In this document: one piece after another, positions 1 through 64,000 of the stretch
How the letters are laid out: each line of letters starts with the position of its first letter
Position numbering within the stretch: position 1 is the first letter of the stretch
Translations under genes and position numbers: made by a program
Notes under the pieces: generated by a model
Databases searched by the model: none
Told to the model about the DNA's origin: nothing
What the model saw: only the letters and a program-made list of their open reading frames with translations
Assembly (NCBI GenBank): GCA_030053925.1
Contig: JASGCX010000001.1
Span: 49,883-113,882 of the forward strand
Length of the DNA stretch: 64,000 bases
Direction of reading: 5' to 3'
Origin: Flavobacterium sp.
Lineage (GTDB): Bacteria; Bacteroidota; Bacteroidia; Chitinophagales; Chitinophagaceae

Positions 1-252
1 AAAGGTGAAACGTGAAAAGTGAATGGTGAAAAGTGAATGGTTGAAAGTGAATGGTGAAAGGTGAATGGTGAAAACGTGAAAGGTGAAACGTGAAAAGTGA
101 ATGGTGAAAAGTGAATGGTTGAAAGTGAATGGTTGAAAGTGAATGGTTGAAAGTGAATTGTGAATGGTGAATGGTGAAAAGTGAATTGTGAATTGTTGAA
201 AGTGAATGGTACGTTTTGAAAGATGAATTGTGATAAGTGAAAAGTGAATTGT
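1..252. repeat. Degenerate tandem repeat, units GTGAAAGG / GTGAATGGTT / GTGAAACGTGAAA
   Basis: Visible repetition of gtgaa(a/t)(g/a)g units from base 1 to ~250. Confidence 0.9.
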
Positions 253-471
253 TGGAAGATAGTGATGAATTGATAATTATGAATTTGACTGCAAAAAGTG
301 GTTGCTGAAAGGGGTTACAAAAAGCCGCTGTGTGCAACGCAACAGGTGCTAAATAGTAGTACGAAAGTTTGTCCCCAAAAAATAAAAATACAGGTTTAAA
401 AATGTGGAAAATGAGGCGCAGCAAAATGCCCTTAAAGCCCATAAATAGCTTATCTTCACGCCCTTTCTTAA

Positions 472-2460
<1,989 letters not shown>

Positions 2461-2490
2461 TATTTAAAAGTAAAATAACTAGATATTTAT

Positions 2491-2528
2491 AAAAACCCCT
2501 TGAAAATTGTACTATTTCAAGGGGTTTT
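2491..2528 (+). terminator. Rho-independent terminator after gyrB
   Basis: aaaaccccttgaaa ... tttcaaggggtttt stem. Confidence 0.8.
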
Positions 2529-2896
2529 GCATTAAAAAAACTTCAACCCTAATATTTAAACTTAAAAGTGTGTGTGTATTATAAGTAGATAAAAAGCCAA
2601 AACTTGGCGTATTAACAACTAATAAAAATATTTATTGGCAAAGTTGATGGTAGAAACGTTTAAGATAAAATTGAAAATATTATCTGAGAATATCAACAGC
2701 AATACACCGCACATTAGAATAAATACGATGCAAATGAATTATAACAGATAGCATACTACCAATAATTTTGATAATTAGGTATTACAAACTCAAGTGGCTA
2801 AAAATGTTTAAGATAATTATTTGCATTAGCATACAATACATTTTCTATGCCCAAAAATAAAGCGTAAATAACGCTAGGTGTACTAAATATTGATGT

Positions 2897-2933
2897 ATAA
2901 TTATAGAATTTTTAAAAAAAATTCTATAATTAT
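2897..2933. repeat. 17-bp perfect inverted repeat ataattatagaattttt-aaa-aaaaattctataattat
   Basis: Perfect stem with 3-nt loop upstream of an outer-membrane protein gene. Confidence 0.8.
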
Positions 2934-2995
2934 TTGTTTTGTATATAGTCATTCATTACTATTGCATTTTAATAACAAAAACAACAAATCACAAA

Positions 2996-3574
2996 ATGAA
3001 AAAGTTCTTCTCAATGCTTGTTTTATCAAGCACATTGTATTCTGCATCAGCACAATTATCATCAGAAGGTATTCGGTTCGGTGTGAAAGCAGGTGTTAAC
3101 TTAGCTAACGTTTCTGTTAAAGCGTCAGGTGTTTCAGTATCGCCAAGTTCTTTAGCAAGATTAACAGCGGGTGGTTTCGCAATTTTTCCAATTGGAGAAA
3201 AATTTGCCCTACAACCAGAATTATTATATTCAGGTATGGGTTATAAAGTAAACAGCGATAAAGTAAAGCTTGATTACATCAGTTTACCAATATTGGCTAA
3301 ATATAAATTTGCCAATGGTTTAGCAGCTTACGCAGGACCACAAATTGGATTTTTACTTTCTGCTAAAGCTAATGACGAAGATGTAAAAGATGGCATTAAT
3401 AGTACAGACTTTGGGGCAGCATTTGGTGCAGATTATACTCTTTCTAGTGGCATCAACTTTTCTGCTAGATATTTAGTAGGCTTATCAAATATTGTTAAAG
3501 AGACTAACAGTGGTGTCACTACAAAAAACAACGCATTTACATTCACAATTGGTTATGTTTTTGGTTCTAAATAA
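2996..3574 (+). CDS. Outer membrane beta-barrel (porin family) protein
   Basis: Signal peptide MKKFFSMLVLSSTLYSASAQ, GVKAGVNLANV; start moved from 2939 to the internal ATG. Confidence 0.75.
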   Translation: MKKFFSMLVLSSTLYSASAQLSSEGIRFGVKAGVNLANVSVKASGVSVSPSSLARLTAGGFAIFPIGEKFALQPELLYSGMGYKVNSDKVKLDYISLPILAKYKFANGLAAYAGPQIGFLLSAKANDEDVKDGINSTDFGAAFGADYTLSSGINFSARYLVGLSNIVKETNSGVTTKNNAFTFTIGYVFGSK

Positions 3575-3604
3575 TACCACCATCTAAAGATATACTTGCA
3601 TTTT

Positions 3605-3633
3605 AAAAAGGCCATCAATTCGATAGCCTTTTT
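3605..3633 (+). terminator. Terminator-like hairpin
   Basis: aaaaaggc ... gcctttttaatttt. Confidence 0.55.
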
Positions 3634-3741
3634 AATTTTCTCCAAGTACCAATTTACCGCCTTTGAAATTTATGCAACACAAAAAGTATTTTACAGCAAA
3701 CACTTTGTATTATTGCTTATTAATTACCAAATAAATACAGT

Positions 3742-4332
3742 ATGAAAAAAATAGTTTTTGCTTGTTTATTATGTTTAGGCTTTCTAGCTACTATGGCACA
3801 AGAAACTGATAAAAAATGGCAATTTGCAGTAGGTGCAAGTGCATTGTTACCTAGCGGAAAATTTAGCGACTATTACAATGCTGGCTATGGCGGTGAGGTA
3901 GAAGTAAGTTATCTATTTAATGAGCAATTTAGCTGGTACGTAAAATCGGGCTACGGCATTTTTTCTGGTAAAAAGAATACGTATACAGTTAACTACAGTG
4001 GCATTCCTATTAACTTCGATTATACATCACCTAAAATAGGCTTCATACCTATTTTGGGTGGGCCACGCTACACTATTGGTAATTTTTCGGTAGGTGTAGC
4101 TGCTGGTGTAGGTATTTATAATTTTAAGAACGAAGGCAATGCCTACAACGTTGTTAGCGATACCACAGGCCTAAGCTTTACATACCGCCCCGAAATTGCT
4201 TATACAACAGGCAAGTTTAAAATTGCGGCTTCGTACACATCTTCTACCGTAAAATTAGATGAGCAATTCTCTAGTTTTGTAGACTTGAAAAACGCTACTT
4301 TTTTGGGTTTAAAGCTGTTTTATCAATTTTAA
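3742..4332 (+). CDS. Outer membrane beta-barrel protein
   Basis: Signal peptide and alternating beta-barrel pattern ending in aromatic F. Confidence 0.65.
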   Translation: MKKIVFACLLCLGFLATMAQETDKKWQFAVGASALLPSGKFSDYYNAGYGGEVEVSYLFNEQFSWYVKSGYGIFSGKKNTYTVNYSGIPINFDYTSPKIGFIPILGGPRYTIGNFSVGVAAGVGIYNFKNEGNAYNVVSDTTGLSFTYRPEIAYTTGKFKIAASYTSSTVKLDEQFSSFVDLKNATFLGLKLFYQF

Positions 4333-4490
4333 GCACAGTCATAAAAAAATTAGTCACATTACCTGATACAGAAATGTGGATTAGTTTTTACACAGTTTTT
4401 TGCCTTATTCTCAAATAAACTTGTAGTTTGTGCTACTAATTTATTTACTAACCAATGCCTACATATTTTAGGCGTTAAAACTAAAACAAA

Positions 4491-4697
4491 ATGGATACAA
4501 GTAAGATGATTAAAGCATATTGCTTAAAGACAAAAGAAAAAAATGTACCAATGCAAGATGCAGTTATTACCAGAACCGCAAAAGGTGGTTATATGGCTGG
4601 TGGCCATGATGGTAAAGGGAACAAAATGGCAGCTATTTTAGGCGAAGCAAAAGCTTTACAAGCTATCGCTGATGGTGTTGCTAAAAAAGGTTTCTAA
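4491..4697 (+). CDS. Small conserved-looking protein, possible cysteine-depleted zinc-ribbon (DUF5679-like) derivative
   Basis: 68 aa, own terminator; AYCLKTKEKNVPMQD...GNKM resembles AYCVKC..K.VEMKD...CGTKM. Confidence 0.6.
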   Translation: MDTSKMIKAYCLKTKEKNVPMQDAVITRTAKGGYMAGGHDGKGNKMAAILGEAKALQAIADGVAKKGF

Positions 4698-4708
4698 TTC
4701 AACCATAT

Positions 4709-4755
4709 TTACACTAAAAAAGCTATCCCCAAAGGATAGCTTTTTTAGTGTAAAT
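4709..4755 (+). terminator. Rho-independent terminator
   Basis: actaaaaaagctatcc...ggatagcttttttagt. Confidence 0.8.
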
Positions 4756-4772
4756 AACCCAGCATTTGTTAT

Positions 4773-5138
4773 TTATTGTTTAGCAGCAATAGCTACAATG
4801 GCAATATTATTTTCTTTAGTGCCTTCTAGTTGATAGCCCATCGCATTAATGCTTATGCCTACTATCTTCTTATTACTATCTCTCTTAAACAAAGCCTTGC
4901 CTTGTAAAGTTACTATTACATACAAATCTTCACTTTCTTTTTCTAAGGCAGAAGTACCTGCAGAAGAACTCATTACTAAAGCGCCGTTTTCTAAAGTAAC
5001 CGTTACATCGGGCACCACGCTACCCGATGGAAATACATACTTACCTACATACTGTTCTAGTGTAGTGTCTTGTTGCTGTGCATAGCTTGCAATACCAAAG
5101 CCACATACCAGCGTTACTACTAGCATTATTTTTTTCAT
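4773..5138 (-). CDS. Secreted hypothetical protein (DUF3471-like beta domain)
   Basis: Signal peptide MKKIMLVVTLVCGFGIASYAQ; YVGKYVFPSGSVVPDVTVTLENG. Confidence 0.6.
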   Translation of the reverse strand: MKKIMLVVTLVCGFGIASYAQQQDTTLEQYVGKYVFPSGSVVPDVTVTLENGALVMSSSAGTSALEKESEDLYVIVTLQGKALFKRDSNKKIVGISINAMGYQLEGTKENNIAIVAIAAKQ

Positions 5139-5205
5139 AGCCGTTTTTATTTTGTTTGTTTAAAGATAGTATTTAAAGGCTTTTTGCCAAATTAATTTAC
5201 TACAA

Positions 5206-6129
5206 TTACTTCAAGTTTTCTAAAGCAGCTTCTACGGTTGCATAATTGTATGTAAACCCAGCGGCCAGTACTTTTTTGTTGCTTACGTTAGCACTTTTTA
5301 GCACCTCAATACTCATTTCGCCAAACATTATTTTAAGCACAAATACAGGCACATGCAATGGTATAAAACAACTTTTACGCAGTATTTTAGCCAGCGTAAG
5401 TGTTAGTGTTTTATTACTTACAGGCTTACTTGCCACCGCATTGTACGCACCCTTCATTTGCGGTTGTTCTATTGCATACACAAATAGCTTGCACAAGTCT
5501 TCTACATGTATCCAACTTATCATTTGCTTGCCGCTACCAAGTATGCCCGCAATGCAAAATTGCAATGGCTTTTTAAACTCTACTAATGCACCGCCAGTAT
5601 TGCTAAGCACAATACCCATACGCAGCTTTACCAACCGCTTACCTAACTGCGTTACAGGCTGTACACTTTTTTCCCAAAGCCTACAAGTTTCGCCCAAAAA
5701 GGCTGTATCTGCAGGTGCATCTTCTTCAAAGCCATTGGCTAGGCTTTCTGCCGTATCTGCACCGTACCAGCCTATTGCCGATGCGCTTACCAGGGTTTGT
5801 ACTTTATTAGGCAATTTTGCCAAAGCCGTTACCAAAGTAGCACTGCTTTTAGTACGACTATCTACAATCTCTTGTTTGCGTTCGGTACTCCAGCGTTTAT
5901 CTACCACACCAGCACCAGCTAGGTGAATAATATGATCGGCCTTTGCCAATGCTTCTGCATCTATTTCCTGCCTATAAATATTCCATTGCGCATGGCTTAC
6001 CTTGGCATGAGGGCGCATTTTACTAGGTTCACGGCTCAAAATAATTACATCGTAACCCTTAACCACCAACAATTGCATCAATTGTTGCCCCACCATACCA
6101 GTACCACCTGTTATTAAAACCGTTGCCAT
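5206..6129 (-). CDS. TIGR01777 family NAD-dependent epimerase/dehydratase
   Basis: MATVLITGGTGMVGQ Rossmann motif, SASAIGWYG motif; start trimmed from 6186. Confidence 0.85.
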   Translation of the reverse strand: MATVLITGGTGMVGQQLMQLLVVKGYDVIILSREPSKMRPHAKVSHAQWNIYRQEIDAEALAKADHIIHLAGAGVVDKRWSTERKQEIVDSRTKSSATLVTALAKLPNKVQTLVSASAIGWYGADTAESLANGFEEDAPADTAFLGETCRLWEKSVQPVTQLGKRLVKLRMGIVLSNTGGALVEFKKPLQFCIAGILGSGKQMISWIHVEDLCKLFVYAIEQPQMKGAYNAVASKPVSNKTLTLTLAKILRKSCFIPLHVPVFVLKIMFGEMSIEVLKSANVSNKKVLAAGFTYNYATVEAALENLK

Positions 6130-6498
6130 TGCTAATACTTTAGTTATACCTACAAAGATGCACAGGGATAGCTGTACCAACAACAAAATGTCATGCTGAC
6201 AAAAGAAATATCTTCACTTGTACCTTCTGTACATTTATGGGGCTTTATTGTAGCGTAGATATTATTTGGCATAAAGCAACAAAGAAGGTAAAGGCACAAA
6301 AACTTTATTGTATGCCGAGGCACGAAGTAACTAACCAACTGAAACTAAAGAAAAGCAATTGGTGATAGCAAACACCCACAACCTTGTTAGTGCCTAACAA
6401 CTAGTTGGTAGCTATGTAAATGGTTGTAGCGTTCTGTAAGAACCTTTGGTACTGCACCTTGCGCCAAAGCTTCCTATTAAACAGCATTGAAACATTAT

Positions 6499-6673
6499 TG
6501 TTGCTACCCACCAATTTTTCTTTTAGAACTATACAGCGATTTGAAGTTTCTATTGCCGTTGTTGCGTATTCAACCAACAACAAAAGAGATGTTTAGCTAT
6601 TAAAAATGCAAAGTAGCAGTTGTTGGTATGCACACACATATTTGCTTGCCCTAGATACCAACAATGGCGAAAG
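6499..6673 (-). repeat. Cassette-associated repeat copy 1 (attC-like)
   Basis: Contains ttgttggtat...ataccaacaa palindrome; ~170 bp nearly identical to 7202-7376. Confidence 0.8.
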
Positions 6674-6753
6674 AAAAGCTGTTGACGAAAGCCACGCTAA
6701 TACAGGCGAAAAGGCTAAGAGTAGCTTTGGGCATTTGGCTATTCTTGTAACTG

Positions 6754-7185
6754 TTAGCGGTTGGTTGTTTTCTTTTTTAGCTGCCTGTTTTTAAAGAGGT
6801 TGTTATAAATTATGTGGCTAACAAACCCAGTTAAGATTGTAGCAATAATATCCCAAATGTCTATTGGTTTACCAAGCAAAGGATGTGCAAGTTCAAACAC
6901 TACAACACTAAATGTTCCAAGTTTTAGTAAGTAGTTTCCTTTTGTGGTTTCGTTGGATAAAATTGCAATTAAGAAAAATATAGTAGGCAAAGTTCCAAAA
7001 GTATTACCCAAAGTATCGGCAATATGAAAGTCATTAATTTTATTCTTGTAGATATAAGGGCGGTAAATAGGCCGTCCAACAAACTCATAAATAAGTAAAG
7101 CCGAAATTCCTATTGCAAAATTGATTGCTTTGTATGTAGTAAGTTTCCAATTCGTAAGTACTGAAATAAAATCGTTTATTCTCAT
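6754..7185 (-). CDS. Hypothetical membrane protein (cassette ORF)
   Basis: 143 aa with several hydrophobic segments; flanked by repeat copies. Confidence 0.6.
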   Translation of the reverse strand: MRINDFISVLTNWKLTTYKAINFAIGISALLIYEFVGRPIYRPYIYKNKINDFHIADTLGNTFGTLPTIFFLIAILSNETTKGNYLLKLGTFSVVVFELAHPLLGKPIDIWDIIATILTGFVSHIIYNNLFKNRQLKKKTTNR

Positions 7186-7201
7186 AACGCTATGTCATTT
7201 T

Positions 7202-7376
7202 GTTGCTACCCACCAATTGTTATTTTGGAACAATAAAAGCGATTTGAAGTTTCTATTGCCGTTGATGCGTATTCAACCAACAACAAAAGAGATGTTTAGC
7301 TATTAAAAATGCAAAGTAGCAGTTGTTGGTATGCACACACATATTTGCTTGCCCTAGATAGCAACAATGGCGAAAA
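7202..7376 (-). repeat. Cassette-associated repeat copy 2 (attC-like)
   Basis: Near-identical to copy 1. Confidence 0.85.
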
Positions 7377-7390
7377 TAACGTTGAAATAA

Positions 7391-8014
7391 TCACTTTAAA
7401 TATTTGACCTTTTCCTCTGTAATAATTTGATTGCTTTCTATTACTTTAACTGTAGGAGGTTCTGAAAATTTGTACCCCTTAAGTTCTTCAATTAATTCAT
7501 TAAAATCATTGCTTGTAGCCACAACCACATTGTCAAGTCCAATAACATCACCACTTTTAATTTTAGCTTTCACACTTTTTGCTTCATTTACTTCAAGGGT
7601 AACTAAATAGCTCAGTGCTTTTCGATGCACATATTTTAGAGCAATTGCCTCTAAGTCAGCCTGTTTATAACGTTCTCTTAAACTTGTTTTAGCAGATATG
7701 CAAATAGGGCCTCTTTCTGTAGTGTAAAACATTAAGTCGTAAACTACATTTGGAACAAACGCAACTTTTGCACTTATATATAAGGGTAAAAGATTTTCTC
7801 TTGCAAACAAAGTAGCCAAAATATACTCAAATATTTTACCATTTAGGTTATTATTACCTTCTGGATGCTTTTGATAGGTTTCCCAATAAGTTGAAATATA
7901 GTCAGATGGCTTTTTATATTTTATATCTAAAAAATTTGGAAATAAGCTATCAAAAACAATTTCTGCTTTATTATTAATACCTACAGTTATCCCTAATTGA
8001 TTTAATTTATTCAT
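7391..8014 (-). CDS. Putative type II restriction endonuclease, PD-(D/E)XK-like
   Basis: Overlaps the C5-methyltransferase gene by 8 bp; YDLMFYTTERGPICISAKTSLRERYKQAD. Confidence 0.7.
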   Translation of the reverse strand: MNKLNQLGITVGINNKAEIVFDSLFPNFLDIKYKKPSDYISTYWETYQKHPEGNNNLNGKIFEYILATLFARENLLPLYISAKVAFVPNVVYDLMFYTTERGPICISAKTSLRERYKQADLEAIALKYVHRKALSYLVTLEVNEAKSVKAKIKSGDVIGLDNVVVATSNDFNELIEELKGYKFSEPPTVKVIESNQIITEEKVKYLK

Positions 8015-9278
8015 TATTTCGCAGAATTAGTTCTAAAATTTTGTTTGCAGTAGCTTGAATTGCGGGCACGGCAACTGAGTTACCAAATTGCTTATATGCA
8101 GATGCGTCTGCCACTGGAATTAGATATTTATCAGGGAAGCCTTGTAACCTTGCCCATTCTCGTGGTGTCATTTTTCTTATACCATGTCTATTCACCGTGC
8201 CTTTAATATGAGTAGTTGGCGTATAATCTGTTATTCTATTATCTATCACTAAATTCCTTTCTCGCCCCATGCCTCCAACTACAATTGAATTGGCAATACC
8301 ATCATCGGGAATAATTGCATAACCAAAACCATTGCCTTTACTCTCGTGTCTTGCTTTGTGATTTTCCAAAGTTTGTACATATTGAGTTGAAAGATAGTAT
8401 TTGGTAGGCACGGTCTTATCTTCCTTAACTTGAGAAAATGTTAGTTTTTTATCAATAGGCTTGGGATACTCAAAAGATGTTATTCCTAAATCTTTTCTAA
8501 AGCCCACTATATATATTCGTTCTCGTTGCTGCGGTACGCCAAAATCCTTAGCATTAATAATTTGTGGTTCTGGTACAAAATAATTTAAATCATTGCGAAG
8601 CACATCGAGTATTTTTTCTAGTGTTCTACCGCCATCATGATTTCTTAATCCTTTTACATTTTCCAAAAAAATTGCTTTAGGTTTTTTTTGGGCAATAATT
8701 TCAGCTACATCAAAAAATAATGTCCCTCTTGTGTCTTCAAATCCACCTCGTTTACCCGCAATTGAAAATGCCTGACAAGGAAAACCTGCACATAAAACAT
8801 CAAATCCATCTGGTATGTAGGCTTTCGTATCTTCTTTGGTAATATCACCAAATGGTGTTTCGCCAAAGTTCGCTTTGTATGTGCGCTTTGCTTCTTTATC
8901 CCATTCGCTGGTAAAAACACATTTACCGCCTAAATTTTGCATAGCTAACCTAAAGCCACCAATGCCTGCAAATAGGTCTATAAACTTAAATTTCGGTTTA
9001 TCTATTGGCGGAAAAGGAATATCAAAGGTTTCAAAAATACCATACTGCAATGCTTCCTCAGCAGCTAAATAGGTTATGTTTTCTTTTGGAAATTTACTTG
9101 CTAAAATATTTTTTGTAAACTGTATTGCATCAGTCTTATAAAATTCCGAAACGCCATTTGTATTGTTGTGGATATAGTGAGTTATTACGGCTTCTATATT
9201 GTTCTCGGGTTCTACAACACGCACTCTGAACTTTTTTCCAAATACTTCCTCTAACGATATCTTCTCTTTAAAATTCAT
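8007..9278 (-). CDS. DNA (cytosine-5-)-methyltransferase
   Basis: FIDLFAGIGGFRLA, GFPCQAFSIAGKRGGF, ENVKGL, QRERIYIVGFR, QFGNSVAVP motifs. Confidence 0.95.
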   Translation of the reverse strand: MNFKEKISLEEVFGKKFRVRVVEPENNIEAVITHYIHNNTNGVSEFYKTDAIQFTKNILASKFPKENITYLAAEEALQYGIFETFDIPFPPIDKPKFKFIDLFAGIGGFRLAMQNLGGKCVFTSEWDKEAKRTYKANFGETPFGDITKEDTKAYIPDGFDVLCAGFPCQAFSIAGKRGGFEDTRGTLFFDVAEIIAQKKPKAIFLENVKGLRNHDGGRTLEKILDVLRNDLNYFVPEPQIINAKDFGVPQQRERIYIVGFRKDLGITSFEYPKPIDKKLTFSQVKEDKTVPTKYYLSTQYVQTLENHKARHESKGNGFGYAIIPDDGIANSIVVGGMGRERNLVIDNRITDYTPTTHIKGTVNRHGIRKMTPREWARLQGFPDKYLIPVADASAYKQFGNSVAVPAIQATANKILELILRNNE

Positions 9279-9360
9279 GTAATCCTGTAAGTTTATGTTT
9301 GCAATTTCGCAAGTTTTTACATTAAAATTCTAAAACTTACCCACTTGTTAGCACAACTTC

Positions 9361-9451
9361 ATTGTTGCATTTTAAAACCTACCTAACCAATTTTTAGCAG
9401 TTGTTGGTATGCACACACATTTGCTTGCCCTACATACCAACAATGGCGAAA
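9361..9451 (-). repeat. Cassette-associated repeat copy 3 (attC-like, shorter)
   Basis: agcagttgttggtatgcacacacatttgcttgccctacataccaacaatggcgaaaat. Confidence 0.8.
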
Positions 9452-9478
9452 ATGAAGCCTGCTTTGCTGCTTCTTACG

Positions 9479-10363
9479 TTATTTTATTCGTTTGTATTCG
9501 TCAATTAGTTTCAGTTGTATTTTTTTACGTTTGTCACTAATTCCAAGAACTTCACAAGTTATTTTTTCATTGTCAATGAAGTTTGCTACAACTTCTTTGA
9601 TGTATTGTTTGTTGTTTGGATAAATTGATTTTGTTACAGATAATGTTGCAGGATAAACATTGTCAACGAAGTATTCGTTCTTATTGTTTGGCAACTTTCT
9701 AACTGTTACTTCAACTGTTGTGTTGATGTACTTGTCAAGTTTTCCTGTTAAAAAATCTATGTCTTTTATGTTGTCTCCAAAGATTGGTTTTTTGTCTGCG
9801 TTGTAGCCGTGAAAATATGTTGTAATTATATCGCCTTGTTTAATATTTTCGTATTCTTCTGTGTCAAAGAATGTTGATTTGTGAGCTAACCCAATGGCAG
9901 AGCCATATTCCCAATTAAAGTCATAACCAACCTCTAAAAAAAGCCCGTAGCTTGCTTTCAGTAATACTATGCACTCATAAGCTTCTCCAATTTCTAAGTC
10001 ATTTTCTAGAAATTTATGTTTCTGTCCATCAACAGTTATGTGAATTGGTTGTGTTTCTTTTAAGCGATGAACACTTCCAAAAAATTTGTGTCCAATTAAG
10101 TATGGTGCAACAATATGCCAATAAAGTAAATTTTGATAATTCCAAGGCATGTGAGAAAAAGGAATAAAGCCAAAAAGCCCTCCAATTTTTATTAGAAAAC
10201 CTTTGGGCTTTAGTTCTTGTATAGTAAATGGAATTACTTTGTTATTGGTTTTTACTTCTTTTAAGTTCTCAATAAGTTGCTTTAGATAATCTTTATTTGG
10301 CCTTTTAGATGGTAATTTAACCTGTTTGGTTATTCCAAAAATTTTTTTTAAAAATTCAAACAT
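9479..10363 (-). CDS. S1-like RNA-binding-domain protein (cassette ORF)
   Basis: Repeated S1-like segments, e.g. GEAYECIVLLKASYGLFLEVGYDF...IGLAHKS. Confidence 0.55.
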   Translation of the reverse strand: MFEFLKKIFGITKQVKLPSKRPNKDYLKQLIENLKEVKTNNKVIPFTIQELKPKGFLIKIGGLFGFIPFSHMPWNYQNLLYWHIVAPYLIGHKFFGSVHRLKETQPIHITVDGQKHKFLENDLEIGEAYECIVLLKASYGLFLEVGYDFNWEYGSAIGLAHKSTFFDTEEYENIKQGDIITTYFHGYNADKKPIFGDNIKDIDFLTGKLDKYINTTVEVTVRKLPNNKNEYFVDNVYPATLSVTKSIYPNNKQYIKEVVANFIDNEKITCEVLGISDKRKKIQLKLIDEYKRIK

Positions 10364-10448
10364 TTATTTGTTTTTGTTAGTAGTTAGTATAATTGTACCG
10401 CCTTACAGGCAACACAAAAATAGTTGCTACCGCCCACAATTCGCCTAA

Positions 10449-10500
10449 AATTTCTCCATCAACGGCTGATGGTCGATGGTCGATGGTGAACTGTGGACAG
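10449..10500. repeat. Short GATGGTCGATGGTCGATGG minisatellite downstream of ftsZ
   Basis: Visible repetition; same word family as 57081-57235. Confidence 0.65.
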
Positions 10501-10520
10501 TGGTCTATCTACTAAAAAAA

Positions 10521-12362
10521 CTAGTCTGGTTTTTTACCATCTAAAAAGGTATTGATGCTAGAAATATTGGTGTTGTTATGTTCATCTTTACCTACTGTGT
10601 ATTTGCTGTAAAAGTTTTCTGCGCTAGTAAAAGCATTGCCATATAAATCCATCTTCTGACGGATGTAGGCTGGTACTGTTTCAAAATCGCTATTAGCATC
10701 TGCGCTATTCATGTTAAAGCTAAGGTTGCGTAGTTTTTGTATGCGCTCTTGTGCTTTTCTACGTTTTTCTTCAGCTTCATCAAAGTCATCAAAACCACCC
10801 ACCCCACCTACAATTGTTTGTACTGGTGCTATTGGTTTTTCGTATAACTCAAATGGTGCTGTCACTTCTTCTTCTTCTTTTTCAAACTCAAACACAGGAT
10901 CTTTATAAGTAGGTGCAGGTGTTAGTGTTTCAGCAGGTGTTTCGGGCACTTTTGTTTCGTCTTGCAGCCAAGATTTGAATGGTTTTTGATTAGCGTAAAT
11001 ATTGTCTGGTTTGTTTAAAATACTAGCGTTACGCTCAGTTATTACAAACTGTAATGTTTCATCTATGGCTGGTGCTTTAGGCAAATCTACAACTGGTTTT
11101 GGTGTTACAAAATCATCAGAAATGGTAGTGCTTAATTCAAAGTGTAGCACTTCATTATCGTTATAGCTTTCTACCAAAGTTTCTGTTGCTTGTGCATCCT
11201 TGGTGTACACAGTTGGTGCTTCTGCTACATCTTCTTGTAAGCGAGGTGCAAAAGGATCAACTTCTACAAAAGGAATGGTTGATTGTGGCAACGGTGCAGG
11301 TTGTGTTAGTTTTTTTTCTTCACCTTCTAAGCCCAAAGTCATCACAATTTTTTCTGGTTTAGGTGCCGCAGGTTTAGCTGGTTTGCTAAATGGATTTTTA
11401 GCATCAAAGCCTGTAGCTACTAGCGTGATACCAATTTTCTTGTCAAGAGAATTATCGTAACCCATACCAACAATTACATCGGCATCTTCGCCAGCTTGCA
11501 TGCGCAAGTAGCTGTTAATTACTTCTAGTTCATCCATGGTACATTCATCATTGCCTTCGGCGCTGTTAATGTTGATGAGTATCCATTTAGCACCTTTAAT
11601 ATCATTATCGTTAAGCAATGGCGAAGCCAAAGCTTCTTCAATAGCACGTTGTGCACGGTCTTCACCTTCTACTTCTGCTTTACCAAGTATTGCTACACCA
11701 CCATTTTTCATTACGGTGCAAACGTCAGCAAAGTCTACAATTATATGGCCACGACTATTGATAATGTCGGTAATACATTTAGCAGCAGTAGCCAATACAT
11801 TGTCTGCTTTACCAAATGCTTCCTTCATTTTAAGGTTGCCATATTGCATACGTAGTTTGTCGTTGCTAATAACTAGCAAAGTATCTACGTGTGGTTTTAA
11901 TTGCTTAATACCTTCTTCTGCTTGTGCTAGTCTTCGTGGGCCTTCAAAGCCGAAAGGCGTGGTAACAATACCTACGGTTAATATACCAAGCTCTTTACAA
12001 ATTTGTGCAATAATAGGTGCACCACCTGTACCAGTACCGCCGCCCATACCTACGGTAATAAAGGCCATTTTGGTATTAACCTCTAGTATCTTTTTAATTT
12101 CTTCTAGGCTTTCTTCGGTAGCTTTTTTACCTACTTCGGGGTTAGCACCTGCACCCAAACCTTGTGTAAGATATGGCCCTAGTTGTATTTTATTAGGTAC
12201 TCTGCTTTGTTCTATAGCTTTTGCATCGGTGTTACAAACAATAAAGTCTACGCCCTCTACGTCTTGATTAAACATAAAGTTTACGGCGTTGCTACCGCCA
12301 CCACCTACACCAATTACTTTGATGATAGATGACTTTTGTTTAGGCAAATCAAATTGAATCAT
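10521..12362 (-). CDS. ftsZ: Cell division protein FtsZ
   Basis: GGGGSNAVN, GGGTGTGGAP tubulin signature. Confidence 0.97.
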   Translation of the reverse strand: MIQFDLPKQKSSIIKVIGVGGGGSNAVNFMFNQDVEGVDFIVCNTDAKAIEQSRVPNKIQLGPYLTQGLGAGANPEVGKKATEESLEEIKKILEVNTKMAFITVGMGGGTGTGGAPIIAQICKELGILTVGIVTTPFGFEGPRRLAQAEEGIKQLKPHVDTLLVISNDKLRMQYGNLKMKEAFGKADNVLATAAKCITDIINSRGHIIVDFADVCTVMKNGGVAILGKAEVEGEDRAQRAIEEALASPLLNDNDIKGAKWILININSAEGNDECTMDELEVINSYLRMQAGEDADVIVGMGYDNSLDKKIGITLVATGFDAKNPFSKPAKPAAPKPEKIVMTLGLEGEEKKLTQPAPLPQSTIPFVEVDPFAPRLQEDVAEAPTVYTKDAQATETLVESYNDNEVLHFELSTTISDDFVTPKPVVDLPKAPAIDETLQFVITERNASILNKPDNIYANQKPFKSWLQDETKVPETPAETLTPAPTYKDPVFEFEKEEEEVTAPFELYEKPIAPVQTIVGGVGGFDDFDEAEEKRRKAQERIQKLRNLSFNMNSADANSDFETVPAYIRQKMDLYGNAFTSAENFYSKYTVGKDEHNNTNISSINTFLDGKKPD

Positions 12363-12493
12363 GTCTTAGGAATTACGGATTAGTAAAGTAAATATTTCTT
12401 GTTTTTTAAGGGTATTGGCTTCGCAATTTGGAGTTTGAAATTTGGAATTATCTACATTAACTCCAAATCACAAACTCTAAACTACTTAAACGC

Positions 12494-13873
12494 TTATTTT
12501 ATCACTTGGTCTTCTTCTTCTTTAAATAAGTCTATCAAATTATCTTTAAACTTATCCCAGAATTTCAACTTTGTTCTTTCTTTTACAACTGGTTTTTCTA
12601 CTGGTGTTTCAGCTATTGCTTTAGGCATTTCTACGGCGGTTTCAGTTTTTAACCCCTTAGGCATTTCTACCCTTTTAAAGGTTTCGGTAAACTGCTTGTA
12701 TTGATGCTCATAATCGCTATAGCCTTTTAATATTAAGCCGATACAAGTTGCATACATTGGTTTCTTCAACTCTTCAATGTGGTTTGGTGCTAGATGCTCG
12801 TTTGGCAAGCCAATACGTGCATTTAAGCCTGTTGTGTATTCGGTTAATTGAATTAAATGTTTCAATTGCGAACCACCGCCTGTTAAAATTACACCACCAT
12901 TTAAAGAGCGCTGATCTAACCCAATTTGTTTTAAATGATAGCTAACAAAATCAAGTATCTCACTCATGCGGGCTTGAATAATTTGTGCTAGGTTTTTAAC
13001 ACTAATTTCCTTTGCGGGCATACCTTTTAAACCAGGTATTGTAATAAATGCATTGGCTTTTGCTTCATTGGCCAAGGCGCTACCAAACTGTACTTTCATG
13101 GCTTCGGCTTGGCTTTTTAATACGCCTAAACCTAAACGTATATCGTTGGTAATATTTTCGCCACCAAACGGTATAACAGCAGTATGCTTTAAAATACCTT
13201 CATAAAACACTGCAAGGTCACTAGTACCGCCACCAATATCTAAAATGGCAACACCTGCTTCCATATCAATATCGCTCATTACAGAACTAGCACTAGCGAG
13301 TGGTTGCAATACCAAATCTTTAGTGGTTAAAGAGCTTCTATTTACAGCACGTCTAATGTTTTTAATTGCATTTCTGTCTCCCGTAATAATGTGAAAATTG
13401 GCACCAACTTTTACACCATTATAACCTACGGGGTCTTTAATGTTTTGGATATTATCTACATGAAACTCTTGCGGTATCACTTCAATAATTTCGTCGCCAG
13501 CAGGTATAAAAGTTTTGCGTTGATTGCTGATTAACTGGTCAATTTCAAAAGGTTGAATTTCCGTTTCGGCATCTTGCCTTACCATATCGCCACGTGTTTG
13601 CAAGCTTTTAATATGATGCCCTGCAATACCTACGTACACTTCAGTTATTTCCAGTTGGGGGTTACTATCATAGCAGTTTTGCAACGCCTGATGAATTGCC
13701 TTAATCGTTTGGTCGATATTTAATACTTGACCATGTTGTACGCCATTGCTATTGGCACGTCCAAAGCCCAATATTTCTAATTTACCATACTCGTTTTTGC
13801 GGCCAGCAATAGCTGCAATTTTGGTGGTTCCAATGTCCAATCCTACAATAATTGGTGCCTCGTTGTTAGTCAT
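12494..13873 (-). CDS. ftsA: Cell division protein FtsA
   Basis: IIVGLDIGTTKIAAI, AILDIGGGTSDLAVF; gene order. Confidence 0.95.
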   Translation of the reverse strand: MTNNEAPIIVGLDIGTTKIAAIAGRKNEYGKLEILGFGRANSNGVQHGQVLNIDQTIKAIHQALQNCYDSNPQLEITEVYVGIAGHHIKSLQTRGDMVRQDAETEIQPFEIDQLISNQRKTFIPAGDEIIEVIPQEFHVDNIQNIKDPVGYNGVKVGANFHIITGDRNAIKNIRRAVNRSSLTTKDLVLQPLASASSVMSDIDMEAGVAILDIGGGTSDLAVFYEGILKHTAVIPFGGENITNDIRLGLGVLKSQAEAMKVQFGSALANEAKANAFITIPGLKGMPAKEISVKNLAQIIQARMSEILDFVSYHLKQIGLDQRSLNGGVILTGGGSQLKHLIQLTEYTTGLNARIGLPNEHLAPNHIEELKKPMYATCIGLILKGYSDYEHQYKQFTETFKRVEMPKGLKTETAVEMPKAIAETPVEKPVVKERTKLKFWDKFKDNLIDLFKEEEDQVIK

Positions 13874-13974
13874 AAAATCTCTTTATTTATTGTGTCAGTC
13901 TCTTGTGCTTTTGTTACAAGTTTATACTTAGTTTACAAAGTGCTTGCTGCAACGCTTTGTTCTTTTATCAATTG

Positions 13975-15009
13975 TTATCCCCTACCACGCTTCTTCATTT
14001 CTGCTTTTGGTTTAGGCAAAGCAGATTTCTTCACTATTGATAACGGATTTATTTTCTTTTTATTATTCATAAATTCATTATCGGCTAACTTTTTTTTGTC
14101 ATTTAACTTAACTAATTGTTTTTTAGCTTTTAACGAATCTATTTTTATAGTAAGGGTTGGAATATTTTTTATTGAGTCTGTAACCAAAGCATCCAAATTT
14201 ATCTGTAAGATGGCTTTTGCTTTTGCAGAATCTACCGCTATTTGCGCTGTACCTCTTCTTACTGCTACCACTTGGTTATTGTACCGAACATCCAATTTCT
14301 CGTAGGTATTAATGCCATTTTGCACCCAAGCTTTTTTGTAAAACGTATAAAGCCTATTAAACTTAGCTGCATAGTCGTTGGCAGTGCCAAAAACAATTAT
14401 TTGGTTGCCAAGCGTTGGTACTATTTCAAAAGTTGCTTGTGGTGTAATTGCTATCTGCGCTGTTTGCGCCATCCAAAAACTATCTGCCACCAAGTATTTG
14501 CTAATTGCTACCACACTTTGTAGCAGTAAACTATCTGGCTTTGCCAAAGCAGGTCTATCGCTTGGAAAATTGGTAAACATTGGTACTCTTGCACTCAACT
14601 TATCGCTAAGGGGTAGTCGCAAGCCATTACTATCTACATAAAACGAAGTGCCTTCAGCGGTAAACACTCTTGCCACCGGTTGACGTTCTACAATTTTTAC
14701 TTGCAGTACTTGTTTATTATCAAAAAAGAGTTCGGTTTTTTTTACCCAGGCTGTTGCCTCTAAAGCCGTTTCTATTGCGCTTATATTTATCTTACTTGTT
14801 GCTTGATTATTAACAGCCATTTTGCTATTGATTATAGCTAATACATCGTTTTCATCAATAAACAAATGGTCTTCTACCCCTGAAATTTCTACATTAACGC
14901 CTGCACAAGTTTTATGGTTTTTCTGTTGCATAGCAGCACCAAACAATACAATTGTTCCAACGCCAGCTAGCAGCCATAATGCTTGTATCAGTGTTTTTTT
15001 CCAGTTCAT
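13975..15009 (-). CDS. ftsQ: Cell division protein FtsQ
   Basis: N-terminal TM, POTRA-like region, position between ftsA and murC. Confidence 0.85.
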   Translation of the reverse strand: MNWKKTLIQALWLLAGVGTIVLFGAAMQQKNHKTCAGVNVEISGVEDHLFIDENDVLAIINSKMAVNNQATSKINISAIETALEATAWVKKTELFFDNKQVLQVKIVERQPVARVFTAEGTSFYVDSNGLRLPLSDKLSARVPMFTNFPSDRPALAKPDSLLLQSVVAISKYLVADSFWMAQTAQIAITPQATFEIVPTLGNQIIVFGTANDYAAKFNRLYTFYKKAWVQNGINTYEKLDVRYNNQVVAVRRGTAQIAVDSAKAKAILQINLDALVTDSIKNIPTLTIKIDSLKAKKQLVKLNDKKKLADNEFMNNKKKINPLSIVKKSALPKPKAEMKKRGRG

Positions 15010-16484
15010 TAATTGGTTGTTAAAATATTTTTTACAGGTTGTAATAAAGTATCAATATCGCCTGCACCAGCCATTACCACTAGTTCGGGTTTGTTTAGTT
15101 GCATCCATGCCAACAAGGCTTCTTTAGCCAATACTTGTTTGTTAGCCAATGTCATTTTATCCAAAATCAACTTGCTTGTAACGTTGGGCATTGGCAATTC
15201 TCTTGCAGGATAAATTGGCAATATAATTACCTCATCTGCTAGGCTTAAGCTTGCAGCAAATTCATCGGCCAAATGTTTGGTTCTACTAAACAAATGCGGT
15301 TGAAAAACTAGTGTTAACTTTTTATCGGCAAACAAACTTCTTACGCCACTTATCAATGCTTCTAACTCTTTAGGATGATGGGCGTAGTCATCAATTAAAA
15401 TAGATTCATCCGCCGCAAAACCATCCAAATGTGTGGCTTTAGAACCTCCATTTTGAGATGTGCTTGTGTTATTTAAACCTGGTTTTAGTATGTACTCAAA
15501 TCTTCTTTTTACACCTTTAAAATCTGCAACGGCAGCTTTTATCTTTTCGTTATCTATTTTCAAATATTTTGCTACACTAATGGCTGCAATTGCATTTTCA
15601 ATATTGTGTAGCCCACCCATGTGCAACAGCACATTATCAACCGTCCAATATTGGTTCACCACATCAAATTTGTAACTGCCCTTTTCAACTTTTAAGTTAG
15701 TTACATGCACATTGGCAAGGCTATTATTAAAGCTATAAGTGGCATGATTTGGCAGTGTAAATTCACTCGCCCTAGTAAGCCCATACTTTGTAATTAAGCA
15801 ACCACCAGGTTTTACTTTTTGTGAAAACTGAATGAAAGCATTTTCTACTTCTTCGGCCGTACCATAAATATCTAAATGGTCGGCATCCATAGATGTAATA
15901 ATGGCAACATCGGGACTCAATTTTAAAAAACTTCTATCGTACTCATCGGCTTCTACCACCACTACATTGTTGTTGCTGCTCCAAAAATTAGTATTATAGT
16001 TGGCAGCAATACCGCCCAAAAACGCATTGCAACCATAGCCTGAATGTCTTAAAATATGGGCTATCATTGAGGTTGTGGTAGTTTTACCATGCGTACCTGC
16101 AATGCAGATATTAAAAGAACTTTCGCTTATCCATTGCAACACATCGCTACGCTTTACTACAGTATAACCATTGGTTTGATAATACACTAGTTCGGCATGA
16201 TTAGCAGGTATTGCAGGTGTGTACACCACCGCATCTACATCTTTAGGAATGCCACCAACATCTTCGTAATAATGTATAGCAATACCGCTCTCTTCTAATG
16301 CTTTGGTTAATGGTGTTTGCGTTTTATCGTAGCCACTAACCACTACATTTTTCGAATGAAAATATCGGGCCAAAGCACTCATACCTATACCACCAATGCC
16401 AACAAAATAGATAGACCGAATAATGCCCGCTGCCCCTAAAGGTGAGGTTTGAAAATCGCTAATATTTTTAAATTCGTTACTCAT
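15009..16484 (-). CDS. murC: UDP-N-acetylmuramate--L-alanine ligase
   Basis: FVGIGGIGMSALAR, GTHGKTTTTSMI. Confidence 0.95.
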   Translation of the reverse strand: MSNEFKNISDFQTSPLGAAGIIRSIYFVGIGGIGMSALARYFHSKNVVVSGYDKTQTPLTKALEESGIAIHYYEDVGGIPKDVDAVVYTPAIPANHAELVYYQTNGYTVVKRSDVLQWISESSFNICIAGTHGKTTTTSMIAHILRHSGYGCNAFLGGIAANYNTNFWSSNNNVVVVEADEYDRSFLKLSPDVAIITSMDADHLDIYGTAEEVENAFIQFSQKVKPGGCLITKYGLTRASEFTLPNHATYSFNNSLANVHVTNLKVEKGSYKFDVVNQYWTVDNVLLHMGGLHNIENAIAAISVAKYLKIDNEKIKAAVADFKGVKRRFEYILKPGLNNTSTSQNGGSKATHLDGFAADESILIDDYAHHPKELEALISGVRSLFADKKLTLVFQPHLFSRTKHLADEFAASLSLADEVIILPIYPARELPMPNVTSKLILDKMTLANKQVLAKEALLAWMQLNKPELVVMAGAGDIDTLLQPVKNILTTN

Positions 16485-16529
16485 ATTTATGATGCTTATA
16501 CACTTAATGCTGGCTTTTATTATTGTCCT

Positions 16530-17672
16530 TTATGGGCTAGGGTATAAGATTTGTTTAGCAATTACTTCGTCGGCGTTTTTAATAGCCAATGCACTAATAT
16601 TTTGTTGCAACACTTGCTGCACTAATTCGTTTTTACTGAGTTCTAATACCGCATTTATCAACGCTTCATTTACATCGCTGTCTTTTACTAGTAGTGCGGC
16701 TTTCTTGTTTACCAAAGCCATAGCATTAGCGGTTTGATGGTCTTCGGCGGCAAATGGATAAGGTACAAATATGGAAGGCTTTGCAGCCACACACAATTCT
16801 GTTACCGCCATTGCACCTGCCCTACTAATTACTATGTCGGCAGCGGCATAACCCATTTCCATTTGGGTTATAAATTCGCTTACCCAAACATTCGGTTTGC
16901 CATTTGCTAGGGCTTTGTAATATGCAGCATTGGTTTTGCCAGTTTGCCAAATCAACTGCAACCCTTGTTCTGCAAAGGTTTCAATGTGGTTAGCTATGGC
17001 ATCATTAATACTTTTAGCACCTAAGCTACCGCCTACAACCAATACCGTTTTGATATTGTTTTGCAAGCCAAAAAATAACAATGCCTCGGCTTTAGTAACC
17101 TTACTGTGTGCAATATTTGCACGTACAGGATTGCCAGTAACTACAATTTTGTTAGTCGAAAAAAATGGTTCCATACCATCTGTAGCTACAAATATTTTAG
17201 TTGCTTTTTTTGCAAGCATTATATTGGCTTTGCCAGCAAATGAGTTACTCTCGTGAATAAAGGTTGGTATGCCCTTGCTTTGCGCTACACGCAACACAGG
17301 AAAGCTTGAATAGCCACCAACGCCAATAACAGCCGTAGGTTTAAACTGATTGATAATAGTACGTACTTGAAAAAAGCTTTTAATTATTTTAAGTGGTAAA
17401 CCAATATTTTTTATTAAAGAACTTCTATTAAAACCTGCAATTGTTAAGCCTTTAATGGGATAACCAGCTTGCGGTACTTTTTCCATTTCCATTTTACCTT
17501 GTACACCTACAAATAAAATATCAGCATGTGGCTGCAATTGCTTGATAGCATTGGCTATGGCTATGGCAGGAAAAATATGCCCGCCAGTACCGCCGCCTGC
17601 AATAATGATACGCCCCCTTGCCCCACAAGAACTGCTGTGAGACTGTTGTATGTTTTTGTTTAGTACACTCAT
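16530..17672 (-). CDS. murG: UDP-GlcNAc:undecaprenyl-PP-MurNAc-pentapeptide GlcNAc transferase
   Basis: IIIAGGGTGGHIFPAIAIA; VVGGSLGAKSIN. Confidence 0.95.
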   Translation of the reverse strand: MSVLNKNIQQSHSSSCGARGRIIIAGGGTGGHIFPAIAIANAIKQLQPHADILFVGVQGKMEMEKVPQAGYPIKGLTIAGFNRSSLIKNIGLPLKIIKSFFQVRTIINQFKPTAVIGVGGYSSFPVLRVAQSKGIPTFIHESNSFAGKANIMLAKKATKIFVATDGMEPFFSTNKIVVTGNPVRANIAHSKVTKAEALLFFGLQNNIKTVLVVGGSLGAKSINDAIANHIETFAEQGLQLIWQTGKTNAAYYKALANGKPNVWVSEFITQMEMGYAAADIVISRAGAMAVTELCVAAKPSIFVPYPFAAEDHQTANAMALVNKKAALLVKDSDVNEALINAVLELSKNELVQQVLQQNISALAIKNADEVIAKQILYPSP

Positions 17673-17678
17673 TTATAC

Positions 17679-18989
17679 TTAATTTATTGCTTCCCCTTTG
17701 GGGTTAGGTGCTACCGCTTGTGGCTGTAAATAATCTGTTTGTGGTACAGGTTCTTTGCCTTCCATTATCTCTACATTTCGTGCAACGCTTAATATAATAC
17801 CAATAGCTGCGCAAGTAAATAAAAACGAACTACCACCCATACTTACCAATGGTAACGTAACCCCTGTAACAGGCACTAGGCTTACATTTACGGCCATATT
17901 GGCTATTGCCTGAATAACCAATGTAAAGCTTAATGCTAGTGCCAAAAATGCACCAAATGCATAAGGACATTTTCTAAAAACCCTGATGCCTCTAAACAAA
18001 AACACCAAGTAAATTAATATGATAAAGGCTGCACCTAGCAAGCCATATTCTTCTATTATAATTGAATAAATAAAGTCGTTATAGGCTTGTGGTAAAAAGT
18101 TGCGCTGACGACTATTGCCAGGCCCCAAGCCTACCAAAATACCGCCATTTGCAATGGCTATATTAGCCTGCTGCACTTGATAAGGTACTTCTTCGTTTTT
18201 AGCGTACATAAAATCTTGTACACGCTTTACCCAAGTATCAAAACGCTTAAACAACTTACTATTTTCAGTAGTTGATTCTCTTACTAGTTGTTGCTTTTGT
18301 TTACCATTGTGCAACAATACTGCCACACCTATAATAAGCGCAATAGGAATTGCGGCTATACCAACTGTTAGTAAAATATGCTTGGTACTTACCCTGCCAA
18401 TAAACATTAACAACAAGCATGTAGCACCTGTTAATAAAGCGTTTGAGAGGTTTGCGGGCATAATTAAAGCGCAAATAATTGCTACCGGAATTACTACTGG
18501 CAAAAAGCCTTTTTTAAAGTCTTTAATTACCTCTTGCTTTTTACTCAAGGTTCTTGATAGGTACATAAACAAAGCCAACTTTGCAAAGTCGCTCGTTTGA
18601 AACGTCATGTTAATAATAGGTAGTTTTATCCACCTGCTACCTTTATTAATTTCTGTACCAAAGAACAATGTGTATAGCAATAGCGGTATTGCTACTAGAA
18701 AAAACATCCAAGCTACTTTACTGTAAATGGTATAGTTTACACGGTGCATAAAGTAAATTAATGCCAAGCCAATCATCATAAAAGCAACTTGCTTAAACAA
18801 ATACAGTTCATTGTTGCCCTTATTCATTTTATATGCCAAAGAACCAGTGGCACTATACACTACCAACACCGAAATCAACGCCAACAAAATCACTATTGCC
18901 CAAATAAACTTATCGCCACGGGTTCGCAATGCCAGTTGGCTTCGCATCCCTTGCACAGAGGGCATTTGAGAAAATAATGTATCTACCAT
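17679..18989 (-). CDS. ftsW: Lipid II polymerase FtsW (SEDS family)
   Basis: SEDS TM pattern, GLGPGNSRQRNFLPQAYNDFIYSIIIEEYG. Confidence 0.93.
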   Translation of the reverse strand: MVDTLFSQMPSVQGMRSQLALRTRGDKFIWAIVILLALISVLVVYSATGSLAYKMNKGNNELYLFKQVAFMMIGLALIYFMHRVNYTIYSKVAWMFFLVAIPLLLYTLFFGTEINKGSRWIKLPIINMTFQTSDFAKLALFMYLSRTLSKKQEVIKDFKKGFLPVVIPVAIICALIMPANLSNALLTGATCLLLMFIGRVSTKHILLTVGIAAIPIALIIGVAVLLHNGKQKQQLVRESTTENSKLFKRFDTWVKRVQDFMYAKNEEVPYQVQQANIAIANGGILVGLGPGNSRQRNFLPQAYNDFIYSIIIEEYGLLGAAFIILIYLVFLFRGIRVFRKCPYAFGAFLALALSFTLVIQAIANMAVNVSLVPVTGVTLPLVSMGGSSFLFTCAAIGIILSVARNVEIMEGKEPVPQTDYLQPQAVAPNPKGEAIN

Positions 18990-19063
18990 TTTAGGTGTAT
19001 GATTTTAGATCTGTGATGTTTAATTGAGGAAATTAAAAATCCCAAATCAAACATCATAAATGG

Positions 19064-20479
19064 CTATAGTTGTTTTACCGCTTCTTTAAATTGATTACCT
19101 CTGTCTTCATAATTTTCAAACAAATCGAAGCTAGAACAAGCAGGACTTAACAATACTGCATCGCCTTTTGTAGCTACTTTAAAACAAGCTTTTACACAGT
19201 CTTGTGCATTGTGTGTTTCAATAATTGCAGGTACAATGTTTTTAAAGGCAGCAACAATTTTCTTATTGTCTTTACCCATGCACACAATAGCTTTTACTTT
19301 CTCTTTTACAAGGTCGGCAATCAGGCTATAGTTATTGCCTTTATCAAAACCACCAAGTATTAAAATGGTAGTCTTGTTCATGCTTTCCAGTGCAAACCAT
19401 GTGCTGTTTACATTGGTAGATTTACTGTCGTTAATAAACTCTACACCGCGAACCGATGCAACAAATTCATTACGATGTTCTAAGCTTTGAAAGTTGGCAA
19501 CGGCTTTTCTAATTTTCTCTTTTCTAATACCAATTGTAGTTGCTGCAATGCCTGCTGCCATTGTGTTGTAGTTGTTGTGCTTACCTTTTAAGGCAAAATC
19601 GTAAATGCTCATGCTTACGCGTTCTTCTTGTATGCGTAGCATCATTTGATCGCCTTTAATGTAGCCGCCTTTTTTGATTTCGTGTTTCATTGAGAATGGT
19701 AGTGGGTTAGAATGAATGGTTAGTGTATTTAGTTTACTGAGTATTACTTCGTCATCATCGCAATAAATAAAGTAATCGTCTGTCGTTTGATTTTCTATGA
19801 TTCTAAACTTGCTATTGCAATAATTTTGAAACTTGAAATCGTACCTTTCTAAGTGATCTTCTGTGATGTTTAGCAGTATTGCCACATCTGGTTTAAACCT
19901 GTCTATATCATCTAGCTGAAACGAACTTATTTCTGCCACATAATAAGGCTTTGGTTGTTTGGCAACTTGCCTAGCAAACGAGTAACCAATGTTGCCTACC
20001 AATGCTGCATCTAAACCAGCTACAGTACAGATATGATGTATTAAAGCTGTTGTGGTGCTTTTACCATTGCTACCTGTTATTGCAATAATTTTGGCATCGC
20101 CTTTAAACCTATAAGCCAATTCAATTTCGCTTATCACCTTAATACCTTTGGCTCTTATGGCTTTCATCATGTTGTTCATTTCAGGTATGCCAGGGCTTTT
20201 CACAATTTCGTTGGCACCTAGTACTATCTCAGCCGTATGTTGTCCTTCTTCAAATGCAATACCATTGGCTATCATTTCTTGTTTGTAAGCGGGTTTAAGC
20301 ATACCGCCATCGCTCAAAAACACATCGTAGCCTTGCTGCTTACCAAGCAATGCAGCGCCTACACCGCTTTCGCCGCCACCAAGTATTACAAGGCGATGCT
20401 TCTCAATTATACCTCCAACCTCTAAAGGGATGCGTTGAAAACCATTAGTGTTTAAAAATTGTTTACTCATAATTATCAA
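19064..20479 (-). CDS. murD: UDP-N-acetylmuramoyl-L-alanine--D-glutamate ligase
   Basis: VILGGGESGVGAALL, ITGSNGKSTTTALI; start possibly at the internal M (MSKQFLN). Confidence 0.94.
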   Translation of the reverse strand: MIIMSKQFLNTNGFQRIPLEVGGIIEKHRLVILGGGESGVGAALLGKQQGYDVFLSDGGMLKPAYKQEMIANGIAFEEGQHTAEIVLGANEIVKSPGIPEMNNMMKAIRAKGIKVISEIELAYRFKGDAKIIAITGSNGKSTTTALIHHICTVAGLDAALVGNIGYSFARQVAKQPKPYYVAEISSFQLDDIDRFKPDVAILLNITEDHLERYDFKFQNYCNSKFRIIENQTTDDYFIYCDDDEVILSKLNTLTIHSNPLPFSMKHEIKKGGYIKGDQMMLRIQEERVSMSIYDFALKGKHNNYNTMAAGIAATTIGIRKEKIRKAVANFQSLEHRNEFVASVRGVEFINDSKSTNVNSTWFALESMNKTTILILGGFDKGNNYSLIADLVKEKVKAIVCMGKDNKKIVAAFKNIVPAIIETHNAQDCVKACFKVATKGDAVLLSPACSSFDLFENYEDRGNQFKEAVKQL

Positions 20480-20527
20480 TTTAGTAGCTTTTAGGGATAG
20501 GGCTTTCTAACTCGCCTTTGGGGCTTG

Positions 20528-21838
20528 TTACCTAATCTTTAGCGTTACAATACTTGCTACCATTAGCAACACAGTAATAATCCAAAATCGAATAACAATT
20601 TTATTTTCATGAAAACCTTGTTTTTGATAATGGTGGTGCAATGGACTCATCAAGAAAACTCTACGCCCTACACCATACTTTTTCTTAGTGTATTTAAAGT
20701 AAGCCACTTGAATAATCACACTTAAATTCTCTGCAAAAAAAACACCGCAGAAAATAATTATCAACCATTCTTTACGAACAATAATTGCAAGCGAAGCAAT
20801 AATGCCACCAAGTGCTAGGCTACCAGTATCGCCCATGAAAACCTGCGCTGGATAAGCATTGTACCACAAGAAGCCAATACAAGCACCAACAAATGCACCT
20901 ACAAAAATGGATAGTTCACCAAGGTTTGGTATATACATCACATTGAAGTAATCGGCAAAAATGTAATTGCCACTTACATACACAAACACGCCTATGCCTA
21001 CACCTATAATAGCACTTACACCAGCAGCTAGGCCATCAAGCCCATCGGTTAGGTTAGCCCCATTTGATACTGCCGTTATAATTAACGTAACAATAGCTAT
21101 ATAAACTATCCAAGTATAATCTTCGGCACCTTTACCCATCCAAGTAATTAACTTACTGTAATTAAACTCATGATTTTTTACAAAAGGAATTGTTGTAATT
21201 GGCGTTTTTACTTTTACAAATTTTTTCTCAATACCATTTATTTTACGAACAATAATATTGGTATCTTTTGCAAGCTTTTCGCCCCTTTGCAATTGCGCCT
21301 GTGGCGATGTTATAACCTCTCTTTCTACCGTTACAGCATTACTAAAATATAGTGTAGCACCTATAATAATGCCTAAACCAACCTGACCAAAAATTTTAGA
21401 AATACCTGCCAAACCATCGCTATCTTTTTTGGTATAAGCCTCGCCTTTTGCTTTAGCAGCTTGCCTTGCACGTATTTTAAGATAGTCGTCTAAAAAGCCT
21501 ATAAGGCCTAGCCACACTGTACATAATACCATCAAACGGATGTACACTTTATCTAGGTTTGCAAACAATAATGTTGGAATTAAAATGCTCAACAGAATAA
21601 TAATTCCGCCCATTGTAGGTGTGCCTTTCTTTTGCGCTTGACCTTCTAATCCTAAGTCTCTTACGCTTTCGCCTATCTGCTTTTTTTGCAGCATTACAAT
21701 AATGCGTTTACCATAAACTGTTGCAATAATTAAAGACAACAATACAGCCATTGCTATGCGAAATGTTAAGAACTGAAATAACCCCGAACCAGGAATTTCA
21801 AAGTGCTTATTTAGCCATGCAAATAAATGGTATAACAT
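20528..21838 (-). CDS. mraY: Phospho-N-acetylmuramoyl-pentapeptide-transferase
   Basis: [23 protein letters not shown]. Confidence 0.96.
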
Positions 21839-21912
21839 AATAGACGATAGTTTTTAGTCAATAGACGATAGTTTTTGCAAATAGCAATAGACTATCGTTT
21901 GTGGTTTTGTTT

Positions 21913-23376
21913 TTATTTTTCAAGCAATTCAAACATCTCTCTCAACACTTTTTTATCATCAAAAGGATGCTTTATGCCATTAATATCTTGATATTTTTCG
22001 TGCCCTTTACCAGCTACCAAAATGATGTCTTCTTCTCTTGCCAAGCTCACTGCGGTTTTAATAGCTTCTTTCCTATCGCTTATGGTTATTGACTTTCTGC
22101 GACCAGCACTATCCAAACCTTTTTCCATATCAGCCAAAATAGTAGCAGCATCTTCTGTTCTAGGATTATCGCTTGTAAGTATTACTTTATCGCTAAACGT
22201 ACAAGCAGCTTGCGCCATAATAGGTCGTTTGGTTTTATCTCTATTGCCACCACAGCCTACAACAGTAATTACTTGTTCATGCCCTTTACGTAACTTTTTT
22301 ATGGTAGCCAATACATTTTCTAAAGCATCGGGTGTGTGTGCATAATCTACAATGCCTATTATCAATTGCTTGCTAATAACATAATCAAAACGGCCTTCGG
22401 CACCAGTAAGCATGCTCAATGCAGTAAGCACCTCATATTTATCTTCGCCTAGGCAAACTGCTGCACCATACACTGCTAACAAGTTGTAGGCATTAAATTC
22501 GCCAATCAATCTAAAATGCACTTCCATTTCATTAACGGTCATTTGCAAACCAGTTAATGCGTTATCCAATATTTTACCCTTAAAATGCGCCATTGTTTTA
22601 AGGCTGTAGAAGTACTTTTTAGCATGGGTATTTTGCAACATCACTTCGCCACGCTTATCGTCTGCATTGCTTATTGCAAAAGCATTTGAAGGCAATCCAT
22701 CAAAAAATTTTTTCTTTACCTTAATGTATTCATCAAAGGTTTTGTGATAGTCTAAATGGTCGTGTGTGATATTACTAAACAAGCCGCCCGTAAAATGCAA
22801 GCCAGTAATTCGATGCTGGTGAATAGCGTGGCTACTACATTCCATAAATACATGCGAACAACCTTGCTCAACCATCTGCTGCAACAGAACATTTAAGCTT
22901 AGTGCATCTGGTGTTGTATGCGTAGCTGGTATTATGTCATTTGCAATTTGATTTTGTACAGTACTTATTAAACCACATTTATAACCTAGTTGTGTAAATA
23001 ATTTAAAGAGTACAGTTGCTATGGTTGTTTTACCATTAGTACCTGTAACGCCTACAAGCTTTGTGCGTAATGATGGCTCGCTGTAAAAATTATTAGCCAT
23101 AAAAGCCACAGCTTCGTTACTATTATTCACTTGTATGTATGTAATGCCATCTACAAAAGTTTTAGGCATTATTTCACAAACAATTGCTACTGCACCAAGG
23201 CTCAATGCCTGCTCTATGTACGCATGACCATTGCTCTGCAAGCCTTTAATAGCAACAAATACAGAACCTGCAAGTACTTTACGGCTATCAATAACAATAG
23301 CAGACACTTGAATATTAGTAGCACCATGCACTTGCTGCAAATGCACCTTGTATAATATGTTTTGTAGTGTTTGCAT
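21913..23376 (-). CDS. murE: UDP-MurNAc-tripeptide synthetase
   Basis: GVTGTNGKTTIATVLF, Mur ligase architecture, gene order. Confidence 0.95.
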   Translation of the reverse strand: MQTLQNILYKVHLQQVHGATNIQVSAIVIDSRKVLAGSVFVAIKGLQSNGHAYIEQALSLGAVAIVCEIMPKTFVDGITYIQVNNSNEAVAFMANNFYSEPSLRTKLVGVTGTNGKTTIATVLFKLFTQLGYKCGLISTVQNQIANDIIPATHTTPDALSLNVLLQQMVEQGCSHVFMECSSHAIHQHRITGLHFTGGLFSNITHDHLDYHKTFDEYIKVKKKFFDGLPSNAFAISNADDKRGEVMLQNTHAKKYFYSLKTMAHFKGKILDNALTGLQMTVNEMEVHFRLIGEFNAYNLLAVYGAAVCLGEDKYEVLTALSMLTGAEGRFDYVISKQLIIGIVDYAHTPDALENVLATIKKLRKGHEQVITVVGCGGNRDKTKRPIMAQAACTFSDKVILTSDNPRTEDAATILADMEKGLDSAGRRKSITISDRKEAIKTAVSLAREEDIILVAGKGHEKYQDINGIKHPFDDKKVLREMFELLEK

Positions 23377-25487
23377 TAATTAAGTTCTATGTTTAAAATT
23401 TGTCCCTTTGCATAAGATTGACCAGGTAATATGGATTGCGCTATTACCCTTCCTTTTCCTTTAGCATTTACCTTCAACCCAATATTTTCGCACAATACCA
23501 CTACATCTTTTAGCCCCATACCTTTTAACTGTGGCATTGTTTTTACATCTACTGGTTTAGCCAAAAAACCAACAATACCATTATTTACATTCACATCTAA
23601 CCACTCGTCTGTAATAGTGCCAACATCTTTATAACCAAGTTGTAAATTGTTAGCTAAGTGCTTTATATCTTGCTTTGAGCCTGTATAGTAATAAGCACTA
23701 GTACTATCTACTTTTTTATTGGTGCTTACATAGTTTACTTGCCTTACATAATTAGTGTACAATCTATCGGCAATCTCTTTAAACACAGGCCCTGCAACCG
23801 TTGAACCGTAGTGTAGTAAAGCCATTGGCTTATTTTTTATCACCACTACAATTGTGTATTGTGGGTTATTTGCAGGAAAATAACCAGCAAATGATGTTTG
23901 ATAAATTTGGTCTGCATAACCTCTATTTCTATCTGCTACCAACGCAGTACCTGTTTTACCAGCCACTTTGTAAGTAGAATTTTTAAAGAGTTCTTTTGCA
24001 GTACCATCAGTACATACCGCTTCTAAACACACTTTCAACTGCTGTATAGTAGCATCGCTACAAATTTTTTCAACCAACACCTTTGGCTCGTTTACGCTTA
24101 GTACTGCACCCTCATCCTTCACTGCGCTTAATAAATATGGTCTCATCATTTTGCCACTGTTAGCAACTGCATTATAAAATGTAGCAGTTTGCAATGGCGT
24201 TACTTCTATGTTGTAGCCAAAAGCCATCCAAGGCAATGAAATAGAACTCCAGTTTTTGGTACCAGGTTTTGGTATTACAGCGTTGCGTTCGCCTGTAATA
24301 TCAATACCTGTTAAAGCATCAAGGTGCATGTTGTGCAAGTGCTGAATAAAACGCCTAGGATTATTGCCATAACTAGCTACTACCAATTTTGCCATACCTA
24401 CATTGCTACTCAATGTAAATGCATCTTTTACGGTTACATCAAACTTGCCATGCTGCTCCGAATCGAACACCGTTTGACCATTTATTGGCCACGAACCACC
24501 ATTCAAATTCACAACGCTATTGAGTGTAATTTTTTTATCCTCAAGCAAACTCATCAAGGTAGCCAACTTAAATGTTGAACCCGGTTCAGATGGGCTTATC
24601 GCATAATTATAATCCTCTGAATAAGTACCATCTTGCCTTCTACCCAAATTGGCAATTGCTTTTACTTTACCAGTTTTTGTTTCCATCACAATAGCGCAAC
24701 CATGCACTGCCTCATTGCCTACCATCATCTTCATCAAGGCGTTTTCTGCAACTTCTTGTATAAAAACATCCAAGGTGGTTACAATATCTTTTCCGTTCTC
24801 TGGCTCTATCTGTTCATCATCTACTGGTTTACTTGCACCACCAGCTATATATCGCACCAAACGCCTACCAGTTGTGCCTTTCAGCAAAGTGTCGTAGGTT
24901 TTTTCTAAGCCAATTTTTTGTGCATTTTCTCTATCTAAACCTATAGTTCTATAAGCCAATAATTTGTATGGATTTAAACGAATGGTTTGCTCATCTACTA
25001 TAAAACCACTTTTATTTTTGCCCAAGCGTACCAAAGGAAATTGTTTCAAACACTCATATTGACGATAAGAAATTCCTTTTTGCAATAAGTAATATCTATC
25101 ACGATTTTTAAAACCCTGCTGCAATAAACGCTTGTATTCGTCTACCGATTTATCGTTAAATAAATTAGCCAAACAGATAGATAAGCTGTCTATATTTTCT
25201 CTAAAACTTACACCACTTTTCTCTCTTAAGCCATCGGCGGCAAAGTCTATATAGATATTAAATTTGGGTACACTAGTACTCAGCATTTGACCATCATCAC
25301 TATAAATTGTTCCTCGCTCTGCATCTACTTCTTCAATTTTTTGATGCAAACTATCGCTCATGCTGCGCCAGCTTTCGCCCTGTACCTGTTGTATGTAAAA
25401 TGCTTTTGCAAAAATGGCTAAACATATTATCACCATTACAATGTAGCTTAGGTACACCCGCCATAGTATGTCTTTTTTTACGTCCAT
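23376..25487 (-). CDS. ftsI: Penicillin-binding protein (FtsI-type transpeptidase with C-terminal PASTA-like domain)
   Basis: EPGSTFKLAT, SSNVGMAKL, KTGTA motifs. Confidence 0.93.
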   Translation of the reverse strand: MDVKKDILWRVYLSYIVMVIICLAIFAKAFYIQQVQGESWRSMSDSLHQKIEEVDAERGTIYSDDGQMLSTSVPKFNIYIDFAADGLREKSGVSFRENIDSLSICLANLFNDKSVDEYKRLLQQGFKNRDRYYLLQKGISYRQYECLKQFPLVRLGKNKSGFIVDEQTIRLNPYKLLAYRTIGLDRENAQKIGLEKTYDTLLKGTTGRRLVRYIAGGASKPVDDEQIEPENGKDIVTTLDVFIQEVAENALMKMMVGNEAVHGCAIVMETKTGKVKAIANLGRRQDGTYSEDYNYAISPSEPGSTFKLATLMSLLEDKKITLNSVVNLNGGSWPINGQTVFDSEQHGKFDVTVKDAFTLSSNVGMAKLVVASYGNNPRRFIQHLHNMHLDALTGIDITGERNAVIPKPGTKNWSSISLPWMAFGYNIEVTPLQTATFYNAVANSGKMMRPYLLSAVKDEGAVLSVNEPKVLVEKICSDATIQQLKVCLEAVCTDGTAKELFKNSTYKVAGKTGTALVADRNRGYADQIYQTSFAGYFPANNPQYTIVVVIKNKPMALLHYGSTVAGPVFKEIADRLYTNYVRQVNYVSTNKKVDSTSAYYYTGSKQDIKHLANNLQLGYKDVGTITDEWLDVNVNNGIVGFLAKPVDVKTMPQLKGMGLKDVVVLCENIGLKVNAKGKGRVIAQSILPGQSYAKGQILNIELN

Positions 25488-25509
25488 TTATAATAACAAT
25501 TAAGCAACT

Positions 25510-25857
25510 TTATTTTTCACTTACCAAACGTTGCGGCACTTCTTTACTAATTTTTAACCCTAATGGCTCTGCCGCCTTTAACACTTGCACCTCTTCGCTT
25601 TTAAACATTACCTCGCTTTTTATCGTCTTATATTCGTACTGTAATTCCTTTATCTCTTTTTGTGTTTTATTAATGTCTCGTATGGCTCTATCGGCCATGT
25701 GACCATTTGCGATATACACAATAGCCAAAACCGATAAAAACAAAAAGAAGTTTAAGTTTTTAGCAATCCATTTACCGCCAACAATGCTATCTCTAACAGC
25801 TTTTAAAGCTGTTTTTTTTTCTTTCACTTGTTGATTATTGTTTTGCTTTTCTGCCAC
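25510..25857 (-). CDS. ftsL: FtsL-like cell division protein
   Basis: Single TM and coiled coil, position between ftsI and rsmH. Confidence 0.75.
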   Translation of the reverse strand: MAEKQNNNQQVKEKKTALKAVRDSIVGGKWIAKNLNFFLFLSVLAIVYIANGHMADRAIRDINKTQKEIKELQYEYKTIKSEVMFKSEEVQVLKAAEPLGLKISKEVPQRLVSEK

Positions 25858-25919
25858 TCTTTTAATTATGATGTAACTAAAAAATCCGAGTTATCTTTTT
25901 AATCTTGCCAAACCCTCGT

Positions 25920-26861
25920 TCAAACACGTTCTGCCACCCTTAACTTGGCACTTCTACTTCTTGTATTTTTTTTCAACTCATCTGCTCCAACTGTAATTGG
26001 TTTTTTTGTTATCAATTTCCAGCGTTGCATTTTGGTGTGTTGCACAAATGGGTTATCATCTTCCGCATCTTCAAAATCACCATTCTTAAAAAACAACTTC
26101 ACCAATCTATCTTCAAGCGAGTGAAACGTAATAATAGCAACCCTTCCACCCAGTTCTACTACATCATTCAACTGCAACAACATCTCTTTAAGTGCTTCCA
26201 TTTCTTCATTCACTTCTATTCGCAAAGCCTGAAACACCTGAGCCAAATACTTATTAGGATTGCCTTTTACAACCGAACTAATCATTGCCCTAAACTGCAA
26301 AATGGTTTGCACCTGCATTTGTTTTCTCGCTTCTACAATATGCTTTGCCAATGTTTTTGAATTACTTACTTCACCAAACTGCTCAAACATTTTATGCAAT
26401 TGCTGCTCCGAATAAGTAGCTACAATAGTTGCAGCCGTTAAACTTTGCCGCTGATCCATTCGCATATCAAGTGGGCCATCAAAGCGAATAGAAAACCCTC
26501 TTTCACCTTCATTAAACTGATGACTGCTTACACCCAAATCTGCCAATACACCATTTACTTTACGCACTTTATGCAAGCGCAAAAAGCGTTGCAAATGGCG
26601 AAAATTTTGTGGCACAAACGTTACTCTGCTATCTTCAGGAATATTTTTTATCGCATCTGCATCTTGATCAAAAGCTATTAACCTACCTGCTTCTTCCAAA
26701 CTTTTTAAAACACCTCTGCTATGCCCACCACCACCAAACGTGCAATCAACATACACACCATTTGCTTGAATATTTAAACCATCAAGCGTTTGTGCATACA
26801 ACACTGGCACGTGATAATCTAAATGTGCAGGCTGCTGTTCTATGTTTTGCAAATCATTCAT
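25920..26861 (-). CDS. rsmH: 16S rRNA (cytosine(1402)-N(4))-methyltransferase
   Basis: HVPVLYAQTLDGL, DCTFGGGGHSRG, SFHSLEDRLVK. Confidence 0.96.
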   Translation of the reverse strand: MNDLQNIEQQPAHLDYHVPVLYAQTLDGLNIQANGVYVDCTFGGGGHSRGVLKSLEEAGRLIAFDQDADAIKNIPEDSRVTFVPQNFRHLQRFLRLHKVRKVNGVLADLGVSSHQFNEGERGFSIRFDGPLDMRMDQRQSLTAATIVATYSEQQLHKMFEQFGEVSNSKTLAKHIVEARKQMQVQTILQFRAMISSVVKGNPNKYLAQVFQALRIEVNEEMEALKEMLLQLNDVVELGGRVAIITFHSLEDRLVKLFFKNGDFEDAEDDNPFVQHTKMQRWKLITKKPITVGADELKKNTRSRSAKLRVAERV

Positions 26862-26866
26862 GGTTC

Positions 26867-27319
26867 TTAGATTTTGTCGTCAGTCATTACTTCATTTGCC
26901 AAATTGCTAAAGTCATCTGCCGACAATTTGCTAATTGCCTCATTATATTTAACAGCATCCCATATTTCAAACTTGTCTAGCGTTGCTGCTATCACCACAT
27001 CTTTTGTAATACTCGCATAAGCTTTAAACGATGCAGATAGCATCATTCTTCCTGCGCTATCCAATTCTATTTCAGTTGCACCATTCAAAAACTGACGAGT
27101 GAACTGTCTTACCTTTGGGTCGAATTGGTTTAATTTTTTAAACTTCTCTAAAATTGCCTCCCATGTTTTCATGGGATAAAGGGTTAAACAGTTTTCAAAT
27201 CCTCTCGAAAGGATGAAACGATTTTCCCTTTCTGGCAATTGTTTTTTCAGGGCACTAGGCAGCAAGAAGCGACCCTTTGGATCAACCGTTGCTTCGTATT
27301 CGCCGTGAAAACCTACCAT
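26867..27319 (-). CDS. mraZ: Division/cell wall cluster transcriptional repressor MraZ
   Basis: GEYEATVDPKGRFLLPSALKKQL; start trimmed from 27367. Confidence 0.93.
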   Translation of the reverse strand: MVGFHGEYEATVDPKGRFLLPSALKKQLPERENRFILSRGFENCLTLYPMKTWEAILEKFKKLNQFDPKVRQFTRQFLNGATEIELDSAGRMMLSASFKAYASITKDVVIAATLDKFEIWDAVKYNEAISKLSADDFSNLANEVMTDDKI

Positions 27320-27573
27320 GTTAGAGAATTTGTTTAGTAATTGCCATTTATTAACACAAAATAACACAATTTCCCACTAAAAATACAAATTCTAAGCAGT
27401 TGTATTTATCCACAGTATTTTATGCCCTGTAATACAATGCAGTATTGCGTTACAGAGCAATTGCCGCTATATCTTCACTTTTATGTGTGAATAGAGTGTG
27501 CGTAACTGTGATTTTACGGTGTGTAATAGAAAGATTTAATTGAAAATCAATTACTTAAAAAGATTAAACAAAA

Positions 27574-28800
27574 ATGATTCATCCGAAAAAATTATCAATA
27601 AACAACTTTAGCTACCATTTGCCCGATGAAAAAATTGCGAAGCATCCACTTCCAAAAAGAGACGAAAGCAAGCTTTTGGTGTTTAAAAGTGGGAAAATTT
27701 CAGAAACCCAGTACAAACATTTAGATGCGCATTTACCAGCAGATAGCTTGCTAATTTTTAACAATACCAAAGTAGTTGAAGCAAGGCTCATTTTTACAAA
27801 ACCAACGGGTGGGCAAATAGAAATATTTTGCTTAGAACCACATAAACAATATGCCGATATTACCACTGCTATGCTGCAAAAGGGTAATGTGCTTTGGAAA
27901 TGTTTAGTTGGTGGTGCCAAAAAATGGAAAGAAACATTGCTGACGAAGAAAATAAATGATACCACAACTATTGAAGCCAAGAAAGTAGCTCAATTACCCG
28001 ATTGTTTTATTATAGAACTAAGCTGGAACAATAATGACCTAACATTTGCCGAAATACTGCACATAGCAGGCTTAATACCTTTGCCACCTTACTTAAATAG
28101 AGAAGCCGAAGAAGCAGACAAAAGCACGTATCAAACTATTTATGCCAAACACGATGGTAGCGTAGCTGCACCTACGGCAGGCCTACATTTTACTGAGGAA
28201 TTATTTAAGAAACTGGATGATAAAAACATTGAAAAAGATTTTGTAACGCTACATGTAGGCGCAGGCACTTTTAAACCTGTTAAAGCTGCTACCATGAACG
28301 AACATGATATGCACACAGAATTTATTGATGTGCATATTGAGTTGATTGAACATTTGCTACAACACCATCCTAAACCAATTATTGCAGTAGGTACAACATC
28401 ACTTAGAACTATTGAAAGCTTGTATTGGCTAGGCGTAAAGGTGAATAGTGAATGGTTGATAGCGAATGAAACAACACCAAGCTTATCGCAATGGGATGCT
28501 TATGATTTACCACAAAACATCGCTTTAACAGATGCCTTAACGGCTTTGGTAAATTGGCTGAAAGCCAATAAAATAGAGCGTTTGATTACCAAAACACAAA
28601 TCATTATTGCACCGGGCTATCAATTACAAGTTGCACAAGGCTTGGTTACTAATTTTCATCAGCCACAATCGACCCTGCTGCTGCTAATTGCTTCTATTGT
28701 TGGTGATAATTGGAAGATAATTTACAACCATGCACTTAATAACTTCTATCGCTTTTTAAGCTATGGTGATGGCTGTTTATTAATGAAGGATAAGGTGTGA
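27574..28800 (+). CDS. queA: S-adenosylmethionine:tRNA ribosyltransferase-isomerase
   Basis: SVAAPTAGLHFT, TLHVGAGTFKPV, TNFHQPQSTLLLL. Confidence 0.94.
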   Translation: MIHPKKLSINNFSYHLPDEKIAKHPLPKRDESKLLVFKSGKISETQYKHLDAHLPADSLLIFNNTKVVEARLIFTKPTGGQIEIFCLEPHKQYADITTAMLQKGNVLWKCLVGGAKKWKETLLTKKINDTTTIEAKKVAQLPDCFIIELSWNNNDLTFAEILHIAGLIPLPPYLNREAEEADKSTYQTIYAKHDGSVAAPTAGLHFTEELFKKLDDKNIEKDFVTLHVGAGTFKPVKAATMNEHDMHTEFIDVHIELIEHLLQHHPKPIIAVGTTSLRTIESLYWLGVKVNSEWLIANETTPSLSQWDAYDLPQNIALTDALTALVNWLKANKIERLITKTQIIIAPGYQLQVAQGLVTNFHQPQSTLLLLIASIVGDNWKIIYNHALNNFYRFLSYGDGCLLMKDKV

Positions 28801-29128
28801 AAAGGTGAGACGTGAAATGTGAGACGTGAAATGTGAGAACGTGAAAGGTGAGATGTGAAACGTGAAAGGTGAAAACGTGAAAGGTGAGATGTGAAAGGTG
28901 AAACGTGAAACGTGAGATGTGAAAAGTGAGACGTGAAAAGTGAGACGTGAATGGTGAGAACGTGAAAGGTGAAACGTGAAATGTGAGACGTGAAAAGTGA
29001 GATGTGAATGGTGAGATGTGAATGGTGAGATGTGAATGGTGAGACGTGAATGGTGAGATGTGAAAAGTGTGACGTGAATGGTGAGAACGTGAATGGTGAG
29101 ATGTGAAAGGTGAGATGTGAAAACGAGC
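28797..29128. repeat. Tandem repeat array GTGARAYGTGAAARG starting at the queA stop codon
   Basis: ~330 bp of gtgagacgtgaaatg-type units. Confidence 0.92.
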
Positions 29129-29163
29129 CAAAAAAATTACTTTTCGTCTTTCACGTTTCATTT

Positions 29164-30492
29164 TTACGCTTGGCTAAAGGGTACTTCAACCGTAAACGTA
29201 GTGCCTTTACCAATGGCACTGTCTACTTTCACTTTGCCTTTATGCGCATCTATCACTGTTTTTACATAGCTCATACCAAGGCCAAAGCCTTTTACATTGT
29301 GTACATTACCTGTATGGGCACGGTAAAATTTCTCAAAAATTCGCTTCGCACTTTCTTTACTCATCCCTATACCATTATCTTGAACGCTCAATACAAAATA
29401 CTTGTTGGTACTGTGCGTGGTAATTTTAATGTGCACATTATCATTACTGTACTTTATGGCGTTATCTATTAGGTTAGATATTAGGTTGGTAAAATGTACC
29501 TCATCTGCTTGAACAATATTGTTTTTAGCATTTAGCCGTAAGTCAACTTTGCCATTTTTTTCATCCAATTGCAGCCCATAATTATCTAGAATATGATGCA
29601 AGGTATCGTGAATATGAAGGTCTACCAAGTGCAATTGCAACTGTTGTTTTTCTAGCAAAGCCGCTTGCAGTATGGTTTCTACATGTTTATTCATGCGCTT
29701 ATTTTCTTCCTTAATAATGCCTGTGAAATAAGCTAGCTTTTCTTTGTCGTTTTGTACTTTTTCATTTTTAATAGCATCTACAGCAAGCGAAATGGTGGCA
29801 ATAGGTGTTTTAAACTCATGCGTCATATTGTTGATGAAATCACTCTTAATTTCACTCAATTTCTTTTGATTGAAAAGCGTTCGAAGTGTTACAAAAAAAG
29901 CTGCAAAAATTACCAACATAAATACAACACCACCTGCAATTATCAAACGCAAAGAACCCCAAATCTGTTTCTTAAAATCTGGCACAATTACTATTAAGTG
30001 TTCAAACGGACTAATACCCTCTAAATCGCTGGCACTTTCTGGCACAATAGGTATAAACAGTTGCTTATTATGCACCGTATCGTAGTACTCTGTTTCAAAA
30101 TTATTAGACTGCATTTCTATATACTCATTACCATCGCTAATTGCAAATTCGAAGTGTATATTTTTAAAATCATTGCTATCGAAGAAATTTTTAAGCTTAT
30201 CATGCACTTCTTTTCTAGAATATCGTTCACAAACAGTAAGTGGTTTAGGAAAATTTAAGATATCAGTATTAAATCTACCCAAGCCCAAACGCTTTGGTGT
30301 TTTAATCAACGGTACGCTGCCATTGCCTTTTGCTAGGTCAACAGCTACTTGAGCACTTGCACTATTAATTTTTGAAAATAACTGAGCTTCACGAAGTTCT
30401 AGTAAACTCTTAAGCCAAGATGCTTGCAACAATATTAGTCCTAAAAAAGACAAAGAAATTAATACAACTATTAGGGGTAAAGCTCTTTTCAT
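29164..30492 (-). CDS. Sensor histidine kinase
   Basis: MTHEFKTPIATISLAVDAI, NLIDNAIKYS, GIGMSKESAKRIFEKFYR, GFGLGMSYVK; start trimmed from 30573. Confidence 0.92.
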   Translation of the reverse strand: MKRALPLIVVLISLSFLGLILLQASWLKSLLELREAQLFSKINSASAQVAVDLAKGNGSVPLIKTPKRLGLGRFNTDILNFPKPLTVCERYSRKEVHDKLKNFFDSNDFKNIHFEFAISDGNEYIEMQSNNFETEYYDTVHNKQLFIPIVPESASDLEGISPFEHLIVIVPDFKKQIWGSLRLIIAGGVVFMLVIFAAFFVTLRTLFNQKKLSEIKSDFINNMTHEFKTPIATISLAVDAIKNEKVQNDKEKLAYFTGIIKEENKRMNKHVETILQAALLEKQQLQLHLVDLHIHDTLHHILDNYGLQLDEKNGKVDLRLNAKNNIVQADEVHFTNLISNLIDNAIKYSNDNVHIKITTHSTNKYFVLSVQDNGIGMSKESAKRIFEKFYRAHTGNVHNVKGFGLGMSYVKTVIDAHKGKVKVDSAIGKGTTFTVEVPFSQA

Positions 30493-30647
30493 CTTGGCAA
30501 ATATAATTGTAACTAGTGTTAAAACTTTGGTATAGCTAATTGCAAAGTGCAGGCTGGTAGTGCCTTTAAACACCTAGTAACAAAACAAGCATCGTAATAC
30601 CGCATAAAAAATTGCCTTTGTGTAGCAAAATTTATTATTTTTCTTGC

Positions 30648-31202
30648 ATGATTGAAGCATTAACAACAGGTGTCCTTCTTATTTCGGACCCTTTTTTGAA
30701 AGACCCTAATTTTTTAAGAACCGCAGTTATCATTTGCGAGCATAACACCGAAGGCAGTGTGGGCTTTATTTTTAACAAACAATTTGAACTTGGTATTGGC
30801 AATTTAGTAGAAGGTTTAGAAGGTATTAATTTTCCTGTGTATGAAGGAGGACCTGTTCAAAAAAACAGCATCCACTTTATACACACTTGCCCCAATTTTA
30901 TAGATGAAGGCGCAAACATAGGCAATGGCATTTATTGGGGCGGCAATTTTGAACAAGTATGCGCATTGCTTAAAACCAATAGCCTTACAGAAAAAGACAT
31001 TCGCTTTTTTATTGGTTATAGCGGCTGGGACACCAACCAACTTGAAGCCGAAATAGCAGAGAAAAGCTGGATTACTAGAGCCTGCAACAGTAAACTTGTA
31101 TTTAGTACCAAGCCCGAATTAATATGGAAAGATGCCCTAAAAGGCCTTGGTGGCGAATATGAATTAATGCCTAATTACCCGTTAGATCCGCAGTTAAATT
31201 AG
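30648..31202 (+). CDS. YqgE/AlgH family protein
   Basis: TGVLLISDPFLKDPNFLRTAVIICEHNTEGSVGFIFNK; start trimmed from 30612. Confidence 0.9.
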   Translation: MIEALTTGVLLISDPFLKDPNFLRTAVIICEHNTEGSVGFIFNKQFELGIGNLVEGLEGINFPVYEGGPVQKNSIHFIHTCPNFIDEGANIGNGIYWGGNFEQVCALLKTNSLTEKDIRFFIGYSGWDTNQLEAEIAEKSWITRACNSKLVFSTKPELIWKDALKGLGGEYELMPNYPLDPQLN

Positions 31203-31251
31203 TTGTTTGTTTGAACTTGAATTTTGTAGTATTATTTGGATTGCGAGAAAA

Positions 31252-31290
31252 TTAAACAGGCTGCCACTACAATAGAAACAGCCTGTTTAA
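31252..31290. terminator. Bidirectional terminator-like hairpin
   Basis: ttaaacaggctg...cagcctgtttaa between convergent genes. Confidence 0.7.
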
Positions 31291-31331
31291 ATATCACAGC
31301 AAATCATTTATATCAAACCTATTGGCGGTTA

Positions 31332-32828
31332 CTAATTCACTTTTTGCGGCACCATTCTACCAATAATACCTGCTTTATCGTATGCGTGGTCATCTACTGC
31401 ACCTCTATCGCCGCTTTCGTGGTATTCAGCATCTTCGTTTACATCCCACACATCAAATAATTCTTGGCCTGCAATAATATTTTTTGCTGCAAGCATAGCA
31501 GTCATCATACTATGGTCTTGGTTATTGTATTTGTGCATACCATTTCTACCCACTAAATACAAGCCGGGGTAGGCCTTTAATGCATCTCTAATTTCGTCTA
31601 CATTTTCTTTGTAAGTATGGTCGTACACAGGGTATGCTTTTGGCTGCCGCACCACATAACCATCTACCACGGCAGATTGTTTGGTTAAGCCAATTTGTTC
31701 TATTTCATTTTTAGCCAAAGCAATTAAATCTTCGTCTTTGCTCGTCCACATACCATCGCCTTCAAAGCAAAAATATTCTAAACCATAGCAAGCCATTTCT
31801 GGGTTTGGCACCATATAAGGGCTCCAACTTTTAAAGTTTTGAATACGGCCAACTTTCACATTTGGGTCATGAATATAAATCCAATTATCGTTAAAAGCAT
31901 CTTCATCTCTGCATATTAATACCACGGTAATAAAATCTCTGTAACTCAATGCTTGTGCAGCTTTCAAGGCATCGCTTGGTAATGTAGGATGTGTAAACCC
32001 AATTAATTCTCGCATTGGTGTGGTAGATACTACATTGTTAAAACCATCAAACGTTCGGCCATCGGTAGTAGTAACGCTCCATTTGCCATTGGATAATTTT
32101 GCATCAATTACACCACAATTCATTTCGATAGTTACGCCCATTTTTTTGCACTTCTCAGCGCAAACTTCCCACATCATACCTGGGCCTTTTTTGGGGTATC
32201 TAAAACTGTCTATCAAGGTTTTAATCACCTTGTCTTTATGGCCACTAGCCAATTTTTTTGGTTTAAAAACGGCGTTCATAATAGCACTGCTAAGGCTTAA
32301 ACCTTTAATACGCTGCGCTGCCCAATCTGCCGAAATTTCGTTACACGGAATGCCCCAAACCTTCTCGGTGTAGGTTTTAAAGAAAATATTAAACAAGCGT
32401 CTACCAAACTGATTCACCACCCAATCTTCAAAATTGGTAGGATTTTTAACAGGCCTAACCTTAGCTTGCAAATAACTCAACACACACAAACCGCTTTCCC
32501 AAATGCCCAACTTTTGCAATGCCTCCATAGCCACCAAAGGGTAAGAAAAAAACTTTTTATTGTAGTAAATACGGCTACTTCTTGGGCGTTCTAGCATTTC
32601 ATCGCCTAAAATTTCGGTCCAAAAATCTTCTACTTCTTTGCTTTTACTAAAAAATCGATGCCCACCAATATCAAAACTGTAGCCTTTGTAGGTTTCTGTA
32701 CGTGAGATACCACCTACATAGGTTGGGTCTTTTTCAAACACCACCACACTTTCATTTGCCTTACCCAATAAATACGCTGCCGTTAATCCGGCAGGTCCTG
32801 CGCCAATGATGGCTACTTTTTTCTGCAT
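31332..32828 (-). CDS. NAD(P)/FAD-dependent oxidoreductase (protoporphyrinogen oxidase / UDP-galactopyranose mutase-like)
   Basis: [29 protein letters not shown]. Confidence 0.85.
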
Positions 32829-33130
32829 ACTTTGTTTTTTGTTTGTCTGAACCTCAATTATTGTCTGAACTTAGATTTTGAAGGATTAAAACAATTGGAT
32901 AGGTTGTTACTTTTTTATCTTGTAGTACCAATTTCTAACTATCTTTTTAATTTCTGCGCTATCTGCGAGACACCAATAAATCCTACAAAGCCATCTAATC
33001 TGTGGCATTTGTGTTACTATTGTTTGCTCAAAAATGTGGGCAAAAATGCAAAATAAAACCCGTACTGCAATGCAGCTAACAATTTGCTTAATAGCTTTGT
33101 TGCCTTTCTACAATTAATACGCAACTATTT

Positions 33131-33583
33131 ATGCAGCTACAATGGCAATGCCTTCACTTTAATAACCTTACCAATACACAGCTATATGCCTTACTACGCC
33201 TACGCAGCGAGGTGTTTGTGGTAGAACAAAATTGTGTGTTTTTAGATATGGATAATAAAGACCAAAATTGCCATCACTTGCTTGGTTACGATGGTGATAA
33301 CTTGGTTAGTTCTGCAAGATTATTGGCTCCAAATACTGCTTATGCGCAAATAAGCATTGGGCGTGTGGTAAGTAGCCCTGCTTACCGAGGCACAGGCGCA
33401 GGTAGGGCTTTAATGCAACAAGCCATTAAAGCTTGTTACCAATTATTTGGTAATGGAGATATAAAAATAGGCGCACAGCTTTACCTAAAAGCTTTCTACA
33501 AAAGCTTTGGCTTTGTGCAAACAAGCAATGTTTACGATGAAGATGGCATTGACCATATTGAAATGATTAAGAAAGCAGAATAG
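33131..33583 (+). CDS. GNAT N-acetyltransferase, ElaA-like
   Basis: LYALLRLRSEVFVVEQNC...IGRVVSSPAYRGTGAGRALMQ. Confidence 0.87.
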   Translation: MQLQWQCLHFNNLTNTQLYALLRLRSEVFVVEQNCVFLDMDNKDQNCHHLLGYDGDNLVSSARLLAPNTAYAQISIGRVVSSPAYRGTGAGRALMQQAIKACYQLFGNGDIKIGAQLYLKAFYKSFGFVQTSNVYDEDGIDHIEMIKKAE

Positions 33584-33837
33584 AGAATTGCACACAAAAA
33601 ATGCAAAGAAAACCAAGAAACAAAGCAATAGTAAGTAACAATGAAATAGCCATTTGAGAGCAACCTAAGTTAAACGGTACATGCCGTGTAGAAGATGGCC
33701 GAATTGTAGATTTAATGTAATGAAGCTACTTATGTTTTGTAAAAAACGAGTTGTATTTTCTGAATGTTTAGTTACGTTTTTACAAGTTAGCTTGCAACAA
33801 CTGCTTAAAAAATTGGCAACCCTTGCTGCCTATTATC

Positions 33838-34335
33838 TTATAAAAACAAACCCCATTCGTCTTCATAATCGTCTTTTTTAAAAGTAGCTACCCATTGCTT
33901 AAATAGTTCTCTAAACTCAATAACAACCTCTTCAATTACCGCTTCGTGCTGTTCATCGGCAATGCCAAGCATCACAGCCACACTCACTTGATTCATCATT
34001 TCTTTGCAATTATTTCTAATAATGCTAGCGTTTTCCATTTTAATCACATAGCTATCTATGCATGAAGCACTTAAAATTTTAGGTGCAATTAGCATAATGT
34101 TCTGATAAATCAATGATTTTACAGTAATACCATTGGTTAACTCATCTTCTTCATCGGTACTTAAATTAGCTGCATAAGCATATACCAAGTTGAAAACTTC
34201 ACGCCATTGTTGGTACATTTTTTTAGCAATAGCATCAGCCTCATTGGTTTTCCATTCGTCGCCTTCACTGCTTCTATTTCTTATAAAGCGTACATCATCC
34301 CAATCAGGTAAAATATCTAGTGAACTTAAATCCAT
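33838..34335 (-). CDS. Conserved hypothetical protein
   Basis: 165-aa uninterrupted ORF without overlap. Confidence 0.6.
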   Translation of the reverse strand: MDLSSLDILPDWDDVRFIRNRSSEGDEWKTNEADAIAKKMYQQWREVFNLVYAYAANLSTDEEDELTNGITVKSLIYQNIMLIAPKILSASCIDSYVIKMENASIIRNNCKEMMNQVSVAVMLGIADEQHEAVIEEVVIEFRELFKQWVATFKKDDYEDEWGLFL

Positions 34336-34608
34336 TGCTTTTTAGTTTTCATAAATTTATCACAATAAACGAAAAAAAGAATTTTTAAGCTGGGGTGCAT
34401 AAACAATTTTTCATTTTTTGCTTTATTTTTTAAATGGCTGCCAACCTTAAAAAGGTTATAAACATTGGCTTTCGGCAGAAAAAAATTATGCAGGCAATGC
34501 TTTTGCAGCTAGGTTTGCCACAAAGGTATTTTCTTTAGTATTTTAATGTGGTACACAATAAAATTCTGTTTAAAAAGGGTACAATCTGCATCATTTGTGT
34601 GGCTATTT

Positions 34609-37605
34609 TTACAAACCCATTTCTATTTTCAAAAACTTAGCAGTATGGCTCACTTTGTTTTTAACCATTTGTTCTGGCGTGCCTATAAATAATATTTTGC
34701 CCCCACCATCGCCACCTTCTGGGCCAAGGTCTATAATGTGGTCAGCCATTTTTATCACGTCTAAATTGTGTTCAATTATCAGTACAGAATTGCCTCTATC
34801 TACCAATTTATTCACTACATCCATCAGCAATTTAATGTCTTGAAAATGTAAGCCTGTAGTTGGTTCATCTAAAATGTAGAAGGTTTTACCAGTATCTTTT
34901 TTACCAAGTTCGGTACTCAGCTTTACACGCTGCGCCTCGCCACCACTAAGGGTTGTAGCCGATTGGCCAAGTGTTATGTAACCTAAACCAACATCTTGTA
35001 ACACTTTAATTTTTCGGTACATCCACGGCACTGCATGAAAAAATTCTACGGCTTCATCTACCGTCATGTTCAACACATCGCTGATAGATTTTCCCTTGTA
35101 TCGAATTTCTAAAGTTTCGCGGTTGTATCGTTTACCATTACATTTTTCGCAAGGCACATACACGTCTGGCAAAAAGTTCATTTCTATCACTCGCATACCG
35201 CCACCTTCACACACATCGCATCTACCACCTTTTACGTTAAACGAGAAACGGCCTGCATTGTAGCCCCTAATTTTAGCTTCGGGTACGGCTGCAAACATGG
35301 TTCTAATATCTGTGAAAAAGCCACAGTAAGTAGCCGCATTACTACGTGGTGTTCTACCAATAGGGCTTTGATCTATTTCTATCACTTTATCAATGGCTTC
35401 TAAGCCTGTAACGGACGAAAATTTCATTGGCTGTGTGCGGCTATTGTACGCATGTTTCGATAATATTGGGTATAGCGTTTCATTAATTAAGGTAGATTTA
35501 CCACTACCACTTACACCTGTTACCACAATCAATTTTCCCAATGGAAAACTCACACTAACGCCTTTTAAATTATTGCCTTCAACGCCTTTTAATTCAAGGG
35601 TTTTACCATTGCCTGCACGTCTTGTTGTAGGCACCGCTAAACCTTTGGTGCCGTTTAAATACCCTGCTGTTTCGCTACCACTTTTTAGCACTTCTTGCGG
35701 CGTGCCTTGTGCCACAATATTGCCACCAAAGCGGCCAGCTTTGGGACCAATATCTATCAAGTAATCGGCAGCCAACATAATGTCTTTATCGTGCTCTACC
35801 ACTAACACACTGTTGCCTATATCTCTTAAATTTTGTAGCGCAGTAATTAAGCGGTGGTTGTCTCGTTGATGCAAACCAATGCTTGGCTCATCTAAAATGT
35901 AAGTGATGCCTTGTAGTTGACTACCTATTTGCGTAGCCAAACGAATACGCTGACTTTCGCCACCACTCAGTGTACGTGATGGTCTGTTAAGGGTTAAATA
36001 CGTTAACCCTACATCTAACAAAAACTGTAATCGCTCTCTAATTTCTTTCAGAATATCTTTTGCAATAACATTCTGTTTATTATTCAGTCTTGCTTCAAGG
36101 TTTGTAAACCAAACTTGCAGCTTATCTAAATTAAGATTGCCTAACTCAGCTATATTTTTTTCATCAATTTTAAACCACAAACTTTCCCTTCGCAATCTTG
36201 CACCTTCGCAGCTAGGGCAGCGTTTTAGTTCCATGTATTTTTCTGTCCATTCACGCATGGTTTCGGTACTACTTGTACTGCCAAACCAACGTTTTAGCAT
36301 GGGAATAATGCCTTCAAATTCGCCACCGTAAGCATCATGTTCTGGTACATTTTCAAAGTCTAAAATGTCTTCAGCAATACCTTCGGCATTGCCATACAAC
36401 ACCATATTTAAAGCAGCTTGTGGTAGGTCTTTTATTGGCTTATCGATGCTGAATTTATTACGCTTTGCCAATGCTTCTACGCTTTTAAAAATAGATGCTT
36501 CACGCTGTTCGCCCAAGGGTGCAATACCACCTTCTTTAATGCTTTTAAACATGTTTGGCAAAATGGCTTCCATGCTTACGGTGTATACATTGCCAAGCCC
36601 TTTGCAAGTAGGGCAAGCACCATAAGGCGAGTTAAATGAGAAGGCATTTGGTGAAGGTTCTTCGTAGCTAATGCCTGTATCTACACACATTAATTGACGT
36701 GAGTAAAGCATTGCCCCGCCGCCCCCTAAATGGGGAATTTGAGAAGCCGATTCTGTGCTTAAAAATGCTACTTCCTTTATTATTTCTTGCTGTTTACCTT
36801 TCTTAGAATTAGTTGAAACTTGGGGTTTCAAAATCCCCTCTTCGGGGGGTTGGGGGGCTTCATGTGGGGCAACAAACATCAAGTCTTTGCCCATTTTCAA
36901 AGCCTGTTGCACACTTTGGCTCACACGAACTTTCATGTCATCAGTTACGGCTAGCCTATCTATCACCACTTCAATATCGTGAATTTTATAGCGGTCTACC
37001 TGCATGCGTTCTTTTAAATCCATCACCTCACCATCTACACGCACTTTTAAAAAACCCTTCTTGCGTATGTCTTCAAATAACTCTCTGTAATGCCCTTTTC
37101 TACCACGAATCAAAGGTGCCAATATTGATATTTTTTTACCCTTAAATTTCTCAAAAATGTTTTCTACAATTTCTTCTTCACTAAACTTGAGCATCTTTTT
37201 TCCCGTGTTGTAACTATAGGCCTCACCTATTCTTGCGTACAACAAACGCAAAAAGTCGTACACCTCTGTTACAGTGCCTACGGTGCTTCTAGGGTTTTTA
37301 TTAGTGGTTTTTTGTTCAATAGAAATCACGGGGCTTAGGCCTGTAATTTTATCTACATCAGGTCTTTCCATATCGCCCATAAACTGCCTTGCATAAGCAC
37401 TAAAGCTTTCCATGTAACGCCTTTGGCCTTCGTTATAAATAGTGTCAAAAGCCAATGAAGATTTGCCACTACCGCTTACGCCTGTAAAAACAACTAGCTT
37501 ATTTTTAGGAATAGAGATATCGATGTTTTTAAGATTGTGCTCTTTTGCACCAAATACTTCTATAAACTCGCTAATAATATTGTTATCGTTGATATTAACT
37601 TTCAT
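34609..37605 (-). CDS. uvrA: Excinuclease ABC subunit A, with an atypical internal insertion
   Basis: GVSGSGKSSLAFDT, LSGGESQRIRLATQIG, CDVCEGGG zinc finger. Confidence 0.96.
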   Translation of the reverse strand: MKVNINDNNIISEFIEVFGAKEHNLKNIDISIPKNKLVVFTGVSGSGKSSLAFDTIYNEGQRRYMESFSAYARQFMGDMERPDVDKITGLSPVISIEQKTTNKNPRSTVGTVTEVYDFLRLLYARIGEAYSYNTGKKMLKFSEEEIVENIFEKFKGKKISILAPLIRGRKGHYRELFEDIRKKGFLKVRVDGEVMDLKERMQVDRYKIHDIEVVIDRLAVTDDMKVRVSQSVQQALKMGKDLMFVAPHEAPQPPEEGILKPQVSTNSKKGKQQEIIKEVAFLSTESASQIPHLGGGGAMLYSRQLMCVDTGISYEEPSPNAFSFNSPYGACPTCKGLGNVYTVSMEAILPNMFKSIKEGGIAPLGEQREASIFKSVEALAKRNKFSIDKPIKDLPQAALNMVLYGNAEGIAEDILDFENVPEHDAYGGEFEGIIPMLKRWFGSTSSTETMREWTEKYMELKRCPSCEGARLRRESLWFKIDEKNIAELGNLNLDKLQVWFTNLEARLNNKQNVIAKDILKEIRERLQFLLDVGLTYLTLNRPSRTLSGGESQRIRLATQIGSQLQGITYILDEPSIGLHQRDNHRLITALQNLRDIGNSVLVVEHDKDIMLAADYLIDIGPKAGRFGGNIVAQGTPQEVLKSGSETAGYLNGTKGLAVPTTRRAGNGKTLELKGVEGNNLKGVSVSFPLGKLIVVTGVSGSGKSTLINETLYPILSKHAYNSRTQPMKFSSVTGLEAIDKVIEIDQSPIGRTPRSNAATYCGFFTDIRTMFAAVPEAKIRGYNAGRFSFNVKGGRCDVCEGGGMRVIEMNFLPDVYVPCEKCNGKRYNRETLEIRYKGKSISDVLNMTVDEAVEFFHAVPWMYRKIKVLQDVGLGYITLGQSATTLSGGEAQRVKLSTELGKKDTGKTFYILDEPTTGLHFQDIKLLMDVVNKLVDRGNSVLIIEHNLDVIKMADHIIDLGPEGGDGGGKILFIGTPEQMVKNKVSHTAKFLKIEMGL
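36712..36862 (-). repeat. Inverted pair of G/C-rich palindromic elements in frame inside uvrA
   Basis: ccccgccgccccctaaatggggaatttgagaagcc and ggggtttcaaaatcccctcttcggggggttggggggcttc. Confidence 0.8.
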
Positions 37606-37841
37606 TTCTGTTATTCTATAGACTTAAAACAAAATCAACGAATTTATGTTTGCAAATGAACTTATAAAGCATAAATTATTAAATCTATTTTCAACTTTTA
37701 TTTTAATAGTATAATTATTAATTAGCAAATACTTAGTTACTACCTACACTTGTTATGCACTTTACACTATTACTACCAAGGGCATAACAGAATTTACAGT
37801 GGTTTTGCAAATTCAGTTAAACATAAAGTTTGCGGTTCTAA

Positions 37842-38696
37842 CTAAAATTTCCATTCATTTTCCATTGCTAATATATTAGAAGCTATACCTGGTTTAGCCA
37901 TATCATTCTCATTCATAAGTATTTTGGGGTTAATGCCACCTAAAAAATCAATATGAGAAATATCGTAGACAAAATAACCATTATCTTTAAAGAAATTGAA
38001 CATTGCTGCCCTATCGTTGAAGGAAAGCGTAGTAAAAACTTCTGCTATTATTGTGGGTTTATATTTTTCAATAATTACGCTCAATGTTTTTAAAACATTC
38101 AAATCATGGCCTTCTGTATCAACTTTTATCAGAGAAATTTTAGGAATCCATTCTGAATAATTCTGAAATAAATGATTCTGTAAATTAATTCCTTTAACCT
38201 TCTCTTTTAACTTAAATTTTCCGTGTGTATTATCAGACTTATCAGTAATTAATGCGCCATTACTAAAAGAAGCTTCCGACGATGCAAAATAAAACTCACT
38301 TTCTACTTCTGTAGCAGCAACTAGTAAAGGAATTATTGTTGCTTTGTTCTTATTAATTTTTGAATTTGCTTCTAAAATTGTGAATACCTGCGGATTAGGA
38401 TCAAGCGCTAAGATTAAACTTCCCTCACCAGCCGCTACAGCCATAGGCACTGTTAAATCTCCTGTATTAGCCCCAATATCAATAATTAAGCTATTAGTAT
38501 TAATTAATTTTTTAAAAAAATCTACTTCTTCCACAATTATTTTTTTCTTTGTTACCAAAGGATTAAGCCAATTTGCGTATTGAATTTCTCCATAATTTGG
38601 AACATTGAAACTGTCTATTTGATATCCATAATTTTGAAAAACTTGTCTCGCTTTTTTTCTATTAAATGATGCTTTGAAATAAGATAAAATTGACAT
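37842..38696 (-). CDS. FkbM family methyltransferase
   Basis: LIIDIGANTGDLTVPMA, ISLIKVDTEGHDLNVLK. Confidence 0.85.
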   Translation of the reverse strand: MSILSYFKASFNRKKARQVFQNYGYQIDSFNVPNYGEIQYANWLNPLVTKKKIIVEEVDFFKKLINTNSLIIDIGANTGDLTVPMAVAAGEGSLILALDPNPQVFTILEANSKINKNKATIIPLLVAATEVESEFYFASSEASFSNGALITDKSDNTHGKFKLKEKVKGINLQNHLFQNYSEWIPKISLIKVDTEGHDLNVLKTLSVIIEKYKPTIIAEVFTTLSFNDRAAMFNFFKDNGYFVYDISHIDFLGGINPKILMNENDMAKPGIASNILAMENEWKF

Positions 38697-38808
38697 GATA
38701 GTGTTATTTGAATGAATACGTAAAAACCAAATGTAAGTAAATTGGTATTCTAGTACAATAAGTAATAATTATAAAAATGCGGTTTTGCTAAGAGGCTTCT
38801 CATGCTTA

Positions 38809-39789
38809 TTAGTAAAAAGGTAAAAACTTTTCTTCTTGGATTTTTTTTAAAGATGGCGGTTTGGAATTTAAAACATAACCATTCAATCTTCTTTCATAAT
38901 AACCCAAATATTTATCTGTCATTTGTACCGATGTAAAATGTGCCATCACATAATCGTGGCAAGTTTGCCTGTTGTAGCTATCTACATCTTGTAAGGCGTT
39001 TACAATTTCATTAGATTGATTAGATAAAAAGCCTACTTCTTTGGTTACAATTTCTGGCAAAGAACCGTAAGGCGTGCCAAACACAGGACAACCAAAATAA
39101 AGACTCTCAACAATTGCAATTCCAAAAGGCTCGTGCCATAACACAGGAAACAACATGGCTTTAGATTGATTGATGATTTGATTTTTTTCGGCACCACCTT
39201 TCATAGCATGAAATGTAACATTTGGGCTAAAAGTAAATCGCCAACCCTTTGTAACATTAAAGCGCACACCACCTATTACATGCAATTGCAGTTGGGCCTT
39301 AGCAGCTATTTTTATAGCACCTCTTACATTTTTCACTCGCCATGCAGCATCACCTAAAAAATGAATATACGCTCGTTGATTGTTCAATATTGGCTTACCA
39401 TAGTCAGCGGGGTCAATTCCATTATGTACAAAAATATCACTCCCAAAAGATGCCGCATGATTAGCCGATACAAATACGGTATTCAAATCAAGCGGATTAG
39501 TATTATTTAGTTTCTCATGAAATGTAATGATATACGGCTTGGCTGGTGTTTCATTTACCGGATGATTTAGATGAATCATATCAACATCAGCAGGAACTAA
39601 TTGGTTAAAAGGTCTATTCGCATCAAACTCTATCACATTTGCAAACGAACAGCTTGAACCTTTTGCCACCATATAAGTAACTCTATGTCCTCGCTTTACC
39701 AGTTCCTTCCCTAGCCACCACACAACTCGCTCTATACCACCATATTTAAAAATGGGAATGATGGTATTATACGCTATTAATACATGCAT
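38809..39789 (-). CDS. Glycosyltransferase (GT4-like)
   Basis: GGIERVVWWLGKELVKRGHRVTY, HEPFGIAIVESLYFGCPVFG. Confidence 0.87.
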   Translation of the reverse strand: MHVLIAYNTIIPIFKYGGIERVVWWLGKELVKRGHRVTYMVAKGSSCSFANVIEFDANRPFNQLVPADVDMIHLNHPVNETPAKPYIITFHEKLNNTNPLDLNTVFVSANHAASFGSDIFVHNGIDPADYGKPILNNQRAYIHFLGDAAWRVKNVRGAIKIAAKAQLQLHVIGGVRFNVTKGWRFTFSPNVTFHAMKGGAEKNQIINQSKAMLFPVLWHEPFGIAIVESLYFGCPVFGTPYGSLPEIVTKEVGFLSNQSNEIVNALQDVDSYNRQTCHDYVMAHFTSVQMTDKYLGYYERRLNGYVLNSKPPSLKKIQEEKFLPFY

Positions 39790-39895
39790 ATTTGCTCTCT
39801 TAAAAACCGAAATTAACAGCTTGTGGCATCACAATAACAAAAATTTATTTGGCATTTTAAATTTGCTACTTATACATTTGCACCAGTTCTTTAAA

Positions 39896-40014
39896 TCACT
39901 TATCAAGAAAGGCAGAGGGAATTGGCCCTGTGAAGCCTTGGCAACCCAAGCAAGTTACTCACTTGTTTGAAGGTGCCAACTCCATTTCGTGTATTAACGG
40001 AAAGAGATAAGTCA
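39896..40014 (+). promoter_or_regulatory. SAM-I (S-box) riboswitch
   Basis: cttatcaagaaaggcagagggaattggccctgtgaagccttggcaacc...aaggtgccaactcc...gaaagagataag; all conserved S-box segments in order. Confidence 0.92.
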
Positions 40015-40064
40015 GAGTTAAGTTTGATTAAAAATTGCTAGGTACCAGCAATTATACATATTTC

Positions 40065-40099
40065 AAGCCCATCTGACAGCCAATCAGATGGGCTTTTTT
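40065..40099 (+). terminator. Terminator, probably the riboswitch expression platform
   Basis: aagcccatctga-cagccaa-tcagatgggctttttta. Confidence 0.85.
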
Positions 40100-40232
40100 A
40101 TTGTGCATAATCAAGCAAAAGCTTTTGAATAATTCTTTTTAAGTGTTGCAAAGAATATTTTTTAACAAACCACCAATTCAAAATAGCGAATTTAAAAAAG
40201 CACCCTTTGCATTGGGCTAAAAACTATTTACA

Positions 40233-40544
40233 ATGAGCAACTTACATTTTAAAACAGTACCAACATTACAACTACATGCAGCTAAACATGTGGGCTTACA
40301 AGGTGTTAAAGCCAATGCTAAAAAATTGATTAATGGCTTACAACTTATTAGCCATTGGGGCAACGTAGGCAATGCCAAAACATTGGCTATTAGCCCTGCA
40401 TTTACCACACACAAACCGTTGAGTGAGGCAGTACAATTGGCTGCAGGCCTAGCACCAAATTAGGTACGTATAAGTGTAGGCATAGAACATATAGAAGACA
40501 TTAAAGCTGATATTTAGCAAGCATTTGATAAGCTTTTTGCATAG
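40233..40544 (+). pseudogene. metY: Remnant of O-acetylhomoserine sulfhydrylase (metY), internally deleted with two in-frame TAG codons
   Basis: N-terminus MSNLHFKTVPTLQLHA joins C-terminal [70 protein letters not shown]. Confidence 0.85.
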
Positions 40545-40661
40545 TATTCACACAAAGTTTATTTCACGCAAAGCGACAAAGAATACAATGTACACGAAGA
40601 ACAATAGATTACTTTTTGGGCTTAGTAAACTTGCTTGCTTTACGTGAAACTCTAACACAAG

Positions 40662-41696
40662 ATGACAGAGATTTTTAAACACCAACAACCATTTACACTT
40701 GAGAGTGGCAAAGTATTGCCAGAACTACATTTGGCATACAATACGTTTGGCACATTAAACGCTGCTAGCGATAATGTGGTGTGGGTATTTCATGCCCTTA
40801 CAGGCAATAGCAACCCGCTTGAGTGGTGGCACGGTTTGGTGGGTGAAGGCAGCTTATTTACACCAGAAAAATATTTTATTGTGTGTGTAAATATGCCTGG
40901 CAGCCACTACGGTAGCATCAATGCATTAAGTACCAATACTACAACTGGTAAGCCTTACTATCACACGTTTCCATGGTTTACTACAAGAGACATGATAAGG
41001 GCTTACCAGTTTTTAAAACAATTTCTAGGCATCAATAAAATTCACATAGGGCTTGGTGGTTCTATGGGTGGGCAACAATTACTTGAATGGGCAATTGAAG
41101 AACCAAACTTGTTTGAAAACATTGTACCTATTGCTACCAATGCGTTTCATTCTGCTTGGGGCATTGCGTTTAATGCCTCGCAGCGCATGTGTATAGAGCA
41201 TGACCATACTTGGAAAGAAGACAACGACCAAGCTGGTATGCACGGTATGAAAACTGCAAGAAGCATTGCCTTATTATCGTACAGAAACCATGATACATAC
41301 GGTGTAAAACAAACTGGCTTTACGCAAAGCACAGAACACTTATCGGTAGATGAGCAAGTGTTTAATGCCGAAAGTTATCAGCGCTACCAAGGCGAAAAAT
41401 TGGCTAAACGTTTTAACGCTTTTAGCTACTATGCATTAAGCAAAGCCATGGATAGCCACAACGTAGGCAGAGGCAGAGGTTCGGTAGAAGCAGCACTAGC
41501 AAGCATTACAGCCAAGGCATTGATAATAGGCATAACTAGCGACATTTTGTTTCCTGTAACTGAGCAAGCTTTTTTAGCGCAACATATACCTAACGCAACA
41601 TTTGCAGCTATTAAATCGCTGTACGGCCATGATGGGTTTTTGTTAGAGTTTGAGCAGATAGAAAAGCTACTTCGCCAGAACCTGAATTTGAGATGA
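40662..41696 (+). CDS. metX: Homoserine O-acetyltransferase
   Basis: NVVWVFHALTGNSNP, GLGGSMGGQQLLEWA, YGHDGFLLE. Confidence 0.94.
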   Translation: MTEIFKHQQPFTLESGKVLPELHLAYNTFGTLNAASDNVVWVFHALTGNSNPLEWWHGLVGEGSLFTPEKYFIVCVNMPGSHYGSINALSTNTTTGKPYYHTFPWFTTRDMIRAYQFLKQFLGINKIHIGLGGSMGGQQLLEWAIEEPNLFENIVPIATNAFHSAWGIAFNASQRMCIEHDHTWKEDNDQAGMHGMKTARSIALLSYRNHDTYGVKQTGFTQSTEHLSVDEQVFNAESYQRYQGEKLAKRFNAFSYYALSKAMDSHNVGRGRGSVEAALASITAKALIIGITSDILFPVTEQAFLAQHIPNATFAAIKSLYGHDGFLLEFEQIEKLLRQNLNLR

Positions 41697-41852
41697 TTAG
41701 AAGGATTTTGGGGAAGCCTTAGAAGTTAGAAATTTCCTTTGGTATAAGTGCGAACCTTGGTTTTGGTTGATTAAGTGGATACCGTGTAATCATTTTAATC
41801 CTACAAAATCGAGGTTCCGATAATTAATAACAATTAAAATCATAAATAGATA

Positions 41853-43109
41853 ATGAATACACATAAGCAATTGAATATTGGGTTGTTTGGTTTTGGTGTG
41901 GTGGGCGAAGGTTTATACAAAGTATTGCAACAAACACCATCGCTGAAAGCCAATATAGTAAAGGTTTGCATTAAAAATTTGGGTAAAAAAAGAAACGCTC
42001 CCGCTGAGCTTTTTACCACCCAAAAAGATGACTTACTAAACGATACGAACATCAATGTAATTGTTGAAGTAATTGACGATTCGGCTGCGGCTTTTGTGAT
42101 TGTAAAAACGGCTTTGCTAAATGGTAAACATGTGGTTAGTGCTAGTAAAAAAATGCTGGCCGAGCATTTACCAGAAATATTAGAACTACAAAAACAAACA
42201 GGTTTATCGGTATTGTACGAAGCGGCTGCTTGTGCATCGATACCTGTAATTAGAAACCTAGAAGAGTACTACGATAACGACTTATTACATGCCATAAAAG
42301 CAATTGTAAATGGCTCTACCAATTTCATTTTAACTAGAATGTTTGAAGACAAATTGAGCTTTTCAGATGCCTTGATTTTGGCGCAGCAATTGGGCTTTGC
42401 AGAAAGCAATCCTAAGCTTGATGTAGAAGGTTTTGATGCGGTAAATAAATGGAGCATTTTGCTGAATCATGCGTATGGCATAGTTGAGCATCCTAATAAT
42501 TTATTGTTCAATGGTATTCAAAATATACAACTGAGCGATGCCTTGGCAGCTAAGGAAAAAAACTTTGAAGTGAAGTTAGTAGCGCAAGCAAAAAAGCTAA
42601 AAAATGGCAAAGTAGCTGCATTTGTATTGCCACAGTTTGTAAAGCAAGATGACCCACTATCGTTTGTAAAAAATGAGTACAATGGTGCGGTGATAGAAAG
42701 TGGTTTTGCAGATAAGCAATTCTTCTATGGTAAAGGCGCAGGTAGCTTTCCTACCGCATCGGCTGTGTTGAGCGACTTGAGTGCATTGCGCTACAACTAC
42801 CGCTACGAGTACAAAAAATTATACCATCATCAACCACACCAATTAAGCAACGAATACTTTGTAAAAGTGTATGTGAGCTTTGATGATTGGAAATTTATTC
42901 CTCGTGAAAAATTTGAGTGGATAGAAGAATGGCACGCAGATGCTGATCGCAAATATTTGGTAGCAGTGATTAATGTAAACTACTTGCAAGAAGCCACTTG
43001 GTGGAAAAACAACAACACCTCTTTAATACTAATGCCCAACCCAATTATTGAGGATATGGATATTATAAAATTGAAGAAAAGAAGTCTTGAATTAGCTGGA
43101 ATAATTTAA
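41853..43109 (+). CDS. Homoserine dehydrogenase
   Basis: NIGLFGFGVVGEGLYKVL, YEAAACASIPVIRNLEEYY, VNGSTNFILTRMFE. Confidence 0.93.
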   Translation: MNTHKQLNIGLFGFGVVGEGLYKVLQQTPSLKANIVKVCIKNLGKKRNAPAELFTTQKDDLLNDTNINVIVEVIDDSAAAFVIVKTALLNGKHVVSASKKMLAEHLPEILELQKQTGLSVLYEAAACASIPVIRNLEEYYDNDLLHAIKAIVNGSTNFILTRMFEDKLSFSDALILAQQLGFAESNPKLDVEGFDAVNKWSILLNHAYGIVEHPNNLLFNGIQNIQLSDALAAKEKNFEVKLVAQAKKLKNGKVAAFVLPQFVKQDDPLSFVKNEYNGAVIESGFADKQFFYGKGAGSFPTASAVLSDLSALRYNYRYEYKKLYHHQPHQLSNEYFVKVYVSFDDWKFIPREKFEWIEEWHADADRKYLVAVINVNYLQEATWWKNNNTSLILMPNPIIEDMDIIKLKKRSLELAGII

Positions 43110-43122
43110 AACGATAATTGAG

Positions 43123-43169
43123 AATAGTTAGTTGCAAGTTTAGAAATAGCTTACTTGCAACTAACTATT
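43123..43169. repeat. 17-bp perfect inverted repeat between convergent genes
   Basis: aatagttagttgcaagt...acttgcaactaactatt. Confidence 0.8.
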
Positions 43170-43188
43170 ATTCGCTATTAACAATGGC

Positions 43189-43989
43189 TTATCTAAAACT
43201 TTTTTGTGAGGTTAATGGTGAGCGTAAATTTCTGTAGCCCATCATATCTACTTTTACCGAACCCACAGCTATCGGGCTTTCTATTCTTAATGGTACATGG
43301 TTGGCATCGTCACTTACCCAAACCGTCATTTTTTCGCCGCCTTCAAAAATGGTGCCTTTTACTAGCAAGGGTTTAAATTTAATGGCATCAAACTTACCAT
43401 ACTTGGTTTTAATAGATTCTTTACCCAAGTATTTAATGTACAAATTGTACACTTCGTTATCTAAAAACATGGTGAAAGGTATTTTATCATCTACCTTATA
43501 CTTGCTAAAATCTATGTTTCTAGCATAGTAAATAGCGCTTAACACATCTTGCACACATACAGGCACTTTGTACAAGCCCTTAGTAGTTACAGCCGTATTT
43601 TCTTTACTGTTAAAAGTGATATTCTCATACGTTTTGTAGCCGCCTTCATCCACATTTCTCACAAATTTTTGTGGTTTTAGTGTAGCAGTATCAATGTAGC
43701 TTTCGTATTTATCACGCACTTTAAAAATCCAGTCGTAACTAGTGTTACTGTTGCCAGTACCTACTAAATGGTACACAGGCTTATTGTTTAGCTGCTCAAT
43801 ATTAGCTGTAAAACTTGCGTTACCAGCATTAATATAAATGCCTATCACGCTGTAAAAAATAATATAATCAATGCGTTCATCATCTTGAAAAGCGGTGTTG
43901 CGTACAGAACCGCAAAACTCATTACTTGGTGTAGGTGTTTGCCAAGCTAAAACAGTTAATAATAGCAGAACGCTTATAATTTTCTTCAT
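43189..43989 (-). CDS. DUF3108 domain-containing secreted protein
   Basis: Signal peptide; KYGKFDAIKFKPLLVKGTIFEGGEKMTVWVSDDANHVPLRIESPIAVGSVKVDM. Confidence 0.8.
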   Translation of the reverse strand: MKKIISVLLLLTVLAWQTPTPSNEFCGSVRNTAFQDDERIDYIIFYSVIGIYINAGNASFTANIEQLNNKPVYHLVGTGNSNTSYDWIFKVRDKYESYIDTATLKPQKFVRNVDEGGYKTYENITFNSKENTAVTTKGLYKVPVCVQDVLSAIYYARNIDFSKYKVDDKIPFTMFLDNEVYNLYIKYLGKESIKTKYGKFDAIKFKPLLVKGTIFEGGEKMTVWVSDDANHVPLRIESPIAVGSVKVDMMGYRNLRSPLTSQKSFR

Positions 43990-43997
43990 ACAAAATT

Positions 43998-44930
43998 CTA
44001 TTTTTTAAATATTCTAATGCCTAATATAAGCAAACTACCTACCAATGCAGGCACAATTAAGTTGATTAACCAAATACCCGATACAGCAGCAATAATGCCA
44101 ATTGTGTTGCTGCTAAATAATCCAAACAATGCAATACTTACCTGACCACGTACACCTAACTCTGCCAAAGCAATACTTGGCACTACCGCCATTATCATTA
44201 GTTGCACACTTACCAAACTGCTAATCATCCACCAACTAATATCTACTTGAAACAATTGAAACAATAACAAGTATTGAACAACGTACACAACGTAACGAAG
44301 CAAAGAAAGGACTAGAATGTTTGTTAATTGTTTGTTATGAAGGTCTTCTAGCTTTTGAATAAAAAAACGATACTTACTTACCAATGGAATTTTCTCAACT
44401 AATTTGGTAATCCACGATAAATTGTAAAAGCAAACTAATTGCACAATTACCGTAAGGCTTACGGCATACACCAGCCAATTAATCCAAAAGGTGCTAAGCG
44501 AAAATGCAGTTTGCAATTTGCTTGTGATGCTTGTATATACTAGCAACAAACCTAGTAGCCCCATTACAAACGTAACGATGATTTGTGCAAAACTACCCAC
44601 TGCCGATAATGACAAAGCCCTTAGTCTATTGCCATCGTTGAGATATACAATTCTACCCACAAACTCACCTACCCTATTTGGTGTGCTAGATGCTAAAGCT
44701 TGGCCACTAAAAATGGCCCTAAAGCTGCGCCAATAACTTAATGGCTGAATAGCCTGCATTAACACTTGCCACTTTTTGGCTTCAAGCCCCCAATTGCAAA
44801 ACATCAATACAAATGTTACATATAAACGCCATTGTGAGCTACCTTTTAGTGCGGCCACAATGGTTTGCCAAGATTGCTGTAACCCTTTCTGCTGTTGTAT
44901 TTGACCATAGATAGACCAACTAAGCCACAC
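43998..44930 (-). CDS. Lysylphosphatidylglycerol synthase-like / UPF0104 membrane protein
   Basis: Multi-TM; FRAIFSGQALASSTPNRVGEFVGR. Confidence 0.75.
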   Translation of the reverse strand: MWLSWSIYGQIQQQKGLQQSWQTIVAALKGSSQWRLYVTFVLMFCNWGLEAKKWQVLMQAIQPLSYWRSFRAIFSGQALASSTPNRVGEFVGRIVYLNDGNRLRALSLSAVGSFAQIIVTFVMGLLGLLLVYTSITSKLQTAFSLSTFWINWLVYAVSLTVIVQLVCFYNLSWITKLVEKIPLVSKYRFFIQKLEDLHNKQLTNILVLSLLRYVVYVVQYLLLFQLFQVDISWWMISSLVSVQLMIMAVVPSIALAELGVRGQVSIALFGLFSSNTIGIIAAVSGIWLINLIVPALVGSLLILGIRIFKK

Positions 44931-45103
44931 AAATAAAATTGGTCCTAAAACGTAGCTGATAAATATTTTAAACGTCTGCTTCAGAAAAATGATTTTAAGT
45001 AGTTACAAAGAAACGTGTAAAATTGATGTAATAGACATAATATGATAGCGAATAGCTAATTTCACCGCTTTAATTAATCGCTTTTCGCATTTTAATATAC
45101 CAC

Positions 45104-45670
45104 ATGCAGCAGCCAAGCAATATTATTTTAGGCATCGACCCAGGTTCTACCATTATGGGCTACGCATTAATTAAAGTAACTAGTGGGCAGCCACAAGTAT
45201 TGCTAATGGATGTTTTAAAACTTGCTAGCTATAAAGACATTTACGAGCGACTTGAGAAAATTCATACCAAGGTATGCGAACTCATTCGCCTGTATCGCCC
45301 CACAACATTTGCCATTGAAGCACCTTTTTTTGGTAAAAATGTACAAAGTATGCTCAAGCTTGGTAGAGCACAAGGTGTGGCTATTGCTGCCGCCATGCAA
45401 GCAGGTATTTTGGTGACAGAATATAGCCCTAAAAAAGTAAAACAATCTATTACAGGCAATGGCAATGCCGATAAAGACCAAGTGTGGAAAATGCTGCGCC
45501 GTACTTTAAACATAGCCGAACAACCACAATATTTTGATGCTACCGATGCTTTGGCCGTAGCATTGTGTCACTATTACCAGCAATCATCGCCTTTAGCGGC
45601 AGCTACTAGTAAAGGCTTTAAAGGTTGGGATGATTTTATAGCCAAGAACGAAGCGAGGGTGAAGAAATAA
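45104..45670 (+). CDS. ruvC: Crossover junction endodeoxyribonuclease RuvC
   Basis: ILGIDPGSTIMGYALI, FAIEAPFFGKNVQSMLKLGRAQG, ATDALAVALCH. Confidence 0.95.
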   Translation: MQQPSNIILGIDPGSTIMGYALIKVTSGQPQVLLMDVLKLASYKDIYERLEKIHTKVCELIRLYRPTTFAIEAPFFGKNVQSMLKLGRAQGVAIAAAMQAGILVTEYSPKKVKQSITGNGNADKDQVWKMLRRTLNIAEQPQYFDATDALAVALCHYYQQSSPLAAATSKGFKGWDDFIAKNEARVKK

Positions 45671-45701
45671 TGTGTTGTATTGTCTGCCACAAATAAAAAA
45701 G

Positions 45702-45734
45702 ACGTTCCAAGTTTTAAAAACTTGGAACGTCTAA
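45702..45734. terminator. Bidirectional terminator between ruvC and alaS
   Basis: agacgttccaagttttaaaaacttggaacgtct. Confidence 0.8.
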
Positions 45735-45744
45735 GGAACAAATA

Positions 45745-48465
45745 TTACAACAACCCTTTCACCACATCTATCACTTTATCTAAATTACTTGCATCTGTGC
45801 CACCGGCTGTTGCCAAAGTTTTTTGGCCACCACCACCACCTTTAATAATTGGTGTGATGTGTTCTTTAATCACTTTTGGTGCTTCAATACCTTTTGCAAC
45901 TAAGGCTTCGCCCACAGCAATAGCTACCGATGCTTTACCGCCAATATTTGCAGCCAACACAACGACCCCCCCGCCCCCCAAAGGGGGGAATGAAGCCACT
46001 AATTCGCCAGCTAGCTTTTTCAGACCATCAGCATTACTAAGGTCTAATACCGCACCTATAAATGAGTGACCATTTACAGTTTCAACTTGGGTTAATAAGT
46101 CAGCTTTTATGGCTACTAATTGTTTCGCTTCAAGGCTTTCAATTTTCTTCTTCAACTCTTTATTATCTGCTACCGAATTTTCAATCACACGCAGCAATTC
46201 TTTGGGGTTATTGAACAAGGCTTTAATGGCTTCTATGGTACTAAATGCCTCCTCAATATGTGCAGCCGCTGCATTACCACTTATCGCTTCTATCCTACGT
46301 ACACCAGCAGCTACGGCACTTTCGCTTTTAATTTTAAAATATCCAAGCTCGCCTGTGTAGCCTACATGCGTACCACCACACAACTCAATTGAATAGTTTG
46401 GGTCCATCATTACCACACGCACTACATCACCATATTTTTCGCCAAACAAAGCCATTGCGCCTAAAGCCACGGCTTCATCTTTGCTCATTTCTTTAATTAC
46501 CACAGGTAAGTTTTCACGTATCTTTTGGTTTACAATGGCTTCTATTTGTGCTATTTCGTTGTTGGTTACTTTGCTAAAATGCGAGAAGTCGAAACGCAAT
46601 TGCAAATTGTTTACCAAGCTACCTTTTTGTGCCACATGTGTGCCCAATACTTGGCGCAAAGCAGCGTGCAACAAGTGCGTAGCCGAGTGATTAGAAGAGG
46701 TATCTTGACGCATGGTTGCATCAACCGTAGCTATTACTTCAGCAGCCATATCAATATCTGCTGGTAATACTTCGGTAAAATGAATAATCAAGTTGTTTTC
46801 CTTCTTTGTGTCAATAATTATTAATTGTTCATTATTAATTATTAATTGCCCCTTATCACCTACTTGCCCACCACTTTCTGCATAAAAAGGTGTTTCTGCC
46901 AATACAATTTGGTAGCCTTCTTTGCCCTTGGCTTTTACTTTACGGTATTTTACTACCTGCGTTTTGGTTTCAAGGCTATCATACCCTACAAAACTTGAAG
47001 CAACATCGTTAACCGTTACCCAATCTTCTGTATCTACTATAGAAGCGGCACGAGAACGATTTTTTTGTTGTTGCAATGCTTCTTCAAAGCCAGCTTCATC
47101 AATTTTTATTCCTGCCTCAGCGGCTATCAACCTTGTTAAATCAATAGGAAATCCATAGGTGTCAAATAATTCAAACGCAGCATTGCCTTTAATTTCATTT
47201 TCAGAATTTAAAGTTGCATTTATAACATGCGTGTCAATTAGTTTCAACCCTTTTTCCAACGTCCTTAAAAACCCTTCTTCTTCTTCCTTTGTAACTCTAG
47301 TTACAAAATCTAATTGAGCCTGCAATTCGGGAAAAACCTGTTCAAATTGCTTTGCTAGCAAAGGCATTAATTGAAACAACAATGGTTGCTTATAATCTAA
47401 ATACGAGTAGTAATAACGTACTGCTCGGCGTAAAATTCTGCGTATCACATAGCCTGCGCCATTGTTACTTGGCAATTGTCCATCTGCAATGGTAAACGCA
47501 ATGGTGCGTATATGATCTGCCAAAACACGAAAAGCCACAGCTCCCCTGCCCGCCAAAAGCGGGTTCTCAGAAGCAGTTTCTAGTGCTTGCAGTTGCGAGT
47601 AAGACTTACCAACAATTTTTTCAATCGCTTCAATGGTGGGTATAAATACATCTGTATCATAATTGCTTTGCTTGCCTTGTATCACACGTACCAAACGTTC
47701 AAAGCCCATACCTGTATCTACGTGGTTAGCTGGTAAAGGTTGCAGGCTTCCGTCTTTTAAACGGTTGTACTGCATAAATACATTGTTCCAAATTTCAATT
47801 ACTTGTGGGTGATCTTTATTTACCAGGTCACGCCCTTTCACCAATGCTCTTTCAGCATCGCTACGCATATCTACATGTATTTCGCTACATGGGCCACATG
47901 GGCCGGTATCGCCCATTTCCCAAAAATTATCCTTCTTATTGCCGTACACAATATGGTCTTCAGCTATCAGTTTTTTCCACTCACGTAATGCAATATCGCT
48001 TGGTGGCAAACCTTCTTTTTCATCACCTTCAAACACAGTAACATACAATCTGCTCTTATCTAGCTTGTACACTTCAGTTAATAATTCCCAGCTCCAAGCA
48101 ATGGCTTCGGCTTTAAAATAATTTCCAAAACTCCAGTTGCCAAGCATCTCAAACATGGTGTGGTGATAGGTATCTACACCCACTTCTTCAAGGTCGTTGT
48201 GCTTACCACTTACACGCAGGCATTTTTGTGTATCGGCCACACGAGGAAACTCGGGTACACGATTACCCAAAAAATAATCTTTAAATTGGTTCATACCTGC
48301 ATTGGTAAACAATAAGGTAGGATCGTTTTTAATAACAATAGGCGCAGAAGGCACAATTTGGTGGCCTTTAGACTTAAAAAAATCTAAAAACTGTTGGCGT
48401 ATTTCGCTAGAAGTAGGAAAGTTTTTTTGCGATTCTGTTGGCTCTATTTGCTGGTTAGTTGACAT
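45745..48465 (-). CDS. alaS: Alanyl-tRNA synthetase, with several atypical insertions
   Basis: FTNAGMNQFKDYFLG, DTGMGFERL, SATHLLHAALRQVLG, ELCGGTHV. Confidence 0.96.
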   Translation of the reverse strand: MSTNQQIEPTESQKNFPTSSEIRQQFLDFFKSKGHQIVPSAPIVIKNDPTLLFTNAGMNQFKDYFLGNRVPEFPRVADTQKCLRVSGKHNDLEEVGVDTYHHTMFEMLGNWSFGNYFKAEAIAWSWELLTEVYKLDKSRLYVTVFEGDEKEGLPPSDIALREWKKLIAEDHIVYGNKKDNFWEMGDTGPCGPCSEIHVDMRSDAERALVKGRDLVNKDHPQVIEIWNNVFMQYNRLKDGSLQPLPANHVDTGMGFERLVRVIQGKQSNYDTDVFIPTIEAIEKIVGKSYSQLQALETASENPLLAGRGAVAFRVLADHIRTIAFTIADGQLPSNNGAGYVIRRILRRAVRYYYSYLDYKQPLLFQLMPLLAKQFEQVFPELQAQLDFVTRVTKEEEEGFLRTLEKGLKLIDTHVINATLNSENEIKGNAAFELFDTYGFPIDLTRLIAAEAGIKIDEAGFEEALQQQKNRSRAASIVDTEDWVTVNDVASSFVGYDSLETKTQVVKYRKVKAKGKEGYQIVLAETPFYAESGGQVGDKGQLIINNEQLIIIDTKKENNLIIHFTEVLPADIDMAAEVIATVDATMRQDTSSNHSATHLLHAALRQVLGTHVAQKGSLVNNLQLRFDFSHFSKVTNNEIAQIEAIVNQKIRENLPVVIKEMSKDEAVALGAMALFGEKYGDVVRVVMMDPNYSIELCGGTHVGYTGELGYFKIKSESAVAAGVRRIEAISGNAAAAHIEEAFSTIEAIKALFNNPKELLRVIENSVADNKELKKKIESLEAKQLVAIKADLLTQVETVNGHSFIGAVLDLSNADGLKKLAGELVASFPPLGGGGVVVLAANIGGKASVAIAVGEALVAKGIEAPKVIKEHITPIIKGGGGGQKTLATAGGTDASNLDKVIDVVKGLL
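45965..45997 (-). repeat. G/C-rich palindromic element in frame inside alaS (copy a)
   Basis: ggcttcattccccccttt-ggggggcgggggggtc (minus strand). Confidence 0.75.
47539..47575 (-). repeat. G/C-rich palindromic element in frame inside alaS (copy b, divergent)
   Basis: gcttctgagaacccgcttttggcgggcaggggagc (minus strand). Confidence 0.6.
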
Positions 48466-48685
48466 GGGTTTGAGAAATATTTTTATACGATGATTAACTG
48501 TTGATAAAAATTATCTTTGTTTGTTTTAAAGGGCGGTAAAGGTAAGTTGTCTGAACCATGATTTAAGCGATTTTTAGAATTAGCGAGATACATGTGCATA
48601 CAATATTAATATCCTAAACATCCCATAAATTTTACAAACCCGAAAGCTATTGGATTTAGGTTCAGACAGAAAAAACACAACAAGC

Positions 48686-49657
48686 ATGATAAAAATTAAA
48701 TACTTCTTCAATACACATACGCTACGCTACGAAAAATTTGAAGTGCCCTTGCGTGTAAAGTTGTTACGCATTTTTGCGTTTATGGCTACCGCATTGGTTA
48801 CAGCTTTTATTATTGTAAATATTGCCTATAATTATTTTCCTTCGGCAAATGAAAAGCTGCTGCTAGAACAGAATGCTAATTTAAAAGATGATTATGCCCT
48901 TTTTAAAGACCGAATTAAGCAGCTAGAACTACAAATGGATGAACTAGAAAATAGAGACAACAATGTGTACCGCACTATTTTTGAAGCCACACCAATACCT
49001 GATAGCGCTAGAATTATTGAAATGGAGAAAACCAAAGAGGTAATTTTAATAGAAAAACTGAGCGAAAATGATTTGATAAAAAGCATGGGTGTTCAGTTAA
49101 ATAATTTATCGCTACGTATTGCTTTTATGGACAAAAGTTATAAAGAGATTGACAATATGGTGAAGAATAAAGAAAAATTATTAGCTGCCATACCTGCCAT
49201 ACAACCAGTAAGTAATAAAAATTTAACGCGTATTGCTAGTGGTTTTGGCTACCGTGTAGATCCTGTGTATAAAGTAACCAAGTTTCATGCTGGCTTAGAT
49301 TTTACCTCGCCACAAGGCACACCTATTTATGCCACTGCCGATGGTACGGTAAAAGAAGCAGGGTATAACAGTGGTGGCTTTGGCAACAGGGTAGTTATTA
49401 ATCATGGTTATGGTTATCAAACTTCTTACAATCACATGGTAAGCGTAAAAGCAAGGGTTGGGCAAACTGTAAAACGTGGTGAAACCATTGGCTATGTTGG
49501 TAGTACGGGTAAAAGTACGGGCCCACACTGCCACTATGAAATTTTAAAAAACGGCAAGCCTATTGACCCTGTTTATTATTTTTACAACGATATTAGCCCT
49601 ACACAATTTGACAGGCTGTTAAAACTTGCTAGCAGTAGTAACCAAAGTTTTGACTAG
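48686..49657 (+). CDS. M23 family metallopeptidase
   Basis: GYRVDPVYKVTKFHAGLDFTSPQGTPIYATADG, GPHCHYEI; start trimmed from 48650. Confidence 0.9.
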   Translation: MIKIKYFFNTHTLRYEKFEVPLRVKLLRIFAFMATALVTAFIIVNIAYNYFPSANEKLLLEQNANLKDDYALFKDRIKQLELQMDELENRDNNVYRTIFEATPIPDSARIIEMEKTKEVILIEKLSENDLIKSMGVQLNNLSLRIAFMDKSYKEIDNMVKNKEKLLAAIPAIQPVSNKNLTRIASGFGYRVDPVYKVTKFHAGLDFTSPQGTPIYATADGTVKEAGYNSGGFGNRVVINHGYGYQTSYNHMVSVKARVGQTVKRGETIGYVGSTGKSTGPHCHYEILKNGKPIDPVYYFYNDISPTQFDRLLKLASSSNQSFD

Positions 49658-49930
49658 CGGCATTTTTCTGGCAGATAGTGCCGTTGTTTGCCGTTCTCGC
49701 TACTTGGAAAAACCAAGTAGGAAAAGCGGGCTAATGTGGGGGAAAATCGTTGAAAATAAATGAAATTTCAATAAATATAAATAATTGATATTAAACGTAA
49801 AAATTTAATTTTAGTTAAAATTATACGAGCAATCGTACTAACTTCAACAGAACCTGAAATTTGTACAGCTTAATTAAAAAAATCATTCTAAAATTGTATC
49901 ATTGCTAATAATTTTCATTTAACAAAATAA

Positions 49931-52396
49931 ATGGCAGAAATAAGAAAAAACGAGGCTAAAAGCGACTTGGATTTATATACTTTCATTAAAGACAAGCGTA
50001 AATACAGCGAAAGTTGGATGATAAAAAAAACATCTAATACTTTCGTGCAGGCATGTTTAGACGTTTCAAGCAAAAGTGGTAAAGGATTTAGAGGCGAACC
50101 AGATTTATTGTACTTGAATGAAAACAAAAAATTACTTATTTTAATTGAGAACAAACCGAGTATAAAAGATCATATCTCAAAAGATGAAAACAACCCCAAA
50201 GCATACGCTGTTGATGGAATAAAGCACTATATTTCATACTTTACTACCGAAAAACTGACTAAACTAAAACCAACGGTAAAAAAATATTTTGAGAATTGGT
50301 TGATAGTTGGAATTGCTTTTTCAGGCGACATAAATGATGAATACAACCATTTAATTTCAACCTTTACATTAACAAATGATGAAATTAAAAATATAGAAAC
50401 AAGTGAAATTTTAGATGAAGATGATTATTTAGCATTTTTTGAAAATATAGATTTAGAGAATATTTCAAAAAATATTTCAAAATCTTCAAGTGAAATAAAC
50501 AGAATGTTGAGAACATTAGATTCTCAAAAAAGACCTGTTTTGTTAAGTGCTTTAATGATTTGCCTTTACGACAGAGATAATATTTCTAATGATTTTAAGA
50601 AAAGTTATAGTAATTGGAGCATTACTAATATAATACGAAACATTCCTACAACTATTTTAGATATTCTTTCAAACGAGGGAATTGATAATGAAAAAATAAA
50701 TGTTTTAGTAAATGAACTTGCATTTATAAAGACGGATAATGACTTAAATTCTTCTGATATTTTAAAAGAAATTTTAAAAGAGTTAGAAGACAATGTGATA
50801 CCATTATTTAACAAGAAAACAAATTATGACATTATTGGTAAATTCTATGAAGAATTTTTAAGGTATGCAGGAGTTGCCAATGTTAAAAAGGGCATCGTGT
50901 TAACGCCAAGTCATATTACTAAACTATTTACAGAACTAATTGATATAAAAACAAATGATGTGATTTTTGACACTTGTTGTGGCACAGGTGCATTTTTAAT
51001 ATCAGGAATGAATAAACTTGTTTCAGTAATTGAATCTTCAAGTTTAACAAATAAAAAAGAAAAAATTAATACTTTAAAACAAAATCAATTAATTGGTTTT
51101 GAAAAAAGTACAACTATGTATTCATTAGCCATTTCTAATATGTTGTTTAGAGGAGATGGGAAATCAAGAATTTTCAATGTTGATGCCTTTTCAGAAAAAG
51201 CAGAAGAAGTTTTAAAAAACCTCAATATTGAAGGTATAAAACCAACTATTGGTTTTATTAACCCACCTTATGGAGGAAAAGATAATAGCTCAAATCCAAC
51301 TAAAAAAGAGATACAATTTTTAGAAAATTTATTAGATAATGTTAGTCGGTATGGTTTAATAATTGCCCCATTATCAACCTATTTTAAAGATGATATAGAA
51401 CGAAATAGAATTTTATCGAAACACACATTGAAGTATGTTATAAATATGCCAGGCGAGCTTTTTCAACCTAATGCTGTAACGCATACTGCGGTTGCGGTGT
51501 TTGAAACTAATTTGCCTCATAATAACAAAGAAGTAGTTTTTTACAATTTAACGGATGATGGTTTTGTTTTATCTAAAAATAGAGGAAGAACAGACTTACT
51601 AAATAAATGGAATCCCACAAAAAAACAATTAATTGATAAATTAAAAAATCCAGAAAAGTACAAAAACAATATCAATTTAGTAAAAACAAAAATAACGACA
51701 AACGATGAATGGATAATTCAAGCACATTCAAAAACAGATTATTCACACTTATCTGAAAAATCCTTTGTAAGAAGTATAAAACAATATATTATCTTCTCAA
51801 CAAAACTTAAATTAGATTTGTTGAATAAGGATATTGACGAAATTACACTATTGGAAATTTTAAGTGACAGTATTCAAAAAGAACCTGTTACCGAAACAAA
51901 GAAATTTGATTTAGATACAACCAAATGGGTTGAATTTGACTTTAATAAAGTATTTGATTTTAAAAGAGGAAACCGACTAACTACTTTACACCAAAACGAT
52001 GGCGATATAGCATATATTTCCTCAACAAAGACGAATAACGGCATAGATAATTATATAACTCCACCAGATTATATGACTATTTACAACAACGTAATGACTA
52101 TAAATAATAGCGGTAGTGTAGGTTATGTTTTTTTTCATACCTATAACTTTGTTTGTTCTGACCATTGTACAGTAATTTCAATTAAAAACAAAACAATAAC
52201 TCTTAATGAATATATTGCTATTTTTCTTAAACCTATTATAGAATCTGTTAAGCCAAAATATAATTTTGCAAGAGAAATTAGTGATTACCGACTTAATAAA
52301 GAAAAAATATCTTTACCAGCAGACAAACAAGGAAATCCAAATTGGGAATATATGGAGAACTATATAAAATCTTTACCTTATTCTAGTTCGATTTGA
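49931..52396 (+). CDS. Fused restriction-modification protein (type IIG-like): N-terminal nuclease-like domain, N6-adenine methylase, C-terminal HsdS-like TRD
   Basis: GEPDLLYLNENKKLLILIENKPS; DTCCGTGAFLISGMNKL; INPPYGG; WVEFDFNKVFDFKRGNRLT. Confidence 0.85.
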   Translation: MAEIRKNEAKSDLDLYTFIKDKRKYSESWMIKKTSNTFVQACLDVSSKSGKGFRGEPDLLYLNENKKLLILIENKPSIKDHISKDENNPKAYAVDGIKHYISYFTTEKLTKLKPTVKKYFENWLIVGIAFSGDINDEYNHLISTFTLTNDEIKNIETSEILDEDDYLAFFENIDLENISKNISKSSSEINRMLRTLDSQKRPVLLSALMICLYDRDNISNDFKKSYSNWSITNIIRNIPTTILDILSNEGIDNEKINVLVNELAFIKTDNDLNSSDILKEILKELEDNVIPLFNKKTNYDIIGKFYEEFLRYAGVANVKKGIVLTPSHITKLFTELIDIKTNDVIFDTCCGTGAFLISGMNKLVSVIESSSLTNKKEKINTLKQNQLIGFEKSTTMYSLAISNMLFRGDGKSRIFNVDAFSEKAEEVLKNLNIEGIKPTIGFINPPYGGKDNSSNPTKKEIQFLENLLDNVSRYGLIIAPLSTYFKDDIERNRILSKHTLKYVINMPGELFQPNAVTHTAVAVFETNLPHNNKEVVFYNLTDDGFVLSKNRGRTDLLNKWNPTKKQLIDKLKNPEKYKNNINLVKTKITTNDEWIIQAHSKTDYSHLSEKSFVRSIKQYIIFSTKLKLDLLNKDIDEITLLEILSDSIQKEPVTETKKFDLDTTKWVEFDFNKVFDFKRGNRLTTLHQNDGDIAYISSTKTNNGIDNYITPPDYMTIYNNVMTINNSGSVGYVFFHTYNFVCSDHCTVISIKNKTITLNEYIAIFLKPIIESVKPKYNFAREISDYRLNKEKISLPADKQGNPNWEYMENYIKSLPYSSSI

Positions 52397-52570
52397 CAAA
52401 CCGAAAAAAACGGCAGAAAACGGGGGTTGGGCAAAATGGGGGCATTTGTACTTCTAATGCACCCATATTACCAGGTCCCCAAAACTATTTGCACAGATAA
52501 GCACATTTATTTCAAAATTTCTCTAATAATGCCTAATAAGAGAAATTGTAATTAGGTAAAAATAGCAACA

Positions 52571-52801
52571 ATGGAACCAGAAGTAGCAGCTTTCTTAAAA
52601 CGCATATTAACCACCATTGGTATTGTAATGTTTTGGCTAGGCATTAATTCTACCGCAGGTATTATGTTTGGTTATGCCTTTGTTGACGATGGTGTTACGC
52701 TGGGCAACATTGTGTTTTATATTTGGTTGGTTGTAAGTTTCTGTATTGTTTTTTTATGGTTAAAGAAAATGTGGAGTGAGCGCATTGAATTTGATAGATA
52801 A
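52571..52801 (+). CDS. Small membrane protein
   Basis: 76 aa with two hydrophobic segments, followed by a terminator. Confidence 0.65.
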   Translation: MEPEVAAFLKRILTTIGIVMFWLGINSTAGIMFGYAFVDDGVTLGNIVFYIWLVVSFCIVFLWLKKMWSERIEFDR

Positions 52802-52822
52802 ACATGGGAAAGCATCATAAAC

Positions 52823-52857
52823 AAAAACCATCTGCCAAAAGACAGATGGTTTTTTTT
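52823..52857 (+). terminator. Rho-independent terminator
   Basis: aaaaccatctgccaaaagacagatggtttttttt. Confidence 0.85.
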
Positions 52858-52881
52858 ATTCACCAAGTTTGTAGTACCGTA

Positions 52882-53133
52882 TTAAGCTTCTTCTGCACCT
52901 TCTACAAGTACAGTTGCTTTGTTGTTAAGCATTTCTACAAAACCGCCTTTAATATTGTAGTGCTGAAAAGTAGATTTATCTTTAAAAATTTTTACTTTAC
53001 CTTGTTTTAAGGCACTTACAATAGGTGCGTGCTTGTCTAAAATTTCAAACAACCCATCTACGCCTGGCAATTGAATACCATAAACGCTGCCACTATATAA
53101 TTTTTTTTCTGGTGTTAATATTTCTAAAGTCAT
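52882..53133 (-). CDS. atpC: F0F1 ATP synthase subunit epsilon
   Basis: MTLEILTPEKKLYSGSVYGIQLPGVDGLFEILDKHAPIVSALKQG. Confidence 0.92.
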   Translation of the reverse strand: MTLEILTPEKKLYSGSVYGIQLPGVDGLFEILDKHAPIVSALKQGKVKIFKDKSTFQHYNIKGGFVEMLNNKATVLVEGAEEA

Positions 53134-53142
53134 AATACCAAT

Positions 53143-53382
53143 GTGATGGTGTGATAATGTGATAATGTGATAATGTGATAATGTGATGATGTGATGATGT
53201 GATAATGTGATGATGTGATAATGTGATAATGTGATGATGTGATGATGTGATAATGTGATGATGTGATAATGTGATAATGTGATAATGTGATAATGTGATA
53301 ATGTGATAATGTGATGATGTGATAATGTGATGATGTGATAATGTGATGATGTGATAATGTGATAATGTACTAATGCGATAAT
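53143..53382. repeat. Perfect-register 8-bp tandem array, ~30 units of GTGATAAT/GTGATGAT, between atpD and atpC
   Basis: Read directly; units differ almost only at one A/G position. Confidence 0.95.
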
Positions 53383-53429
53383 TCAATTTATGGTCATTAG
53401 CACATCAGCAAATTAACTAATTAGTTAAT

Positions 53430-54995
<1,566 letters not shown>

Positions 54996-55175
54996 TCAAT
55001 AATGAGTAATTTTTGGGGCAGGGGCTTTTGTAGTGCTATTTACCTGTTGTTGCCTCGCACACTTGTACGTTTTTATATATATTCAACTTTTCTCTTAGCG
55101 TAGGGTTACACACTAAAAAGACCGAAACTTTCGTGTCCCGGTCTAAACTTTTTAAACTCCAAACCATAAACTTAA

Positions 55176-55628
55176 TTATGGCATTATAATCATCGATTTT
55201 GGTGTAATGTCTACCAATTCTAATGCAAAAGTTAAGTCTTTACCAGCCAAAGGATGGTTAGCATCTAGCACAACCACATCTTCTTTTACTTCAACAATAG
55301 TTACAGGAAATTGCTGCCCTTCATTGTTGCTCATGCTTAATTGCATACCAACTTCAGGTGTCATATCTGGAGGAAACTGTGTTTTAGGAAAATCTAAAAT
55401 CATTTCTTGCTGTACCGCACCATAGGCTTGGTCTGCAGCAATAGTTACTGTTCTTTTTTCGCCAATAGCCATACCACTTACGCCATCATCAAAGCCAGGT
55501 ATTACCATACCGCTACCCACTTCAAACTCAAGTGGTTCGCGACCTGTAGAAGAATCGAAAATAGAACCATCGCTTAATGTACCATGATAATGCACTTTTA
55601 CAGTATCACCTTTTTTTACTTGTGCCAT
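55176..55628 (-). CDS. FKBP-type peptidyl-prolyl cis-trans isomerase (SlyD-like)
   Basis: [37 protein letters not shown]. Confidence 0.9.
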
Positions 55629-55765
55629 TTGTATTTTTTAAATGTATAAAATAATTTCTGAGAGAACACATTAATGCTTGAATGGTTCGTTCAAAAAACG
55701 AAAGTACAACCCAATGCTTCTCATCACAACTAATTTATTTAATTTCCCACTTTTAAAACCATTGT

Positions 55766-57076
55766 ATGAGGTATTTTGCCACCGTTATTTGCACCCTATT
55801 TTTAGCTTCAATTGTATTGGCGCAGCCAAAAAAAATTACCCATAAACCTAGTGCTACGGCTATTTTACCAGCAAAAAATATTTTGCCAGCGGCCAATGCA
55901 ATGCACCAATATTTGCCACTACTAAAAGGTAAGCGTGTAGGCATTTTTGCCAATCATACTGCAACCGTAGGCGATACACATTTAGTAGATACGTTGCAAA
56001 AACTTGGTATTACCATTACCAAAGCCTTTGGCCCAGAACATGGTTTTAGAGGCACAGCCGATGCAGGGCAAAAAGTAGATAACTACATAGATTCTGCCAC
56101 TAACATTCCTGTTATTTCTTTATACGGCAAAAAACGCAAGCCCACAGCACTAGACCTTGCAGATGTAGATGTGATGTTGTTTGATATTCAAGATGTGGGT
56201 ACACGCTTTTACACCTTTATTTCTTCGCTACAAGAATTTATAGAAAGTGCTATTGAATTTAACAAGCCACTAATTATTTTGGACCGACCAAACCCCAATG
56301 GTTTTTATGTAGATGGTCCTGTGCTTGATTCTAGTTATAAAAGTTTTGTAGGCATGCAACCAATACCTACCGTGTACGGTATGACAATGGGTGAATATGC
56401 CAAAATGCTGATAGGCGAGCAAATGCTAGATTGGAAATACATTCGCAAGCAAGACCACATTAATTCTTTAGGAGAAATTCTTGGCTTTGAAGAAGGGCGA
56501 ACTAATTTTAGCCTTACAGTAATTACTTGTAAAAATTACACCCATAAAAGCAAGTACAATTTACCTGTAAAACCTTCGCCTAATTTACCAGACATGGCTA
56601 GTATTTATTGGTACGCAAGCACCTGCCTATTTGAAGGCACCATACTTAGCGAAGGTAGAGGTACAGAACATCCGTTTTGCCTATTTGGCCACCCAAACTT
56701 GCCCGATACATTATTTAGCTTTACACCAATGCCTACCGCAGGTGCAAGTAGCCCCAAATTAAACGGCAGTAAATGTTACGGCTGGAATTTGTACGGCACT
56801 AATGAGCAAGTATTACACCAAGTAAACAATCAAATTCAGTTGAAGTATGTACTAGATGCTTATCGCTTATTTACTGCCAAAGACAGCTTTTTTTTACAAC
56901 CAAAAAGTAAAAAATCTACCGACTATTTCTTTAACAAATTAGCAGGCAATAGTGAGTTAATGGCGCAAATAAAAGCTGGCAAATCAGAAGCTGAAATTAG
57001 AAAAAGCTGGCAACCTAAATTACAAGCCTTCAAAAAAATTAGAAAGAAGTATTTGTTGTACCCCGATTTTGAGTAA
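55766..57076 (+). CDS. DUF1343 / NamZ-like exo-beta-N-acetylmuramidase family protein
   Basis: KRVGIFANHTATVGDTHLVDTL, FGPEHGFRGTADAG, DVDVMLFDIQDVGTRFYTFI. Confidence 0.9.
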   Translation: MRYFATVICTLFLASIVLAQPKKITHKPSATAILPAKNILPAANAMHQYLPLLKGKRVGIFANHTATVGDTHLVDTLQKLGITITKAFGPEHGFRGTADAGQKVDNYIDSATNIPVISLYGKKRKPTALDLADVDVMLFDIQDVGTRFYTFISSLQEFIESAIEFNKPLIILDRPNPNGFYVDGPVLDSSYKSFVGMQPIPTVYGMTMGEYAKMLIGEQMLDWKYIRKQDHINSLGEILGFEEGRTNFSLTVITCKNYTHKSKYNLPVKPSPNLPDMASIYWYASTCLFEGTILSEGRGTEHPFCLFGHPNLPDTLFSFTPMPTAGASSPKLNGSKCYGWNLYGTNEQVLHQVNNQIQLKYVLDAYRLFTAKDSFFLQPKSKKSTDYFFNKLAGNSELMAQIKAGKSEAEIRKSWQPKLQAFKKIRKKYLLYPDFE

Positions 57077-57080
57077 AGAA

Positions 57081-57235
57081 GTGAATGGGCGATAGTTGAT
57101 AGTTGATGGTTGATAGTTGATGGTTGATAGTTGATAGTTGATAGTTGATAGTCGATAGTCGATGGTCGATGGTTGATGGTCGATAGTTGATAGTTGATAG
57201 TCGATGGTTGATAGTTGATGGTTAATGGTCTATGG
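57081..57235. repeat. Tandem repeat GATAGTTGATGGTT / GATAGTCGATGG
   Basis: Visible repetition after the DUF1343 gene. Confidence 0.92.
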
Positions 57236-57251
57236 TCTATGACGGTTTGCG

Positions 57252-57455
57252 AATTTTCACTTTTCACTTCTCACTTTTCACCTTTCACCTTTCACTTTTC
57301 ACTTCTCACTTTTCACCTTTCACTTCTCACCTTTCACTTTTCACCTTTCACGTTTTCACCTTTCACGTTTTCACCTTTCACCTTTCACCTTTCACATTCT
57401 CACCTTTCACCTTTCACCTTTCACGTTTTCACCTTTCACGTTTTCACCTTTCACT
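57252..57455. repeat. Tandem repeat TTTCACCTTTCACTTTTCACC (GTGAAAGGTGAAA on minus strand) ending at the sdaA stop codon
   Basis: Visible repetition. Confidence 0.92.
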
Positions 57456-57456
57456 T

Positions 57457-58893
57457 TTAACACTCACTCAATCCAACAGATATATTTATTGCCAAGCCGC
57501 CATCAGAGGTTTCTTTGTATTTACTGTTCATGTCTAGTGCTGTTTCCCACATGGTTTTTATCACTTTGTCTAAACTTACTCTTGCGTAGTCGGGCATACT
57601 TTGCAACGCCAATTGCGATGCAGTAATAGCCTTAATTGCGCCCATGGTGTTGCGTTCTATACAAGGCACTTGCACCAAGCCACCAATGGGGTCGCAGGTT
57701 AAACCTAAATGATGTTCCATGGCTATTTCGGCAGCCATTAATGCTTGTTTTTGCGTACCACCAAGGCTTTCGGTTAATGCAGCCGCAGCCATGGCAGACG
57801 ATACACCAATTTCGGCCTGACAACCACCCATTGCTGCCGAAATAGTTGCGCCTTTTTTAAAGATACTTCCCACCTCGGAAGCGGTTAATAAAAACTTGAT
57901 AATCTTTTCTTCGCTATTACCATCGCAGAAGGCAATAAAATACAACAATACAGCCGGTATTACACCCGCAGCACCATTAGTAGGTGCAGTAACTACCCTA
58001 CCAAAACTGGCATTTTCTTCATTTACCGCTAGGGCAAAACAACTCACCCAATCTAATACATTTTTAAAGCCTTGGCCACTTTGTTTAATCACCATCAACC
58101 AATCTTGGTAATTAGCATAATCACCCAAATTGGCCGTTAATTTTTTGTTTAAAGCATAAGCCCTACGTTGCACTTGCAAGCCACCAGGTAATTCGCCTTG
58201 TGTATGGCAGCCTCTATAAATGCAATCTTGCATGGTGTGCCATATTTGCAATACCCCATTTTTTGTTTCACGCTCGCTGCGCCAAGCATATTCGTTTTCC
58301 ATTACTACCTCACTTATGCTTAAACCTTTCATGCACCAATGCAGTAAATCGTCTGATGTATTAATGGGAAAAGGCAGGTCTACACTTTGTTTGCTATTGG
58401 CTGTTTCGCCTTCCATTACCACAAAGCCACCACCAATTGAATAGTATGTTTGGCTAAATTGATGACCATTTGTAAGCGTTATTAAAAATGTTAAACCATT
58501 AGGGTGAAATGGCAAAGCTTCGTTGTATAAAAACTGAACGTGGGTACTTGGGTTAAACAAAATTATTACTTCGCCACCAAGTAGCAATTGCTTAGAAGCA
58601 TTGATATGATTGAGTTTTGGCGTAATGCTATTTACATCTATGGTTACAGGATCTTCGTTGCACAAGCCTAAAATAGTTGCAACATCTGTACCGTGGCCTT
58701 TACCTGTTTTAGCTAGCGAACCATACAGCAATACCGTTACACTTGCAACAGCATTTATTCCAAATTCTGCCTTTATACTATTCACACAGCGCATAGCAGC
58801 CCGCCATGGGCCAAGTGTGTGCGAACTACTAGGCCCAACGCCTATTTTAAACATATCAAATACAGAAATGGCTTCGTGTGGCATGTGTAACAA
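57457..58893 (-). CDS. sdaA: L-serine ammonia-lyase
   Basis: [56 protein letters not shown]. Confidence 0.94.
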
Positions 58894-58950
58894 GTTTCAA
58901 GTTGCAAGTTACAGGTTGGTGGGTTCGTTTATAAGAAGCCTATCTAAAAT

Positions 58951-58982
58951 AAAAACAGCCAACCCAAAAATAGATTGGCTGC
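58951..58982 (-). terminator. Terminator downstream of msrA
   Basis: Minus strand cagccaatctatttttgggttggctgttttta. Confidence 0.65.
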
Positions 58983-59010
58983 ATACATCAACCTAAACTA
59001 ACAACACAAC

Positions 59011-59658
59011 CTAATTTTTCAACCTACCCTTGTACGTATTTTTAAAACGCTCAAATCTTGGTAACGACACGTTTTGTATGTAACCGTTATCTGGATTTTT
59101 CTGAACAAATTTTTGATGATATTCTTCTGCTCGGTAAAAAGCCGTTAATGGTGTTACCTCTGTAACTATTGGCTTTTTAAACATGCCCAATTTATTGTAT
59201 TGCGCAATGGCATTGGCTGCCATCACTTTTTCGGCCGGTGTTTGGTAAAATATAACTGAGCGGTAAGACGAACCTCTGTCTGGCCCTTGCTGATCTTTGG
59301 TAGTAGGGTCGTGTGAGGTAAAAAATACGTCTAACAGAGCGTTGTAACTAATTACTTTAGGATCGTAATACACTAAAATAGTTTCTGCATGACCAGTAGT
59401 TTCGGTACATACATCTCTGTACGTTGGGTTTACCGTATGGCCACCAGCATAACCAGCCACTGCGCTATCTATACCAGGTACCGCATCAAAAATATGGGGC
59501 GAACACCAAAAGCAACCTTCTGCAAAAGCCGCTATTGCTTTACCCTTAGGCGCAGCTAAATTTACCTTGTACACACCTTGTGCTTTGGCACAACTATTTT
59601 GCCCTAACATCACTAAACCCAAAGCTACAAAAGCTATTGAGCGTTTTAATTGTTTCAT
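59011..59658 (-). CDS. msrA: Peptide-methionine (S)-S-oxide reductase
   Basis: AAFAEGCFWCSPHIFDAVPGIDSAVAGYAGG. Confidence 0.94.
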   Translation of the reverse strand: MKQLKRSIAFVALGLVMLGQNSCAKAQGVYKVNLAAPKGKAIAAFAEGCFWCSPHIFDAVPGIDSAVAGYAGGHTVNPTYRDVCTETTGHAETILVYYDPKVISYNALLDVFFTSHDPTTKDQQGPDRGSSYRSVIFYQTPAEKVMAANAIAQYNKLGMFKKPIVTEVTPLTAFYRAEEYHQKFVQKNPDNGYIQNVSLPRFERFKNTYKGRLKN

Positions 59659-60037
59659 AATTTATTTTTACTTGTAACTACCTACCTAACAATATTTACA
59701 AACGGCGGCTTTAATTGTTTGCTGTATATACGAGAACCATTGGTTTTACTTACAAAACAACATCACAAAATTTTCTTAACACTACGATGGTTTTAAAATG
59801 CTAGTTTACAATTAATAGTTTTTAGTTTGCAACACACGAAGGCTATAACATTCGCCATATCGATGCTATTATTTTATCCAAAATTTTGGCCAAAATACTA
59901 GCACAATCATACAGCAATTAATTTCTAAAAAACAATACCAGCAAGGCTTTCTGCATTGCGATACCATTTACATTTATGAGAACTTTATTGCTGCGGCAAA
60001 CAGTTTTGCATCATAAATCTATCCATAAGCCTTACAA

Positions 60038-61624
60038 CTATTGCTTATCAATAGCCACAATACAAGCCACCATATTTCTATCGCCTGTGGATGTTTCAAA
60101 ACCAATAGTACCATTACTAGCACTAGCAAATTGCACGCCTTTTACCGATAATCTTTTTACAGCCGCATTTACAGCATTGTTAAAGCCATTGATTTTATTA
60201 GCGTTTACGGCAGTGTTTAATTGAAATACGTTTAAAGGCTTTTTACTAAATACAACCGCCATAAAATCTTGGTTGCCTACATTATCTGCCTGCATACTCA
60301 TACCACGAGGAAATAAACGAAAGCCTGTAATACCGCAATACGGCGAAAACTTAGTTATAGTAGCATCGTTATTTGAAGGATAAGGAAACAAAACATAACT
60401 GCTACCATCGGTTTCTTTACCCAAAACATACACGTAACAAGCACTATTATTTTTCACTTCTATTTTAAAGGTTGTGCCTTTGGCAATAGGGCTTGTGGTT
60501 TTAAAAATATTGCCTTGGGTTAATTGTAATGGTATGTAGCGCTTAGTTGTAGCTTCTACCAAGCCAATATTGCAAGCTAAATTTTGCACATCGGCGGCAC
60601 CTTTTTTAGGCGCAGGATTAATGCCATAAGCCTCACGAACAAAGCGTTTAAAATCGCTGTACTTTACATACGCAACACCATTATTGCCCCAGCCTTTGCC
60701 CCAGCTATTCATTATTTCAAATGCGCCACCTTCTTTTCTATCATCGTAGCCTATTACGCACATAGCATGACCACCAAAACCCATCATTGTATAATCATCA
60801 TTGGTAGGATGCCAAATATTTTTACCTGTCATTTCTTGCATAAAACTACCGCCAACCATCATGCCTATTACCACAGGCACATCTTTTGCCAAATGCTCTT
60901 TTACTGCATGAATATTAATACCATTGGCACTTTCAGTGGTAGTAAGCCTTGTAAAACCTTGCATCCTAAAGCCCGATGCTTCTTGCATGAGTTGTACATT
61001 TGGCTGCCTATCACAATCTCTATCATCGTAAGGAAAATCGTTAAATGGTACTGCGCCTACTTTGGTCATTGTTTCCATTGCACGAATAATATAACTGCCA
61101 TTACAACCATCTAACTTAATTTGATTGTACAAAAACGATGGACTAAATGCTAGTTTATTGGGATTTTCACCGGTGCTTGCCGCTTCAAGCACAGTTCTTG
61201 CACCATAAGCACTGCTCCAAGCTACACAGCTACCTTGCTGCCCTTGGTTTAATCTATCGGGCGCAAATTTTAAAAGCGATACATATTCTGGCAAATCGGT
61301 TTTACTTTCATCTAAACCTTCGTACACTTCTGCTTTGTAAAATTGTTTAGGGTCTAGCACACCACCAGTAGATAATTGCAATTCGTTGGCGTTATTAAAC
61401 AAATTACCAACACCATTGCAGCCGCCTTTAAAATAAAACACACCACCCACAGCAAGAAGCACCAACAATAATATTGGTTTACGAATAAGCAATCCTATAA
61501 TCATGGGCAAAAACTGAAACAAAATATTTCCTCCGCCGCCGCCTCTATTGCCGCCGCCGCCACGGTTGTAGTCGTCACTATTATCTTGTTGATCGTTTGG
61601 ATCGTCTACCATTCTTATAGGCAT
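60038..61624 (-). CDS. C1 (papain-like) peptidase with C-terminal DUF4384-like domain
   Basis: QGQQGSCVAWSSAYGART, GGHAMCVIGYDD, NSWGKGWGNNG; start trimmed from 61660. Confidence 0.85.
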   Translation of the reverse strand: MPIRMVDDPNDQQDNSDDYNRGGGGNRGGGGGNILFQFLPMIIGLLIRKPILLLVLLAVGGVFYFKGGCNGVGNLFNNANELQLSTGGVLDPKQFYKAEVYEGLDESKTDLPEYVSLLKFAPDRLNQGQQGSCVAWSSAYGARTVLEAASTGENPNKLAFSPSFLYNQIKLDGCNGSYIIRAMETMTKVGAVPFNDFPYDDRDCDRQPNVQLMQEASGFRMQGFTRLTTTESANGINIHAVKEHLAKDVPVVIGMMVGGSFMQEMTGKNIWHPTNDDYTMMGFGGHAMCVIGYDDRKEGGAFEIMNSWGKGWGNNGVAYVKYSDFKRFVREAYGINPAPKKGAADVQNLACNIGLVEATTKRYIPLQLTQGNIFKTTSPIAKGTTFKIEVKNNSACYVYVLGKETDGSSYVLFPYPSNNDATITKFSPYCGITGFRLFPRGMSMQADNVGNQDFMAVVFSKKPLNVFQLNTAVNANKINGFNNAVNAAVKRLSVKGVQFASASNGTIGFETSTGDRNMVACIVAIDKQ

Positions 61625-61726
61625 GGTTATCTCATTTTTATTGGCTAAAAATAAAAGCAAAATTGTTTTAATTTTTTTTTGGCTAGTAATTTTATCACTT
61701 CTATATTTGCACTCCCAAAAACAACC

Positions 61727-61798
61727 GGAGCGTTGGTCAAGGGGTTAAGACACCTCCCTTTCACGGAGGAATCACGGGTTCGATTCCCGTACGCTCTA
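61727..61798 (+). tRNA. tRNA-Glu (anticodon TTC)
   Basis: ggagcgttggtcaaggggttaagacacctccctttcacggaggaatcacgggttcgattcccgtacgctcta cloverleaf. Confidence 0.93.
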
Positions 61799-61799
61799 C

Positions 61800-61833
61800 A
61801 AAAAAAGCCGCAACAAATGTTGTGGCTTTTTTT
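61800..61833 (+). terminator. Terminator after tRNA-Glu
   Basis: aaaaagccgcaacaaatgttgtggctttttt. Confidence 0.75.
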
Positions 61834-62076
61834 ATTGCTGGCTACGCTGCATAATAAATACTTCTACCGTTTGCCTAGTTGTGGCAGGGCTTTACAGCAC
61901 CTTATTATATTGCCACGCCATACTTGCCTTTTTCAAATTCAAGGCTTTCTCTAACAATCTTTATAGTGTTCCACCCCATCCCAAATTCCCTAAGTTCACA
62001 TTATTATTTTAAGCCATAACGCATCCATTATACTTAACCTTCGCCAGCCATTATTTTCATTAGCATCTATTAGCCC

Positions 62077-62271
62077 CTATTTAGTCCAATCATATATTTG
62101 TTTTCGTGTAATCGTTTGCAGCTTAATATTGCGTTCCTTATCGTTAAGTATTTGATAAATTCTATTATTGCCTAAATTTTTAAAGTAGTCTTTATAGCCA
62201 ATATCAAATGCTTCTTTGCGATATACTGCAACAGAATGATTATTTTTATCGCTATTATTTTTTTGCAGCAT
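62077..62271 (-). CDS. Small hypothetical protein (64 aa)
   Basis: ORF divergent from 62377 gene; no recognised domain. Confidence 0.35.
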   Translation of the reverse strand: MLQKNNSDKNNHSVAVYRKEAFDIGYKDYFKNLGNNRIYQILNDKERNIKLQTITRKQIYDWTK

Positions 62272-62307
62272 CGTTTATAACTTATTTTGAAGTATCAAAG
62301 ACAGCAA

Positions 62308-62329
62308 AACGTTACCGTATAGTAACGTT
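62308..62329. promoter_or_regulatory. Operator-like palindrome AACGTTAC-N6-GTAACGTT
   Basis: Perfect 8-bp arms in the divergent intergenic region. Confidence 0.5.
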
Positions 62330-62376
62330 TGTGGATAAAAATTAATAGTCTTAACAGCTAAAACTAACAGCATCTT

Positions 62377-63222
62377 ATGGCAAAATATTTGCAAATAGCG
62401 TCAACAAAAAATGTAGGTTTCGAGGTTTTTTGTTACCAGTTAGTGGTTGATAAAACAATGCAAGCCGATGCGTTTAAAAAGTACGAATCACCTGAGCAAT
62501 TAAGGGCAGATAAAAACAACATTTTTAATGATGTTATAACCAATCAAAACTTTCGTTTTAATTCGTCAAGCACCAATATAAAATTGAAGCTGCTTTACCA
62601 GAAAGATGATATGTACTACTTTAAAATTAGTACACGCCGTAAAGCACGTATTTACAAAGAAGATTTTACAGAAGATACCATAGACAATTTTCCAAACATT
62701 ATTGTTGCCATCAACAACAATCCAGATGTTCAAAAAATTGCCATTCAAACCACTACCAACCCTTTTAAAGATGCCGAAACTGTAAGGCGTTTTATAATTG
62801 AAAGTGTAGATACAAAAATTAAAAACCACAGCCATTCATTTTATCTTGAACCCATTTTTGATAAGCAAGACTTTTGGCACTTTGTACGCAAGTACCCTAA
62901 CCAAATAACACAGCTTAATTTCAGCTTTATTTCACCCAACCTTGCCAACATTTCTAAAAATTTTACCATAGACCTTAAACAGGCTTATGAAGATACCAAT
63001 ATGCACAAGGCTAAGTTTGAAATGAAAGCCGAAGAAGGTAGCGTATTGCAAATAACAGAAAATGGCAAGTTTGTAAATGGATTGGTATCTTACATTGCTG
63101 ATGGTGGTGGTGCAGATAAGGGTATAACAGCAAAAATTTTAGGTAGGCGAGATGTATTAAATACTGCTCAAAACCAAAGTGAATTTACCATTGATGACAA
63201 ATTTATTAAAGCCAATAACTGA
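62377..63222 (+). CDS. Unknown protein directly upstream of type III RM mod
   Basis: 281-aa ORF, co-directional, 60 bp from mod. Confidence 0.75.
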   Translation: MAKYLQIASTKNVGFEVFCYQLVVDKTMQADAFKKYESPEQLRADKNNIFNDVITNQNFRFNSSSTNIKLKLLYQKDDMYYFKISTRRKARIYKEDFTEDTIDNFPNIIVAINNNPDVQKIAIQTTTNPFKDAETVRRFIIESVDTKIKNHSHSFYLEPIFDKQDFWHFVRKYPNQITQLNFSFISPNLANISKNFTIDLKQAYEDTNMHKAKFEMKAEEGSVLQITENGKFVNGLVSYIADGGGADKGITAKILGRRDVLNTAQNQSEFTIDDKFIKANN

Positions 63223-63282
63223 GAAGAATTAAACCAACAATTTAAAGATATTTTACTATAACCAACACATTGAAATAACAAT

Positions 63283-64000
63283 ATGACCGATAAACTACCA
63301 CTACAAAGCCCTAACCTTGTTAGCCAAAATATAGAACGCATTGCAGCCCTTTTTCCCAACTGCATTACCGAAACTGCCAATGGCAAAGCCATTGATTTTG
63401 ATTTGCTAAAGCAAGAACTAAACACCGATATGGTAGATGGTTTAAAAGAACGTTACCGCCTTGAATGGGCAGGTAAACGTGAAGCCATTGTAACAGCCAA
63501 CCTACCTACTACCAAAACCTTACGCCCTATTGTAGCCGATAGTGTAGATTTTGATACCACCCAAAACCTGTATATAGAAGGCGATAATTTGGAAGTACTA
63601 AAGCTATTGCAAGAAAGCTATTTGGGCAAGGTGAAAATGATATACATAGACCCACCTTACAATACAGGTAACGACTTTGTATATAAAGATAAATTTACCC
63701 AAGACAAAGCCGAATACGAACAAGAAAATGCTATAAAAGACGAATATAACCAACGCTTGCAAACCAACCCAGAAACAAGTGGACGCTATCACAGCGATTG
63801 GCTTACAATGATGTACCCACGCTTGAAACTAGCACGTAATTTATTAACCGATGATGGCGTAATTTTTATAAGCATTGATGATAACGAAGTGCATAACCTA
63901 AGAAAGATATGTGATGAGGTTTTTGGGGAAGGGAATTTTTTGGGTCAATGGAATTGGTTTAAATCTGCTACACCACCTAATTTATCTAAAAAGATTAAAA
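63283..64000 (+). CDS. Type III restriction-modification DNA methyltransferase (Mod), truncated by window end
   Basis: Open frame from atgaccgataaacta: VKMIYIDPPYNTGNDFVYKDKF (DPPY motif), YIEGDNLEVLKLLQESY. Confidence 0.9.
   Translation, partial: MTDKLPLQSPNLVSQNIERIAALFPNCITETANGKAIDFDLLKQELNTDMVDGLKERYRLEWAGKREAIVTANLPTTKTLRPIVADSVDFDTTQNLYIEGDNLEVLKLLQESYLGKVKMIYIDPPYNTGNDFVYKDKFTQDKAEYEQENAIKDEYNQRLQTNPETSGRYHSDWLTMMYPRLKLARNLLTDDGVIFISIDDNEVHNLRKICDEVFGEGNFLGQWNWFKSATPPNLSKKIK

Follow-up and report, generated by a model that had tools for sequence, protein, structure and literature searches.

In-frame palindromic elements in core enzyme genes of a Chitinophagaceae genome and their association with DUF559 nuclease domains

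In a 3.9-Mb Bacteroidota genome (Flavobacterium sp., family Chitinophagaceae), enzymes of the cell wall, of DNA repair, and of tRNA charging are encoded by genes with short palindromic inserts, which are open in the frame of the host gene and would be read as extra peptides; what had been observed in the stretch of 64,000 nucleotides analyzed here (the window) proved largely right. We consider it reasonably probable that the segments in the dcw cluster are small, nuclease-less copies of an in-frame, non-splicing, homing-like element whose full-length form carries a DUF559 nuclease.

The consensus of the palindromic element is AATCCCCCTTTRGGGGG-NN-GGGGGCT (37 nt), ending in GGGGGCT; a TAG-like end is found in some copies only. 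A pattern search of the genome returned 157 matches, compared with 5 for the reversed control pattern, and the covariance model R1, built from 34 element copies, gave about 93 matches at E < 1, i.e., a copy number of approximately 90. The copies are found on either strand, in intergenic regions as well as in genes unrelated to each other. A preliminary description of the sequence had proposed that one element family adds peptides at protein termini and loops, and had suggested a genome-wide profile scan and a comparison with orthologues; the enrichment extends this proposal to the whole genome, and the orthologous sites are empty for uvrA, alaS, and murD. The segments that it quoted lie at the positions given or a few bases off.

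For the codon-phase count, tandem copies were removed, leaving 83 copies, 47 of which are located in genes, 39 of these in sense orientation. Thirty-four of the 39 sense copies share a single codon phase (p = 5e-12); 21 of the 39 are internal to their gene, and the N-terminal copies begin at codon 2 to 16. The shared phase is partly explained by variants of the TTTA...TAG type, which have stop codons in the other two phases. Stop avoidance alone was rejected as the cause because the bias persists in copies that are stop-free in all three phases (17 of 21 in the same phase, p = 1e-5). We propose that one phase dominates because most variants contain stops in the other phases and disruptive insertions would be purged. 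The earlier statement that the segments are always in one reading frame holds for most sense copies, but not for the antisense copy at the FtsW C terminus. The features of the dcw cluster, with scores from R1 run with filters off, are as follows.

15408..15461, minus strand: internal MurC insert, private to this genome by orthologue comparison; no R1 match, element membership unproven
16420..16456, minus strand: element copy at the MurC N terminus (DFQTSPLGAAGI), R1 27.9 bits
16525..16542, plus strand: probable antisense arm remnant where murG ends (minus-strand sequence CCCTAGCCCATAAAGGAC), read from the sequence and not scored by R1, low confidence
17613..17645, minus strand: decayed element copy at the MurG N terminus (QSHSSSCGARG), below R1 detection; orthologous site of G001 18.3 bits
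17681..17716, plus strand: antisense element copy at the FtsW C terminus (APNPKGEA), R1 17.5 bits
20406..20442, minus strand: element copy in the MurD N-terminal extension (GFQRIPLEVGGI), R1 22.2 bits
20487..20506, plus strand: possible antisense arm remnant in the mraY-murD interval, from reading the sequence without an R1 score, low confidence

As had been suggested, the N termini of MurC and MurD contain element copies. Other members of the genus carry different element-like inserts at the same N-terminal place of MurC, and the MurD extension is absent in MurD of other genera. At the orthologous MurG site, the nearest relative (G001) has a recognizable copy, CACCCCTTATGGGGCGGGGGGGCG, and the MurG N terminus of the present genome is therefore judged to be a decayed copy, although R1 does not detect it here. 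The FtsW C-terminal copy, common to G001, is real as well, but its orientation is opposite, so that it does not share the frame. The putative remnant at the end of murG contains the TAA stop codon of this gene, and antisense copies at the murG end of other genus members do score with R1. Two listed segments were not demonstrable as members of the family: the internal MurC segment (TSQNGG...) is a real, species-specific insert of 23 amino acids, missing from every other MurC sequence compared, but gives no signal detectable by R1, and the FtsW N terminus (FSQMPSVQGMR) was rejected as a copy, being ordinary conserved protein in the genus members with the N terminus recovered.

Outside the dcw cluster, the copies reported for UvrA and AlaRS were confirmed, and each gene was found to contain a second one.

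36710..36746, minus strand: sense arm of the UvrA insert (ASQIPHLGGGGAM), R1 34.9 bits
36747..36824, minus strand: spacer between the two inverted arms of the UvrA insert; whole insert absent in comparators
36825..36861, plus strand: antisense arm of the UvrA insert (EAPQPPEEGILK), R1 35.7 bits
45962..45998, minus strand: AlaRS element copy, C-terminal part (ASFPPLGGGGVVV), R1 33.6 bits
47537..47573, minus strand: second AlaRS element copy (SENPLLAGRGAVAF), R1 18.8 bits

The UvrA insert comprises residues 246 to 293, which stand in place of 2 residues of solved UvrA; neither the latter nor G001 or G004 has this insert. In AlaRS, the first site differs from G001 by an in-frame length of 18 nt; the second copy is common to G001 (27.3 bits) but missing from the remaining genus members with sequence at this site. 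On the level of sequence, the comparison with orthologues shows that element copies have been inserted into genes, at sites that differ between sister species; the sister genomes are approximately 10 to 15% apart in DNA, the insertion junctions are blurred, and no target duplication was delimited. An AlaRS insert of approximately 100 amino acids in G011 was considered as another nuclease and dismissed, since it matched nothing in Pfam and gave no PDB match of significance. The preliminary description had overlooked the second copy in each of UvrA and AlaRS, the arrangement of copies in inverted pairs, and their connection with insertions of the DUF559 nuclease.

The copies tend to be arranged in inverted pairs, and these have one polarity: 13 pairs of this genome are arranged (-,+) and none (+,-), the corresponding numbers in six other genera being 14 and 0, and some pairs bracket gene junctions. 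The spacers, compared with each other, are unrelated and share no interior, and those of this genome yielded no recognizable DUF559 remnant. The similarity between arms belonging to the same pair barely exceeds the level expected by chance (p = 0.03). A REPIN with a conserved spacer was rejected because the spacers are unalike and the similarity between arms is marginal. An Rfam search of the loci with pairs gave nothing above any curated threshold.

In this genome, DUF559 (PF04480) is present in frame inside MetRS and adenine deaminase, with element copies on the flanks. Specifically, MetRS residues 248 to 403 stand in place of 3 residues of 1rqg, and this insert of approximately 156 codons is open in the host frame with the order inverted arm, DUF559, arm. 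Family-wide, in-frame DUF559 between such arms is found in LeuRS, MetRS, chorismate synthase, MetH, CinA, and others; 43 of 70 DUF559 loci are hosted by frames of at least 350 amino acids, representing ten or more types of host protein, and inverted arms surround 53% of the 70 loci, compared with 1.1% and 4% in controls. The same MetRS site is occupied in G000, G037, and G142, and LeuRS, MetH, and chorismate synthase are each repeatedly occupied across genomes, patterns that vertical inheritance may also account for. The 70 domains have invariant E, D, ExD, and H residues; in the PDB, DUF559 matches the endonuclease-like protein 3hrl (E = 1.8e-22) and, weakly, the mobile-intron protein 3r3p (E = 0.0084). 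From this weak match, and from what is known of the EDxHD family, we place DUF559 in the Vsr-like/EDxHD homing-nuclease fold group.

These features suggest a mobile element that resides in working proteins and is not removed by splicing. The full-length form would be a DUF559 nuclease between an inverted arm and an arm, no splicing domain being seen. DUF559 may cut unoccupied or arm-like target DNA, the arms possibly serving as its binding or cutting structure, and repair after cutting would copy the element in, similar to homing; mobility would thus be driven by the nuclease through cutting and copying. The small copies would derive from, or be driven by, this form and persist as (-,+) arm pairs (UvrA) or as single arms (AlaRS, MurC, MurD, MurG). 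A series of spacer lengths, seen in one UvrA loop, is in line with this explanation. An inserted element is predicted to be translated as part of the host protein, and a pair at a gene junction would provide the upstream protein with an antisense tail peptide and the downstream protein with a sense N-terminal peptide. Alternatively, the arms could be older selfish or structural repeats, DUF559 having later invaded existing (-,+) pairs that it recognizes. The ratio of approximately 90 element copies to 2 DUF559 genes in this genome, the unrelated spacers, and the variation of the arm sequences around DUF559 between subfamilies are in line with this sequence of events, but the whole arm-DUF559-arm block is an insert relative to solved MetRS, and DUF559 is flanked by arms in many unrelated hosts; we consider it unlikely.

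The association between element and nuclease was followed across 150 genomes of the family, 41 element-rich genomes and 109 others. DUF559 is present in 38 of the 41 compared with 42 of the 109 (p = 7e-10, a statistic that ignores phylogeny), and two of the three element-rich genomes without detectable DUF559 belong to this genus. DUF559 correlates better with the element (rho 0.55) than Y1_Tnp does, whose counts show a weak positive correlation (rho 0.30). The latter would be expected of a REP/REPIN-like element mobilized by a RAYT/Y1 (TnpA_REP) transposase with DUF559 as a passenger, and the hairpin-plus-foot shape, the inverted pairs, and one truncated RAYT-like gene of this genome, with an element copy just downstream, are compatible with such an origin as well. 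However, six of the 41 element-rich genomes, including the single-contig genome G154, have no Y1_Tnp match, no element copies are found within 1.5 kb of the full-length Y1 genes of the genus, and at least some of its RAYT-like genes bear other inverted repeats. For the genus and the 150 family genomes, a RAYT/Y1 transposase is thus a weak candidate for the driver, with counter-examples, and we rate this explanation slightly lower still than a late invasion by DUF559.

The copies might also be kept for a function in RNA or DNA, as hairpins insulating starts or ending transcripts, coding being a side effect. While a compact pair folds into a strong hairpin (z = -7), and both the N-terminal positions and the pairs around gene junctions would suit such a role, shuffled sequence folds just as well as single arms do, more than half of the sense coding copies are internal, and sister species differ in their sites, making this account very improbable. 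Ordinary protein homology or convergent glycine/proline-rich linkers can hardly account for the R1-positive copies, since the control counts, the spread over unrelated genes, intergenic regions, and both strands, and the absence from orthologues refute it, the FtsW N terminus alone among the listed segments being genus-wide conserved protein.

If the nuclease-based explanation is right, it provides a possible driving force behind in-frame palindromic repeats, a kind of repeat of unsettled origin, and a testable function for DUF559, a "domain of unknown function". It would explain why tRNA synthetases, UvrA, MurC/D/G, and further core enzymes contain stray peptides and domains, which are annotated as family variation, show that a selfish element can persist in essential proteins without splicing, and reveal a source of new N termini, linkers, and domain insertions for protein evolution. 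We further regard it as quite possible, though somewhat less likely than not, that arm-framed DUF559 represents a class of mobile elements apart from introns, inteins, and insertion sequences. Such an element would enter essential genes in frame, by homing or transposition, and be maintained there as a translated domain that supplies its own linkers, while derived copies lacking the nuclease would have seeded extra peptides and new N termini in the core enzymes of Chitinophagaceae-like bacteria.

One known system comprises intragenic REPs and the palindromic elements of Rickettsia (RPE), short palindromes that have been inserted without a frameshift into housekeeping genes, uvrA and tRNA synthetase genes among them, some at N termini and some as dimers (PMC3733652). 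Like RPE, the present element is a palindromic repeat that occupies conserved genes in frame and is missing from the orthologues; its sequence differs from both, no GTAG or CGTC tag was made out, and its copies flank in-frame DUF559 genes, on which the passages of that account are silent (PMC3733652). REPINs are inverted pairs of hairpin-forming repeats (PMC3116915), an arrangement also seen here, and the literature describes REPs with a double foot as well as a tnpA_REP subclass dominated by Bacteroidetes (PMC6006769). Unlike REPIN-RAYT systems, the element lacks RAYT linkage in relatives and abounds in some genomes without Y1_Tnp, and unlike the mainly extragenic REPs, it has more than half of its copies in coding sequence. 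With EDxHD/Vsr-like homing endonucleases of the I-Bth0305I type (3r3p), DUF559 shares a distant similarity with matching D, ExD, and H residues and the recurrence at the same conserved MetRS site in several genera, but there is no intron or intein, DUF559 being located in the host frame between palindromic arms. Unlike inteins, no self-splicing domain was found around DUF559, the Pfam matches of the DUF559-bearing hosts including no intein family and the MetRS insert consisting of DUF559 plus short arms. The ShiLan domain of phage methylases is a stop-free host-gene insertion with a homing nuclease inside and no splicing signature (PMC11855218); its HNH nuclease is read out of frame, whereas DUF559 follows the frame of its host, is flanked by palindromic arms, and has short relatives scattered over the genome. 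No description linking DUF559 with palindromic repeats was found in open-licence papers. The coexistence of longer, protein-carrying copies with short ones, which lack the nuclease but have inverted ends, is reminiscent of MITEs, but no transposase was identified here, and the short copies share no interior.

The alignment of 34 copies revealed a common layout, AAAAT-CCCCCC-TTT-GGGGGG-NN-GGGGG-CT, consisting of a hairpin and, after it, a second block of G (the "foot"). The pattern CCCCTTTAGGGGNNNNGGGG, with up to three mismatches, matched the genome 157 times, compared to five matches for a backwards-read control pattern. The genome-wide profile scan proposed in the preliminary description was performed with R1, the covariance model of the palindromic element, and yielded about 93 copies at E<1, the scores including those of copies used in part to build the model. 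With filters off, the scan of the window gave the following matches, and none at the N termini of FtsW and MurG or in the MurC loop.

R1 matches in the window (window coordinate, strand, location)
16420, minus strand, copy in murC
17681, plus strand, copy at the C terminus of FtsW
20406, minus strand, copy in murD
36710, minus strand, copy in uvrA
36825, plus strand, copy in uvrA
45962, minus strand, copy in alaS
47537, minus strand, copy in alaS

Once tandem duplicates were dropped, 83 copies were left, with 47 in coding regions, 25 in intergenic regions, and 11 directly before a start codon. The coding copies were predominantly sense (39 versus 8 antisense; p=6e-6), and 34 of the 39 were read in one phase, as (S)xxPPLGGRGA (p=5e-12); the proposal that the reading frame is always the same holds for most sense copies, but not for the eight antisense and five off-phase ones. 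Part of the phase bias arises because TTTA...TAG variants carry stops in the other phases. Of the 21 copies without a stop in any phase, 17 were still in the common phase (p=1e-5), and peptide-level selection could underlie this residual bias. In three off-phase copies (IPPFGGEGA twice, SQTPSFGGGGA), a one-base change in the loop leaves the outer frame intact. N-terminal copies begin at codons 2 to 16 (median, about 8).

The sequences quoted in the preliminary description were found at the positions reported there or no more than a few bases away, and their interpretation as peptides of one inserted element was borne out by R1 for the MurC and MurD N termini, UvrA, AlaRS, and the FtsW C terminus, and via the sister genome G001 for MurG, but not for the FtsW N terminus and the MurC loop. 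MurD of other genera, even at 76% identity, begins with MNHRLVILG or similar, so that the extension of approximately 23 residues holding the copy is new relative to these sequences. At the MurC N terminus, which is short in most other Bacteroidota compared, genus members carry differing element-like inserts, in some cases two copies. By its nearest named MurC loci, the host belongs to the Bacteroidota and, most probably, to the Chitinophagaceae. The MurG copy is recognizable in G001 but has decayed below R1 detection here, and the FtsW C-terminal copy, shared with G001, is antisense and hence outside the common frame. The MurC loop is an insert of 23 residues that no other MurC sequence in the comparison has, but it lacks an element signal. 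The FtsW N terminus was ruled out as a copy, being ordinary protein conserved in the genus members from which it was recovered. One of the two AlaRS copies is private to this genome, and the other is shared with G001 only among the genus members covering the site. A second variable AlaRS site, after FLRTLxxGL, holds element-free, species-specific inserts of 20 to 100 residues (loci L171 to L175); that of genus member G011 (L172) had no Pfam match. Within the partly alignable stretch syntenic with G001 (window 34.6 to 55.7 kb), elements explain two or three of the four sites in coding sequence whose lengths differ by at least 6 nt. An 8-nt tandem array, TGTGATAA/TGTGATGA, occupies positions 53085 to 53428, where G001 is about 140 nt shorter; a degenerate 7/14-nt repeat (GTGAAAGGTGAATG-like) forms three intergenic arrays (6 to 283, 28437 to 29125, and 57066 to 57476), with related units at distant places.

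In UvrA, two inverted copies and the spacer between them form a single in-frame insert, residues 246 to 293 standing in place of two residues of the solved UvrA. The spacer between the R1 matches is 78 nt here and shorter in G011, G010, and G006; a pair also occurs in G095, a different genus, a single arm is clear in G002 (28.1 bits) and weak in G007 (10.1 bits), and the loop is empty in G001 and G004. The series may consist of progressively shortened remnants of a single insertion, or the element may have inserted several times at a site that tolerates it. In several genus members (L157, L160, L161, and L164), the part of a second UvrA paralogue (47 to 48% identical) that was matched contains one in-frame stop, and the stops differ among them; this could reflect decay, frame breaks, or an insert.

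The inverted arrangement is not limited to UvrA: adjacent copies at most 150 nt apart were (-,+) in 13 cases and (+,-) in none, and in six other genera the ratio was 14 to 0 at up to 250 nt among the matches listed. Folding predicted a long hairpin for a compact pair (-44 kcal/mol, z=-7). Pairs often bracket gene junctions, the antisense arm ending the upstream gene and the sense arm starting the downstream one, as at ftsW-murG and thrA-thrB and, less clearly and read by eye, at murG-murC and mraY-murD. Chorismate synthase is fused with a DUF952 domain at L118:958-2262, with an antisense copy in between; the element may have joined the two genes. Same-strand neighbors are mostly tandem repeats. 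An array of approximately 113-nt units with one copy each was observed, and the same unit also lies 3' of a truncated RAYT-like gene, replacing its C terminus (L019/L140, G000:C125:1-800; L100:1244-1440).

Pfam analysis of copy-bearing genes of this genome revealed the nuclease domain DUF559 (PF04480) inside MetRS (residues 280 to 386, with arms at 246 to 258 and 394 to 406) and adenine deaminase (411 to 516). MetRS residues 248 to 403 take the place of three residues of solved MetRS 1rqg, both host halves lying in a single open frame, and the same site (WGxxxP ... GKVLYVWFDAPIGY) is occupied in G037 and G142. DUF559 was present in 80 of 150 genomes of the family, and of 70 loci inspected, 43 are located in reading frames 350 residues or longer. 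Among the hosts are LeuRS, MetRS, chorismate synthase, MetH-type homocysteine methyltransferase and B12 activation domains, CinA, Lhr helicase, HsdR, adenine deaminase, a MeaB/B12 protein, and an M23 peptidase. Inverted arms scoring at least 13 flank DUF559 in 53% of loci (controls, 1.1% and 4%) and show the foot-linker-hairpin layout of the element, often with different sequences. The nuclease residues are invariant in the 70 loci, and the domain resembles the endonuclease-like structure 3hrl and, weakly, the mobile-intron protein 3r3p.

Among these draft genomes, DUF559 occurs in 38 of 41 element-rich genomes versus 42 of 109 others (odds ratio, 20; p=7e-10; rho=0.55, ignoring phylogeny). 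Y1/RAYT transposases as drivers of the elements correlate more weakly (rho=0.30, phylogeny likewise ignored), are not linked to copies in relatives, and are absent from six element-rich genomes, all six of which have DUF559. Against the nuclease model stand the absence of DUF559 from three element-rich genomes, the unrelated spacers of different pairs, and the only marginal likeness of the two arms of a pair.

Published work covers REPINs (PMC3116915), subclasses of tnpA_REP from Bacteroidetes (PMC6006769), and a phage methylase with an insertion that does not splice and hides a homing nuclease (PMC11855218), and PMC3733652 describes REPs and RPEs inserted in frame, with uvrA and tRNA synthetases among the hosts; in the open-licence literature, no report linking DUF559 to palindromic repeats was found. 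Elsewhere in the family set, an HsdR with GIY-YIG and DUF559 matches and a LeuRS with two DUF559 matches and, elsewhere in the protein, an overlapping-type MTES_1575 match (loci L318 of G064 and L322 of G137) are, judged from their domain matches, hosts of several nuclease inserts.
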